A model generated the notes under the pieces. The model saw only the letters and a program-made list of their open reading frames with translations. It had not been told where the DNA came from and did not search any database. DNA of 47,422 bases from assembly GCA_025358295.1 (NCBI GenBank), contig JANYJY010000007.1, positions 1-47,422 on the forward strand, written 5' to 3'. This DNA comes from Gammaproteobacteria bacterium (GTDB lineage: Bacteria > Pseudomonadota > Gammaproteobacteria > Steroidobacterales > Steroidobacteraceae). Position numbers and translations under genes: made by a program. Below are positions 1-47,422 of the stretch, in pieces. Every line of letters starts with the position of its first letter. Position 1 is the stretch's first letter.

Positions 1-1021
1 ATACACGTCATTGACATCCAATGGCCCGGCGGTCGATCCCCAGGCGATCTTTTGGTTTGTTCCGAACAGGACGGCGGGATGGCCAAATGGGCTGTTGCCG
101 ACGATATTGAATCCGGCGCCATGCAACCCTACGGCATACACGGAAGATGGATTGAACCAGCCAAATTGCGGTCCATTGTTGAGGATCGTGCTGCCGTCCG
201 TGGTCTTTGCGGCACTCACGATCCATGCATAACTGGCCGTCGGTCGTTCCTCGGGTGCGGCGATGCCATCATTCGAGGCTTGCAGGAAATCCGATGGCGC
301 TTGCATACCGACCGAGATGGGCGCGAGCTTCAGTGCGGCGCGGCTGCGGCTGCGGCTGTCGGAAGCCTGGCGCTGCGCGGACGCGCGGCACCGTCGTGGG
401 GGCATCCATGTCCTCCAGCCAACGAAGTTGCTCGAAGAGTTGCGCTCCGACGACGGGTCCTTTTGCTTGCTTGAGGCGAGTGAGAAGCTGCAGATTGGCA
501 ATCTCGCTGGATCCGCCTGAATACCGGTTGGGCAGGGTGCCCACCCAGATCATGGCGACATCGAACGCCGTCCACGTACCGGGAAGGAAACCTCCATCCA
601 AGAACTGCTTGGGTATGAGGGTATCTCCACCGTCCAACACCCTCTTGACTCGCGCGTTATAGCCCTCGGCATAGCCTTCAAATACGTCGAGATCACTTCG
701 GGGCAACCGACGCAATTGAGCGCGTATGGAGGCCGTATTCAGCGTTTGTCGTGCGGCCTCGTCCTGTTTCAAGAACGTCGGCCCCAGCACTTCGGAGACG
801 GTTCCGAGCACGGAGCGACGCACCATCTCCATCTGATACAGACGGTCTTCGGCCACCGCATAGCCGTAGCCATAGAACAAGGCTTTGGAAGTTTCCGCGA
901 AGATATGGGGTACTCCGTAGTGGTCGCGCTCAATCGTGACCCTCCGGCTTGCGATTCCGTGCCCGTTGTCAGCGCTGGCGGATCGGATCGCGATCGTTGC
1001 GGCCAGGAATCCAAAAAGCAT
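1..1021 (-). pseudogene. Penicillin G acylase-like Ntn hydrolase, frameshifted and cut by the window edge
   Basis: This would be an exported amidase of the penicillin acylase family, which hydrolyses amide bonds of penicillins, N-acyl-homoserine lactones or related substrates after self-cleavage into two chains. The start at 1021 gives a signal peptide directly (MLFGFLAATIAIRSASA); an upstream start at 1144 would add 41 residues. The alpha-chain part shows ERDHYGVPHIFAET and GYGYAVAEDRLYQMEM. The frame runs off after the repeat coding RQPQPQP and reaches a stop at 269. In another frame, from about 340 down to 1, the beta chain resumes with the nucleophile serine (AGT at 232-234, context ASYAWIV), then ILNNGPQFGW, GLHGAGFNIVGNSPF and IAWGSTAG. 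The break lies in a GCGGCT triple repeat (about 336-358). The rest of the beta chain lies outside the window. It may be a real pseudogene or a sequencing slip; the family call is firm. Confidence 0.8.
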
Positions 1022-1161
1022 GACCTGCGTTGCGGGTCTCACAGCTTCTACTTGGCGCGGGTGCACGCGTCCACCGTTTGCGCGTCGGCGAGCGAGCACT
1101 GTCAATGCGCGAGGGGTCCCTGCCCTGATCCACTTAGCCTGCATTTGAGTTTCTGGGTCGA

Positions 1162-1638
1162 TTGCTGGAATTCTCCGGTCAACTCGACGAATCTGTAATA
1201 ATCCTTCGGCCTACACTGGAATTTAATCAGAATCAGGCGTCGGCACCGACGTACCTCGCGTATGCCTTGCTCTATCAGGGCAAACCCGAAGAAGCCCTGT
1301 CAGTCCTGAAGTCGTCGCACGACGAGGGATGGGCTGCGGCAGGCTATCCAGTGGTCTACTGGGCGCTGGGTCGGCGTACCGAATCGGACGAGGCGCTGGC
1401 GCGGCTGATGGGGATTTGGGGCGCAGGCGCTTCGGGGAATGTGCCTGACATGTATGCCTATCGTGGTCAGATTGACGAGGCCTTCCAATGGCTCAATCGC
1501 GCGTACGAGCAGCGTGACGTAAACCTGCTCTACATCCGCTACAACCCTCTGCTCAAGAACCTGCGCGGCGATCCACGTTACCTGCCGTTCCTCCGCAAGA
1601 TGAAGCTCGACGGTGACGGCCTCCCGCCTGCGGGTTGA
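1162..1638 (+). pseudogene. C-terminal fragment of a TPR regulator (CadC/TolB-like type)
   Basis: The reading frame encodes only the tail of a tetratricopeptide protein. Visible repeats include APTYLAYALLYQGKPEEAL and DMYAYRGQIDEAFQWLNRAY. The end, LLYIRYNPLLKNLRGDPRY followed by FLRKM, is typical of the C-terminus of long proteins that join a winged-helix or cyclase domain to TPRs. No DNA-binding or catalytic domain and no ribosome binding site precede it; the frame opens at a TTG close to the start of the divergent acylase gene. I infer a remnant left by a deletion or rearrangement whose upstream boundary is near 1150. It could be expressed as a small TPR protein, but nothing in the sequence argues for that. 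Confidence 0.65.
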
Positions 1639-1839
1639 GGTGTGTGAGGTACAGAAGTAGATTTGCCGTCATTGCCTCGATCTGCCCGCAGCCAAGCGAA
1701 CATCGAGAATCGAAGCGCTTGGCGAGGCTGCCATATGGATGTCCGCTGTGGAGCAGATGGCGGATCGTATGCGAATATCCGCAGATGGCCCTGACCTGCC
1801 GCTGCTGAATGTCGGCTTTGCGGTCCGATGTGATCGGCT

Positions 1840-2727
1840 TTAGTCATAAAATGCCGGTGCCTTTCGCAGTTTACCGTTGGCGACAAAGTCATGTTGAATC
1901 CACAGCGACGCACCAGTTATCTTCAGGAATTCGTTGATATCCATTCGCGTGCGTTGAGTCTGCTCTCTGTCAAACTCAAATACGGGAAAGCGGTTGAGTG
2001 TTCTTTCTTGTGGAAAGTGATACAGGTCCCCCGACAGTAATACTGGTCCAGTATTCTTTAGCCGAAGCAGTAGCATCTGATGACCGGGCGTATGTCCCGG
2101 CGCAAATTTGATAACCACGCTGCCGTCTCCGAAGACGTCATATTGGTCAGTTTCGAGGAAAATCGTCTTGGCACTTTTGAGACCGGCATAGGTATCCGGT
2201 CGAGTCGTCCCCGGCGCCGGCGTTGCAAACATGGCATTGCGCTCTACTCGTCTAACCAGCCACGTCGAGTTGGCGAAAGAGTTGGCATTGGCGGTGTGAT
2301 CGTAGTGGTAATGGGACAAGGCGATGTACTTAACCTTGGGCGGCGGGTAGCCAAGTTCCGACAATTGCGCGCCGAGGGAGCGCACAAGGGGGATGTCGCG
2401 AGTTTGCCCGTCCGGCAGAGATAGATGTTGCACGACTGTGCTACCGGTCGCCTGCCACTCCGAGTCCGGTACAGCGCCCACGTCCCAGATGAGTGCTCCT
2501 TTCGGGTGAACAACCAGGAAACAAGCTACCGAAAGCTCAGAGGTCTCGACTTCTTCGCGTCGCAATTCGTATCTTGCCGTATCGGCAACGTGAATTGCTC
2601 CACAGTCAAGCACGTACAGCCGCAGTAGTTCCGGCAACTTTACTGTGGTTGAGGAAGCGTCAGCTGCGGTGAATGGGGCGAGCAAAACCGTCAGCGCTGT
2701 AAGAACGTAAGGTATTATTCTGTTCAT
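1840..2727 (-). CDS. Exported metallo-beta-lactamase-fold hydrolase, AHL-lactonase-like
   Basis: A 295-residue zinc hydrolase with an N-terminal signal peptide (MNRIIPYVLTALTVLLAPFTAADA). The metal-binding motif SHYHYDH lies near residues 138-144, followed by APGHTPGH and the aspartate of LLSGDLYH, which together define the MBL fold. The general layout (ELSVACFLVVHPKGALIWDVG before the metal site) resembles N-acyl-homoserine lactone lactonases and related lactonases, but substrate cannot be read from sequence. The start at 2727 was chosen because it opens directly with the signal peptide; 34 more codons upstream are in frame but look like leader DNA. It shares strand with the TPR gene upstream, with repeat copy A between them. 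The broken acylase nearby belongs to another family that can attack acyl-homoserine lactones, a weak hint at quorum quenching. Confidence 0.8.
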   Translation of the reverse strand: MNRIIPYVLTALTVLLAPFTAADASSTTVKLPELLRLYVLDCGAIHVADTARYELRREEVETSELSVACFLVVHPKGALIWDVGAVPDSEWQATGSTVVQHLSLPDGQTRDIPLVRSLGAQLSELGYPPPKVKYIALSHYHYDHTANANSFANSTWLVRRVERNAMFATPAPGTTRPDTYAGLKSAKTIFLETDQYDVFGDGSVVIKFAPGHTPGHQMLLLRLKNTGPVLLSGDLYHFPQERTLNRFPVFEFDREQTQRTRMDINEFLKITGASLWIQHDFVANGKLRKAPAFYD

Positions 2728-2859
2728 TCTGCTTACCGTTTTGTCGCAATTTTCAGCATGGTAACGTAAGCCGCGAATGTCGGCTAACGGGAGCGCAATC
2801 TCGACAGTCACTGGCCGGAGTTGGCCCAACAGTTGCCTCCCACTACCACGCGACGGACG

Positions 2860-2930
2860 CTCCCCGGGATTGGCCGGGCAGCTCCGGGTGCACTGTTAAA
2901 TATTGTGCAACCTGAACAGATCACCAAGCT
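2860..2930. repeat. 71-bp direct repeat, copy A
   Basis: This 71-bp stretch matches 4982-5052 without gaps at about 62 positions. Both copies contain an interrupted inverted repeat, GGTGCA then TGCA(A/C)C, around a conserved GTTAAAT core, and end in GATCACCAAGCT. Copy A lies just past the stop of the TPR gene (2948) and upstream of the MBL hydrolase (start 2727). It could be a duplicated regulatory region or the footprint of a cassette insertion. Confidence 0.75.
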
Positions 2931-2947
2931 CTCTCGAGCCGCTTGAT

Positions 2948-4804
2948 CTACCTTGCCGACTTAGCTGCCGCACCCCGAGCTTCCTGGAGCGCGTGCCAAT
3001 TTGGCGCGTACTTGAGCGCCTCGTCGTATTTCGCGAGAGCTTCAGAGCTCTTGCCGCTCCGCGCCAGAACATCGCCCCAGGCTTTGAGTGGATCTGCCCA
3101 GTGCGGACCATGCTCGTGAGCCAGCGCAAGTTTCGCGCTGGCGCCCTCAAGGTCACCATGCTTGGCGAGTGCGCGGCCCCACGAGTAATAGGCGATGGGC
3201 AAGTCCGGTGCAACAGCGACCGCTTCCGCATAAATTCGCTGCGCCCCGGTCCAATCCCCGCGCAGCTCTGACACGTCGCCTCGGTAACTGCGGCAGGCAA
3301 CTGAGTCCGGATTGTCCGCCAGCGCGAAAGATCGGTCTGCCTCCGCTCTTTGCCCAGCGTGTTCCAAAGCAACGGCTGTGAGGCACGCGAGTGCCGGGGC
3401 ATAGTAGCCTACCAATCCCTGAGGACCGCGGGACTCGTCACGCGCCTCTACGCCTTCCTTCGCCGCGCGGGGCCAATCGTCGCGGTCGACCGCGAGCAGC
3501 AGATTGACCCAATGCCGCAACGCACGGTCAACTGCCTTGGAATCGTCGATGGCGGCCGTGCCGAGCGTCCGTTCTGCACTCTCGGGGTCGTGCTGCAATG
3601 ACTGGACCGTCGGCTCTACGGCCCACGACGGACCGAAGTTGGTACCTTCGCCGTTAGTTCCGGCCAGATCCTCAAGATGCGCGGCCAGTCGCGCCTGCAG
3701 GTTGAACGTCATCTGGTCCCAATACCCGTAGTTGATCTCCGGTGCCCGTCCCGGCCGCCCTCCAGCCCGCCGCATCATCTCCATACCTGCCCGCCAGGCG
3801 CCCTCATCATCGCCAGCGTCGGCGGTGAACTCGATGAGGTCCGCGCGCGATCCCCAGTCGTCGGGGTCCATCTCGACCGCTGCCCGCGACAGGGCAGCGG
3901 CGTCATGCATGGAACCGGTAGAGGCAACGGCGTCGGACCACATGTTCAGCAATCGCGCCCGCTCCCTGCCGTGCGTACGGGCAACATTGGCTCGAGCAAA
4001 GACAATGGCCTCGTCGAACCGATCGTGATTATCTAGGTACGCGGCCCACAGGGCCGGTCGCGCCTGCGCATAAAGGTATTCGGCACCCTGCCGGATCAAG
4101 GTTTCGAGTTCGGCCTCGGTGCCGTAAAATGTTTTGGGGACGAGCCCGGTACCGCGAACGGTCAGGGCCAAGCCATGAGCCGGCGTCTCGATGAGATCAC
4201 CCTCCAGCCGCACGTCGTGGCCGAAACGCTCCCGGAGTGTTCGCATCACTTCGCCAATTGACAGGCCCGTTTCGGGCACCTCGATCTTGAGCTCACGCTG
4301 CCAGGCATTCGCCAGCGGCGATTTCTCGGTCGAACTACGGCTGGTCATCTGTATGCGACTGAGTTCATCGAGCACACCCGCAGCGACGATCTTGGCTGTC
4401 AGGTTGCGCGAGGAAAGTCCGGGTGACAGATCGAACGGTACGACCACAACTTCCTGCGAGTGCACTGCATCGAATGCAAGCCAAATGAGCCCGATGATTG
4501 CACAGGTGAGCAGAGTCAGCAGCCCGGCCGACAGGCAGTTGCGCACCCGGTCGGCGAAGCGCTTGCGCTTGGCGGCTGCGATCGCGAGCTCATGCTCTTC
4601 ATCAAAGTGTTTGATCTGAAGTCGGACGAGTGTCTGCTGCTCGTCGAGGTAGGCGCCTGCCTTGCGGGCCAGCTCCGGATCATGTTTGGCCGCATCGGTC
4701 GCAACCGCGAGCGCGACGGCATCAGCACCAGCGACGCGCGGCTCGCCATCCGAGGATTCCCTTTCCTCGACAACCAGCCCTTTGATGCCCTCAGCTTCAG
4801 CCAT
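2948..4804 (-). CDS. Single-pass membrane protein with C-terminal TPR repeats
   Basis: A 618-residue protein of unknown function. Residues 1-90 are charged, probably cytoplasmic, and include a helical stretch (DEQQTLVRLQIKHFDEEHE). A single membrane span lies near 91-111 (LSAGLLTLLTCAIIGLIWLAF). The following segment (VVVVPFDLSPGLSSRNLTA) resembles the TolB-like domain placed before TPRs in CadC/adenylyl-cyclase-like proteins; the far C-terminus has clear TPR helices (PIAYYSWGRALAKHGDLEGA, SSEALAKYDEALKYAPNW). Unlike that family it has no recognisable winged-helix or cyclase domain, so a scaffold or sensor role is likelier than DNA binding. It is bounded by the two 71-bp repeats and is divergent from the FlhC-like gene. 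The ATG at 4804 is the first plausible start after the repeat. Confidence 0.65.
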   Translation of the reverse strand: MAEAEGIKGLVVEERESSDGEPRVAGADAVALAVATDAAKHDPELARKAGAYLDEQQTLVRLQIKHFDEEHELAIAAAKRKRFADRVRNCLSAGLLTLLTCAIIGLIWLAFDAVHSQEVVVVPFDLSPGLSSRNLTAKIVAAGVLDELSRIQMTSRSSTEKSPLANAWQRELKIEVPETGLSIGEVMRTLRERFGHDVRLEGDLIETPAHGLALTVRGTGLVPKTFYGTEAELETLIRQGAEYLYAQARPALWAAYLDNHDRFDEAIVFARANVARTHGRERARLLNMWSDAVASTGSMHDAAALSRAAVEMDPDDWGSRADLIEFTADAGDDEGAWRAGMEMMRRAGGRPGRAPEINYGYWDQMTFNLQARLAAHLEDLAGTNGEGTNFGPSWAVEPTVQSLQHDPESAERTLGTAAIDDSKAVDRALRHWVNLLLAVDRDDWPRAAKEGVEARDESRGPQGLVGYYAPALACLTAVALEHAGQRAEADRSFALADNPDSVACRSYRGDVSELRGDWTGAQRIYAEAVAVAPDLPIAYYSWGRALAKHGDLEGASAKLALAHEHGPHWADPLKAWGDVLARSGKSSEALAKYDEALKYAPNWHALQEARGAAAKSAR

Positions 4805-4981
4805 CTCGATGCCCCCGACATACTGGCAAGAGTGTTATGGAAATTGCGCCGCGTAGCAATCAGGCGCGCCAAATCTCTCGGCGTACCACTCAAAATCGCA
4901 TGGCCAACGGGGAGACCGATCGCGCGGCTGCTGTTTGGAAGAATGCGCCAGCGGGTCTTGGTCTGAATGGGCCAACACAGT

Positions 4982-5052
4982 CTCCCCGGGTTTGGCCGGG
5001 CACCTCCTGGTGCAACGTTAAATCTCGTGCACCCTGAATAGATCACCAAGCT
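4982..5052. repeat. 71-bp direct repeat, copy B, in the divergent TPR/FlhC-like intergenic region
   Basis: This is the partner of 2860-2930. Its inverted repeat is cleaner here: GGTGCA, 13 bases, TGCACC. It lies between the TPR gene (start 4804, minus) and the FlhC-like gene (start 5084, plus), where an operator or promoter would be expected. The unit from the end of copy A to the end of copy B is about 2.1 kb and holds only the TPR gene. Confidence 0.75.
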
Positions 5053-5083
5053 GTACAGAAGTTATTGCCAGGAGGGTGCGGCA

Positions 5084-5482
5084 GTGGCCTTGACGCGCCA
5101 TCGCCGCAAGTCGCCGCGCCAAGCGGGCTTTTTCTTCAGAAATCCCGAAGTAACCTTTCATGCCGCGCAATTGGCGAGCCTCTACCTGAGTTACGGCTTG
5201 GTGGGTGCGGCCGACCGCGGACTGGAGGCACGCTACCGGGTCGGCTCCCTGGAGTCGGGCGCCCTGCTATGCCAAGCGTACGAGGCGTATCTCCAACTAC
5301 ACCCTCCGGTGAGCATTTCTTTCGAACACACCTGGTTTTTGTTGCCGGCGCTGGCGCGACGCGATGAGGTGGATGTCGCTCGCTGCGAGGAGTGCGGCGG
5401 TTTGCGATTGCGCGATTTGCTGGCCGGACACAAGCAGACCTGCGGCAATTGCAATCAGGGGTCGCCTATGCCGACGCATTGA
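5084..5482 (+). CDS. FlhC-like zinc-binding transcriptional regulator
   Basis: A 132-residue protein with the layout of FlhC, the DNA-binding partner of FlhD in the flagellar master regulator. The middle (YEAYLQLHPP, then SFEHTWFLLPAL) matches the FlhC pattern before the zinc site. Four cysteines sit at residues 101, 104, 120 and 123 (RCEECGG ... TCGNC), the spacing expected for the FlhC zinc cluster. It is shorter than enterobacterial FlhC (about 190 residues). No flhD or flagellar gene is in the window, so it is an orphan and may control something other than motility. The GTG start at 5084 follows a strong ribosome binding site (CAGGAGGG). Divergent position next to repeat copy B suggests that repeat as a candidate binding site; this is inference. 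Confidence 0.6.
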   Translation: MALTRHRRKSPRQAGFFFRNPEVTFHAAQLASLYLSYGLVGAADRGLEARYRVGSLESGALLCQAYEAYLQLHPPVSISFEHTWFLLPALARRDEVDVARCEECGGLRLRDLLAGHKQTCGNCNQGSPMPTH

Positions 5483-5806
5483 GGGTATCCGCGCCCGAAA
5501 GAGGTTGCTTGTTGGATGCTCCCGCGATTCTCTACTCCACTACCGTCGTCAACCGTTTGCCGAAACTTGCGAGGGGCCCGAGACTGAAGTTCGCGTTGCG
5601 AGACACCGGGCAGTCAACGCTTACAGTGCGGCCGTTCGATTCGGAGAAACCGGCGTAGCGATGGGCGACGAAATCCGATGTCCTCGAACGCTCGTCAATT
5701 GGCGCTCGTTCTGCTAGCGTTCGGCCGATAATGCTGTCTTCGCACCGGGATGATGCTATGACAGAAAGCATGTTAATTTGTCCGCGCCGACGAGAGGGTA
5801 CAGCTC
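5483..5806. other. Intergenic region of about 320 bp with one inverted repeat
   Basis: I see no gene here. The only structure noticed is an 8-bp perfect inverted repeat, CGAACGCT at 5685-5692 and AGCGTTCG at 5716-5723, separated by 23 bases. It may be an operator or weak terminator. The promoter of the downstream gluconate-dehydrogenase-type pair must lie in this stretch, but no clear -35/-10 pair stood out. Confidence 0.4.
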
Positions 5807-6595
5807 GTGGATCACCATAATAGTCGGCGGCATTTCCTCAAGTCGGTCACTGCGTTGGGTGCCGCCGGAATACCCGCCGCCGCAAATGCCTGGCCGGCGC
5901 CCCCGCATCAGACGCATTCCCCAGCACAGCCACACCCGGCAAGCGACCTCGATGCCTACCTGTTCTTAACCGCACCGGAGGCGTCCTTCGTTGAGGCAGC
6001 GCTCGCGAGTCTTATTCCGGCCGACGATCTTGGGCCGGGTGCTCGCGAAGCGGGTGTTGCTCACTTCATTGACCGCGAGCTCGCCGGTGCTTTCGGCGCA
6101 CAAGCGCGTAACTATCGCCAGGGCCCGTGGCCGGAGGGCACTCCGGAGCAGGGATTCCAATCACCGCTGACACCAAAGCAAATCTATCGCGCGGCGATTG
6201 CTGAGACGAATCGGATTTGCCTGTCGCGTCACGGTAAAACGTTCGACGACCTCGAGGCCCGGCAACGCGAGGAGGTACTCAAGGGGCTCGAATCCGGGGC
6301 GATGGCGCTCGAGACGGTGTCCGCGCAGCTTTTCTTTGACATGTTGTGGGCGAATACCCGTGAAGGCTTTTTCGCTGACCCGATGTACGGCGGCAACCGC
6401 GACAAGGTGGGTTGGGCACTGGTCGGTTTCCCGGGAGTCGCTGCCGCCTACATCAATGAGATCGAAAATCACAACGTTCGTTACCGCGTCGAACCCGTGT
6501 CGATTACAGATATTCAACAAGGACGAGCGCCCATCGACGCCGACGGACACGCAGTCCACACACGGATCGACAAGCTAACCGGTAAGCGACGATGA
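5807..6595 (+). CDS. Gluconate 2-dehydrogenase subunit 3 family protein (Tat-exported)
   Basis: A 262-residue small subunit of a membrane-linked flavoprotein dehydrogenase of the gluconate/sorbitol dehydrogenase type. The N-terminus is a twin-arginine signal (SRRHFLKSVTALGAAGIPAAANA), consistent with export of the folded complex. The body has family hallmarks such as LFFDMLWANTREGFFADPMYGG followed by KVGWALVGFPG. In this family the small subunit escorts the FAD-containing GMC subunit to the periplasm and stabilises it. The start is a GTG at 5807. The gene ends four bases into the next gene (ATGA overlap at 6592-6595), so the two subunits are translationally coupled. The sugar or polyol substrate cannot be inferred. 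Confidence 0.85.
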   Translation: MDHHNSRRHFLKSVTALGAAGIPAAANAWPAPPHQTHSPAQPHPASDLDAYLFLTAPEASFVEAALASLIPADDLGPGAREAGVAHFIDRELAGAFGAQARNYRQGPWPEGTPEQGFQSPLTPKQIYRAAIAETNRICLSRHGKTFDDLEARQREEVLKGLESGAMALETVSAQLFFDMLWANTREGFFADPMYGGNRDKVGWALVGFPGVAAAYINEIENHNVRYRVEPVSITDIQQGRAPIDADGHAVHTRIDKLTGKRR

Positions 6596-8356
6596 CGGCC
6601 AGCAGACTCAAGCCGGTCGACGTCGTGACCGTCGGCGTCGGCGTCACGGGCTCGATTCTGGGCAAGGAACTCGCGGACGCCGGACTCAAGGTTGTTGGCC
6701 TCGAGCGCGGCGCCTATCGCGACACCCATCCAGACTTCGATATGCCGCGCGTCCATGATGAGCTCAAGTACGCGCGGCGGTTCGAACTCATTCAAGACTT
6801 GTCGCGCGAGACGCTGACGTTTCGCAACTCTCCGAACGAGACCGCCTTGCCAATGCGCCAGCTCGGCTCATTCCTACCAGGCGAGGGTCTCGGCGGAGCC
6901 GGAATCCACTGGAATGGCCAGACCTTCCGCTTCCTGCCGTGGGACTTCGAGACCCGCTCCCAAACTCTTGCTCGGTATGGCAAGGGCGCTCCCCCCCGAC
7001 TGCACGAGCCAGGACTGGGGCATAACCTATGCGGAGCTCGAGCGGCAGTTCGATCGCTTCGAGCAGGTATACGGTATCGGCGGCGCGGCCGGAAATCTCA
7101 ACGGACAGATTCTGGCTGGTGGCAATCCGTTCGAAGGACCCCGATCGCGCGACTACCCAAACCCGCCGATGAAGGAAAGCCATGCCGGCGCACTCTTCTC
7201 GCACGCCGCGCGGTCGCTTGGTTTCCGTCCGTTCCCGATGCCGAGTGCGACCATGACGCGCGCTTACACAAACTCCTATGGATTGACGATGGGACCCTGT
7301 GTGTATTGCGGCTACTGCGCGCCGTTCGGCTGTGAAATGGGCGCAAAAGCAAGCCCGCAGACCGCCGTGCTACCCGCGCTACTGGCAAGTCCAAACTACG
7401 AGCTGCGCACGCTTGCGAACGTGGTCCGAGTGAACCTCGATTCAGACCGCAGGCGCGCCGTGAGCGTCACTTACGTGGACTCCCGCGGCCGCGAAGTTGA
7501 GCAACCCGCCGAACTCGTACTTCTCACCTCCTTCACCTTCAACAACGTACGGCAGATGCTCCTCTCCGGCATCGGCACGCCTTACGACCCGGTCACGAAC
7601 CGGGGCGTCGTTGGTCGCAACTACGCGTACCAATGCTCGAGCGGCGTGACCGCGTTCTTCGAGGACAAGGTGTTCAACTCGTTCATGGGTTCAGGCGGCC
7701 TCGGCCGTGTCATCGATGATTATAACGGCGACAACTTCGACCATGCGGGGCTCGGGTTCATCGGCGGTGGCTTCATCTCAGCCGCGTCGTTGGGCAGTCG
7801 ACCTATCGTTTCGCATCCAGTTCCCGCCGGAACGCCGACTTGGGGCTCGGCGTGGAAGCGGGCCGTCGCCCACTATTCCGACCGATCAATGAGCATAGGC
7901 GTGGGCGGCGCCGTGCAAAGCTACCGAACCAATTACCTCGACCTCGACCCTACCTACCGCGATGCTTTTGGCCTGCCGCTAGTGCGCATGACCTTCGACT
8001 TCCATGAGAACGAGCGCCGGATGTCAGACTTCCTTACAGGACGCTGCGAGGAGATCGCGAAAGCCCTCGGACCCAGCAAGATCGACGCGAACCGCCATAG
8101 GGGCCGCTACAGCATCGTGCCGTACCAGTCGACGCACAATACGGGTGGCGCTGTCATGGGCGCGGACCCCGCGACGAGCGCAGTCAACAAGTATTTGCAA
8201 AGCTGGGATGTGCCTAACGTTTTTGTGATTGGCGCGAGCGCTTTTCCGCAAAACGCCGGATATAACCCAACAGGCACCGTGGGTGCGCTCACGTATTGGG
8301 CAGCCGACGCCATAAAGAATCATTATCTGAATTCCCCCGGACCCCTTGTTACTTAG
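6592..8356 (+). pseudogene. GMC-family FAD oxidoreductase, large subunit, frameshift in a C7 run
   Basis: This is the flavoprotein partner of the preceding subunit: an FAD-dependent dehydrogenase oxidising a sugar or polyol in the periplasm. The first part has a Rossmann motif (VGVGVTGSILGKEL) and GEGLGGAGIHWNGQ; it is in frame from 6592 to about 6990. The rest, including MGPCVYCGYCAPFGCEMGAK, HNTGGAVMGADP and the C-terminal NAGYNPTGTVGALTYWAAD, is in the next frame down to 8356. The switch is at seven consecutive C bases (6991-6997); with six C the protein would read KGAPPDCTSQDWG continuously. As written the gene is broken, but a homopolymer error or phase-variable tract is as likely as true inactivation. 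No cytochrome c subunit follows, although three-subunit enzymes usually have one. Confidence 0.8.
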
Positions 8357-8466
8357 ATGCCAGACACCGGCTTGCCTGCGCCACCTGCAGCCCCACCCCC
8401 GTCACTGCGCTATCACCGCTACCCGCGTCTGCCATGAGCCACGCTGCGCCCTGCTAGAATCGGGGC

Positions 8467-9402
8467 ATGCAGCAAAGGAATATCTTCGCCGGTCCCTATC
8501 TGGATCGGGCCGCCAATTTGCGGCAGGATCCGGCGTGGTTTGCCGCCGCGCTCGCCGATGTTCGCAGCCGCACCATACCGGTGTGGAAACTGCGCAATCT
8601 CATCAGCGAAGGGGAAGCCCCGCGTGCGATGTATCTGGATTTGAGCTATGTGCCGCCCGAGCGGCGCAACAGCGGGGACCTGGTTTTACTGGGCCGATTC
8701 CAGGGCATCAGTTATTTTGCTTATGAAATCGAATCCACGGAGCCCCCGCCGCTGCCGCAGGGAGCGCGCTTCGAGGATCTGCGCCTCGTTGCCTCGTTGC
8801 TACCCATCGATGAGGCGGGACTCCTGGGGTACGCCCGGGCCATTCTCTCCTGGCGGCGCCGGCATCAGTTTTGCGGCACGTGCGGCGCGAAAACCGTATC
8901 GACGAAGAGTGGTCACGTCCTGGTGTGCAGCGATCCGGCCTGCCGCCATGAACAATTTCCGCGCATCGACCCAGCCATCATCGTTCTGATCAGCGACGGC
9001 GAGCGCGCGTTGCTGGGTCGCCAAGCTTCCTGGCCGGTCGGCCGCTACTCCACCATCGCCGGCTTCGTCGAGCCGGGAGAGTCATTGGAAGACGCCGTCG
9101 CGCGCGAAGTATTCGAAGAAACCGGGGTCGAGGTGGCCCGCATCGAATATCACTCTTCCCAGCCATGGCCGTTCCCCTCCTCGCTGATGCTCGGATTCAC
9201 GGCGCACGCAGTAACCACCGAAGTGCGCCTTCACGACCAGGAACTGGAGGACGCGCGCTGGTTTTCTCGCGCCGATATCGCCTCGGACTTGGCGGTGTTG
9301 CCGCCGCGGCAATCCATCTCGTTTCGTTTGATCGAGCACTGGTTCGACGCCGGCGGCGGGACGCGCCTGCGCGACATCCAAGCGGGCATGCCCTGGGTGT
9401 GA
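8467..9402 (+). CDS. nudC: NAD(H) diphosphatase, NudC-type Nudix hydrolase
   Basis: NudC cleaves NADH (and NAD-capped RNA in E. coli) to NMNH and AMP in the cytoplasm. The 311-residue protein has the full architecture: an N-terminal domain; a zinc ribbon with four cysteines (CGTCGAK ... CSDPACRH) about residues 138-160; the Nudix box GFVEPGESLEDAVAREVFEE with ETGVEV around residues 199-224; and the family-specific SQPWPFPSS motif right after it, which marks the NADH-pyrophosphatase subgroup. The ATG at 8467 opens the family's N-terminal domain. Its stop overlaps the GTG start of the TSUP permease (GTGTGA), so the two are probably cotranscribed. Confidence 0.93.
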   Translation: MQQRNIFAGPYLDRAANLRQDPAWFAAALADVRSRTIPVWKLRNLISEGEAPRAMYLDLSYVPPERRNSGDLVLLGRFQGISYFAYEIESTEPPPLPQGARFEDLRLVASLLPIDEAGLLGYARAILSWRRRHQFCGTCGAKTVSTKSGHVLVCSDPACRHEQFPRIDPAIIVLISDGERALLGRQASWPVGRYSTIAGFVEPGESLEDAVAREVFEETGVEVARIEYHSSQPWPFPSSLMLGFTAHAVTTEVRLHDQELEDARWFSRADIASDLAVLPPRQSISFRLIEHWFDAGGGTRLRDIQAGMPWV

Positions 9403-10187
9403 TTGCCTTAGACGGAAACTATTCGACACTTGCAATAGTGCTTTGCGCCGCGTTCTCCGCCGGATTCATCGACGCCATCGTGGGCGGCGGCGGATTGATT
9501 CAAGTGCCGGCGCTGTTCGCGGCCTATGGTTCGGTACCGCCAGCGCTGCTCCTGGGAACGAATAAACTCGGCAGCATCTGCGGCACGTTGGGCGCGGTTG
9601 CGCGTTACCTGCGGGTGGTGCGACTACCCTGGCGCATGCTGCTGCCCGCCGCCGCCGTCGCGTTCGCCGCGGCTCTCGGCGGCGCGAGCCTGGTGAGCAG
9701 GGTGTCGCCGGCGGCGTTTCGTCCCCTGGTACCCGTCATGCTGGGGGGGGTGCTCATCTACGTGCTCTGGCACAAAGACATGGGTACGCGCCACGCGCCG
9801 GTAGTGTTTTCCCGCCGCCGCGGCTATCTCGCGCTGGCAACCATCGGCGGCATCGGTTTTTACGACGGGTTCTTCGGGCCCGGCACGGGCAGTTTTTTAA
9901 TGTTGCTGTTCATAAGGCTGTACGGATTCGATTTCCTGCACGCCTCAGTGGGCGCGCGCTCCGTCAATGTCGCGACCAACGCCGGGGCGCTGCTCTATTT
10001 CGGCATCCACGGCGAGATTCATTGGGGGCTGGGCGTTGCGCTGGGAGCCTGCAATGCCATGGGCGGCGTACTCGGCGTGCATACCGCGGTCAAGCACGGC
10101 AGTAAATACATCCGCGTCGTATTCATCGCCATTGTCGCGGCGCTGATCGCCAAAACCGGCTTCGACGCCTGGCATCTGCTCCGCTAG
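9399..10187 (+). CDS. TSUP (TauE/SafE) family membrane permease
   Basis: A 262-residue integral membrane protein of the TSUP family, whose members move sulfite, sulfoacetate or other small organic anions. The N-terminal repeat begins AAFSAGFIDAIVGGGGLIQVPAL, the diagnostic glycine-rich motif, and the C-terminal half repeats the theme (GFYDGFFGPGTGSFLMLLF). About eight hydrophobic segments are visible. The GTG at 9399 overlaps the nudC stop codon and gives the usual family length; a longer frame reading back to 9165 lies inside nudC and is not credible. Nothing nearby identifies the substrate. Confidence 0.85.
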   Translation: MIALDGNYSTLAIVLCAAFSAGFIDAIVGGGGLIQVPALFAAYGSVPPALLLGTNKLGSICGTLGAVARYLRVVRLPWRMLLPAAAVAFAAALGGASLVSRVSPAAFRPLVPVMLGGVLIYVLWHKDMGTRHAPVVFSRRRGYLALATIGGIGFYDGFFGPGTGSFLMLLFIRLYGFDFLHASVGARSVNVATNAGALLYFGIHGEIHWGLGVALGACNAMGGVLGVHTAVKHGSKYIRVVFIAIVAALIAKTGFDAWHLLR

Positions 10188-10236
10188 GCTCAAGGCCGCG
10201 CTGCGTCGCTTGCAGCGCGTCGCTTGCAGCGCGTCG

Positions 10237-10569
10237 CTAGCCTCGTTCCCAGTGGCCGGGTTTCATACGCCAGCCATCGCCTTGGCGCACCCATTGATGA
10301 GCAACCCAGTGACGGCCCGGCCTGGGCGCCGCCCAATGGCCGCCGACCCAAACATGCCGGTCGCCGACCCAGTTCCAATAGCCGCCTATCCAGACGTAGC
10401 CCGGCGTCGGTGGCGAACCGATGACTTCCACCCGCAGCGCGGGGGGCGCCACCATCACCACACCGTCTGCATAGTGGCGCTGATCGGGAACGACCACACA
10501 CCCCGCCAGCGCCGATGACAGCAGCAGACTCAACGTCAACATCGCGCTCAATCGGTTTCTCTGACTCAT
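10237..10569 (-). CDS. YXWGXW-repeat lipoprotein
   Basis: A 110-residue small outer-membrane or periplasmic lipoprotein of unknown function. The N-terminal signal ends in a lipobox (LLLSSALAGC). The mature part is short and built of aromatic repeats of the YXWGXW type: YVWIGGYWNW, HVWVGGHWAAPRPG and a final WRMKPGHWERG. Such proteins are common in proteobacteria and often lie near envelope genes. The ATG at 10569 starts directly at the signal sequence; a start four codons upstream is also possible. It converges with the TSUP gene; the 50 bases between them contain a 15-bp tandem repeat (GTCGCTTGCAGCGC). Confidence 0.8.
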   Translation of the reverse strand: MSQRNRLSAMLTLSLLLSSALAGCVVVPDQRHYADGVVMVAPPALRVEVIGSPPTPGYVWIGGYWNWVGDRHVWVGGHWAAPRPGRHWVAHQWVRQGDGWRMKPGHWERG

Positions 10570-10719
10570 GACGATAACCACATATTGTTAACATTCAATG
10601 GTGACCTAACGTCCGGTGCCGCCCGTCGTTGACGGGAACATCGAGCACAGAAGAATAGCCCCCTCGCTCGCGGATCACCACATGCGATGATCAGGGCTGT
10701 GGCTGCAGAGGAAAGCACG

Positions 10720-10884
10720 GTGGACATAACCGGGGGTTGCTTGTGCGGCGCCGTTGCGGGCACGCTCGATGATCCGGAAATCGCCCGACCGGCATCGACA
10801 ATTTGGACCTTCCAGGCGCCAAGCTGCGACTGCATCAATGCCTCCCTGCCGGCGGCCGAGGCCCAACCTCCTGCCGTGAGCTGA
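10720..10884 (+). other. Possible GFA-family N-terminal fragment in a 400-bp gene-poor gap
   Basis: The gap 10570-10971 holds no complete gene. From the GTG at 10720 a short frame begins VDITGGCLCGAVAGTLDD, which looks like the first zinc-binding strand of a GFA-family protein (compare GGCLC in the copy at 41158-41556). The frame then loses resemblance, shows no second cysteine pair, and stops at 10884. This is either a decayed remnant or chance. The upstream half of the gap should contain the lipoprotein promoter. Confidence 0.25.
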
Positions 10885-10971
10885 TCGACAGTTTTTCGCA
10901 CCATTCCGGTTAAATCTCGAGCCTTGCGGCTTACCCGTCAACCGCCGGAGTGCTCTGCCGTTACCAGTAGC

Positions 10972-12384
10972 ATGATGCAAACGGAAATCGCTGTACTGCG
11001 TTTCGGATTGGGCGCCCGCCCGGGGGATTTTGCCGCCGCCGCAGGCGATCCGCGCGCCTGGCTGATGACGCAGATCCGGGGCGCAGTGGCTCTTGCGGGC
11101 AGTACGCCGCTGGCTCCTGCAGAGCAGATTTTCGTCGAGGTGTCCGCGGCGCGCGATGAACGTCGGGCCGACCCCAACCCCGCAGCGGCCTTCAACTCGG
11201 TGCGAGACGCCTATTTACCGCATTACCGGGCGCAGGTCCTGGCTCGCGCCCAAAGCGCCGCGCTGACTGAGCGGCCCTTTGCGGAACGCCTGGTCCACTT
11301 TTGGACCAATCATTTTGCGGTGTCGGCAGACAAGGGGGCGGTTTTCGGTGTTGCCGGCACTCTCGAGAATGAAGCCATCCGACCGCACGTGAACGGCCGC
11401 TTTATCGACTTGCTGACCGCGGTGGAACAACACCCCGCCATGATCGGGTTTCTCGACAATCAGTATTCCGTCGGCAAGGATTCCGACCTGGCGCAGATCG
11501 CGGCGCGGCGTGCGACGCTGCGAGCGTTTCGCGGCGAGGCCGAGGTTACGAACAAGCCCAAGCGTGAGTTCGGCATCAACGAGAATCTTGCGCGCGAGAT
11601 TCTCGAGCTGCACACGCTGGGTGTGAACGGCGGCTACACGCAAGGCGATGTCACCAGCTTCGCGCAAATCATCACCGGTTGGTCCATTGGCGGCGGCAAG
11701 GGACGCCTGGCGGGAGGGATTCCCGGCCGCTTTTATTTTCGCGACACCCTGCACGAGCCCGGCGCCAAAGTCTTCCTCGGCAAAACCTACTATGAAGAGG
11801 GTCAGCGCCAGGGTGAGGCGGTGTTGGCGGACCTGTGCCGCAACGCTCACACGGCCAATTTCATTGCGACCAAGCTGGTGCGTCATTTCGTCGCCGACGA
11901 TCCGCCCCCCGCTGCGGTCGAGCGTGTAGCACGGGCCTTCTTGAAGACCGGCGGCGATCTGCCGCAGGTGTACGCGGCCTTGATCGAGGCGCCCGAGGCC
12001 TGGGATCCGCAGATGCGCAAGTTCAAAACGCCCGAGGACTTCGTGTTCTCGAGTTTGCGTGCCCTGAACATTTCACCGCGCCAGCCGGAAGAAGTGCTGC
12101 GTAGCTTCGACCTTCTGGGCCAGCGTCAGTACACGCCGGGATCGCCTGCGGGCTGGCCGGACACATCGAAGGCCTGGGACGGCTCCGATGCGCTCATGCA
12201 TCGCGTGCTATGGGCATCGCGGCTCGCCGACCGGTACGAACACGGTCTCGACCCCGTGGGACTGGCGACATCGAGCTTGGGTGCCTATGTACGCCCAGAG
12301 ACGGTAACGGCGCTACGCCGCGCCGCCAGCGGCTCCCAGGCATTGGCATTGTTGTTCATGAGCCCCGAGTTTCAACGGAGATAA
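10972..12384 (+). CDS. DUF1800 family protein
   Basis: A 470-residue protein of the DUF1800 family, function unknown. Typical family signatures are present: VLRFGLGARPGDFA at the start, RLVHFWTNHFAVS near one third, then NENLAREILELHTLGVNGGYTQ and FAQIITGWSIGGG. It is followed after two bases by a DUF1501 gene; these two families are found side by side across many bacteria and are thought to act together, often in secreted or surface-associated proteins. No clear signal peptide is visible on this copy. The ATG at 10972 was chosen because homologous sequence begins immediately; the frame extends 16 codons upstream without a good start. Confidence 0.88.
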   Translation: MMQTEIAVLRFGLGARPGDFAAAAGDPRAWLMTQIRGAVALAGSTPLAPAEQIFVEVSAARDERRADPNPAAAFNSVRDAYLPHYRAQVLARAQSAALTERPFAERLVHFWTNHFAVSADKGAVFGVAGTLENEAIRPHVNGRFIDLLTAVEQHPAMIGFLDNQYSVGKDSDLAQIAARRATLRAFRGEAEVTNKPKREFGINENLAREILELHTLGVNGGYTQGDVTSFAQIITGWSIGGGKGRLAGGIPGRFYFRDTLHEPGAKVFLGKTYYEEGQRQGEAVLADLCRNAHTANFIATKLVRHFVADDPPPAAVERVARAFLKTGGDLPQVYAALIEAPEAWDPQMRKFKTPEDFVFSSLRALNISPRQPEEVLRSFDLLGQRQYTPGSPAGWPDTSKAWDGSDALMHRVLWASRLADRYEHGLDPVGLATSSLGAYVRPETVTALRRAASGSQALALLFMSPEFQRR

Positions 12385-12386
12385 CG

Positions 12387-13646
12387 ATGTACCGGTACCC
12401 CATGAATACCGCTCGGCGCCGGTTTCTGTTGGGGACCGGAGGTCTGGCGGCAAGCGCCTTACTGCCCAATGTGATGTTTGCCCGCACCGGAGGTTCGGCA
12501 CGCCTGGTAGTCGTGATTCTGCGCGGTGCGCTGGATGGACTGGCGGCCGTGCCTCCCTATGCCGACCCGCATTATGCGGGATTGCGTGGAGAGCTTGCGA
12601 TCGCCGCGCCGGGTGCTGCCGATGGCGCGCTGGCGCTCGACAACACCTTTGGCCTGCATCCCTCCTTGGCGTTCTTGCACCAGCGTTACCTCGGCGGCGA
12701 GTTGCTGGTGTTCAACGCCACCGCTTCACCGTATCGCGACCGTTCCCATTTCGATGGCCAAAACGTATTGGAAAACGGTTTGACCAAGCCGATCGGCACG
12801 GCCGACGGCTGGCTCAATCGCGCCCTCGCCGCCCTCCCGCGCTCCTCCGGCCAGGCGCACGAGCGTGCCGTGGCCATCAGCCAGAATGTGCCTTTGATTT
12901 TGCGCGGCGACGCGCCGGTGATGTCCAAGTCGCCGCAGGCCACGCCCGATGTCGATGAAGACTTGTTGGCACGTTTGGCCGATCTTTACTCGCGGGACGA
13001 CTGGTTCTCCGCGCGCCTGAGCGAGGCCGTGCAGACCGAGAAATTGGCGGATGAGGGTGGCAGCGTGGCGGCAGCGCCGGCGATGATGCCCGCCTCGGCG
13101 CCACCGACCGGCGCCACGAAGCCGGCGGCCGACCGTGTCAGCGGCACCGCCCGCATGGCCGCGATGCTCATGCGAAGTGAGAGAGGGCCGCAGGTCGCGG
13201 TCATCGAAGCCAGCGGCTGGGATACCCATGCCAATCAGGGCGGTGCCAAGGGCGCACTGGCACAACGGCTGGGGGGCCTCGATCAGGCGCTGCGTACTCT
13301 GGCCGATGAACTGGGGCCCCTATGGGCGCAGACCGCCGTACTCGTCGTCACGGAATTCGGCCGCACGGCTGCCGTCAACGGCACGCGGGGTACCGATCAC
13401 GGCACGGGTGGCTGCGCGTTTCTCGCCGGCGGCGCCGTCCGTGGCGGCCGCGTGATAGCAGACTGGCCCGGGCTCGCCCCCGCAGCATTGCTTGATCATC
13501 GCGACCTGCGGCCGACTCTCGACTTGCGCAGCCTATTCAAAGCCGTGCTCGACGAGCATATGCGCGTCGATGCAAAGTCTCTCGCCACACGCGTATTCCC
13601 GGACAGCAGCGGCGCGCGCCCTCTCGAAGGGCTGATGCGCGCCTAA
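12387..13646 (+). CDS. DUF1501 family protein (Tat-exported, sulfatase-like fold)
   Basis: A 419-residue partner of the preceding DUF1800 gene. The N-terminus carries a twin-arginine signal (NTARRRFLLGTGGLAASALL). The body has the family features LVVVILRGALDGLAAVPPY, SHFDGQNVLENG, the metal-site-like SGWDTHANQGG and VVTEFGRTAAVNG then GTDHGTGG, which resemble the alkaline-phosphatase/sulfatase superfamily fold. Biochemical function is unknown. Residues around 230-255 are alanine-proline rich and probably a loop. The ATG at 12387 follows the DUF1800 stop after two bases, so the genes form an operon. Confidence 0.88.
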   Translation: MYRYPMNTARRRFLLGTGGLAASALLPNVMFARTGGSARLVVVILRGALDGLAAVPPYADPHYAGLRGELAIAAPGAADGALALDNTFGLHPSLAFLHQRYLGGELLVFNATASPYRDRSHFDGQNVLENGLTKPIGTADGWLNRALAALPRSSGQAHERAVAISQNVPLILRGDAPVMSKSPQATPDVDEDLLARLADLYSRDDWFSARLSEAVQTEKLADEGGSVAAAPAMMPASAPPTGATKPAADRVSGTARMAAMLMRSERGPQVAVIEASGWDTHANQGGAKGALAQRLGGLDQALRTLADELGPLWAQTAVLVVTEFGRTAAVNGTRGTDHGTGGCAFLAGGAVRGGRVIADWPGLAPAALLDHRDLRPTLDLRSLFKAVLDEHMRVDAKSLATRVFPDSSGARPLEGLMRA

Positions 13647-13664
13647 TTTCCCTGCGGCGATTTT

Positions 13665-14015
13665 TTAAAACGCCATCGGTTCTGTGCTGGGATCGGTCGG
13701 CGATACCGGCGCTTCGGCAGCAGGCATCGCGCCAGGCGCTAGCATGGGCGCCGGCGACGTAGCGACCTTGCGCGGCGCAGCTTTACGCTTTGGCGCAGCC
13801 TTTTTCGCTACGGGCTTGGCTTTGGCCTTGGCCTTGGCTTTAGGTTTGGCTTTCTTTGGCGCGGCTTTGACCGCCTTCTTCGCGACTTTTCGCGCAGCGC
13901 TCTTTTTGGTCTTGGCCTTCGCCGGACGTGCCTTCTTTTTTGCGGCGCTCTTCTTGGCGACGCGGCGCTTGGCCTTCGCTGCCGGACGTTTCTTCGACTT
14001 GCTCTTTTTTGCCAT
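13665..14015 (-). CDS. Histone H1-like lysine/alanine-rich protein
   Basis: A 116-residue, extremely basic, low-complexity protein built of KKSAAKK, KAKAKAKAKP and similar repeats, with a short neutral proline-alanine tail. Such proteins resemble the C-terminal tail of eukaryotic histone H1 and bacterial AlgP/HctB-like proteins, and are expected to bind DNA non-specifically. The ATG at 14015 is preceded by AGGAGAAGAG about 8 bases upstream, a good ribosome binding site. It converges with the DUF1501 gene and is divergent from the Yip1-family gene. A second, longer protein of the same kind lies just beyond that gene. Confidence 0.75.
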   Translation of the reverse strand: MAKKSKSKKRPAAKAKRRVAKKSAAKKKARPAKAKTKKSAARKVAKKAVKAAPKKAKPKAKAKAKAKPVAKKAAPKRKAAPRKVATSPAPMLAPGAMPAAEAPVSPTDPSTEPMAF

Positions 14016-14130
14016 GGTCACTCTTCTCCTGGAGATCATACGAACTCGTTGTGAGAGTAGCCCTGAAAAAGTCTGCTGTCATCTGCGCGTGATGCTGGAG
14101 TCGGTGACGCGGATTGCGTAGGCTGCCCCA

Positions 14131-14787
14131 GTGATACCGACTGAACCCATTCGCCCGCTAAAAGATGTCTGGCTGCGCCCCCGACGCGTGTTTCGCGAAT
14201 TGGCGTTGCGGCCGATTGGAATTACCGACTATCTGCTGGGCTGTGTGCAGGGCATCGTCAACGCGCTCTATCTGTACGGAAGTAAAAGCGCGGGAACTCA
14301 CAGCAGCGTCGCGGAAATTCTCGCCAATGCCTTTATTTACGGCGCTATCGCGGGCGTGGTCGGTCTGTTTCTGATGGCGGCGATTTATGTGCGACTGGGC
14401 ACCCGCGCGGGCGGCAAGGCGACCACCACCCAGGTGGTTCATGTCCTAGCCTACGCCGGCGTACCCATGGTGGCCGCGCTCGCGATCTGGGTGTTGACCG
14501 CACTACTCGTCGGAGATCCCGCTTTCGTCAAGACTCCGGGCGCCGATACCGAAGTTTTCCTCGCGCTGCTGCTGCACCTTCAGTCGGCCTCGTTCTGGCT
14601 GTTGTCAGCCTGGACTGTAGTGCTATTGGTGATGGGATTCAGCGAAATTCAGGGTATCGCTACACGCAAGTCCTTTGGCGTGTGGATCCTGGGACAGCTC
14701 GTCTGGTTCCTGGCATACCTGTTTTTAGCCATTCTGCTCCTGGCCTTATTTCCCGAATTGCGGGACACCGTCATCCCGCAGAACTGA
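14131..14787 (+). CDS. Yip1 family integral membrane protein
   Basis: A 218-residue membrane protein of the Yip1/DUF1282 family. It begins with the family's cytoplasmic segment (PLKDVWLRPRRVFRELA) and then has about five hydrophobic spans, including GAIAGVVGLFLMAAIYVRLG, MVAALAIWVLTALLV and LGQLVWFLAYLFLAILLLAL. The TTQVVHVLAYAGVPMV motif is typical. Function in bacteria is unknown. The start is a GTG at 14131. Its last codons overlap the 3' end of the convergent histone-like gene by 17 bases. Confidence 0.75.
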   Translation: MIPTEPIRPLKDVWLRPRRVFRELALRPIGITDYLLGCVQGIVNALYLYGSKSAGTHSSVAEILANAFIYGAIAGVVGLFLMAAIYVRLGTRAGGKATTTQVVHVLAYAGVPMVAALAIWVLTALLVGDPAFVKTPGADTEVFLALLLHLQSASFWLLSAWTVVLLVMGFSEIQGIATRKSFGVWILGQLVWFLAYLFLAILLLALFPELRDTVIPQN

Positions 14788-15316
14788 CCTCCGCTGCGGG
14801 CGGCGCGGTATCGACAGCGGCGGTCGAGCGCTCAGACATCGAGCTCGGCGGCGCCGCTGGTTTGCGCTTGGCCCGCCGTTTCACCGCAGTGGCGCGCTTG
14901 GGCGCGACCACGGCTTTAGGAGCGGGCTTGGCAGCCTTGCGCGCGGGCTTGACAGACTTGGCGGCAGTTTTCTGGGTGCTGGGCGCTGATTTTGCCGCCT
15001 TGCGCTGCGCCGATTTCCGTTTCGGCGGCTTGGACATCGCTTTGGCAGTGCTCTTTACCGCAGCCTTAGCCTTGGCGATGGTTTTACTGGCCCCGCCTCG
15101 CAATGCCGCCACTGCCGCTTCGGCCTTTTTCCTGGCCTGCTTAGCGGCTTTCTTGCTGCTTTTAGCCAGTTTTTTGGCTTTCTTCAGCACAGATTTGGCC
15201 ACTCGCAATGCCTGCTTGACGGCTTCGGCATGCGCCGCGGCTTTTTCCGCCTCGGCGTGCAGTCGTTGGGCCGCCGCCTGTTTGTCGGTGGTTTCCGATG
15301 AGTGAGAAGTTGCCAC
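14771..15316 (-). CDS. Histone H1-like / AlgP-like basic protein
   Basis: A 181-residue protein. Residues 1-50 are predicted helical and may form a coiled coil (AEKAAAHAEAVKQALRVAKS). The remainder is a lysine/alanine/proline-rich low-complexity tail (KAKAAVKSTAKAMSKPPKRK, KAAKPAPKAVVAPKR) that should bind DNA. Length and composition recall AlgP (AlgR3), a histone-like protein first described in Pseudomonas alginate control; homology based on composition alone is weak. The final 17 bases overlap the convergent Yip1-family gene. Confidence 0.7.
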   Translation of the reverse strand: MATSHSSETTDKQAAAQRLHAEAEKAAAHAEAVKQALRVAKSVLKKAKKLAKSSKKAAKQARKKAEAAVAALRGGASKTIAKAKAAVKSTAKAMSKPPKRKSAQRKAAKSAPSTQKTAAKSVKPARKAAKPAPKAVVAPKRATAVKRRAKRKPAAPPSSMSERSTAAVDTAPPAAEVSSAG

Positions 15317-15411
15317 GATGTGAAGCCTCTCTCAAAGAAATGGGCCGCTGAGCTTAGCCCCGGTTACTGGTTCTGTCACTCGACCGTCGCGATCGAGTCG
15401 CTCGGGACGCC

Positions 15412-16071
15412 TTATGGCAAAACGCGAAACAGGAATTCGCGGATATCGGAAATCTCGGCCGCGCACACCGCATGCGCCATCGGATAGTCGTGCCACTCCA
15501 CCGCATACCCCTGTTTTGTCAGGTAGTCGCGCGACTGTGTGCCCAGGCCTAAGGGAAGCACATTGTCAGCCCGGCCGTGAGCCATGAATATCGGCGTGGC
15601 GTCATTGGCCGGCGCGCGTTCGGCGGTGAAGCTGCCCTCGGCCGGCAAATAGCAGGACAGCGCCATGACCCCCGCGAGCTTTGCCGTAAATCGGGGCAGG
15701 GTGTACAGCGAAACGGCGCCGCCTTGCGAAAAGCCCGCGAGCACCACTCGATTCGACGGGACACCGCGCTCGCCCTCTCGCGCGATCAATTCCCGGATGC
15801 GCAAGTCCGCGTCGCGAAAGCCGGCAACATCCTCCGCCGCTTGGCGGTCCAGACCCTTCAGGTCGTACCAGGCTCGCATGGGCGTGCCGCCGTTGATGGT
15901 CACCGGGCGCACGGGGGCATTCGGGAAAACGAAACGCCAGGCGCGCTCACCGCGGCGCACGATCTCGGGCACGACCGGTTCGAAGTCATGCCCATCGGCA
16001 CCGAGGCCGTGCAGCCAGATCACGGCGGCATTGGGGTTGGCTGCGGTCTCTACTTCAATGGTCTGCAACAT
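15412..16071 (-). CDS. Alpha/beta-hydrolase, phospholipase/carboxylesterase family
   Basis: A 219-residue cytoplasmic serine esterase of the EstB/YpfH/acyl-protein-thioesterase-like family. The oxyanion loop motif (VIWLHGLGADGHDFEPVVPE) opens the protein, the nucleophile elbow GFSQGG lies near residue 118, the acid is in FMAHGRADNVLP, and the catalytic histidine is in YPMAHAVC. Substrates are short-chain acyl esters. The ATG at 16071 gives the normal family start; a TTG three codons upstream is less likely. It is divergent from the YcaQ-type gene with 52 bases between them. Confidence 0.88.
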   Translation of the reverse strand: MLQTIEVETAANPNAAVIWLHGLGADGHDFEPVVPEIVRRGERAWRFVFPNAPVRPVTINGGTPMRAWYDLKGLDRQAAEDVAGFRDADLRIRELIAREGERGVPSNRVVLAGFSQGGAVSLYTLPRFTAKLAGVMALSCYLPAEGSFTAERAPANDATPIFMAHGRADNVLPLGLGTQSRDYLTKQGYAVEWHDYPMAHAVCAAEISDIREFLFRVLP

Positions 16072-16123
16072 GGGCCTCAATGTACAAGGAAACGCCCGGC
16101 TTGGAATGGAATATCATCCCGCC

Positions 16124-17236
16124 ATGCCGGTCACACTGAGTCACTTGCGCCGCTATGCCGTCGCGCGATCGCTGTTCAAGCCGACCACTCTGAAGCGTGC
16201 CATCGACAAGCTGGGATTCGTGCAGGCCGATCCCATTCGCGCGCCGGCCCGAGCTCAGGATCTGACTCTGCGCCACCGCGTAAGCGGCTATCGTGCCGGG
16301 GACTTGGAGCGGCGCTATCCGCGCTTGCCGATCGAGGAAGATTTCTTTTGCAATTATGGCTACCTGCCGCGGGCGCATCACCGTTTGATGCATCCACGGA
16401 CTGCGCGCACGGTATGGACACCGGCGCGTGCCGCGCAGGCCGCAGCGGTGCTCGAGTTCGTCCGCAGTCGCGGCACCGTGCACCCACGCCAGGTGGATGC
16501 GCATTTCTCCCACGGCAAAGTCACCAACTGGTTCGGCGGCTCCTCGAACGCCACCACGGAATTGCTCGACGTCATGCACTACCGCGGTCTGCTGCGGGTG
16601 GCGCGCCGCAAGGGCGGCACCCGCCTGTATACGGCGCACCAGAGCGCAGCGGAATCGGCGGCAATGCAGCCGGCAGCGGATCCTGCCACGGCCGATCAGC
16701 GCATGGACGCGCTGGTGGATCTGGTCGTTCAAAAATATGCGCCTCTCCCGGCGCGCACCCTGGTTCAACTCGTCGGCCTATTGCGCGGCGGAGCGCCGCA
16801 ATGGTCGGCGAATCGCAAAGCAGCGCTCGCTCGAGCCAAGCTGCGGCTGGGGCATGCGCGCATCGATGATACCGACTGGTATTGGCCGCCCGCTGAGAAT
16901 CCAGCCTCGAGACGTTGGCAGCCCGACGACGCCGTGCGCTTGCTCACGCCCTTCGACCCCATCGTTTGGGATCGGCGACGCTTCGCAACCTTTTGGGATT
17001 GGGCCTATCGCTTCGAGGCCTACACGCCGGCGCCGAAACGCAAGCTCGGTTACTACGCGCTGCCCCTGCTCTGGCACGAGCAGGTCATCGGCTGGGGCAA
17101 TGTCACCGCCACCGACGGCAGGCTGCGTGCGACCTTCGGCTACAGCAGCGGACGTGCGCCACGCGATGCGGCGTTTCGCCTAGGTCTGAAAGCCGAGTTG
17201 CAACGCATGCGCGTTTTCCTCGGCATGGACGGCTGA
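16124..17236 (+). CDS. YcaQ/AlkX-type DNA glycosylase (winged-helix HTH_42 family)
   Basis: A 370-residue member of the family that includes E. coli YcaQ, a glycosylase that unhooks interstrand DNA crosslinks. The N-terminal segment FVQADPIRAPARAQDL contains the Q-A-D triad corresponding, as I recall it, to the catalytic Q-hydrophobic-D motif of the YcaQ branch. Further family motifs are LMHPRTARTVW, GYYALPLLWHEQVIGWGNV and LLTPFDPIVWDRRR. No signal peptide or membrane span is present. The ATG at 16124 was chosen because homology begins at LSHLRRYAVAR; a much longer frame in the same phase runs back through the opposite-strand esterase and is not real. Confidence 0.85.
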   Translation: MPVTLSHLRRYAVARSLFKPTTLKRAIDKLGFVQADPIRAPARAQDLTLRHRVSGYRAGDLERRYPRLPIEEDFFCNYGYLPRAHHRLMHPRTARTVWTPARAAQAAAVLEFVRSRGTVHPRQVDAHFSHGKVTNWFGGSSNATTELLDVMHYRGLLRVARRKGGTRLYTAHQSAAESAAMQPAADPATADQRMDALVDLVVQKYAPLPARTLVQLVGLLRGGAPQWSANRKAALARAKLRLGHARIDDTDWYWPPAENPASRRWQPDDAVRLLTPFDPIVWDRRRFATFWDWAYRFEAYTPAPKRKLGYYALPLLWHEQVIGWGNVTATDGRLRATFGYSSGRAPRDAAFRLGLKAELQRMRVFLGMDG

Positions 17237-17247
17237 CACCGAATCGC

Positions 17248-18240
17248 CTATTCGAGACTCTTGAAGATTTCCGCGGCGATTTCATAGGAGCGCAACCGCG
17301 CCGCATGCTCGAATATCTGCGCGGTGATCATCAATTCATCCGGCCGTGTCCGCCCGATGAAGTCAAGCAACTGGCGGCGGACCGTCTCCGCTGAACCGAC
17401 GGCCGAGCAGGTCAGCACATCGGCGAGCAGCGCCTTGGCCGGCGGCGGCAATTGGCTCTCGTAACCGTCGATGGGCGGCGGCAATTGCGTCGGCCGGCCG
17501 CTGCGCAAGTTCACGAAGGCCTGCTGCATCGAGGTGGCGAGAAAGCGCGCCTCGGTGTCCGACTTCGCGGCAAAAATATTGAATCCCAGCATCACATGGG
17601 GACGAACGAGCTGCTGCGAGGGCTGGAATCGGGCGCGATAGATCTCCATGGCCTGCATCATCATGGCGGGCGCAAAATGCGATGCAAACGCAAACGGCAG
17701 GCCCAGCGCCGCCGCGACTTGGGCGCCGAACAAGCTGGAACCCAAGATCCAGATGGGCACCTTCAAGCCCACGCCGGGCACGGCCAGGACTCTCTGCTCG
17801 GGACCGGACGGCGCGAAATATCCCATCAATTCCAGCACGTCCTGAGGAAACTGATCGGGATCGGAGGCGAGATTGCGCCGCAGAGCTCTGGCCGTGACTT
17901 GATCCGAGCCCGGCGCCCGGCCTAGCCCAAGATCGATGCGCCCGGGGAACAGGCTTTCCAAGGTCCCGAATTGTTCGGCGACAACCAGGGGCGAATGATT
18001 CGGCAGCATGATGCCGCCGGCGCCGACCCGGATAGTCGAGGTTCCCGCCGCCACGTGGCCGATGACCACGGCGGTCGCCGCGCTCGCTATACCGGGCATG
18101 CTGTGATGCTCGGCCAGCCAATAGCGCCGGTAGCCCCAGGCTTCCGCATGCCGGGCGAGATCCCGGGAGTTGTGCAAGGACAGCGCCGCGGTGCCGCCGG
18201 CGGTAATCGGCGATAAATCGAGCACTGAATACGGAATCAT
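17248..18240 (-). CDS. LLM-class flavin-dependent oxidoreductase (luciferase-like)
   Basis: A 330-residue member of the luciferase-like monooxygenase family, MsnO8-type subgroup, expected to use reduced FMN or F420. The start ([17 protein letters not shown]), [38 protein letters not shown] and [14 protein letters not shown] are the diagnostic segments. Such proteins are often annotated without a known substrate. The ATG overlaps the stop of the upstream relaxase-derived gene (ATGA at 18237-18240), so translation of this enzyme is probably coupled to that gene. It converges with the YcaQ-type gene. Confidence 0.88.
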
Positions 18241-19643
18241 CGCGGCGCCATACGGCCGCGCGCCGTTACTGCCTGCATGCCGATCCGGTCGAGAATGCTC
18301 CGCAACGGCGCCAGGCCGACCATCGCCTCGAGCAATGCGGCATCGGCCACCAGCACGATTTTGGCGCGCGCCTTGTCCACCATGGCCAGTATCCGTTCCA
18401 GTTGTTTCAGCCCAATCATCTCCGCCCCAGCGACGACAATGACACGGTTGGCTGCCAATGCGTCACGGCCCTCAGCCCATGCCTGTTCTTGCGCGGCCAG
18501 AGTTTGCGTCACGATGCCCGAGGCGCTTTGCAGCGCCGCGGCGGCGATGGTCGACAATGCGACCCCCAGGGGCGCAAGCCCGCGCAATTCCCACACCTCG
18601 CGCAATGCGGCCAGCAGCGTGCCCGCGGCTGCCGCGTCCGTCGCGGCGAGGGCCTTAATGTCGCCCTCCCCCAGCATGTACTCGAACTCGGCGTGCCGTG
18701 CCTCCAACGAGGCCCCGACGCCGCCGAATCCGCGCCGTGTCGCCATGGCGGTCACGCGCTTCAGGAGCGACTTGTCGGCGTCGATCATGTCCTGACTGGT
18801 GAAGCGCGCGGCGCCAGCGACTCCGGGTGGCAAGGTCACCAGTTCGCTCGAATCCAGAACCGCGGCGAGCACGGCTCCCAACTGCGCCGGGTCGGCTGTC
18901 CGCGGCCGCAGAAATTCCACCAACTCCGCATGCGTAAAGCTCGGCCGCTGACGGCATAGCGCGCGCAGGGCCACACTCGGATCCTGCCGGATCAGCTCGC
19001 CGTTCTCTGCGGCGATCCGTTGCTGCTCGGCGACTCGTTCCTGAAGGTATCCGGGCAATGTTGGGCTCGTCTGTCCGCCCCCGATGCCTATCTTTCGCGC
19101 CGGGGTGAGTTCGCTCTGCTGCGCCTCCAACGTCCGATGATCAATGCGCACGGCATGGCCGGCCCACGCCAGGTGTTGATTGGCGCGCTCCGCCCACGCC
19201 GAGCGCCATTCCAATAAATTGTTCTTCCGGTTCCAGTGGCGCATTTTCGGCCCGAATCCCGCTGCCGTCGCTTCGCGAAGCGTGAGCAATATATGCGCAT
19301 ACGGTTGGTTGGCATCGTTCTGCCGGACGCAGAAATCTGCGATCATGCCCTTGGAGACGAATTCCTGAGCGATGTAATCGCGCAGCAGCGCCACGTTTTC
19401 CGCCGGGCTCAGTTCGCGCGGCAGGCTGATCTCGATTGCGCGTGCCAGCTGCGAGTCCTTGCGTACTTCGCGCAACTCCACCCGGTTCCACAGCGCCTCG
19501 CGATTCTGCACCCACTCGGGGGCGCCCGCCGGAGACATGATTTCCGCATGGGCCGCGGGGCCCAGGCGCGTGTAATGATGCGTCACGCCATAGCGTTCAT
19601 CGCGCAGCGCCGAGCCCGAGCGATAGGCAGCCGTGGCGGCCAC
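18237..19643 (-). CDS. TraA/MobA-type relaxase-helicase relic with all catalytic motifs lost
   Basis: A 468-residue protein clearly derived from a MobQ/TraA conjugative relaxase: [57 protein letters not shown] and [10 protein letters not shown] all fit. The metal-binding histidines are gone: the usual IH is VR (residues 106-107) and the HAH motif is YAH (115-117). In the helicase region, Walker A has become [13 protein letters not shown] (332-344), Walker B has become VIVVAGAEM (401-409), and the GDPEQLQ-type motif has become ADAALLE. The frame is uninterrupted, stops soon after the Walker B region, and is coupled to the LLM gene. The original start seems changed to CTG (19697); the GTG at 19643 is the first usable start. 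I infer a domesticated, non-enzymatic protein. Confidence 0.75.
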
Positions 19644-19711
19644 ACTCTGTCCCCGTGCCCGTGAAATGATCTTGGCCGTCAGATGATAGATCGCCAGAGT
19701 GATTCTTCCCG

Positions 19712-19724
19712 AATGTATAAGTGC
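19712..19724 (+). other. Possible oriT nick-region relic (13-mer, copy 1)
   Basis: AATGTATAAGTGC lies in the 155-bp divergent gap between the relaxase-derived and TraD-like genes, where the origin of transfer sits in TraA-type systems. The core TAAGTGCG resembles, from memory, the MobQ/IncQ nick region TAAGTGCGCCCT, and it starts a small inverted repeat (TAAG ... CTTA). A near copy, AATGTGTAAGTGC, lies at 20119-20131 on the far side of the TraD-like gene. With a dead relaxase this would be a fossil or an adopted regulatory site. Confidence 0.35.
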
Positions 19725-19798
19725 GTCGATCTTACGCCGCAGGCAGACTTAGCGCCCAGGGTTGTGCGAAGATTCGGGGCTGCGCGGACGGAACCATC

Positions 19799-20074
19799 AT
19801 GCCTAAACTCGACCAACAAATTTCGACGCTGCAGGACAAACTGACCCAACTAAAGCAGCGCCAGCAGCGCGTCGATGCCCGCAAGCAGGCGTTGGACGCG
19901 CACCGCGAACGCAAAGTCCTTACCCGCAAAAAGATTCTGGTCGGCGGCATCGTGCTGGCCAAGGTTGAGCGTGGCGAGATCGACACGGAGCAGTTGCGCG
20001 CCTGGGCGGATCAGGCACTGAATCGCGCCGATGATCGCGCGCTGTTCGGCCTTCCCATGCGCGACCCCGCTTAG
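19799..20074 (+). CDS. TraD-like conjugation accessory protein
   Basis: A 91-residue charged protein. The first half is a predicted coiled coil (LDQQISTLQDKLTQLKQRQQ, then DARKQALDAHRERK). The middle RKKILVGGIVLAKVERGE and the end DRALFGLP match the small TraD/mobilisation proteins encoded beside TraA relaxases in agrobacterial-type plasmids; their role is in relaxosome assembly. It lies divergent from the relaxase-derived gene, the expected arrangement around oriT, which supports descent of both from one transfer module. No other transfer gene is present. The ATG at 19799 follows GCGGACGGAACC and gives the normal family start. Confidence 0.65.
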   Translation: MPKLDQQISTLQDKLTQLKQRQQRVDARKQALDAHRERKVLTRKKILVGGIVLAKVERGEIDTEQLRAWADQALNRADDRALFGLPMRDPA

Positions 20075-20118
20075 AATCGCGGACTGACCGCCGACGACAA
20101 GCAAAGCCCGTGGACTTC

Positions 20119-20131
20119 AATGTGTAAGTGC
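20119..20131 (+). repeat. 13-mer AATGTGTAAGTGC, copy 2
   Basis: This differs by one base from AATGTATAAGTGC at 19712-19724, in the same orientation, 407 bp away. The two copies bracket the TraD-like gene. The second copy is followed by TTATCTC instead of GTCGATC. It may be a duplicated nick-region remnant or chance. Confidence 0.35.
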
Positions 20132-20201
20132 TTATCTCGAAATCCGCGGACAACGTGACCGCCGGCAGCGGCCCACAAGTCGAATTTGCCGCGCAGAGGC
20201 G

Positions 20202-20249
20202 TTGACAGGGTCTGCATTTTTATGCAGGATTGCGCGCAATTTTATGCAA
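20202..20249 (+). promoter_or_regulatory. argR operon promoter with ArgR operator palindrome
   Basis: A consensus -35 (TTGACA, 20202-20207) is followed by the perfect palindrome CTGCATTTTTATGCAG (20212-20227), which fits the ARG box pattern of T-G-x-A-T, A/T run, A-T-x-C-A. A second, weaker box overlaps 20234-20249 (GCAATTTTATGCAA), giving the usual pair of adjacent boxes. The -10 is poor (CAGGAT, 20225-20230, spacing 17). The operator covers the promoter and the argR start at 20244, so argR and the genes behind it should be repressed by ArgR with arginine. Confidence 0.7.
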
Positions 20250-20720
20250 GATCTCCACCTACTTGAAGCCGAATCTGAGAATGGCAGCGCCCCGGCGCGC
20301 CGCAGCACTCTCGCGAAAATTATTCGCGAGCAGGCGGTGGGTCGGCAGACGGAACTGGTCGCCCTATTGCGCAAGCTCGGCCATGTGGCGACGCAATCCA
20401 GCGTCAGCCGCGATTTGCGGGAACTGGGGGTGGCAAAGATCGGCGATCGGTATGTGCTGCCCGAGACGCCGCCGGTACCGCGGAATGATTTCTCGACCCT
20501 CAAGCAATTCGTCAGCGCCCGCCTGACCGCCGGCACCAATCTGACCGTGTTGAAAACGACCATCGGCTCCGCGCAAAGCGTGGCCGTCGCCATCGACACC
20601 GCCCGATGGCCCGAGGTTGTCGGCACCATTTCAGGCGATGACACCATATTCATCGCCACCGCCGGGCCGCTCGAACAGCGCCAGCTCGGTGAACGCCTTC
20701 TCGCCATCTTCGGACGCTAA
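20244..20720 (+). CDS. argR: Arginine repressor ArgR
   Basis: A 158-residue arginine-responsive transcription factor. The N-terminal winged helix-turn-helix covers about residues 18-68 with the characteristic TQSSVSRDLRELGVAKIGDR. The C-terminal oligomerisation and arginine-binding domain ends with VGTISGDDTIFIAT, containing the GDD pair that contacts arginine in the family. The ATG at 20244 is preferred because it lies within the operator-promoter region; a TTG-type start 14 codons earlier would overlap the -35. It is the first gene of the arginine operon, with 5 bases to argG, and the palindrome over its promoter indicates autoregulation. Confidence 0.93.
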   Translation: MQDLHLLEAESENGSAPARRSTLAKIIREQAVGRQTELVALLRKLGHVATQSSVSRDLRELGVAKIGDRYVLPETPPVPRNDFSTLKQFVSARLTAGTNLTVLKTTIGSAQSVAVAIDTARWPEVVGTISGDDTIFIATAGPLEQRQLGERLLAIFGR

Positions 20721-20725
20721 AGCCC

Positions 20726-21970
20726 ATGACATCGACTTCCCCGCAGGGCGCCGAGCCCATTCTTCTGGCATTTTCAGGTGGCCTCGACACCTCATTCTGT
20801 GTTCCCTGGCTCAAGGACACTTATCAACGGCCGGTGATCACCGTGACTGTCGACACCGGCGGCATTGATGCCGCGGCGGCGCAGTCCCTGGCTACGCGCT
20901 CCGTGCAGCTGGGCGCCATCGAGCATCACCTGATCGACGCCCGCGGCGCGTACTTCGAGCAGGTGCTGAAATACCTGCTCATGGGCAATGTGCGCCGCGG
21001 TGGTCTGTATCCCCTATGCGTCGGCGCCGAGCGCGTGCTGCAGGCTCAAACCATTGCGCAAATGGCGCTGACACTCAAGACCAAGATGGTCGCGCACGGC
21101 TGCACGGCGGCCGGCAACGATCAAGTACGTTTCGAAGTGGCCCTGCGCGCCTTGGCGCCCGACATTGAAATTATCGCACCGGTGCGCGACCGTGCGTTCA
21201 AGCGTCCCGAGCAACTGAAGTATCTCGAAGATCATCAGCTGCCCATTCCCCCGTTCGGCGCGGCCTACTCGGTGAATCGAGGATTATGGGGAGTCACCAT
21301 CGGCGGCAAGGAGACTCTGACGTCCGAAGGCAGCATTCCGGATGACGCCTGGGTGCTATCGAAGGACGCCTTCTCGAATCCGCGCGCCGCGGAACGTCAT
21401 GTGATCGGATTCCGGCAGGGCGTGCCGGTCAGCCTCGACGGCGCCGCATTGTCCGCCGTCGCCATCATCGAGGCATTGGAAGCCCTGGCCGGGCCCTTCG
21501 GCATCGGCCGCGGCATTCACTTGGGCGACACCGTCATCGGCACCAAGGGTCGCGTGGCATTCGAGGCGCCGGCTGCCGATGTGCTGCTGACGGCGCATCG
21601 CGAATTGGAAAAGCTGGTCCTGACCGGCAAGCAGGCGCGCATCAAAGAATCCGTGGCACAGCCCTACGGCGATCTGGTGCACGAGGGACAGCACTTGGAC
21701 CCGGTGTGCCGCGACATCGAGGCGCTGCTGCTCTCGTCGCAGGCGCGCGTCACCGGGGAAGTCAGAGTGCTGTTCCGGCCGGGCTCGATGTTCGTGGAGG
21801 GTGTCACCTCAGCCTATTCTTTGATGGCGGCGTCGAAAGGCGTCTACGGAGAATCCGCCGGCGAATGGACACCCGTCGATGCGCTGGGCTATTCGAAAAT
21901 GCTGGCCCTGACCGGCGTGTTCTACAAGCGAGCCGGGCAGAACGCCGCGGCACGGGAGCAGAAATCATGA
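20726..21970 (+). CDS. argG: Argininosuccinate synthase
   Basis: ArgG condenses citrulline and aspartate with ATP to argininosuccinate in the cytoplasm. The 414-residue protein starts with the PP-loop LLAFSGGLDTSFCVPWLKD. Further family segments are VAHGCTAAGNDQVRFEVAL (citrulline/aspartate-binding), IIAPVRDRAFKRPEQLKYLE and SVNRGLWGVTIGGKETLTS. Length fits the short argG type found in Xanthomonas and Bacteroidetes. It starts 5 bases after argR, with only a weak ribosome binding site, and its stop overlaps the next ATG (ATGA), so the three genes are tightly coupled. Confidence 0.93.
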   Translation: MTSTSPQGAEPILLAFSGGLDTSFCVPWLKDTYQRPVITVTVDTGGIDAAAAQSLATRSVQLGAIEHHLIDARGAYFEQVLKYLLMGNVRRGGLYPLCVGAERVLQAQTIAQMALTLKTKMVAHGCTAAGNDQVRFEVALRALAPDIEIIAPVRDRAFKRPEQLKYLEDHQLPIPPFGAAYSVNRGLWGVTIGGKETLTSEGSIPDDAWVLSKDAFSNPRAAERHVIGFRQGVPVSLDGAALSAVAIIEALEALAGPFGIGRGIHLGDTVIGTKGRVAFEAPAADVLLTAHRELEKLVLTGKQARIKESVAQPYGDLVHEGQHLDPVCRDIEALLLSSQARVTGEVRVLFRPGSMFVEGVTSAYSLMAASKGVYGESAGEWTPVDALGYSKMLALTGVFYKRAGQNAAAREQKS

Positions 21971-23055
21971 ACCCCATGCGCACGGTGGTCGTCGATAAAA
22001 TCGCCTCCGTGACTCAGGCCTGCGGCCTGTCGCACGAAATTCGTATCGCCAACGACATCCTCTGCGAAGAGGGCGTAGTCATCGTGGTCGAGATACTCAA
22101 CAACAAGTCGACCTACAACACCTTGGAACTGACCAGCGGCCGCATGGCGAAAGTCGCCCGCGGCGACGTGGTGGTCGGCGCTCTCGGTCATCGCAAGGCA
22201 TTGTTCGGTTACTCCGGCCACATCCCGACCTCGCTGAAACCGGGCGATGTGATTCAGATGCTCAACATCGGCGGCGTGCTCGGCATCTGCGATTCGGCGA
22301 CGCCCGACAAGGGCAAGCCCTTCGATTGCAAGGTGTTGGGTGCGGTGCTGACCTTTCCCTATCTCGGCGAGCGCATCGGTGTACCCGCCCGAGCGGGATA
22401 CAAAGCCTTGAACTACGATGCCCCGCTGGACGCGCGCGGCGTTCCCGTGGTGGCGCTCGCCGGCACCTGCATGGAAGCCGGCAAGACCGCCGCCGCCGCC
22501 GCCATCATCGCGCGCATGCGACATCGCGGCCTGGTGGTGGATGCCTTCAAGGCCACCGGTGTCTCGCTGCGGCGTGACATTTTGGCGTTCGAGGACTCCG
22601 GTGCCCGCCGCACCATGATTTTCACCGATCTCGGCATCGTGACCACCACGGCGAAATGCGGTCCCGCGCTGACGCGCACCATGCTCACGGAAATGGCCAG
22701 CGGCCAACCGGATGTCATCGTGTTCGAATTGGGCGACGGCCTGTTGGGTACCTATGGCGTGGAATCCATCCTGCGTCAGCCAGACATCAAGACGGCGTTG
22801 ACCGCGGTGGTCCTGTCCGCCAATGATCCGGTCGCCGCCTGGGGCGGCGTGAAGCTGTTGCGCGAGCGCTTCGGCATTGAGCCCTGCGCGGTCACCGGGC
22901 CCGCAACCGACAATCAAGTCGGGGTCGAGATCATCCGCGAACAGATGAACGTCGAAGCCTTCAATGCCATCAGCAATCCGGCCGATCTCGGTGACTACAT
23001 CATCGGTCGGCTAGGCTTGGGTCATGTGCGCGAAGCCACAGTAGTCGGCGAATGA
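21967..23055 (+). CDS. P-loop protein of unknown function inside the arginine operon (DUF1611/DgcN-like fold)
   Basis: A 362-residue protein with no assigned role. Residues 1-155 form a beta-rich N-terminal domain (VVVGALGHRKALFGYSGHIP, GDVIQMLNIGGVLG). Residues 160-345 resemble a P-loop domain: AGTCMEAGKT at 165-174, VDAFKATGVSLRRDI at 191-205, VIVFELGDGLLGTYG (Walker-B-like) at 250-264 and VVLSANDP near 281. The order recalls DUF1611 proteins; one of these, DgcN, is reported to be a D-glutamate N-acetyltransferase. It overlaps argG and argC by 4 bases at both ends. No argA, argJ or GNAT domain is present in the operon, so I propose it makes N-acyl-L-glutamate. The family link and the function are both inference; an NTPase chaperone or regulator is possible. 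Confidence 0.55.
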   Translation: MNPMRTVVVDKIASVTQACGLSHEIRIANDILCEEGVVIVVEILNNKSTYNTLELTSGRMAKVARGDVVVGALGHRKALFGYSGHIPTSLKPGDVIQMLNIGGVLGICDSATPDKGKPFDCKVLGAVLTFPYLGERIGVPARAGYKALNYDAPLDARGVPVVALAGTCMEAGKTAAAAAIIARMRHRGLVVDAFKATGVSLRRDILAFEDSGARRTMIFTDLGIVTTTAKCGPALTRTMLTEMASGQPDVIVFELGDGLLGTYGVESILRQPDIKTALTAVVLSANDPVAAWGGVKLLRERFGIEPCAVTGPATDNQVGVEIIREQMNVEAFNAISNPADLGDYIIGRLGLGHVREATVVGE

Positions 23056-24113
23056 GCGCGGCCACTCCCGCCATCGTCCTTGGCGGCACCGGCTACGTGG
23101 CCGGAGAACTGCTGCGCCTGATCGCGGGACATCCCGAACTCGATGTCGCCGCCATCCTCTCGGATAGTCAGCCCGGTGCACCGGTCGCGGCTGCATTCGC
23201 CCACTTGGCGAACGCCTACCCCGAGTTGAAATTCAGTGACCTGGAATCGATCGAGGCACTCATCCGGCGCACGCCGCGCGTCGCGCTGTTCTCCGCCGCA
23301 CCGCATGGAGTGGCGGCCGCCATTATCGATCGCCTGCTGAGCGCAGCGCAGGCCGCGGGCACACGCCTGCACTGTGTCGACATTTCGGCGGACTTTCGCT
23401 ACTCCACTGCCGCCGCTTATGAGGCGGTGTACAAGCACGCGCACGGCGCACCGGCGCGAATTCGCGAATTCACCTGCGCGTTGCCGGAGCATTTGCCGCA
23501 ATCGCCGACAGCGCATGTGGCGCATCCCGGCTGCTTCGCGACGGCCACCCTGCTCGCCACGGTACCGTTGCTGGCACTGGGTCTCACCGACGCGCGCCTG
23601 TTTGTCACCGGCATCACCGGCAGTACGGGCTCGGGCCGCAAGCCGGTTGAAGGCACGCATCATCCGTTGAGGCACAGTGACCTCTACAGTTACGGTGCGC
23701 TGAGCCATCGGCACGTGCCGGAGATCATCGCTTGCGCGAGAGCCGCCACGGGCATCGAGGCTGAGCTCAATTTTGTGCCGCACTCCGGCCCGTTCGCGCG
23801 CGGTATCCATGTGACCGTGCAGGCCAGCCTCAAAAAACCGGTCAGCACCGTGCAGGCCTTGGAAGCGTTCAAGTCCTTTTACAAGAACTCGCCCTTCGTG
23901 CGCGTCGGCGACACGGCGCCGCGTATAAAGGATGTGGCGACCAGCAATTATGCGAACTTGAGCGCGGTGACCAACGGCAATTCCATTGCCGTCATGTCCG
24001 TGCTCGATAATCTGAACAAGGGCGCCGCGGGCGGCGCCATTCAATGGATGAATCGTCTGTTGGGTATTGCCGAAACGACCGGTCTTACCGCCGCAGCGCC
24101 CGGTTGGACTTAA
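23052..24113 (+). CDS. argC: N-acyl-gamma-glutamyl-phosphate reductase
   Basis: ArgC reduces N-acyl-glutamyl phosphate with NADPH to the semialdehyde. The 353-residue protein has the nucleotide-binding motif VLGGTGYVAGELLRLI at its N-terminus, the catalytic cysteine in VAHPGCFATATL (about residue 160), and TGSTGSGRKPVEGTHHPLR followed by SHRHVPEI carrying the active-site histidine. The C-terminal FVPHSGPFARGIHVTV and ATSNYANL are also standard. It overlaps the P-loop gene by ATGA and precedes argD by 12 bases. Acetylated and succinylated substrates cannot be told apart from this sequence alone. Confidence 0.93.
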   Translation: MSAATPAIVLGGTGYVAGELLRLIAGHPELDVAAILSDSQPGAPVAAAFAHLANAYPELKFSDLESIEALIRRTPRVALFSAAPHGVAAAIIDRLLSAAQAAGTRLHCVDISADFRYSTAAAYEAVYKHAHGAPARIREFTCALPEHLPQSPTAHVAHPGCFATATLLATVPLLALGLTDARLFVTGITGSTGSGRKPVEGTHHPLRHSDLYSYGALSHRHVPEIIACARAATGIEAELNFVPHSGPFARGIHVTVQASLKKPVSTVQALEAFKSFYKNSPFVRVGDTAPRIKDVATSNYANLSAVTNGNSIAVMSVLDNLNKGAAGGAIQWMNRLLGIAETTGLTAAAPGWT

Positions 24114-24125
24114 GAGGACACGGGA

Positions 24126-25298
24126 ATGAATGCGATAACAGCAACGGCCACGACACAGGCGCTCAAGAGTCATTTGGCGCAGGTATTCGCGCAATACCCC
24201 GTCGAAGTGGCGCACGGCGACGGCGTCTGGCTGCACTCGCGCGACGGCCGCAAGATTTTGGATTTCTACGGTGGGCACGCTGTCGCGGGCTTAGGCTACG
24301 GTCATCCGCGCTGGTTGGCCGCGCTTGAGCGCCAGTCCCGGCAAATGACGTTTCAGACCAATGCATTGCCCATGGTCGTCCGTGAGCGCGCCGCTGCGCG
24401 TCTGTCGAAGTTCGTGGGGCTCGGCCTCGACACGGTGTTCTGGATCAACAGTGGCGCCGAAGCCAATGAGAATGCGCTCAAGCTCGCCTTCAAACTGACC
24501 GGCCGCGACAAAGTCGTCGCGCTCGAACAAGGATTTCACGGCAGAACCGCGGCCGCCGGCGCGGTCACCTGGGGAGCGCTCGAAAAATGGTATGGCTTTC
24601 CCCGCCGTCCCTTCGATGTGAGCTTCACGCCGCGCGACAATCCGTCGCTGGTGGAGAAAGCCGTCGACCGGGACACGGCCGCGGTCATCGTCGAGCCGGT
24701 GCAAGGAGTGGGCGGCGCCTATGAGGTGGGCAAACCCATGCTGCAGGCGTTGCGGCAGCGCTGCGATGAAACCGGTGCGATGTTGATATTCGACGAGGTG
24801 CAATGCGGAGTGGGCCGCACCGGCGCGCCCTTTGCGGCGAATCTGTACGGCGTCGCTCCGGACATGATCACCGCGGCGAAGGCCTTGGGGAATGGCTTTC
24901 CGGTGGCCGCGCTATTGATGTCGCGCCGCATCGCCGGACAACTCAAGTACGACGACATGGGCACGACATTCGGCGGCGGCCCCATGGCCTGTGCGATTGC
25001 CGAAGCGGTCATCGACACCATCGAATCCGAATCGCTGCTGGCGAACGTCCGTCAGGTGTCGGCCTACATCCGCTCCAGCTGCATCATCGGCCCGGTCACC
25101 GCCGTACAAGGTGCCGGGTTTCTATTGGGCTTGAAGACCTCGCGCCCCGCCAAGGAAGTGCAGGCCGCCCTGCTCGCCAAGAACATTCTCGCCGGCACCA
25201 GCGCGGATCCGCACATCCTGCGGCTGCTGCCGGCATACATATTGAACGAGGGCCATGTGGATCAACTGAGTGACGCCTTGGCGCAGATTTCCGCATGA
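24126..25298 (+). CDS. argD: Acylornithine aminotransferase (class III PLP enzyme)
   Basis: This enzyme transfers an amino group from glutamate to N-acyl-glutamate semialdehyde, giving N-acyl-ornithine. The 390-residue protein has WINSGAEANENALKLA (PLP phosphate site), GFHGRT, the cofactor aspartate in LIFDEVQCGVGRTG (D223) and the Schiff-base lysine K252 in ITAAKALGNGFPVA. The segment LDFYGGHAVAGLGYGHP and the TTFGGGPMAC motif resemble the Bacteroidetes enzymes acting on succinylated substrate more than enterobacterial ArgD, in line with the transcarbamylase that follows. Its stop overlaps the ATG of the next gene. Confidence 0.9.
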   Translation: MNAITATATTQALKSHLAQVFAQYPVEVAHGDGVWLHSRDGRKILDFYGGHAVAGLGYGHPRWLAALERQSRQMTFQTNALPMVVRERAAARLSKFVGLGLDTVFWINSGAEANENALKLAFKLTGRDKVVALEQGFHGRTAAAGAVTWGALEKWYGFPRRPFDVSFTPRDNPSLVEKAVDRDTAAVIVEPVQGVGGAYEVGKPMLQALRQRCDETGAMLIFDEVQCGVGRTGAPFAANLYGVAPDMITAAKALGNGFPVAALLMSRRIAGQLKYDDMGTTFGGGPMACAIAEAVIDTIESESLLANVRQVSAYIRSSCIIGPVTAVQGAGFLLGLKTSRPAKEVQAALLAKNILAGTSADPHILRLLPAYILNEGHVDQLSDALAQISA

Positions 25299-26290
25299 AA
25301 CGCTTTTTGAGCCTGGCCGACTTCAGCCGCGAACAAGTCCTGGATCTGCTCGCCTTGGCGCAGTCTCTGCAAGACAAGCCGCAGCCACGCGCGTTGGCGG
25401 GCAAGATCCTGGGGTTGGTATTCTTCAATGCCTCGCTGCGCACGCTGGCCTCTTTTCAGGCAGGCATGGCGCGCCTCGGCGGCACCTCCTTCGTCATCAC
25501 CCCGGGCCAGGGAACCTGGCAATTGGAAACTCGACTCAATGCCATCATGAACGGCGCCGCCGCCGAACACATCCGCGAGGGCATACCGGTGTTGGCCTCG
25601 TACTGCGATGCCCTGGGCGTGCGCGCCTTCGCCGAAGGCAAGAATCTGTCGGCCGATCTGGGCGAATCCTTGTTCAAGATGATCGATGCCCTGTGCGACA
25701 AGCCGCTGATCAATCTGGAATCCGCGATGAATCATCCCTGCCAGGCTCTGGCGGACTGGCGAACCCTGGATGAACTGCGCGTGCCGCAGCGGGCCAAGTT
25801 TGTCTTGAGCTGGGTCTATCATCCTCGGGCCCTGCCTCTGGCCGTGCCCTCCGCCACCGTGCACATGGCCGCGATGCGCGGCATGGAAGTCGTGGTGCTG
25901 CGGCCGGAGGGGTTCGCCCTGCCGCCGCAGATTATGGAGGAGGCGCGTTTGGCCGCCTGCGCCGCCGGCGGCTCGCTGACGGAAACCTCCGACCGCGCGG
26001 CCGCGCTCGCCGGCGCGAGCGTGCTGTACGCCAAGGAATGGGGCACCACCATGTACTACGGGGACACCGAGGCGGATTTGCGGCTGCGGTCGGACTTGTC
26101 CGATTGGTGCGTGCGCGAGCCCTGGTTCAAGGGCGCTTTGCCCGATGCAAAGTTGATGCATTGTCTTCCGGTGCGCCGCAACGTCGCGGTGGCCGATGAA
26201 ATTCTGGATGGACCGCGCGCGGTGGTGAAGCGCGAGGCCTTCAATCGTCTGACGGTGCAGATGGCTGTTCTGCATCGCATGCTGTCCTGA
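25295..26290 (+). CDS. N-acylornithine carbamoyltransferase, predicted N-succinylornithine type
   Basis: This 331-residue transcarbamylase belongs to the ArgF' branch, which carbamoylates acylated ornithine to acyl-citrulline. Marks of the branch are VFFNASLRT, EHIREGIPVLASYCDALGVRAF, WVYHPRALPLAVP, LYAKEWG and HCLPVRRN. The residue that in my memory discriminates substrates (Glu92 in Xanthomonas acetylornithine enzyme, Pro90 in the Bacteroides succinylornithine enzyme) is Ala90 here (NGAAAEHI), and the Xanthomonas carboxylated lysine position in RRNVKAT is Ala298 (RRNVAVA). Both favour succinylornithine. Unusually the carbamoyl-phosphate motif reads SLRTLAS, not SxRTR: the last arginine is Leu51. 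It overlaps argD and is followed by argB after 27 bases. Confidence 0.85.
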   Translation: MKRFLSLADFSREQVLDLLALAQSLQDKPQPRALAGKILGLVFFNASLRTLASFQAGMARLGGTSFVITPGQGTWQLETRLNAIMNGAAAEHIREGIPVLASYCDALGVRAFAEGKNLSADLGESLFKMIDALCDKPLINLESAMNHPCQALADWRTLDELRVPQRAKFVLSWVYHPRALPLAVPSATVHMAAMRGMEVVVLRPEGFALPPQIMEEARLAACAAGGSLTETSDRAAALAGASVLYAKEWGTTMYYGDTEADLRLRSDLSDWCVREPWFKGALPDAKLMHCLPVRRNVAVADEILDGPRAVVKREAFNRLTVQMAVLHRMLS

Positions 26291-26317
26291 TTGGCTTTGG
26301 TTTCGGAGTATTCTTAA

Positions 26318-27262
26318 ATGATTATGAGTCGACCTGATCCTTCCATCGCCGTGCGCGCGCTCAAGAGCGCGGCGCCTTACATACGGATGTACAAGAACAA
26401 AGTATTCATCATCAAGGCAGGCGGCGCCGTATTCAGCGACGAGATTTCGACTCGCGCCCTGATCGAGCAAGTGGCGATTCTGCACCAGGTGGGCATCAAG
26501 ACCGTTTTGGTTCATGGCGGCGGCCCGCAACTCGACAGCATGCAGGCGAGTCTGGGTATCGATACCCACATGGTCAACGGCCGCCGGGTCACCGATCAGA
26601 AGTCCATCGATGTCACCGCCATGGTGCTGAATGGCTTGATCAACACGCGCATTCTGGCCATCTGCCGCGAGCTCGACATCGAGGCCATCGGCCTGAGCGG
26701 TGTCGATGCCGGCCTGATCCGCGCGCACAAGCGCCCTCCGGTGCGCAGCGCCGATGGGTCGGGCGAAGCCGTGGACTATGGCTTCGTCGGCAACATCGAT
26801 TCGGTCAACACCGATGTGATCGAAAAATTGCTCATGAACGGCCTGATGCCCGTGGTGAGTCCGCTGTCGGCCGACTCCAACGGCATCCTGCTCAATATCA
26901 ACGCCGACACCGTGGCTGCCGCCATCGGCGGCGCGTTGTCGGCGGAGAAACTCGTGCTGTGTACCGGCGCACAAGGAATTCTCGAGCGCAGCGAAGACCC
27001 GACGTCGGTGGTTTCGTACACCGACATCAAGGGCCTGAAGCGGCTGCGCGATCAGGGTTCGCTCAAGGACGGGATGCTGCCCAAGGCAGCGGCCATCGAG
27101 AACGCCATCCGTGGCGGCGTGCGTCGCGTGCACGTCATCAGCTACAAATCCCCTGACAGTTTGCTGGCGGAGATTTTCACTAATGAAGGCACGGGCACCC
27201 TGGTGGTCGCGGATCTCACGGCCTTGAGTCCCGCCGAGCAGCAGAGCGCCCTGGGCGCGTGA
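26318..27262 (+). CDS. argB: Acylglutamate kinase
   Basis: ArgB phosphorylates N-acyl-glutamate, the second step of the pathway and commonly the arginine-inhibited one. The 314-residue amino-acid-kinase protein contains VFIIKAGGAVFSDE, VLVHGGGPQLDSM (substrate/ATP glycine-rich loop), the NGRRVTD motif, GLSGVDAGLI and LLNINADTVAAAIGGAL. The C-terminus ends after LLAEIFTNEGTGTLVV and carries no GNAT domain, unlike the bifunctional synthase-kinases of Xanthomonas, so the first step must be done by another protein. The N-terminal 30 residues (SIAVRALKSAAPYIRMYKN) are close to those of that branch. Confidence 0.92.
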   Translation: MIMSRPDPSIAVRALKSAAPYIRMYKNKVFIIKAGGAVFSDEISTRALIEQVAILHQVGIKTVLVHGGGPQLDSMQASLGIDTHMVNGRRVTDQKSIDVTAMVLNGLINTRILAICRELDIEAIGLSGVDAGLIRAHKRPPVRSADGSGEAVDYGFVGNIDSVNTDVIEKLLMNGLMPVVSPLSADSNGILLNINADTVAAAIGGALSAEKLVLCTGAQGILERSEDPTSVVSYTDIKGLKRLRDQGSLKDGMLPKAAAIENAIRGGVRRVHVISYKSPDSLLAEIFTNEGTGTLVVADLTALSPAEQQSALGA

Positions 27263-27275
27263 TCCGGGCATCGAC

Positions 27276-28466
27276 ATGACGCGCCTCTGGGACAAGGGAA
27301 CTCCGCTCGACGCGCGGGTGCTGCAGTACACGGCAGGCGATGATTATCTTTTGGATAACCGCCTGGTCCGCTACGACATCCAAGCCTCCATCGCCCACGC
27401 CGAGATGTTGGCGGTAAAGGGGCTGTTGTCGGCACCGGACCTTGCCGCGATCCGCGGCGCATTGACCGCCATCGGCGAGGAACATGCGCAGGGACAATGG
27501 CGCATCTCCTTGGAACAAGAGGACTGCCAGACGGCGATCGAAAATCTGCTCACCGCGCGCATCAAAGCCGCCGGTGGCCGCTTGCATGCCGGCCGCTCGC
27601 GCAACGATCAGGTGCTGGCGGCATTGCGGCTGTACCTGCGCGACGCTGCCGCAGGTCTGCAGCTGGGCGCGACCGCCGTTGCGGATTCGCTCGATGCACT
27701 CGCCGCACGCCATGGCGACATGGTGCTGCCCGGCTACACCCATATGCAGCAGGCCATGCCCAGCTCCGTGGCCCTCTGGGCGCAGGGCTTTGCTGCTGAA
27801 ATACGCGACGACGCCGAAGGACTGGCGCTCACGCAACGGCGAATCGGCAAGAACCCGCTCGGCTCCGCCGCGGGTTACGGTACGCCGAATCTCGATCTGA
27901 GCCGCGAGGAAACTCGGCGGCGCCTCGGCTTCGCCGTCACTCAGGAGCCGGTGACGGCAGTGCAACTGTCGCGCGGCAAGGCCGAGGCGCAGCTGCTGTT
28001 TGAAATCACATTGTTGGCACAGGACGCGGGAAGAATCGCGGCCGACCTGATGCTTTTCTACACCCAGGAATTCGGTTTCGTGACGCTGCCCGCGGCCTTC
28101 ACCACGGGCTCCTCCATCATGCCGCAGAAGCGCAATCCCGATGTCTTCGAACTGATGCGCGGACGCAGTTCGGTGGCGCAAGCTGCGCTCAACGAAGTAC
28201 TCGGCATCACGCAAAAACTAACCTCGGGCTATCATCGCGATCTGCAGCTGATTAAGCCGCCCCTGTTCCGCGGCATCGATTCCTGCGCACAGACGCTCGA
28301 TATTCTGCCAACCGCTCTCGACGGTGTGAGCTTCAAGGCCGAGAACATTCTTCTCGATCCCGGCATCCATGCCGCCGCCGCCGCGAACGCCTTGGTGGCC
28401 AAGGAAGGGATTCCGTTTCGCGAGGCCTATCGCCGCATAGCCGCGCAACTCAAGGGCGGCGAGTGA
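27276..28466 (+). CDS. argH: Argininosuccinate lyase
   Basis: ArgH splits argininosuccinate into arginine and fumarate, the last step of the route. The 396-residue protein shows HAGRSRNDQV, YTHMQQAMPSS (catalytic histidine region), NPLGSAAGYGTPNLD and the family signature GSSIMPQKRNPDVFE. It is about 60 residues shorter than E. coli ArgH; the deficit is mostly at the C-terminus, which ends soon after EGIPFREAYRRIA, a shortening I also associate with other compact argH types. The stop overlaps the GTG of the following thioesterase (GTGA), so the operon continues into that gene. Confidence 0.92.
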   Translation: MTRLWDKGTPLDARVLQYTAGDDYLLDNRLVRYDIQASIAHAEMLAVKGLLSAPDLAAIRGALTAIGEEHAQGQWRISLEQEDCQTAIENLLTARIKAAGGRLHAGRSRNDQVLAALRLYLRDAAAGLQLGATAVADSLDALAARHGDMVLPGYTHMQQAMPSSVALWAQGFAAEIRDDAEGLALTQRRIGKNPLGSAAGYGTPNLDLSREETRRRLGFAVTQEPVTAVQLSRGKAEAQLLFEITLLAQDAGRIAADLMLFYTQEFGFVTLPAAFTTGSSIMPQKRNPDVFELMRGRSSVAQAALNEVLGITQKLTSGYHRDLQLIKPPLFRGIDSCAQTLDILPTALDGVSFKAENILLDPGIHAAAAANALVAKEGIPFREAYRRIAAQLKGGE

Positions 28467-28912
28467 GCATTTGGCGCGGCTTGCAATCTCTGGACGCGTT
28501 GAACGTCGGTCAATCCGGCGGGCTGATCGGACACCTGGGGATCAAGTTCACTGAAATCGGCGCTGACTTCATTCGCGCCACCATGCCCGTCGACGCTCAT
28601 TCGCGCCAGCCCTACGGCTTGCTTCATGGCGGCGCCTCGACCGCATTCGCCGAGACCGTCGGGACGACGGCCGCGGCCATGTGTGTCGACCCGCGAAAAT
28701 TCCAGTGCGCCGGGCAGGAAATCAGCGCCAACCATGTGCGCGCCGCCCGCGGTGGGCTGGTGACCGCCACGGCGCGTCCCATGCACTTGGGGGGACGCAG
28801 CCAAATCTGGGGCATCGACATCGTCGATCAGGCCGGAAAATTAGTATGCACGTCGCGGTTGACCGTCGCCGTGAGCCGATCCGGCGCCGCGGACGACTCG
28901 AGATCACGCTAG
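28463..28912 (+). CDS. Hotdog-fold acyl-CoA thioesterase (YdiI/PaaI-like)
   Basis: A 149-residue thioesterase of the hotdog superfamily, which hydrolyses acyl- or aryl-CoA. The active-site region RQPYGLLHGGASTAFAETVG is the diagnostic HGG-x3-x-E pattern, and QEISANHVRAARGG and HLGGRSQIWGIDI are the following strands. The GTG start overlaps the argH stop, making it the last gene of the arginine operon. It is not a normal member of arginine operons. Its presence beside a predicted acyl-CoA-dependent first step could mean CoA recycling or mere hitch-hiking; the sequence cannot decide. Confidence 0.85.
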   Translation: MSIWRGLQSLDALNVGQSGGLIGHLGIKFTEIGADFIRATMPVDAHSRQPYGLLHGGASTAFAETVGTTAAAMCVDPRKFQCAGQEISANHVRAARGGLVTATARPMHLGGRSQIWGIDIVDQAGKLVCTSRLTVAVSRSGAADDSRSR

Positions 28913-28946
28913 CCTTTGCAACCGGAGTAGGCGTATCTTGCCGGCC

Positions 28947-29750
28947 ATGAAACACACCCGCATCGGAATTCTGTATCAGACCTGCAGTGCATGGCTCATG
29001 GTCGCGGCCGCGCCCCTCGTCGGCGCACAAACTCCCGCACCGGCGACGCCGCCGGCAGCTACTGCCCCGGCTGCCCCGGCAGCCGCTGCGCCCGCGGAGC
29101 TGAGCGCCGCGCAAATCAGCTACCTGTTCGGACTCACCTTCGGCGAACAGATGCACGGTATAGGGATCGGCGATCAGGTCACCACGGAAGATATTGCGCG
29201 CGGCATCAAGGATGGATTGCACGGCAAGAAGAGCCAGCCGGAAGAGCGCCAGCAGATCCAGATGTACGTGCGCAACACGATGAACGCGGGCAGCGCGCGC
29301 AATCTGGCCGCGTCCAAGGAATTCCTGGCGCGCAATGGGAAGGAGAAAGGCGTGATCACCACGGCCTCGGGACTGCAATATAAAATTGTCGTACCGGGCA
29401 ATGCCAAGGCTGCGCCCGTCTTACCGACGGATACGGTGACAGTGCAGTATCGCGGCAAATTGCTCGATGGGTCGGAATTCGACAGCACCTATTCGCGCGG
29501 CGCGCCGGCGACCTTCCCGGTGAATGGTGTAATCCCCGCCTGGCAAGAGGCCCTGGTGCTGATGAAGCCGGGCGCCAAATGGCAGCTGTTCGTGCCGCCG
29601 GAATTGGGCTACAGCGCCTCGCCAAAGCCCGGCATCCCCGGAAATTCGCTGTTGCTATTCGACGTCGAGCTGGTGAGCGTCAAATCGACCGGCGAGCCTG
29701 CCGCAACCGCCGCGCCGCCGGTCGCCAAACCCGCGCCGAAATCGAAATAG
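28947..29750 (+). CDS. FKBP-type peptidyl-prolyl isomerase, exported
   Basis: A 267-residue proline isomerase assisting protein folding in the envelope. The signal peptide spans about the first 29 residues (SAWLMVAAAPLVGAQ), followed by an alanine/proline-rich linker, the FKBP N-terminal dimerisation domain (AAQISYLFGLTFGEQMHGIG) and the FKBP catalytic domain (YKIVVPGN, VTVQYRGKLLDGSEFDSTYS, FPVNGVIPAWQEAL, ELGYSASPKPGIPGNSLLLF). A low-complexity Ala/Pro/Lys tail closes it. The ATG at 28947 is preceded by signal-compatible sequence only; a TTG three codons earlier is less likely. FkpA and Mip are the family's better known members. Confidence 0.9.
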   Translation: MKHTRIGILYQTCSAWLMVAAAPLVGAQTPAPATPPAATAPAAPAAAAPAELSAAQISYLFGLTFGEQMHGIGIGDQVTTEDIARGIKDGLHGKKSQPEERQQIQMYVRNTMNAGSARNLAASKEFLARNGKEKGVITTASGLQYKIVVPGNAKAAPVLPTDTVTVQYRGKLLDGSEFDSTYSRGAPATFPVNGVIPAWQEALVLMKPGAKWQLFVPPELGYSASPKPGIPGNSLLLFDVELVSVKSTGEPAATAAPPVAKPAPKSK

Positions 29751-29756
29751 ATTCGG

Positions 29757-29782
29757 CGACCTGCGCTTAACGGCGCAGGTCG
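29757..29782. terminator. Hairpin between convergent FKBP and phosphoesterase genes
   Basis: A perfect 10-bp stem (CGACCTGCGC / GCGCAGGTCG) with a six-base loop (TTAACG) lies between the FKBP stop (29750) and the phosphoesterase; the loop contains the phosphoesterase stop codon. There is no T-run on either side, so any termination would be non-canonical. It could also protect the 3' ends of both transcripts. Confidence 0.55.
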
Positions 29783-31470
29783 AGCGCGTTGGTCAAATCG
29801 CCCATGGGCGCCGCGCCGTGCGTGGCGAGCGCCTTGTCACGCAGCGCCACTCCCGGCAATTCCTGCAGATCGAAGCGGCGCGTGAGCAATCGCAGAATGG
29901 ACGCCGTGTCGTACTGCGTGTGATCGACAGTACCGTGCACGGCCAGGGGCGAAATGATGAGCGCGGGAATTCGCGCACCGGGGCCCAGCAGATCGCCCTG
30001 CGGCGGCGCCACGTGATCCCATGCGCCGCCGAATTCATCGTAAGTAATGACGATCACCATGTGTCGCCACTGCGGACTGGCGCGCAGCTTCGCCACCAAT
30101 TCGGCAATGTGCGCGTCGCCTTGCGCCACGGACGCGTAGCCCGCATGCTGATTTAAATTCCCCTGCGGCTTGTAGAACACCACGGCCGGCAAGTGCCCGG
30201 CGTCCGCATCAGCGAGCAATGTGCCGTAGTCCTGCAGATGCGCGGCGCGATGCTCGGCCTGCGTTTTCGGATCGAAGCGCTCGTAATAATTGAAAGGCTG
30301 GTGATGCGGCTGGAAGTCGGGGCTCGCTCCCGGATAATACGGCGCATAGATCACTTCGCGAGCCGCGGCGGCGGGACGTCGGCCATCGGCAAGCGCCGCG
30401 TCCCAGGATCCCGCATACCAACGCCAGTTGATGTGCTTGGCATCGAGGGCATCGCCGATGGTCATCTGACTTTGCGGCGGCAAGGTGGTGGCGTTATTGG
30501 GATCGGCGTAGAAATGCTCGGCATCGCCTGCGACCGGCGGATTGGCGCTGGGCTGATACGCCGGTTGCATGGTGTTCACGGCATAAAACTGGCCGTCGCC
30601 GAAATAATTGGCGGGAGTGATATTGCCGTTCTTCGCGAAACGGGGGGGTTCGTCCAGGGCAGAGAGCTTGGCGTTCGCCGCGACCTTGAGCCGCGGCAGA
30701 AACTGCCCTTGGGCATCCTGATCGAGCACCGCGATGGAGGGCTTCGCAGCCGCCATGTCCGCATGGGGATAAGTCGGCGCGCAGGCGCAAATCAAGTATT
30801 GGTGATTCAGGAAGGAGCCGCCGAACGCACCTTGGAAGAAATTATCGGCCAGCACGAATTCCTTGGCCAAGGCGTACAGAGCCGATTGACTGTAGTCGTA
30901 ATACCCCATGGCAAGACCACCGGCGTCGGACCACGCGGCATAGCCGTCGTTCTTACCGCCGTCGATTTGCATTTGGTGCTCGAAAAAACGATGCACCAAA
31001 TCGCGCGTTATCGTCGCTGTCGACAAAGTGACGCTGGATTGCGGGGTAAATGCAGTCTCGATGGAGAACGGTGCATTGGCAAGGCCGGTGCTCTGTGCTT
31101 GAGTCACCGCCGGCTTCACGCCCGCAGCCGTGACGCCGCCCCAGGTCGGCGGTAGCGTCGCGAGCACCGATCCGTTGCGATCGATCTGAGGCAGGTAGGC
31201 CGGCAGCGGCCGGCCATCGCGGCCGATCACTTCCTCCAAGCCGTGCGCACCCGGGAAATGGCCGTACAAATTATCGAAGGCGCGATTCTCCGCGTAAATG
31301 ACCACGATGGTGTCGACCTTCGAGTGCAGCGCCTGAGTTGTCGCATCGGCGCCTGCGTCGGGCCCGGCCACCGGTGCCACATGATTGTCGGCGCAGCCGG
31401 CCAGGAGGGCGAGGATTCCAAGCGCGCAGAACAAGTCGCGGCGCGCGCACGATGTCAGCATGGATTTCAT
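29767..31470 (-). CDS. AcpA/phospholipase C-family phosphoesterase lipoprotein
   Basis: A 567-residue exported phosphoesterase of the family that includes bacterial phospholipase C and acid phosphatase AcpA. The signal ends in a lipobox (FCALGILALLAGC). The metal-binding start of the domain is IVVIYAENRAFDNLYGHFPG; later hallmarks are HQYLICACAP, INWRWYAGSW, VVFYKPQGNLNQHAGY, IVITYDEFGGAWDHV and IPALIISPLAVHG. Substrate may be a phospholipid or a phosphomonoester. The ATG at 31470 opens the signal sequence; an upstream start at 31542 would add 24 unlikely residues, and one at 31461 is also possible. Confidence 0.85.
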   Translation of the reverse strand: MKSMLTSCARRDLFCALGILALLAGCADNHVAPVAGPDAGADATTQALHSKVDTIVVIYAENRAFDNLYGHFPGAHGLEEVIGRDGRPLPAYLPQIDRNGSVLATLPPTWGGVTAAGVKPAVTQAQSTGLANAPFSIETAFTPQSSVTLSTATITRDLVHRFFEHQMQIDGGKNDGYAAWSDAGGLAMGYYDYSQSALYALAKEFVLADNFFQGAFGGSFLNHQYLICACAPTYPHADMAAAKPSIAVLDQDAQGQFLPRLKVAANAKLSALDEPPRFAKNGNITPANYFGDGQFYAVNTMQPAYQPSANPPVAGDAEHFYADPNNATTLPPQSQMTIGDALDAKHINWRWYAGSWDAALADGRRPAAAAREVIYAPYYPGASPDFQPHHQPFNYYERFDPKTQAEHRAAHLQDYGTLLADADAGHLPAVVFYKPQGNLNQHAGYASVAQGDAHIAELVAKLRASPQWRHMVIVITYDEFGGAWDHVAPPQGDLLGPGARIPALIISPLAVHGTVDHTQYDTASILRLLTRRFDLQELPGVALRDKALATHGAAPMGDLTNALDLRR

Positions 31471-31735
31471 GCACTCAAGTATAGACGCCCGTGCACGACG
31501 AAGCGATGGCGAGCCATGCGCCCCGCGGCCTGGCCCGCGCATCGATCCAGACTAGAACGCCCACGCCGTAGGCAAATGTGTCTTCGGTCTCTTGGTGACG
31601 GCGGGTGATCAGAGGCCGCGGAAAAAGCTCGGTGCATACCCGATTAGGTAAGCAGGCGCTCGAGGTAGTGATGTCGGTCTGCCGACGCAAGTTCCTAACA
31701 AACTTCCGCCCTGCGGCACGCGGTATACTGCCAAC

Positions 31736-31915
31736 ATGAAGATCGCGCAATTGTCGGTGCTCCTCTGTCTGTCCGTGATCGCCCTGGGTTGCGGGCAGAA
31801 AGGACCGTTGGTGCTGCCGGACGCGCCCAAGCATAAGAAGACCCTACCGCGCGCTCAGCCGCCCGCGACGCCCGACGACACGAAGCCGCCGACGGATGCG
31901 ACCAAGCCTCTCTAG
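31736..31915 (+). CDS. lptM: LptM (YifL)-type small lipoprotein
   Basis: A 59-residue lipoprotein. The signal MKIAQLSVLLCLSVIALGC is followed immediately by GQKGPLVLPD, matching the CGLKGPLYFP start of mature LptM, which helps the LPS transporter LptD acquire its native disulfides in E. coli. The remainder is a lysine/proline/threonine-rich tail (PKHKKTLPRAQPPATPDD). It is 18 bases upstream of polA and probably cotranscribed. In enterobacteria yifL is instead next to dapF. It is small, but the lipobox and motif make the call solid. Confidence 0.8.
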   Translation: MKIAQLSVLLCLSVIALGCGQKGPLVLPDAPKHKKTLPRAQPPATPDDTKPPTDATKPL

Positions 31916-31933
31916 GCGGGCTTCTAAGAAATA

Positions 31934-34702
31934 ATGACCGCGCGCAAACTTATTTTGGTCGACGGCTCAGGCTATCTATACCGTGCCTTTCACGCTCTGC
32001 CGCCACTGACCAATTCCAAGGGCGAGCCCACCGGCGCCGTATTGGGCGTGCTCAACATGCTCAACAAGATGGTCAAGGAGGAGGCGCCCGATCGCATCGC
32101 GGTGGTGTTCGATGCTCCCGGCCGCACCTTCCGCGATGACTTGTTCGAGCAATACAAGGCGCATCGGCCGTCCATGCCCGATGATCTGCGCTCGCAGGTG
32201 CAACCGCTATACGACACAGTCGCCGCCATGGGACTGCCGCTGCTGCGCGTATCCGGAGTCGAGGCCGACGATGTAATCGGCACCCTGGCGAAGCAAGGCG
32301 CGGCTTGCGGCTACGAGGTATTGATCTCGACCGGCGACAAGGACATGGCGCAGCTGGTAGGCCCGCAAATCGGCCTCATCAATACCATGAGCAACAGCCG
32401 CCTCGATCGCGCCGGCGTGAAAGCGAAGTTCGACGTGTATCCAGAACAGATCGTCGACTACCTCGCGTTGGTCGGCGACAGCTCGGACAACATTCCCGGC
32501 GTCAGCGGCGTGGGCCCGAAGACCGCGGCCAAATGGCTCAATCAATATCAAAGTCTGGACGAGCTGATCGCACATGCTGCCGAGATCAGCGGCAAGGTGG
32601 GCGAGAATTTACGCAAGGAACTCGACATACTCGAGCTGTCGCGCAAGCTCGCCACCATCGACACCACTCTCACCTTGGATGTCACGGCTGATGGGCTGGC
32701 TGTCGGCATACCCGATGTGTCACGGCTGCGCGAGCTGTACTCGCGGCTGGAATTGCGCGCCCTGCTCAAGTCCTTGGGTTCTGACACGGAACCGGCCACT
32801 GCCCACGTCTCCGCCACCGATGTAACGGGCACCGCGGCCGATGCAAAGGGCAGCGCGGCCGATGTACCCGGCGCTGCGCATATTCCGGCCGGCGAACGCC
32901 GCTATCATAAAATCCTGTCGCAGAGCGACCTCGACGAGTGGCTGGCGAAACTCGCCGTAGCCCCGCTCATTTCATTCGATACCGAAACCGACAGCCTCGA
33001 CTACATGCAGGCCCGCGTCGTCGGCCTGTCATTCGCGGTTGAACCCGGGGAGGCGGCCTACGTGCCGCTCGGCCATGATTATGCAGGCGCGCCGGAGCAA
33101 CTCAATCGGGACAAAGTGCTGGCGGCCTTCAAGCCGCTGCTCGAGGACCCGACCCGGCCCAAGCTGGGACATCACCTGAAGTACGACGCGCATATCCTCG
33201 CGAATTACGGCATCGCACTCAACGGACAGCGGTTTGATTCCATGCTCGAATCTTATGTACTCAACAGCGTCGCCACACGCCACGACATGGACTCGACCGC
33301 AGAGAAATATCTCGGGATCAAGACCATTCATTTCGAGGATGTTGCGGGCAAGGGCGCCAAGCAAATCACGTTCAATCAAGTGGACGTGGACCGGGCGGCG
33401 GAATACTCCGCCGAGGATGCGGACGTGACTCTGCGGTTGCATCATGCGCTCTGGCCGCAAATCGAGGCAGTGCCTGCATTGCAGGCGGTTTACGAGACCA
33501 TCGAGCAGCCACTGGTGCCGGTCTTGTTTCGCATGGAACGCACCGGCGTGCTGGTCGATCGCGAGTTGCTCAGGACGCAGAGTTCGGAACTGGCGGCGCG
33601 AATGCTGGATCTGCAGACGCAGGCGCATACCGAAGCCGGCGGCCCATTCAACGTGGACTCGCCCAAACAATTGCAGGAAATTTTGTTCGGCAAGCTGGGC
33701 ATTCCGGTGATGCGCAAGACGCCCACGGGCCAGCCCTCGACGGCGGAAGATGTGCTCGAGGAGCTTGCTGCAAACTATCCCCTGCCGAAATTGATCTTGG
33801 AATATCGCGGCGTGGCCAAGCTAAAATCGACCTATACGGACAAGCTGCCCGAACAAATCGATCAGGCGACGGGACGTATTCATACCTCCTACCACCAGGC
33901 GGTTGCCGCCACCGGCCGGCTGTCTTCGACGGATCCGAACTTGCAGAACATTCCGATCCGCACCCAGGAGGGACGCCGGATACGGCAGGCCTTCATTGCG
34001 CCGCCCGGCCACTCTTTGGTCGCCGCCGATTATTCCCAAATCGAATTGCGCATCATGGCGCACCTGTCCGGCGATGCGAGTTTGTTGCAGGCCTTTGCCG
34101 AAGATCGCGATGTTCATCAGGCGACTGCCGCGGAAGTGTTCGGCACACCCTTGGAGTCGGTGACGGCCGACCAAAGGCGCTCCGCGAAAGCCATCAATTT
34201 CGGTCTGATGTATGGGATGTCGGCCTTCGGTCTTGCGCGCCAGTTGGGAATCAGCCGTACCGATGCCCAGAAATACATGGACCTCTACTTCGAGCGCTAT
34301 CCCGGCGTGAAGCGCTACATGGAAGCGACCCGCCAGCAGGCGCGGGAAGCAGGCTTCGTGGAAACGGTATTCGGGCGACGGCTGTATCTACCTGAGATTC
34401 AGTCGCGCAATCAGGCGCTGCGCCAGTATGCCGAACGCAGCGCCATTAACGCCCCCATGCAGGGAACCGCCGCCGACATCATCAAGCGCGCCATGATCGA
34501 GGTGGACGGCTGGCTGCAGAAGTCCGGGGTGCCTGCCCGACTCATCATGCAGGTGCACGATGAATTGGTCCTCGAAGTGGCGGACGAGGCCGTCGAGGCC
34601 ATGGTGGGTCAATTGCGCGCCTACATGACTCGGGCCGCCAACCTGGCCGTGCCGCTCAAAGTCGATGTAGGGATCGGAAGCAACTGGGACGAGGCCCACT
34701 AA
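31934..34702 (+). CDS. polA: DNA polymerase I
   Basis: A 922-residue repair and Okazaki-fragment polymerase with all three domains. The 5'-3' exonuclease occupies about residues 1-290 (LILVDGSGYLYRAFHALPPL, LPLLRVSGVEADDVIGTLA, YLALVGDSSDNIPGVSGVGP). A linker near 295-325 is a low-complexity AAD/TGTAADAKGSAAD repeat. The 3'-5' proofreading domain is intact (LISFDTETDSLD, DAHILANYG, EYSAEDADVTLR). The polymerase domain has TGRLSSTDPNLQNIPIR, LVAADYSQIELRIMAHLSGD, RRSAKAINFGLMYGMSAFGL and LIMQVHDELVLEV. It follows lptM and is followed by the predicted sRNA locus and the engB gene on the opposite strand. Confidence 0.97.
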   Translation: MTARKLILVDGSGYLYRAFHALPPLTNSKGEPTGAVLGVLNMLNKMVKEEAPDRIAVVFDAPGRTFRDDLFEQYKAHRPSMPDDLRSQVQPLYDTVAAMGLPLLRVSGVEADDVIGTLAKQGAACGYEVLISTGDKDMAQLVGPQIGLINTMSNSRLDRAGVKAKFDVYPEQIVDYLALVGDSSDNIPGVSGVGPKTAAKWLNQYQSLDELIAHAAEISGKVGENLRKELDILELSRKLATIDTTLTLDVTADGLAVGIPDVSRLRELYSRLELRALLKSLGSDTEPATAHVSATDVTGTAADAKGSAADVPGAAHIPAGERRYHKILSQSDLDEWLAKLAVAPLISFDTETDSLDYMQARVVGLSFAVEPGEAAYVPLGHDYAGAPEQLNRDKVLAAFKPLLEDPTRPKLGHHLKYDAHILANYGIALNGQRFDSMLESYVLNSVATRHDMDSTAEKYLGIKTIHFEDVAGKGAKQITFNQVDVDRAAEYSAEDADVTLRLHHALWPQIEAVPALQAVYETIEQPLVPVLFRMERTGVLVDRELLRTQSSELAARMLDLQTQAHTEAGGPFNVDSPKQLQEILFGKLGIPVMRKTPTGQPSTAEDVLEELAANYPLPKLILEYRGVAKLKSTYTDKLPEQIDQATGRIHTSYHQAVAATGRLSSTDPNLQNIPIRTQEGRRIRQAFIAPPGHSLVAADYSQIELRIMAHLSGDASLLQAFAEDRDVHQATAAEVFGTPLESVTADQRRSAKAINFGLMYGMSAFGLARQLGISRTDAQKYMDLYFERYPGVKRYMEATRQQAREAGFVETVFGRRLYLPEIQSRNQALRQYAERSAINAPMQGTAADIIKRAMIEVDGWLQKSGVPARLIMQVHDELVLEVADEAVEAMVGQLRAYMTRAANLAVPLKVDVGIGSNWDEAH

Positions 34703-34898
34703 CCCGGGTTTCGTGCCGGCGGAGCGCCGCAGCAAAGCCCCCTTTAGCGTGGATTTTGCCCGGCAGGGACGGCGGCCCCGTTGCAACGATGAAAACATGC
34801 ACAGCAACGTATTTTGGCGCAAAATCTCTCTATTCAGTTGGGTATTGCTCCCGGTCGGCGCTCTGAGGATTGCAGAAAAATTGCCGTCAAAAGGGCTG

Positions 34899-34925
34899 GA
34901 ACTTTCAGGAGGAGTCCCCATCTAA
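34899..34925 (+). promoter_or_regulatory. Sigma-E/AlgU-type promoter of the polA-engB sRNA
   Basis: GAACTT (34899-34904), 16 bases, TCTAA (34921-34925) is a full match to the extracytoplasmic sigma factor RpoE/AlgU consensus as I know it (GAACTT, 16-17 bases, TCTGA/TCTAA). The start of transcription would lie near 34931-34933. The match is unusually exact for unselected sequence and sits directly before a structured, terminated segment. Confidence 0.7.
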
Positions 34926-34930
34926 CCAAA

Positions 34931-35048
34931 TGAGCGTGTAAGACGCTCCCCGCTCTTCTCCCTGAGCGGGAATGACCCGGTTTGTCATCCCCATGCCGGG
35001 TTGGTCTGCCTCGGTGGCTACTCTAAGTAACCACCGGGGCCTTTTTTT
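34931..35048 (+). ncRNA. Predicted trans-acting sRNA in the Spot 42/ErsA position
   Basis: Between polA and engB, where E. coli carries Spot 42 and Pseudomonas carries ErsA, lies a candidate RNA of about 118 nt. It begins after the sigma-E-type promoter, forms a hairpin CCCGCTC (34949-34955) / GAGCGGG (34964-34970) with a pyrimidine-rich loop TTCTCCCT, a second possible pairing ACCCGG/CCGGGT (34975-34980 with 34996-35001), and ends in a strong intrinsic terminator. ErsA is reported to depend on the AlgU sigma factor, so both position and promoter type agree with an ErsA-like RNA. The unpaired UCUCCCU is a plausible seed. No similarity search was done. Confidence 0.65.
35009..35048 (+). terminator. 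Intrinsic terminator overlapping the engB 3' end
   Basis: The stem CCTCGGTGGCTACT pairs with AGTAACCACCGGGG (two non-Watson-Crick positions) around a CTA loop, followed by seven T (35042-35048). On the plus strand it would end the sRNA and any polA read-through. The minus-strand engB stop codon (TAG, plus 35023-35025) lies in the loop, so the last codons of engB double as terminator stem. Confidence 0.8.
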
Positions 35049-35637
35049 GTGTGTCGTTCAGCCAGCCGTCCATGACCCGGCGGGCCTCTTCAAACCCTTG
35101 TTTTGCAAGCGCTGAAAACAATTGCACCGTCACCGACGTGTCAGCGCAGGCGGCCTTGGTCTCGCGCAACACTCGTTGCGCATCGCGTTGATTCAGCTTG
35201 TCCGACTTGGTGAGTAAGACATGGGCTAAACGATCCCTGGCCAACACCCATTCCAACATTCCTGCATCCTGCGCGCCCAAGCCCCGCCGGCTATCGACGA
35301 TCAGAACCAGCCCGACAAGCGACTCCCGCACATTGAAATAATGTTCCATCAATTGCAGCCAGTGAAGCCGCACCCTCTCGGGCACCTTGGCGAAGCCGTA
35401 CCCGGGCAGATCCACCAAGCGGCGCTCGGGCACCAACTCGAAGAAATTGATCAGCTGCGTACGCCCGGGTGTGCGGCTCACCCGGGCCAAGCCTGATCGT
35501 TGAGTGATGGCATTGATGGCCGTCGATTTGCCGGAATTCGAGCGTCCCGCAAAGGCAATCTCACGTCCCACGTCCGGCGCGAGTTGGTGCGCTTCGGCCG
35601 CACTGGTCAGAAATTTTACATTGGGATAGGTCGACAT
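35023..35637 (-). CDS. engB: Ribosome biogenesis GTPase YihA/EngB
   Basis: A 204-residue essential GTPase acting in 50S assembly. All G motifs are visible: G1 FAGRSNSGKSTAINA, G2 threonine in RTPGRTQLINFF, G3 VDLPGYGFAKVP, G4 LTKSDKLN, G5 near VQLFSALAKQG. Length is standard. It lies convergent to polA and divergent from cytochrome c4. The ATG at 35637 opens the usual family start with FLTSAAEAHQLAPDVGREIA. Confidence 0.95.
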   Translation of the reverse strand: MSTYPNVKFLTSAAEAHQLAPDVGREIAFAGRSNSGKSTAINAITQRSGLARVSRTPGRTQLINFFELVPERRLVDLPGYGFAKVPERVRLHWLQLMEHYFNVRESLVGLVLIVDSRRGLGAQDAGMLEWVLARDRLAHVLLTKSDKLNQRDAQRVLRETKAACADTSVTVQLFSALAKQGFEEARRVMDGWLNDTQKKAPVVT

Positions 35638-35662
35638 AGACGCCGCTTGGACGCAAATTATT

Positions 35663-35686
35663 GACTCTAGTGTACAATTTAGAGTC
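35663..35686. promoter_or_regulatory. Inverted repeat in the engB/cytochrome c4 divergent region
   Basis: GACTCTA (35663-35669) and TAGAGTC (35680-35686) form a perfect 7-bp inverted repeat around GTGTACAATT, which contains a -10-like TACAAT. It lies in the 86-bp gap between two divergent genes and is a candidate operator for one or both. The bound protein is unknown. Confidence 0.45.
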
Positions 35687-35723
35687 GGCAGCGGTTCACA
35701 TTAGCATGGGGTAACAGGCGATC

Positions 35724-36332
35724 ATGAAGCGGCTTTGGATTCTCGTAGCAACACTTTCGGGCGCGATCGTCAGCAATTCCGCCTTTCCGGCGGGTAGCGT
35801 CGAAAACGGCGCCACCAAGGCCATCGTTTGCCAGGCCTGCCATGGCGCGAACGGCAATAGCGCCAACCCCGAATGGCCGAGTCTTGCGAGCATCGGCGCG
35901 GATTACATTGCTGAGCAATTGACGAACTTCAAGGCAGGCAAACGCAACAATCCGGTGATGATGCCGAATGCCATGTCCTTGAGTGCCGACGATATGGCCG
36001 ATTTGGGCGCCTATTTCGACAGTTTGGTTAATACAGGATTGGAAGCTGACCCGTCTTACTGGCAAGCGGGCCAGAAGTTGTATCGCGGGGGCGATGCGGC
36101 TCGTGGCATACCGGCCTGCATGGCCTGCCATGGCCCGACCGGCCGAGGTAACGAGTCGGCGAAGTTTCCGGCGCTGCGTGGCCAACAATCCGTTTATCTC
36201 ATGAAACAACTGAATGACTACGCATCGGGCGCACGCGCAACCGGTCCCAACGGCATCATGCAGACGATATCCAAGCGCCTCACTCCGGACGATATGCGCA
36301 ATTTGGCCTCATACCTGCAAGGCCTCCGCTGA
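35724..36332 (+). CDS. Cytochrome c4, di-heme
   Basis: A 202-residue periplasmic or membrane-attached di-heme cytochrome that feeds electrons to terminal oxidases. A signal peptide (MKRLWILVATLSGAIVSNSAFPA) precedes two similar cytochrome c domains with heme motifs CQACHG (about residue 37) and CMACHG (about residue 134). Axial methionines are probably in NPVMMPNAM and NGIMQTISKR. The position after engB and before dsbA matches the Pseudomonas gene order, where cc4 and dsbA are also adjacent; DsbA function connects with cytochrome c maturation. Confidence 0.93.
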   Translation: MKRLWILVATLSGAIVSNSAFPAGSVENGATKAIVCQACHGANGNSANPEWPSLASIGADYIAEQLTNFKAGKRNNPVMMPNAMSLSADDMADLGAYFDSLVNTGLEADPSYWQAGQKLYRGGDAARGIPACMACHGPTGRGNESAKFPALRGQQSVYLMKQLNDYASGARATGPNGIMQTISKRLTPDDMRNLASYLQGLR

Positions 36333-36334
36333 TC

Positions 36335-37249
36335 ATGCGCCTGCGACACCTGGCGTTGTGCCTCGCAGTGGCACTCGTGCTTGTCGCATGCGGCAAGCAG
36401 CAGGGTGAGAATTCGTCCAATGCTGCCAACAGGCCGGCGGCCGCGCGCGCCGGGACGTCGCCACACGCCGCGCAGCAAAAGACCGCGGAGCAGGCCTCCG
36501 ACTTGCCGTCGAAGATCACGCGAATGAACGAAGATGGCTCCGAAACCGTCGAGGATGTACCCAGCGACAGCGGCGCCCACAATCCCCTGTTGGCGGCCGT
36601 GGCTTCAACCGTTGCAGCCTCGACCTCCGCGGCATCCGCCGCCACCCTGACGGGTCCCACCCTGTGGCAGGAAGGCGTGAATTACACGCGTCTGGTGCCC
36701 GCTCAGCCCACGGACGTACCTGCCGGGCAGGTCGAAGTGCTGGAGTTCTTTTGGTATGCCTGTCCGCACTGCTATGCCATGGACTCCATGGTCGAGTCCT
36801 GGAAAAAGACCAAGCCGGCGTACATTACATTTAACCGCGTTCCCGTGATGTGGAACGAGGGGCATCGTTCTCTCGCGCGGTTGTTCTACACCGTGCAGAG
36901 CCTGGGGAAGCTGGATCAGCTCCACGGCGAAATATTCAAAGCCATCCACGTCAACGGAAATCCCTTGGTTGCACCCGATCCGGGCAACACGCTGGAAACG
37001 GAGCGGATGCAAACGGCCTTCGCAATAAAATTCGGGATCTCCGAAGCTGACTTCAAGAAGGCCTATCACTCCATGTCCGTGGACATGGCGTTGCAAAAGG
37101 CGGATGAGCTGGTGCAGCGCTATCGCATCGACGCCGTACCCATCTTCATCGTCAACGGCAAGTTCGTCGCGGATGTGCATTCCGCGGATGGCGCAGAGCA
37201 CCTCATATCCCTGGTCACGGATCTCGCAGCGCAAGAGCACAAGCACTAG
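36335..37249 (+). CDS. dsbA: Thiol:disulfide interchange protein DsbA, with lipobox and long linker
   Basis: This 304-residue thioredoxin-fold oxidase introduces disulfides in periplasmic proteins. The active site CPHC lies in VLEFFWYACPHCYAMD, the helical insert includes RVPVMWNEGHRSLARLFYT, and the cis-proline loop is YRIDAVPIFIVNGKFVAD. It is about 90 residues longer than E. coli DsbA: the N-terminus has a lipobox (ALVLVAC, Cys19) and then an Ala/Ser/Gln-rich region to about residue 105 (ASTVAASTSAASAATLTG). It is thus probably membrane-anchored, with the linker letting the domain reach substrates. It starts 2 bases after the cytochrome c4 stop. Confidence 0.92.
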   Translation: MRLRHLALCLAVALVLVACGKQQGENSSNAANRPAAARAGTSPHAAQQKTAEQASDLPSKITRMNEDGSETVEDVPSDSGAHNPLLAAVASTVAASTSAASAATLTGPTLWQEGVNYTRLVPAQPTDVPAGQVEVLEFFWYACPHCYAMDSMVESWKKTKPAYITFNRVPVMWNEGHRSLARLFYTVQSLGKLDQLHGEIFKAIHVNGNPLVAPDPGNTLETERMQTAFAIKFGISEADFKKAYHSMSVDMALQKADELVQRYRIDAVPIFIVNGKFVADVHSADGAEHLISLVTDLAAQEHKH

Positions 37250-37258
37250 CTGCGGCGC

Positions 37259-37645
37259 ATGCTGACACATACCGGCGGCTGTCACTGTGGACGCGTGCGC
37301 TTCGAGGTGATCGCACCGGCCAAGCTTGAAGTGGCCGAATGCAATTGCTCTATCTGCAATAAGAGCGGGTACCTGCATTTGATCGTACCCGCCGCTCGAT
37401 TCCAGCTCATCAGCGGCAGCGAATCGCTCACGACGTATTCGTTTAACACTCATATTGCCAAGCATTTTTTCTGTTCCACCTGCGGCGTGAAGTCGTTTTA
37501 TATTCCTCGCTCGCATCCCGACGGCGTCAGCGTCAATGCTCGATGCATCGACAGCGACACCATCGAATCGATGACAGTCACGCCGTTCAACGGCCAGGAA
37601 TGGGAAAAAGGCCGGGCTGAATATCTCGCCGCACGCGAGGTTTGA
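37259..37645 (+). CDS. GFA family (DUF636) zinc protein, copy 1
   Basis: A 128-residue protein of the family once called glutathione-dependent formaldehyde-activating enzymes. Cysteine pattern: GGCHCGRVRFEV, ECNCSICNKSG and FFCSTCGVKSFY, giving the two zinc sites of the beta-tent fold. The activity is unproven for most members; thiol-adduct chemistry is the usual proposal. It starts 9 bases after the dsbA stop, so it may belong to that operon. Three more family members lie within the next 8 kb on the other strand; this one has no LysE gene beside it. Confidence 0.85.
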   Translation: MLTHTGGCHCGRVRFEVIAPAKLEVAECNCSICNKSGYLHLIVPAARFQLISGSESLTTYSFNTHIAKHFFCSTCGVKSFYIPRSHPDGVSVNARCIDSDTIESMTVTPFNGQEWEKGRAEYLAAREV

Positions 37646-37804
37646 ATGCGGCGCACGATAAGCATAATGAATAGCACTTGCGAAATTATGTGCTCACCCT
37701 GTGGGTGACGCGCGGCCCGCTGGACCGCTGGTTCTCGGTGTCCCTGGCCACCGGCGGCACCCGCGCAAATCGGCGGACCGGCGGTTGTATCGCTGAATGT
37801 GAAT

Positions 37805-37881
37805 TGGTGCGCCCGACTGGATTCGAACCAGTGACCTTCGGCTTCGGAGGCCGACACTCTATCCAGCTGAGCTACGGGCGC
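37805..37881 (-). tRNA. tRNA-Arg (anticodon CCG)
   Basis: Read on the minus strand, the acceptor GCGCCCG pairs with CGGGCGC, followed by A and an encoded CCA. The D arm starts GCTCAGCTGGATAGAG, the anticodon stem TCGGC/GCCGA encloses the loop CTCCGAA with anticodon CCG, and the T arm has GGTTCGAATCC. The gene is 77 nt and closely resembles E. coli tRNA-Arg(CCG). It decodes CGG. No integrase or attachment-site duplicate was noticed beside it. Confidence 0.96.
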
Positions 37882-38060
37882 AGGGACGGGGTGGCGATAC
37901 TACCCGCCGACGGCAAGCCCCGTCCAGTTTCCCGCATGCCTGGCGTGCAAATGCCTGCGAAAGCCCGCTAGCGAGCACGCCGGCAATACGCTTGGCCCGA
38001 CCGACGTCGATGCCACGGCGCGGCGCGATGCACTCGGCCATAGGTAGATTCGGGGTCGAG

Positions 38061-38471
38061 CTACTTGGCGTAGAGAATCAGTTGCGTGCAACGAAACAAT
38101 GCCAGGGTCTTGCCGGTTTCCTTGTGCGTAACCACCGAGTCCCAAACTTGAGTTGTCCTGCCGAGATGCACGGGTTTGGCGCTGGCGAGAAGGGTGCCGT
38201 CCCGGGTGGTGCCCAGGTGATTTGACTTGAGCTCAATGGTGGTAAAGCCGACTGCGCCTTGCGGAAGATTGGCCACGCATCCATAACCAGCGCAGGTGTC
38301 TGCGAGGGTCACGATCGTGCCCGCATGCAGAAAGCCATTCGGCGCCATGTGCGTGTCGTTGACCGTGAGTTCGCCTCTCAACTCGGAGCGATTCGCCCGG
38401 GTGATGACAATGCCGAGATGGCCCGGCAACTTTCCAATGCCGATTTTATTGAAGTCATCGAGCGTGACCAT
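38061..38471 (-). CDS. Hotdog-fold thioesterase, PaaI/YbdB-like
   Basis: A 136-residue acyl-CoA thioesterase. The active-site helix region is NGFLHAGTIVTLADTCAGYG, in which the glycine before the acid is typical but the usual glutamate position is occupied by Asp (LADT), as in the PaaI branch. Other family strands are GFTTIELKSNHLG and AKPVHLGRTTQVWDSVV. It shares strand with the carbonic anhydrase gene upstream (17 bases apart). Unlike the copy at the end of the arginine operon, it has no obvious pathway neighbour. Confidence 0.82.
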   Translation of the reverse strand: MVTLDDFNKIGIGKLPGHLGIVITRANRSELRGELTVNDTHMAPNGFLHAGTIVTLADTCAGYGCVANLPQGAVGFTTIELKSNHLGTTRDGTLLASAKPVHLGRTTQVWDSVVTHKETGKTLALFRCTQLILYAK

Positions 38472-38488
38472 CTCGTGCCTCCGGTGAA

Positions 38489-39121
38489 TTAAGGATCGGT
38501 CTCGGTCAGCCCATCAAAGAAATCCACCACACCGGTCTCCAGGGAGTACTCGGCGCCCACGACCATCAGACCGGCTTTCTGTATCAAATGTTCGATGATG
38601 TCGGATCCATGCCGCAGCTGCCTCACGGACGCCCGAATATTGGCGCGCACGGCGGCGTGAACCAGGGCACGGTGATCGTGCTTCAGATCCGTTGCCAACA
38701 GGCCCTCAATGGAAGGTCGAATCAAGTCCACGATGGAATGTAGATTGCGCGACTGATTCTCGACCGGCCGCCGCAGTTGTTGCAGGGTGGCCTCGATGGC
38801 ACCGCATTGCGTGTGGCCCAGCACCACGACCAAGCGTGTACCGAACTGCTCAGCGGCGAATTCGACGCTGCCGATGAGGGATGGCGCAACGATGTTTCCG
38901 GCAACGCGGATGACAAACAGATCTCCGAGACCTTGATCGAAAACGATTTCTACCGGCACTCGAGAGTCGGAGCACCCCAGGATGGCAGCGAAAGGTTCCT
39001 GGCTTTTGGCCAGTTCAAGGCGCCGTGCCCGTCCCGTAATGGCATCGCGATTGCTGACGTCGGAGACGAAGCGTTGGTTTCCCTCTTGCAACAGCGCAAG
39101 CGCTTCTCGAGCCGGGATCAT
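38489..39121 (-). CDS. Beta-class carbonic anhydrase
   Basis: A 210-residue zinc enzyme interconverting CO2 and bicarbonate. Zinc ligands and the catalytic dyad are in AILGCSDSRVPVEIVFDQG (Cys, Asp-Arg) and VVVLGHTQCGAIEA (His, Cys). DLFVIRVAGNIVAPSLIGSVEFAAEQ is the standard intervening segment. No signal peptide is visible, so it is cytoplasmic, supplying bicarbonate for, among others, carbamoyl-phosphate synthesis. The ATG at 39121 lies 3 bases beyond the stop of the small membrane protein upstream, so these two are cotranscribed. Confidence 0.92.
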   Translation of the reverse strand: MIPAREALALLQEGNQRFVSDVSNRDAITGRARRLELAKSQEPFAAILGCSDSRVPVEIVFDQGLGDLFVIRVAGNIVAPSLIGSVEFAAEQFGTRLVVVLGHTQCGAIEATLQQLRRPVENQSRNLHSIVDLIRPSIEGLLATDLKHDHRALVHAAVRANIRASVRQLRHGSDIIEHLIQKAGLMVVGAEYSLETGVVDFFDGLTETDP

Positions 39122-39124
39122 CGG

Positions 39125-39349
39125 TTAGGACAAACGGCCCGGGGAAGCACCGCGGTAGCCGAGTAATCGTGCGGGGAGAAACAAGACAGCCCGCAGCAAG
39201 GCGAACAAGGCGTCGCAGGTTATACCGATGATGCGAAACGGCAGCGACAAAAGCCATAATAGCGGCCACAGCACGATGGCCAGTATGGCCAACGGCCAGC
39301 ACAGCACCAGCAATAGGCACCAACCGACAATCACCAGCAGGGCTTTCAC
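39125..39349 (-). CDS. Small hydrophobic membrane protein
   Basis: A 74-residue protein with two close hydrophobic segments (LLVIVGWCLLLVLCWPLAIL, VLWPLLWLLSLPF) and a third amphipathic one (LFALLRAVLFLPARLL). No family was recognised. The start ATG and length are supported by tight linkage to the carbonic anhydrase gene (3 bases). A membrane adaptor or CO2/bicarbonate-related role is possible but unsupported. Confidence 0.6.
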   Translation of the reverse strand: MKALLVIVGWCLLLVLCWPLAILAIVLWPLLWLLSLPFRIIGITCDALFALLRAVLFLPARLLGYRGASPGRLS

Positions 39350-39447
39350 AGGGGTCTCTCCACGTTTCCTGGGCGCAACATTAACATACCCGTGGACAAG
39401 CTAGGTCGGCGACCGGCCAGGAGCGCCACCGGTGAGTGCCGGCTCCC

Positions 39448-39876
39448 TTAACTTTCCAGGGATGCTTGGCGCCCCGTGGAAACCTTGACGTATTCCAACC
39501 GCCTGAAGCGTAGCGCCGACCAATCTTCGTCTATCGCCACCTGACGTACGGAATCGAAACCCGCTCTACGAATGACTTGCCAGCCGGTATCGCGGTTGAA
39601 CTCGCAGCAGTAGCGCTTCGAGGTTCCTTTTGGGTAGGCGAACCAGAGCATCACGTCACCCTCTGAAGCAGCCGCAAGGAGCGCCGTCAGACGGTCCAGT
39701 TCAGCCTGCTGCGTTGCGAAAGCCAGCGCAAATTGAACTCCGGTGGGTTTGGTTGGGTTTCGCGATATTTTCACATTCTTGAGCCGCGCCAATTCCGGCT
39801 CGAAGGAGGCCGGCGCGTTGAACACGACAATCTCGCGCTGCGCCTTCAAATTGAGCTTCTCAAATACCGATGACAT
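39448..39876 (-). CDS. Conserved hypothetical protein, possibly DUF3052-like
   Basis: A 142-residue cytoplasmic protein. It opens MSSVFEKLNLKAQREIVVFN, and the central DVMLWFAYPKGTSKRY followed by NRDTGWQVIRRAGFD is a pattern I associate with a family of short proteins of unknown function (DUF3052-like), but the assignment is tentative. No catalytic or metal-binding residues stand out. It lies alone between the small membrane protein and the first LysE gene. Confidence 0.6.
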   Translation of the reverse strand: MSSVFEKLNLKAQREIVVFNAPASFEPELARLKNVKISRNPTKPTGVQFALAFATQQAELDRLTALLAAASEGDVMLWFAYPKGTSKRYCCEFNRDTGWQVIRRAGFDSVRQVAIDEDWSALRFRRLEYVKVSTGRQASLES

Positions 39877-39923
39877 TTGCTCTCTCCCCGACTGTCAACG
39901 ACCCATGGACTGCGGGGATTTCT

Positions 39924-40562
39924 TCAATGGTCATGGGACAAGGCGAGCCGAATTCCCACCAATACAAATAGGCCGCCGACGCTGCGATTGAACCATCTCT
40001 TGAGTCTGCCGCCGGCCACGATCCGACGGCTGAGGCGCGCCGTCGACCAAGCGACGAATAGATTCCACAGCGTGCCATTGAAGTCGAAGATCACCCCGAG
40101 AAAGAGAAAGGCCAGTGGCTTCGACGGTGCGTCGGACAAGACAAATTGGGGTAGGAATGCCAGAAAGAACAATGCCACCTTGGGATTCAACACATTGGTA
40201 AGAAAGCCCTGCAAGAATATGTTCCGCGCGCTGATCGACCGGTTGCCGGAAGCCACCGCTGCTGCCGGAGCGGTGCTCTTCGATCGAATCAATGAAATGC
40301 CCACATACACAAGATAGGCGGCGCCGATGATTTTGACCGCGGTAAACGCCGTCGCGGAAGCAGCCAGAATGGCGGATAAGCCCAGCGCGGCCGCACAGAC
40401 ATGCATGAGAACCCCCGCGCCGATGCCGAGCGCTGCGACGGCACCCGCGCGCCAACCCTGAGCAGAACTTCGTCCGACGATATATAGCGTGTCGGGGCCC
40501 GGCGTGACATTCAACAGCAATCCAGAAAGAACGAACAACCAGAGATCATGAATGCCGGGCAC
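39924..40562 (-). CDS. LysE/RhtB family amino-acid or small-molecule exporter, copy 1
   Basis: A 212-residue exporter with about six membrane spans. Family marks are the start segment LLLNVTPGPDTLYIVGRSSA and the conserved FLTNVLNPKVALFFLAFLPQF. Substrates of the family include lysine, threonine, homoserine lactone and other amino compounds. The GTG at 40562 was chosen because a ribosome binding site (ACGGAGGGC) lies just before it; a TTG at 40583 is the alternative. It directly follows a GFA-family gene on the same strand (24 bases), the same arrangement as the second LysE copy at 44.3-44.9 kb. Confidence 0.85.
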   Translation of the reverse strand: MPGIHDLWLFVLSGLLLNVTPGPDTLYIVGRSSAQGWRAGAVAALGIGAGVLMHVCAAALGLSAILAASATAFTAVKIIGAAYLVYVGISLIRSKSTAPAAAVASGNRSISARNIFLQGFLTNVLNPKVALFFLAFLPQFVLSDAPSKPLAFLFLGVIFDFNGTLWNLFVAWSTARLSRRIVAGGRLKRWFNRSVGGLFVLVGIRLALSHDH

Positions 40563-40586
40563 CAGCCCTCCGTAACACGTCAATAC

Positions 40587-41093
40587 CTAGGGCCGACGTG
40601 GAGATTTCGCCAGCAGCGCGGCGCGCCGCTCCAGACTTTCCGCCGGCCAGCGTTCGGCAGCCTTGTAGTAGTGCGCCTCGGCAGGAACATCCACCGGCAG
40701 CGTCAGCCACGGCTGCTTCGTCGAGGTAAAAATGTGAATATCGGGAGGCATGCGATCGGGCTCATCCAATGATCCGACACGCACGAAGCGCACGGCATCG
40801 CCGGCTCCGGCATAATTGCTCCATAAGGCGACCTCGCACGTCGGACATCGCGAAATTCGCTGGCCCTTGCCGCTGTTCGACGGCGTGTCGATGACGACAA
40901 CGTCGCCCTGCAGAATCTGCACACGATCCGCCTCGATCATCGCGTTCAAGGCAAAAGCGGAGCCCGTCTCGCGCTGGCACCATCGGCAATGGCAGCAGTG
41001 GACGTACAGGGGCTTGCTGAGCATCCGATAGCGCACCTGTCGGCAGGTGCAGCCGCCGTCGAAATGGGAGTTGGGTGCGGGTGCTTCGCTCAT
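40587..41093 (-). CDS. GFA family zinc protein, copy 2
   Basis: A 168-residue GFA-fold protein. Cysteine pairs: GGCTCRQVRYRM, HCCHCRWCQRETGSAF and SRCPTCEVALWSNY. The C-terminal QPWLTLPVDVPAEAHYYKAA is longer than in the other copies. It is second in a three-gene strand group GFA3 - GFA2 - LysE1, with 64 bases to the upstream GFA and 24 to the exporter, likely an operon. Function is unproven; handling of thiol adducts or small aldehydes is the usual suggestion. Confidence 0.85.
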   Translation of the reverse strand: MSEAPAPNSHFDGGCTCRQVRYRMLSKPLYVHCCHCRWCQRETGSAFALNAMIEADRVQILQGDVVVIDTPSNSGKGQRISRCPTCEVALWSNYAGAGDAVRFVRVGSLDEPDRMPPDIHIFTSTKQPWLTLPVDVPAEAHYYKAAERWPAESLERRAALLAKSPRRP

Positions 41094-41157
41094 TGCGTAA
41101 GCCTATGCGCCATGAATTCGATCTCGAACTGCGATCTCGAATCGATCAGTTGCCAGG

Positions 41158-41556
41158 TCATTGAGTACTCCTCGGATACTGCGATCGCGTTTGATTCGCG
41201 GATTGCCAGGACACTCTGTGCTCAAGCCACACCTCCAACGTCGGTGGGAACAGATTCGGGTTATCCATCGACGCCGTGGTGATGTCGATAGTGCTGGGAC
41301 TGTCCATGCTCTCGTAGGAGAGCTGGGTGCCGCAGGTGCCGCAGAACCGGCGAACAACTCCTTGAGAGGATCGGTAACTGAGCGGACTGCCGGACAGCAT
41401 TTCGACTTGCCCACGGTCGAAGGTCAGCCACGCGACCGTGGGGGCGGCGCTCGCCCGGCGGCACGTTGCGCAGTGACAAATGCTCGAATAAATCGGCTCT
41501 CCGGCGATGCGAAACCGAATCCCCGAGCAGAGGCAGCCGCCTTCGATGAATTGCAT
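41158..41556 (-). CDS. GFA family zinc protein, copy 3
   Basis: A 132-residue protein with the complete GFA cysteine set: GGCLCSGIRFRI, SICHCATCRRASAAP and RFCGTCGTQLSYES. The ATG at 41556 starts at MQFIEGGCLC, typical of the family; the longer frame upstream would run into the promoter region of the divergent monooxygenase and is rejected. It leads the GFA3 - GFA2 - LysE1 group and is divergent from the FAD monooxygenase, with about 150 bases between start codons that could hold a shared control region. Confidence 0.85.
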   Translation of the reverse strand: MQFIEGGCLCSGIRFRIAGEPIYSSICHCATCRRASAAPTVAWLTFDRGQVEMLSGSPLSYRSSQGVVRRFCGTCGTQLSYESMDSPSTIDITTASMDNPNLFPPTLEVWLEHRVSWQSANQTRSQYPRSTQ

Positions 41557-41704
41557 GCTTTCCCGCCCGTTGCGACGCTGGGGACCGCGTACTTGAATGT
41601 CCCTAATCTTATCAAGACGCGCGGCCGGCGAATACGGCTGGAGGCTGCGGGATCTCACGGCATGCGGCCTTTGGCACGCCAAGGCGCGGGCGTATATTAG
41701 AGGC

Positions 41705-42928
41705 ATGCCCACACCAATTCGGGTCCAGTGCTGCATCGCCGGTGGCGGCCCCGCCGGCATGATGCTCGGCTACTTACTGGGACGGGCGGGAGTCAGTACA
41801 GTCGTGTTGGAAAAGCACGCCGACTTCCTACGCGATTTTCGTGGCGACACCGTCCACCCCTCGACTCTGATGGTCATGCAGGAGCTGGGGCTCATCGATG
41901 ATTTTCTAAAGCTCCCGCATACCAAGATTGCTGTGTTTGCCGCCGAAATCGGTGGAATCCGCGTAAAGATCGCCGACTTCTCGCATATTTCGGCGCCCTG
42001 CAAATTCATCGCGTTGATGCCGCAATGGGATTTCCTGCAATTCCTGGCGGACAAAGGCCGGCGCTTTCCCGCACTGCAGGTCATGATGTCGGCACAGGTA
42101 ACCCAGCTCATTGAGGAAGCCGGCCGCGTGGTAGGAGTCGCGGCAACGACTCGTGACGGGCCTCTCGAAGTGAGAGCGGACCTAGTGATCGGCTGCGACG
42201 GACGCAACTCGACGGTGCGTGCGGCGTCGGATCTGGTGGTCGAAGACATGGGTTCGCCGATCGATGTGCTTTGGTTTCGCCTTTCAAAAAGGGCCGGCGA
42301 TCCGTCCCAGGTGTTGGGGCGACTCGGTGTCGACAAGATGATAGTTACCATCGATCGCACCGACTATTGGCAGTGCGCGTATGTGATCGGCAAGGGGGGG
42401 ATCGGGCGCATCCACGCCGCCGGATTGGACGCATTCAAGGCCGCTGTCGCGGAGGGGGCGCGCTTCTTATCCGACCGAGTGGACGAATTGAAGTCCTTCG
42501 ACGACATCAAGCTCTTGAGCGTCACCGTGGACCGTCTGACAAATTGGTGCAGGCCAGGATTGCTGTGCATCGGCGATGCGGCCCATGCCATGTCGCCGGT
42601 GGGCGGCGTGGGGATCAATTTGGCGATACAAGACGCGGTTGCCACTGCGAATCTGCTCGCCGCCAAGCTAAAGGCCCGAACCTTGAGCGACAGGGACGTG
42701 GACTCCGTGCAGCAACGCCGGCTATTTCCCGTCAAGGTTATTCAGGCGTTGCAGGTCGCAATTCATAATCGCGTATTGAAGCCCGCGGTGTCCGGTGGCG
42801 GACGGCCGCGGACCGTGCCATGGCCGCTCAAGATATTAAATTCCAGTGCGTGGCTGCGGCGCTGGCCGGCTCAGGTGTTAGGGCTAGGGGTGCGGCCCGA
42901 ACACGTCCATTCGCCCGACAACCCCTGA
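41705..42928 (+). CDS. FAD-dependent aromatic-ring-hydroxylase-like monooxygenase
   Basis: A 407-residue flavoprotein of the PHBH/UbiH-like group A monooxygenases. It has the dinucleotide motif CIAGGGPAGMMLGYLLGRAG with VVLEKH, the GD segment DLVIGCDGRNSTVRAASDL, and the second FAD motif LLCIGDAAHAMSPVGGVGIN. HADFLRDFRGDTVHPSTL includes the FRGDTVHPST pattern seen in many such enzymes. It would use NAD(P)H and oxygen to hydroxylate an unknown aromatic or similar substrate. The ATG at 41705 starts directly before the motif; an upstream frame is not supported. Divergent from the GFA-LysE group. Confidence 0.88.
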   Translation: MPTPIRVQCCIAGGGPAGMMLGYLLGRAGVSTVVLEKHADFLRDFRGDTVHPSTLMVMQELGLIDDFLKLPHTKIAVFAAEIGGIRVKIADFSHISAPCKFIALMPQWDFLQFLADKGRRFPALQVMMSAQVTQLIEEAGRVVGVAATTRDGPLEVRADLVIGCDGRNSTVRAASDLVVEDMGSPIDVLWFRLSKRAGDPSQVLGRLGVDKMIVTIDRTDYWQCAYVIGKGGIGRIHAAGLDAFKAAVAEGARFLSDRVDELKSFDDIKLLSVTVDRLTNWCRPGLLCIGDAAHAMSPVGGVGINLAIQDAVATANLLAAKLKARTLSDRDVDSVQQRRLFPVKVIQALQVAIHNRVLKPAVSGGGRPRTVPWPLKILNSSAWLRRWPAQVLGLGVRPEHVHSPDNP

Positions 42929-42934
42929 CGGGAA

Positions 42935-43468
42935 TCACGCTGCCGCGGCAGTGCGGCGCCGAGCATCGACATACCAGAGACCCCCCGAGAATCCGTACCA
43001 CCATAGTACGGCAAGCCACCACGAGCCCAGATAATGAGGGTGCCTGAGACTCAGCGTGAGCAACCCGAGATACACAGACAAGGCACAGCCGACGGAGATG
43101 GCGGCTAGCTCTCGCAGGCTCAGCGCACGCATACCGAATAGGCGAATGAGCGCTCCGTAACTGAGCGCGCCCGCCGCAGCCATCAGACCAAGCACGGAGT
43201 AGAGTCCAAGGATTCCGGGAAACACTGACGACAGACGTGTTCCCAGGATACCCAGATGAAGAATCATGGCACTCAGCGCCGCGGCCGTTGCGACGAACAG
43301 GCAGTTCATGCCGGGCCGGTGCACCCCTAGAGTCAACGCCAGCGCAATCGCATGCAGCGCGCCGTAAAGCGCGAATGAGGCGGCGAGAGTCACGGCAGAC
43401 TGCCGCTGGGAAATCAGACCCACCCAGACAGAGAAAAACGTTAACAGCAGGAAATGCCGGCGCAACAA
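42935..43468 (-). CDS. Integral membrane protein of unknown function
   Basis: A 177-residue protein with about five membrane spans, e.g. HFLLLTFFSVWVGLIS, LFVATAAALSAMILHLGIL and LGSWWLAVLWWYGFSGGLWY. It ends in an arginine-rich tail. No motif or family was recognised. It converges with the monooxygenase gene and shares strand with the DUF962 gene upstream (13 bases apart), so it may be the last gene of a small operon with it. Confidence 0.6.
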   Translation of the reverse strand: MLRRHFLLLTFFSVWVGLISQRQSAVTLAASFALYGALHAIALALTLGVHRPGMNCLFVATAAALSAMILHLGILGTRLSSVFPGILGLYSVLGLMAAAGALSYGALIRLFGMRALSLRELAAISVGCALSVYLGLLTLSLRHPHYLGSWWLAVLWWYGFSGGLWYVDARRRTAAAA

Positions 43469-43481
43469 ATACGGCCCGGCG

Positions 43482-43793
43482 CTATAGCCGAATTTTTCCG
43501 GTCAACAAATCCCACCATAGGCGCCAGTCGCCCCTCAGGCTGAGCCAGGGGTATTTAAACGTAGCCGGCCTATTGTGCTCAAAGAAAAAATGACCGATCC
43601 ATGCAAAGGCATAACCTTGGACCAAGGCCAGAGCAATGAGCCACCAGCGCTGAGTGACCATCGCGACAATGAGCAGCGCGACGGCAATACTCGTGCCGAT
43701 GAAGTGCAACCGCCGGCAGGTTCGATTCGCGTGCTCCTCCAGATAAAAGGGATAGAAATCGCTGAAGCTGCGAAAAGAATTCTGGTCGTTCAT
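43482..43793 (-). CDS. DUF962/Mpo1-like membrane protein
   Basis: A 103-residue protein of the DUF962 family, whose yeast member Mpo1 is an iron-dependent dioxygenase in fatty-acid alpha-oxidation. The start SDFYPFYLEEHANRTCRRLH and the end WIGHFFFEHNRPATFKYPW contain the conserved histidines; two membrane segments lie between (IAVALLIVAMV, WWLIALALVQGYAFAW). The ATG overlaps the stop of the upstream lipoprotein gene (ATGA), so they are coupled. Substrate in bacteria is unknown. Confidence 0.83.
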   Translation of the reverse strand: MNDQNSFRSFSDFYPFYLEEHANRTCRRLHFIGTSIAVALLIVAMVTQRWWLIALALVQGYAFAWIGHFFFEHNRPATFKYPWLSLRGDWRLWWDLLTGKIRL

Positions 43794-44167
43794 GACGGCC
43801 CGGTGATAAATTTCACCTTGCGACCGCCGATGAACCGGTAACCCGCTTCCTTAAGAGCGGCCCCCACCCGCGCCATCTCCGGCTCGTAGACAACAGGAAT
43901 GGTCCGAACATCATAAATCGCACCGCTCTTCAGCCTAAGCTCATCGCGCAGAAAAGGAATCAGCTCACCGCACGGAATAGTACTGCCTTGGGCCTCCGTG
44001 GATAGCGCCACACCACAGGCATGGTGCTGCCCGTCAAAGGTAATAGTCACGTCCGGCTTCTCTGCGATTCGCGGCGGCGTCGCTGACCCGCAACCGCCGA
44101 GCAACACCAGCATCGTGCCCGCCACAAATGAGGCCTGCCAGCGCTCGGGTGACTTTATCCGCATCAT
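43790..44167 (-). CDS. Hypothetical lipoprotein
   Basis: A 125-residue lipoprotein. The signal ends VAGTMLVLLGGC. The mature part has a weak resemblance to the periplasmic ExbD/TolR fold (DVTITFDGQHHACGVALS, then IRTIP-like strand and ALKEAGYRFIGGRKVKF), and contains two further cysteines (HACG, IPCG) that might form a disulfide. The ATG at 44167 is preceded by GGAGGAGAAAC at a suitable distance. No family was firmly recognised. It overlaps the DUF962 gene downstream. Confidence 0.6.
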   Translation of the reverse strand: MMRIKSPERWQASFVAGTMLVLLGGCGSATPPRIAEKPDVTITFDGQHHACGVALSTEAQGSTIPCGELIPFLRDELRLKSGAIYDVRTIPVVYEPEMARVGAALKEAGYRFIGGRKVKFITGPS

Positions 44168-44239
44168 CAAGTTTCTCCTCCAGCCTATAAAGACGAGCCG
44201 TTCAGCGCACTTGCACTTTGGCCGATAGTCCGTCGGATA

Positions 44240-44355
44240 TCATTCAAACCCTATCTCAATCTCGTAGCCGTGAGGATCACGAACGACGGCATAGGCAGGC
44301 TTGGGCCGAATTCGCCCCGGTGGCGCGACTCCTCTTAACTCAATGCCACGTAGCT
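44240..44355 (-). pseudogene. C-terminal remnant of a VOC/glyoxalase-family gene
   Basis: The frame reading LRGIELRGVAPPGRIRPK then AYAVVRDPHGYEIEIGFE and a stop at 44240 is the typical last strand pair of a VOC-superfamily protein, with the metal-site glutamate in YEIEI. The rest of the gene is missing; at about 44355 it runs into the 3' end of the LysE gene, which uses a different frame and overlaps the remnant by some 20 bases. This marks a deletion or insertion junction. Confidence 0.65.
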
Positions 44356-44949
44356 TCCCAGTCCAATCAATGCCGCACCTGAGGCCTGACGTTGCCGTCG
44401 CCGCCATATTACTGACGAACTGAGCCGCCGCTCCAAGGAGCCGGCCGCCAAAACAACGGCGATGTCCGCCATCGTGTTGAGGGTTACCGATATCGCGCCC
44501 AGCACTAGAAATTGCGGCATCAAGGGTGAACCATGATTGACGAATTGGGGAATGAAAGCCAAAAAGAATAGTGCCGTCTTTGGATTTAATATCTCAGTCA
44601 GCATTCCCTGCCAGAGGGGACTACCGGCGTCTCGCTCGATGGTCGCCGGCGGCGACACCATGTCCCGCGCCAACAGCGTTCTGATTCCTAGATATAGCAA
44701 GTAAGCCGCACCCAGGTATTTCACCGCGAGGAAGGCGGAAGCGGATCGGGCAATGATGGCCGAGAGCCCCAATCCTGCGGCTACGACATGCACCATCCCG
44801 CCCGCTGCCGTGCCGAATGAAGAAGCGAGGCCGGCCGCTCGGCCGCCCTTGAGACTGCGGGCCAGGACATAAATCAGGCCCGGACCCGGAGAAATGGCCA
44901 GCACTACGGCGGCGGATAGAAAAATCAGAAAATGCGCACGATCCATCAT
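44335..44949 (-). CDS. LysE/RhtB family exporter, copy 2
   Basis: A 204-residue exporter with six predicted spans. It has FLSAAVVLAISPGPGLIYVLA at the start and LTEILNPKTALFFLAFIPQF in the middle, the two conserved LysE segments. It differs clearly from copy 1, so this is not a recent duplication. Its start (ATGATG at 44949-44944) follows the stop of a GFA-family gene by 32 bases, repeating the GFA-then-LysE order of the other locus. Its 3' end overlaps the VOC remnant, which suggests the module joined this place by rearrangement. Confidence 0.85.
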   Translation of the reverse strand: MMDRAHFLIFLSAAVVLAISPGPGLIYVLARSLKGGRAAGLASSFGTAAGGMVHVVAAGLGLSAIIARSASAFLAVKYLGAAYLLYLGIRTLLARDMVSPPATIERDAGSPLWQGMLTEILNPKTALFFLAFIPQFVNHGSPLMPQFLVLGAISVTLNTMADIAVVLAAGSLERRLSSSVIWRRRQRQASGAALIGLGSYVALS

Positions 44950-44981
44950 GAAGTCACCAGTCCTATTGCGATTTGTGGCTC

Positions 44982-45386
44982 TCAGTCGGGGTCTTTCTCG
45001 AATGCCTCCGTCCCCGGCGGCAATAGAACCCATGGGTGCCGGCGACTATCGTAAACAGATACCTGGGGTGCCGGAAAATTGGAGTCAGCAAAGGCGCCGA
45101 CAGCGACGCTCACTGATTGATCCTGGCCTTCTTCGGTGTGATAAACGGTAGTGCCACAGACGGGACAAAATCTAAAGGTGAATTTCGCGCCTTGGGCCCC
45201 GACGCGAACGTACTTCGTTGAGGTGCCGACGACTTGGAACGGGGCAGCGTAGCTGGCCAATGCGGCGAACGCACTGCCCGTCCTTCTCTGACAGGCAAAG
45301 CAGTGGCAAATGCCGACACCGCGAGGCTCGCCTTGTACTTGAATACTCAGTTGTCCGCAGGAACAAGATGCAGTGCGCCCAGCCAT
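44982..45386 (-). CDS. GFA family zinc protein, copy 4
   Basis: A 134-residue GFA-fold protein. Cysteine pairs: ASCSCGQLSIQV, GICHCFACQRRTGSAF and FRFCPVCGTTVYHTEE. Its CQRRTGSAFA and RHPWVLLPPG are closest to copy 2 (CQRETGSAFA, KQPWLTLP), which is also the copy next to a LysE gene. The ATG at 45386 is a standard family start. It is 32 bases upstream of LysE copy 2 and directly behind the VOC gene on the same strand. Confidence 0.85.
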   Translation of the reverse strand: MAGRTASCSCGQLSIQVQGEPRGVGICHCFACQRRTGSAFAALASYAAPFQVVGTSTKYVRVGAQGAKFTFRFCPVCGTTVYHTEEGQDQSVSVAVGAFADSNFPAPQVSVYDSRRHPWVLLPPGTEAFEKDPD

Positions 45387-45427
45387 GGATTACCTCGTCG
45401 GGTGGTTCTCTATACATCCACATCGTT

Positions 45428-46114
45428 CTATGGCAGGGAGAACGACTCGCGCGTCCGCTCCAACCGTCGGTTAGGTGCGCCGATAGTACGCACACCGTTG
45501 GGTGTGTTGATGTGCGCCACCAGGTAAGGGCCTTCAGAAGATGAAAGCGGCAATACCTGAACGGCCTGCTCGAGACCAAGTATGCCGAACAGAGCGCAAA
45601 CGCGCATCTCTTCCGGATGAAACGCCTCCAATCGCAACAATGAACACCCAGTGCTTCTCATTTTCAACGCAGGATGCTCAGCGGCCTGCCACTCAATGAG
45701 CGCTGGGGCAACGCCCCCAAGAGGTCGACTGCCATCGGCCGGGACAGTAATGCGCCATTGCAATGAGCCCCGTGTCATGACTTCAACGTCACCTAGGGAT
45801 TCTGAGATTCCAGCGCATGTCGCCTGTATGTTGTCCGTACGAACCACCCAGGCTGCCAGACGGGGCTCCGACTCTGGGTTTTGTTCGTCCAGCGAAAACC
45901 AGCGTGGCCGTTGCGGTTTGGCAGCATTCGGGTTTGCAGCGATGACTTCGAGGTACAAGGAATCGCCAAGCCGAAGCAATAAGTTGTGTGTGCCCATGTG
46001 CGGATGCTCGCCGCCGGCTTGCAGCTCCACGCCAAGCGATTGAAAGACCAATTCGGCACCGCGCTCCAGGGTTGGCGCAGTGACAACGAGATGATCGATT
46101 TGGCAATGAAACAC
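45428..46114 (-). CDS. VOC (glyoxalase-like) domain protein in a cassette-like setting
   Basis: A 228-residue protein. CQIDHLVVTAPTLERGAELV and THNLLLRLGDSLYLEVIAAN form the first VOC repeat of the Glyoxalase_3-like type; function is unknown. The GTG at 46114 is preferred over the far upstream codon because homology starts at FHCQIDHL and because GTTAGGTGCCCCA directly before it provides a binding site (AGGTG). The last residues, APNRRLERTRESFSLP, look like translated integron recombination-site DNA. Both ends of the gene coincide with attC-like half sites described separately. Confidence 0.78.
   Translation of the reverse strand: MFHCQIDHLVVTAPTLERGAELVFQSLGVELQAGGEHPHMGTHNLLLRLGDSLYLEVIAANPNAAKPQRPRWFSLDEQNPESEPRLAAWVVRTDNIQATCAGISESLGDVEVMTRGSLQWRITVPADGSRPLGGVAPALIEWQAAEHPALKMRSTGCSLLRLEAFHPEEMRVCALFGILGLEQAVQVLPLSSSEGPYLVAHINTPNGVRTIGAPNRRLERTRESFSLP
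45454..45481. repeat. attC-like half site at the 3' end of the VOC gene
   Basis: On the plus strand CCGCTC, then CAACCGTCG, then GTTAGGTGCG. The GTTAGGT segment fits the integron core GTTRRRY and CCGCTC the inner arm. It is the inverted partner of 46119-46144: the outer GTTAGGTGC and inner CCGCTC are identical. On the coding strand it reads ACCTAAC (RYYYAAC), placed as expected behind a cassette gene. Confidence 0.5.
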
Positions 46115-46118
46115 TGGG

Positions 46119-46144
46119 GCACCTAACGATGAACTTGAGCGGCG
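46119..46144. repeat. attC-like half site at the 5' end of the VOC gene
   Basis: On the minus strand it reads GCCGCTCAAG, TTCAT, CGTTAGGTGC: an inner arm, a 5-base spacer and a core GTTAGGT (GTTRRRY), ending 5 bases before the GTG start. This is the geometry at which a cassette gene begins after an upstream attC. The other half of this attC was not found in the next 100 bases, so it is incomplete or eroded. Confidence 0.5.
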
Positions 46145-46231
46145 CACGGCAACACGGCCGATGAGTGACAGCTAATCCGCGACTCTGCGCCAGCCGACAG
46201 CCAGCCCATTATCAAGCGGTCGCGGCGACGG

Positions 46232-46702
46232 TCACAAAGTCGGCTTCCACACAGCGAGCACCACAGCAATCACGCCCCCTGCTCGCATTAGCAAGACGTA
46301 TCGCTCGACGCGGTCCATTATTTCACGTGTCTCGGCAATACTCGCCGGGCTATTGCTATTGACAGCTGCAATGGATTTGTAGAGCTTGACGAATAGCGGG
46401 GCTAAAAGAATCATCCCCACAATGATTACCGCCATGATGCCTTGTTTTACTCCCAACCAGAAAACTGAAAAGAAACCCCAACCAAGCGCCATCGCCATGG
46501 CTACGCCAGCGACGGCGGTTATAAGCGTGGCAATCGCGACGATGCCGGCGTAACGGCCATATATGCGAAGGAGTGGAATTTCTTCTGCCGACCCGCGACC
46601 CTTACGTATCTCTCGCGTCAGCAGCAATTCGTAAAACCCAAATCCGAGCCAAACGATCACGGCGAGAATGTGGATTGATAGCAACGTGTTACGCAGAATC
46701 AC
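46232..46702 (-). CDS. DUF2269/CopD-like integral membrane protein
   Basis: A 156-residue protein with four membrane spans: ILRNTLLSIHILAVIVWLGFG, YAGIVAIATLITAVAGVAMA, IMAVIIVGMILLAPLFV and LMRAGGVIAVVLAVW. SIHILAVIVWLGFGFYE with a histidine in the first span resembles the DUF2269 or CopD-like families of small four-helix proteins; role unknown. The ATG at 46702 gives the first span directly. It lies immediately upstream of the VOC gene on the same strand, separated by the 5' attC-like site. Confidence 0.65.
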   Translation of the reverse strand: MILRNTLLSIHILAVIVWLGFGFYELLLTREIRKGRGSAEEIPLLRIYGRYAGIVAIATLITAVAGVAMAMALGWGFFSVFWLGVKQGIMAVIIVGMILLAPLFVKLYKSIAAVNSNSPASIAETREIMDRVERYVLLMRAGGVIAVVLAVWKPTL

Positions 46703-46968
46703 CGGGGCCTCCCACTATTCCTCAAACGATTTGACTAAATTCATTCAGAACGCCGCGTAGTCACTATGAGCGCATCCGGCGAGTCGCGGAAATTGCTGGC
46801 CAGCACGACAAGTCTGATACTTGCGACACCAAGCTATTGCAAGTTATCGACATGTGAATCCCTCTATGGCCATTCGAAGTTGCTCCGCGCGGTTTAAGCG
46901 GTAACTCGGCGCAGGCTTACCAGTTACGGTTAAGTGACAAATTTGGATCATTCAGGCAAACGAGACTC
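46703..46968. other. Intergenic region with an imperfect inverted repeat
   Basis: No gene is seen in these 266 bases. TTAAGCGGTAACT (46894-46906) and AGTTACGGTTAA (46922-46933) form an imperfect inverted repeat with a perfect 6-bp core (GTAACT/AGTTAC). It may be the cupin-gene terminator, an operator for the DUF2269-like gene, or another eroded recombination site. Confidence 0.4.
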
Positions 46969-47385
46969 TCAGTGCAAGAGATCGAGAAAAGGGGTGTCCG
47001 GGGTACTCGTATAGAAGATCACTAGACGTAGTGCCTCGGTGGTGCTGCGGTTATACCCAGTCATCTTGACGTTCGGCGGCTCGATGAACGCTTCACCTGC
47101 CTTCACGACGACTGGCGGACGGTTTTCCAGCTCAAGAGTAAACGCACCCTCCAGTATGTACACGGTCACAGGGAACCTGTGAGTGTGGTACACCGTCCTG
47201 GCCCCTGGCGGAAAATCGGCCGTAAAGACTCGAACTTCCTGGCGGTCGCCGGACGGCATGCCCACGACTGTTTCACTCATTACAAGGTTGGGTCTCGCCG
47301 TGCCTTCTGCCTGCGCGTGGGTGAGCCAAGGTGTGAGAGCGAAAATGACGGCGGTGTGGAAGATGCCGGATGCGTGTAGATTCAT
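46969..47385 (-). CDS. Exported cupin-domain protein
   Basis: A 138-residue periplasmic protein. Residues 1-26 form a signal peptide (HTAVIFALTPWLTHAQA). A single cupin follows: RTVYHTHRFPVTVYILEGAF (first motif, His pair and Glu) and AGEAFIEPPNVKMTGYNRS (second motif, where the usual metal histidine is replaced by asparagine). Such small cupins bind a metal or small ligand; no substrate is known. The ATG at 47385 gives the signal directly. It is the last gene before the window edge, so its upstream context is unseen. Confidence 0.8.
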   Translation of the reverse strand: MNLHASGIFHTAVIFALTPWLTHAQAEGTARPNLVMSETVVGMPSGDRQEVRVFTADFPPGARTVYHTHRFPVTVYILEGAFTLELENRPPVVVKAGEAFIEPPNVKMTGYNRSTTEALRLVIFYTSTPDTPFLDLLH

Positions 47386-47422
47386 ATGTAATCCATTGAT
47401 CCTTAGGTGGGGAGGCGGCTAG

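Follow-up and report, generated by a model that had tools for sequence, protein, structure and literature searches.

The window, the whole 47,422-nucleotide stretch of DNA analysed here, carries an arginine cluster in the order argR-argG-P-argC-argD-argF'-argB-argH, in which P stands for the gene of a P-loop protein. The features, all on the forward strand, are:

20202..20720 (+): argR, encoding the arginine repressor, at the head of the cluster (PF02863 63.7 bits, PF01316 47.5 bits)
20726..21970 (+): argG, argininosuccinate synthase (TIGR00032 272.7 bits, cut-off 268.2)
21967..23055 (+): P gene, encoding the 362-aa P-loop protein, proposed to start the pathway as an L-glutamate N-succinyltransferase
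21967..22434 (+): residues 1-156 of P, predicted as an all-beta N-terminal domain (AlphaFold2 mean pLDDT 90.7)
22453..22497 (+): Walker A stretch of P, ALAGTCMEAGKTAAA, residues 163-177, including K173 and T174
23052..24113 (+): argC, N-acyl-gamma-glutamyl-phosphate reductase (TIGR01850 273 bits, cut-off 233.6)
24126..25298 (+): argD, acylornithine aminotransferase family (PF00202 285 bits; TIGR00707 309.7 bits, below its cut-off of 410)
25295..26290 (+): argF', acylornithine carbamoyltransferase (NF003384 330.9 bits, cut-off 288), with Ala/Pro/Ala at Xanthomonas positions 92/185/302
26318..27262 (+): argB, N-acylglutamate kinase of 314 aa, no acyltransferase fusion (TIGR00761 213.6 bits, cut-off 151.3; PF00696 only)
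27276..28466 (+): argH, argininosuccinate lyase (TIGR00838 291.3 bits, cut-off 279.5)

The open-reading-frame coordinates confirm what the earlier note had described, namely a 362-residue P-loop protein with the motif AGTCMEAGKT, whose gene overlaps argG (ending at 21970) and argC (starting at 23052) by four bases each. Its reading of the arginine-step genes was borne out by Pfam and NCBIfam, and a Pfam scan of ten genes at the locus detected no GNAT, ArgJ or ArgE; ArgB, as claimed, is not fused to an acyltransferase and consists of the kinase domain only. In all 20 wide P loci, the gaps from argR to argH are no longer than 113 bases, which leaves P as the one gene of this stretch without an assigned role. 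The same eight genes are found in all three long P loci outside the order. In L242, a locus outside the order, the spacing between argC and P is wider, and no open reading frame of 100 codons is shown in the gap. A 4HBT gene following argH was considered as a pathway member and set aside, as it adjoins argH in only 3 of the 20 wide loci.

P gives no match above any cut-off in Pfam or NCBIfam, and a GNAT or NAT domain is matched neither in P nor in ArgB. Residues G166, M169, G172, K173 and T174 are invariant across 49 aligned P-family sequences (alignment A3). The best PDB profile match of P is dethiobiotin synthetase (BioD), with an E-value of 0.026 over residues 155-204, and the best Foldseek match of the predicted model is again BioD (3of5, E 5.5e-7), with FtsY and HypB also matched. 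Two criteria, a GTxxxxGKT Walker A motif and a BioD-like fold, are both met by P. The N-terminal domain shows no Foldseek match in the PDB at E <= 0.001. According to the predicted model, P is composed of a BioD-like P-loop domain and an N-terminal beta domain without a PDB match. Different from BioD, P has this extra N-terminal domain and stands in an arginine context, and no BioD family match lies above the cut-off; membership of the MobB, CbiA or BioD families was rejected, with scores far below the cut-offs of those models. A phmmer search of P against the PDB returned two designed leucine-rich-repeat chains only (E 4e-6 and 7e-4), which were regarded as a repeat artefact, no single stretch passing.

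The earlier note had also likened P to DUF1611 proteins, among them DgcN, which reportedly acetylates D-glutamate. Like P, DgcN carries its P-loop domain, with the motif GT....GK, in the C-terminal half of the protein. However, compared with DgcN (PF17396 plus PF07755), P falls short of the DUF1611 model PF07755 (14.3 bits against a gathering cut-off of 25), has no match to PF17396 (DUF1611_N) at E <= 1, its predicted N-domain being nearly all beta, and shows no full-length homology by hhalign, aligning only over 66 columns around the P-loop (E 0.002, probability 13%). The type-B paralogues of P come closer to PF07755, with 27.8 bits for L052 and 24.4 bits for L060. What remains of the likeness is a remote link through the paralogues and hhalign, and a relation of P to DUF1611/DgcN is only weakly supported by such sequence comparison. 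The genome of the window encodes a separate, true DUF1611 protein, matched by PDB entries 7xrj, 2obn and 2g0t.

Arginine synthesis starts by capping glutamate. The solutions known for this step, described in part in the review PMC4490483, comprise GNATs, ArgJ and the LysW/ArgX carrier route. How, then, are these distributed relative to P? In a sample of 147 genomes of the order, including that of the window, a P orthologue is present in 109, with 57-90% identity (the window's own gene apart), and 29 of 30 short loci, among them that of the window, as well as 20 of 20 wide loci preserve the argG-P-argC order; the P gene is therefore no chance open reading frame. P was found in Gammaproteobacteria and in one genome of another class. 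The NAT domain of the NAGS/kinase (PF04768) is present in 21 of the 147 genomes and occurs together with P in none, which answers the co-occurrence check proposed in the earlier note in its favour. The genome search that it proposed came out likewise for argA, argJ and NAT, and none of the outcomes it had set as refuting emerged: PF04768 was found neither in the window's own genome nor in any of the 109 P genomes (14 control genomes were also without a match, and 21 genomes of the order positive), ArgJ (PF01960) in none of the 147, own genome included, with the control positive in 10 of 14, and classical ArgA above cut-off in none of the 147, again including the own genome. Two genomes carry argB but lack both P and NAT, and in each of them the contig breaks off ahead of the position where P would lie. 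Since presence or absence of P follows clades, the 147 genomes are not independent, and Fisher's test on them (p 2e-15) ignores relatedness and is not taken as evidence of independence.

It could be imagined that P is merely an accessory ATPase or GTPase, acting in assembly, regulation or carbamoyl-phosphate channelling, and that glutamate is succinylated by a GNAT that escaped recognition, or by DapD, encoded elsewhere. The regulatory GTPases FtsY and HypB are of the same fold class, and in the window's own genome TIGR01890 gives, besides argB, one match in its GNAT part (E 1.4e-7) to an open frame of 163 aa that lies on a different contig; further GNATs, outside the scope of the search, are not excluded. 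Yet a strict exclusion of P and NAT over 147 genomes is not expected of an accessory protein, and the ArgA-like matches in the GNAT part are weak (E ~1e-7) and, among the matches listed, confined to some genomes, which makes this interpretation quite improbable in our judgement.

Which acyl group is involved may be read from the carbamoyltransferase. As given in PMC4581275, residues 92/185/302 are Glu/Asn/Lys in the acetyl-type ornithine carbamoyltransferase, and A/S/P/V/Q at 92, P at 185 and V/I/E at 302 in the succinyl type. In NAT genomes, Glu-Asn-(Lys/Gln) is found in 18 of 18 sequences read. On the P side, Ala-Pro-(Val/Ala) is found in 20 of 20 wide loci and, of the 80 MAG loci with P, in all 68 whose carbamoyltransferase gene could be read, one of them truncated at 302. 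Ala-Pro at 92/185 is common to all 92 P-side sequences of the order that were read (the window, the 20 wide loci, L072, L074, L075 and the 68 MAG loci, which may overlap other genomes), and three P genomes outside the order have Pro-Pro-Glu, Pro-Pro-Glu and Val-Pro-Glu, all within the succinyl set. At residue 302, the window and 66 of 68 MAG loci have Ala, 19 of the 20 wide loci have Val, and the three sequences outside the order have Glu. ArgF' of the window meets the succinyl criteria at 92 (Ala) and 185 (Pro); the Ala that the window and the majority of its close relatives carry at 302 appears on neither of the two published lists, and is not Lys. Because the carbamoyltransferase residues co-vary with the type of acyltransferase, the intermediates of the operon are most likely succinylated, and the most likely reaction of P is the N-succinylation of L-glutamate. 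That the acyl group is succinyl rather than acetyl is the new element here, inferred from residues alone, with no biochemistry. The idea of a P-loop acyltransferase for L-glutamate in the earlier note is hence supported by co-occurrence, catalysis being inferred, but with an acyl group that is most likely succinyl and not acetyl. An alternative interpretation might be that the carbamoyltransferase residues are unfaithful reporters, and that P acylates glutamate with acetyl-CoA or another donor; the Ala at 302 lies outside the listed V/I/E, the above-cut-off model NF003384 bears the name N-acetylornithine carbamoyltransferase, and the remote relative DgcN is reported to acetylate D-glutamate. 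Set against the uniform Ala-Pro on the P side and Glu-Asn on the NAT side, and the likewise succinyl-type Pro-Pro or Val-Pro outside the order, this appears to us distinctly unlikely.

The operon is also without a deacylase, so P could instead fill that step. An M20-like gene lies between argG and argB in 8 of 10 NAT-type clusters (tblastn), and no M20 match was obtained in the 20 wide P loci (11.6-17 kb each), so that P clusters miss both acylase and deacylase. P might remove succinyl from N-succinylcitrulline, or move it to glutamate as a transsuccinylase, closing both gaps as a counterpart of ArgJ, which sets a precedent for one protein in both steps (PMC4490483). However, desuccinylation has a candidate, DapE, present in 105 of 109 P genomes (E <= 1e-60), and acylation has none; moreover, in each of the 17 loci retrieved for the type-B paralogues, a separate M20 hydrolase is the neighbour. 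Amidohydrolases are not known among P-loop domains of the BioD/HypB/FtsY class. We consider a deacylase or transsuccinylase role of P unlikely, though not excluded. The absence of DapE was uninformative for separating the acylase from the deacylase role, only G054, G071, G115 and G140 (4/109) being without a match, all in many contigs. In a compact P genome (G005, 1.6 Mb, 98% complete), the two M20 matches are DapE and one apparently exported protein; DapE may be the remover of the succinyl group, a part that is inferred.

We propose, as the probable explanation, that P supplies the enzyme lacking at the start of arginine synthesis, and that the pathway runs on succinylated intermediates, though there is no enzyme assay and other GNATs and DapD are not excluded. 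P would succinylate the alpha-amino group of L-glutamate, yielding N-succinylglutamate, which argB, argC, argD and argF' would convert to N-succinylcitrulline; citrulline would then be released for argG and argH by a desuccinylase encoded outside the operon, for which DapE is the most likely candidate. The acyl donor is most likely succinyl-CoA, with succinate plus ATP possible; its phosphates would be bound by the BioD-like domain, and the N-terminal beta domain would help glutamate binding. Gene order, co-occurrence, NAT exclusion, the co-varying carbamoyltransferase residues and the fold class are computed; catalysis, donor and the residues involved are, like DapE's part, inferred. Against the proposal, the intact Walker A motif fits an ATP-using ligase or kinase equally well.

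The NAGS/K of Xanthomonas and Maricaulis (PF04768 fused to ArgB) takes the role proposed for P in other lineages of the order, likewise beside an acylornithine carbamoyltransferase, but has another fold, is fused to the kinase and is paired with acetyl-type residues. Synthases of the BT3761/Cabys_1732 type are presumably GNATs, in contrast to P, a P-loop protein without a GNAT match. According to PMC7311316 and PMC9026213, the ArgA2/BT3761-type N-succinylglutamate synthase of Bacteroidetes performs the reaction proposed for P and, like P, is accompanied by a succinylornithine carbamoyltransferase and an ArgB kinase; BT3761 is >50% identical to the NAGS Cabys_1732 (PMC7311316). No publication on such a P-loop enzyme was among the papers listed from the open PMC literature (DUF1611, DgcN, missing NAGS, succinylated intermediates, Steroidobacter); DgcN is mentioned in PMC12363236 and PMC10845958.

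More tentatively, and with the odds somewhat against it, P may belong to a new superfamily of amino-acid N-acyltransferases, built of a BioD-like P-loop domain and the unmatched beta domain, that place removable acyl caps: one branch would start the succinyl-type arginine pathway in Gammaproteobacteria, a second would cooperate with the M20 hydrolase of a flavin reductase-M20-P-loop module, and a third would be the one located in a phosphonate cluster on a plasmid, where a carbamoyltransferase and an M20 hydrolase accompany it. If the role proposed for P is true, a P-loop enzyme would be an unrelated solution to the first step of arginine synthesis in the majority of genomes sampled from this order of bacteria from soil and water, succinyl-type arginine synthesis would be shown outside Bacteroidetes, and an apparent pathway gap would be removed from the P genomes. 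The wider family, including the plasmid members now annotated as hypothetical, DUF1611 or dethiobiotin synthase, would gain a function as well.

The arginine operon of the window is ordinary apart from the absence of the first step and of a deacylase. By Pfam and NCBIfam, the neighbours of the P-loop protein under study (P) are argR, argG, argC, argD, argF', argB, argH and a hotdog thioesterase gene, with argF' fitting the N-acetylornithine carbamoyltransferase model at 330.9 bits (cut-off 288).

21967–23055, forward strand: P, 362 residues, Walker A stretch AGTCMEAGKT
28463–28912: hotdog thioesterase, sharing four bases with argH

P starts within the last codons of argG, which ends at 21970, and overlaps argC, which starts at 23052, by four bases, just as the earlier note had described the protein, its motif and both overlaps. 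The thioesterase stands beside argH in three of 20 long P loci.

A match to P was found in 115 of the 147 genomes sampled from the order, Steroidobacterales; six of these (G003, G007, G030, G053, G063 and G125) hold only a paralogue of ~30% identity, and the orthologue is present in 109 genomes, own genome counted, some in fragments. The gene next upstream is argG in 29 of the 30 short loci, which include that of the window (in L011 a divergent argR lies between), and argC is next downstream in all 30. In the 20 long loci, picked for diversity, the arrangement is always argR-argG-P-argC-argD-argF'-argB-argH, with gaps between matches of ≤113 bases. The best 80 of 563 confirmed named relatives, up to 94% identical, are titled nearly all as MAGs of Gammaproteobacteria, Proteobacteria or Steroidobacteraceae. 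Counting only loci with room on the side in question, argG lies ≤300 bases upstream in 75 of 77 and argC ≤300 bases downstream in 77 of 77; the two argG exceptions are L152 (334 bases away) and L179 (no argG match). One record, L177 (CAMCBU010000002.1), is titled a Klebsiella pneumoniae MAG, which looks wrong; it has a P-type carbamoyltransferase, and its P is 77% identical to that of the window.

Among 369 genomes sampled from the class and searched at E ≤ 1e-40, four lie outside the order and carry P (43–46% identity), all four as argG-P-argC; the three loci that are long enough have a different arrangement, argD-argF'-argB-argH-argG-P-argC. A wider sample of 398 genomes from the phylum gave a type-B paralogue only in G736 and, in G760 of another class (locus L281), a P of 72% identity beside argR, argC and argB, the carbamoyltransferase lying outside the fetched stretch. 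In the tree, all arginine-linked P proteins form one clade (100/98) separate from the paralogues, with a long-branch warning. The P of G760 nests within the window's own family, and therefore reflects either recent transfer or a binning error (bin contamination).

Neither ArgJ nor ArgA above cut-off was found in any of the 147 genomes of the order, the numerous sub-threshold ArgA matches being mostly ArgB itself. The acyltransferase domain NAT (PF04768) occurs in 21 genomes, none of them among the 109 with P, so the expectation that P would not accompany these first enzymes was borne out. The NAT match falls within an open frame of 438–466 codons in 17 of the 21; the other four have shorter frames, including G019, whose two matches are on separate contigs. 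The remaining 17 genomes have neither P nor NAT. Fourteen of these lack any TIGR01890 match, hence no ArgB was seen there; G125 has weak TIGR01890 matches only (best E 5.9e-5), and in G100 and G131 argB is present and the contigs stop short of the expected place of P. One family, f7, includes both kinds, with P in most sampled genomes and NAT in G137. Since presence is clade-structured, the 147 genomes are not independent events. P is the only conserved protein of the operon that can fill the missing first step.

The acyl group was inferred from residues 92, 185 and 302 of the carbamoyltransferase, taken from alignment to the Xanthomonas chain. A transcarbamylase family review (PMC4581275) assigns Glu92, Asn185 and Lys302 to the acetyl enzyme and, at these three places, A/S/P/V/Q, P and V/I/E to the succinyl enzyme; the GapMind paper (PMC7311316) associates S, P, A or V as the first of these residues with preference for the succinyl substrate. 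The window reads Ala-Pro-Ala. Ala-Pro is found in all 20 long loci, followed by Val (19) or Ala (1), in three further P-genome loci (L072, L074, L075; Val in two, Ala in one), in the two contig-cut genomes G100 and G131, and in 68/68 readable genes from 80 fetched MAG loci (third position Ala in 66, Val in one, cut off in one). In contrast, NAT genomes have Glu-Asn in 18/18 read, followed by Lys (15) or Gln (3), and the first of the three residues is also Glu in a partial nineteenth copy (G018); the last two lack such a copy, G063 having a divergent one only and G081 none. The acyl type of the carbamoyltransferase, as read from these residues, therefore changes together with the acyltransferase. 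The three out-of-order loci read Pro-Pro-Glu, Pro-Pro-Glu and Val-Pro-Glu; these letters differ from the order's yet fall in the same published succinyl set.

Seven divergent second copies (L098–L104, from G053, G004, G042, G016, G033, G063 and G030) were left out of the count; within the reach of the short loci, they lie outside any arginine cluster. These argF'-like genes share 45–49% identity with that of the window; position 92 varies among them, 185 is Pro and 302 is Ser or Gly. Their specificity loop carries an HHA motif, and a 4HBT thioesterase adjoins six of the seven. Their genomes are of the NAT type, plus G042, in which no argB was found.

NAT clusters run argF'-argG-(M20-like)-argB/NAT-argC-argH, and in 8 of 10 an M20 or DapE query matches the stretch separating argG from argB; the M20-like label rests on these matches, without an ArgE model. 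In L266 the space there is large enough for a gene and holds an ORF resembling M20 by eye; L271 has argG directly beside argB. The same queries gave no match in the 20 long P loci. Of the two M20 matches in the compact P genome G005 (1.6 Mb, 98% complete), one is DapE (485 bits, cut-off 361.8) and the other is exported-looking by eye. A DapE match at E ≤ 1e-60 is present in 105 of the 109 P genomes, including G002 and G006, where it is in pieces under the cut-off. DapE takes succinyl groups off in lysine synthesis, and its use on N-succinylcitrulline is therefore a natural guess, though not shown.

An M20 hydrolase gene lies directly upstream of the type-B paralogue in all 17 fetched loci of the order (further type-B genes exist there), preceded in 16 by a flavin-reductase-like gene, the contig ending in the 17th; the M20 pairing recurs in one further genome of the phylum. 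This module (L052–L061, L063–L068, L071, L282) has the look of a so far undescribed unit for amino-acid acylation and deacylation, and a gamma-glutamyltranspeptidase comes after it in L055. A Priestia megaterium plasmid (L275; NZ_CP085446.1, 85461–94149) carries a 25% identical P-loop homologue with an ornithine carbamoyltransferase, two ATP-grasp ligases, an M20 hydrolase and PEP mutase, an apparent phosphonate gene cluster. Amino-acid capping and uncapping would suit both settings, which lend independent, if indirect, support to an acylation role. Type-C homologues lie beside ABC transporters, without the M20-type capping setting. Those of L274 (Sulfitobacter plasmid) and L276 (Paracoccus plasmid) are annotated DUF1611, with an ABC transporter gene directly after; type C also occurs in L062 and L069, followed in L069 by an ABC-type gene (by eye).

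The AlphaFold2 model of P from a 49-sequence alignment has a pLDDT of 92.8 and a pTM of 0.90. Foldseek ranks dethiobiotin synthetase highest (3of5; E 5.5e-7; TM-score of 0.38, taken by query length), with FtsY/Ffh and HypB also among the best; by inference, these matches fall on the P-loop half. Modelled by itself, the N-terminal half (pLDDT 90.7) matches nothing in the PDB at E ≤ 0.001; at E ≤ 10 there are 114 matches, the best with E 0.93. Invariant in 49/49 sequences are G74, R76, A78, G103, G166, M169, G172, K173, T174, K195, T197, G198, D204, G212, A213, F219, D221, G223, D249, E254, A285 and G311, a conservation that points to one shared active site.

The likeness to DUF1611 drawn by the earlier note proved remote on comparison. 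P scored above no Pfam or NCBIfam cut-off, its sole listed Pfam match being PF07755 (DUF1611) at 14.3 bits against 25, and no DUF1611 structure is among the best 50 of 179 Foldseek matches at E ≤ 0.001. Profile comparison joins the P family to type B (E 5e-38, 304 columns), type B to DUF1611 weakly (E 1e-4, probability 57%), and the P family to DUF1611 more weakly still (E 0.002, probability 13%, 66 columns); P is therefore at most a distant cousin, not a member. The genome has a separate, true DUF1611/DgcN-type protein (L070:6910–7932, contig 51; PF07755 254 bits), strongly like 7xrj, with beta-lactamase-like genes adjoining by eye. DgcN reportedly acetylates D-glutamate.

P is probably an N-succinylglutamate synthase, its catalysis being inferred and its genetic and structural context observed. 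Of the proposed new P-loop glutamate acylase, the absent first step and P as sole candidate within the operon stand, and the catalysis stays an inference. The gene for glutamate succinylation was unidentified according to a 2015 review (PMC4490483), and ArgA2/BT3761 has since been proposed for it in Bacteroidetes (PMC7311316, PMC9026213). If P is the synthase, the enzyme family would be new; the reaction itself, N-succinylglutamate synthesis, is already known.
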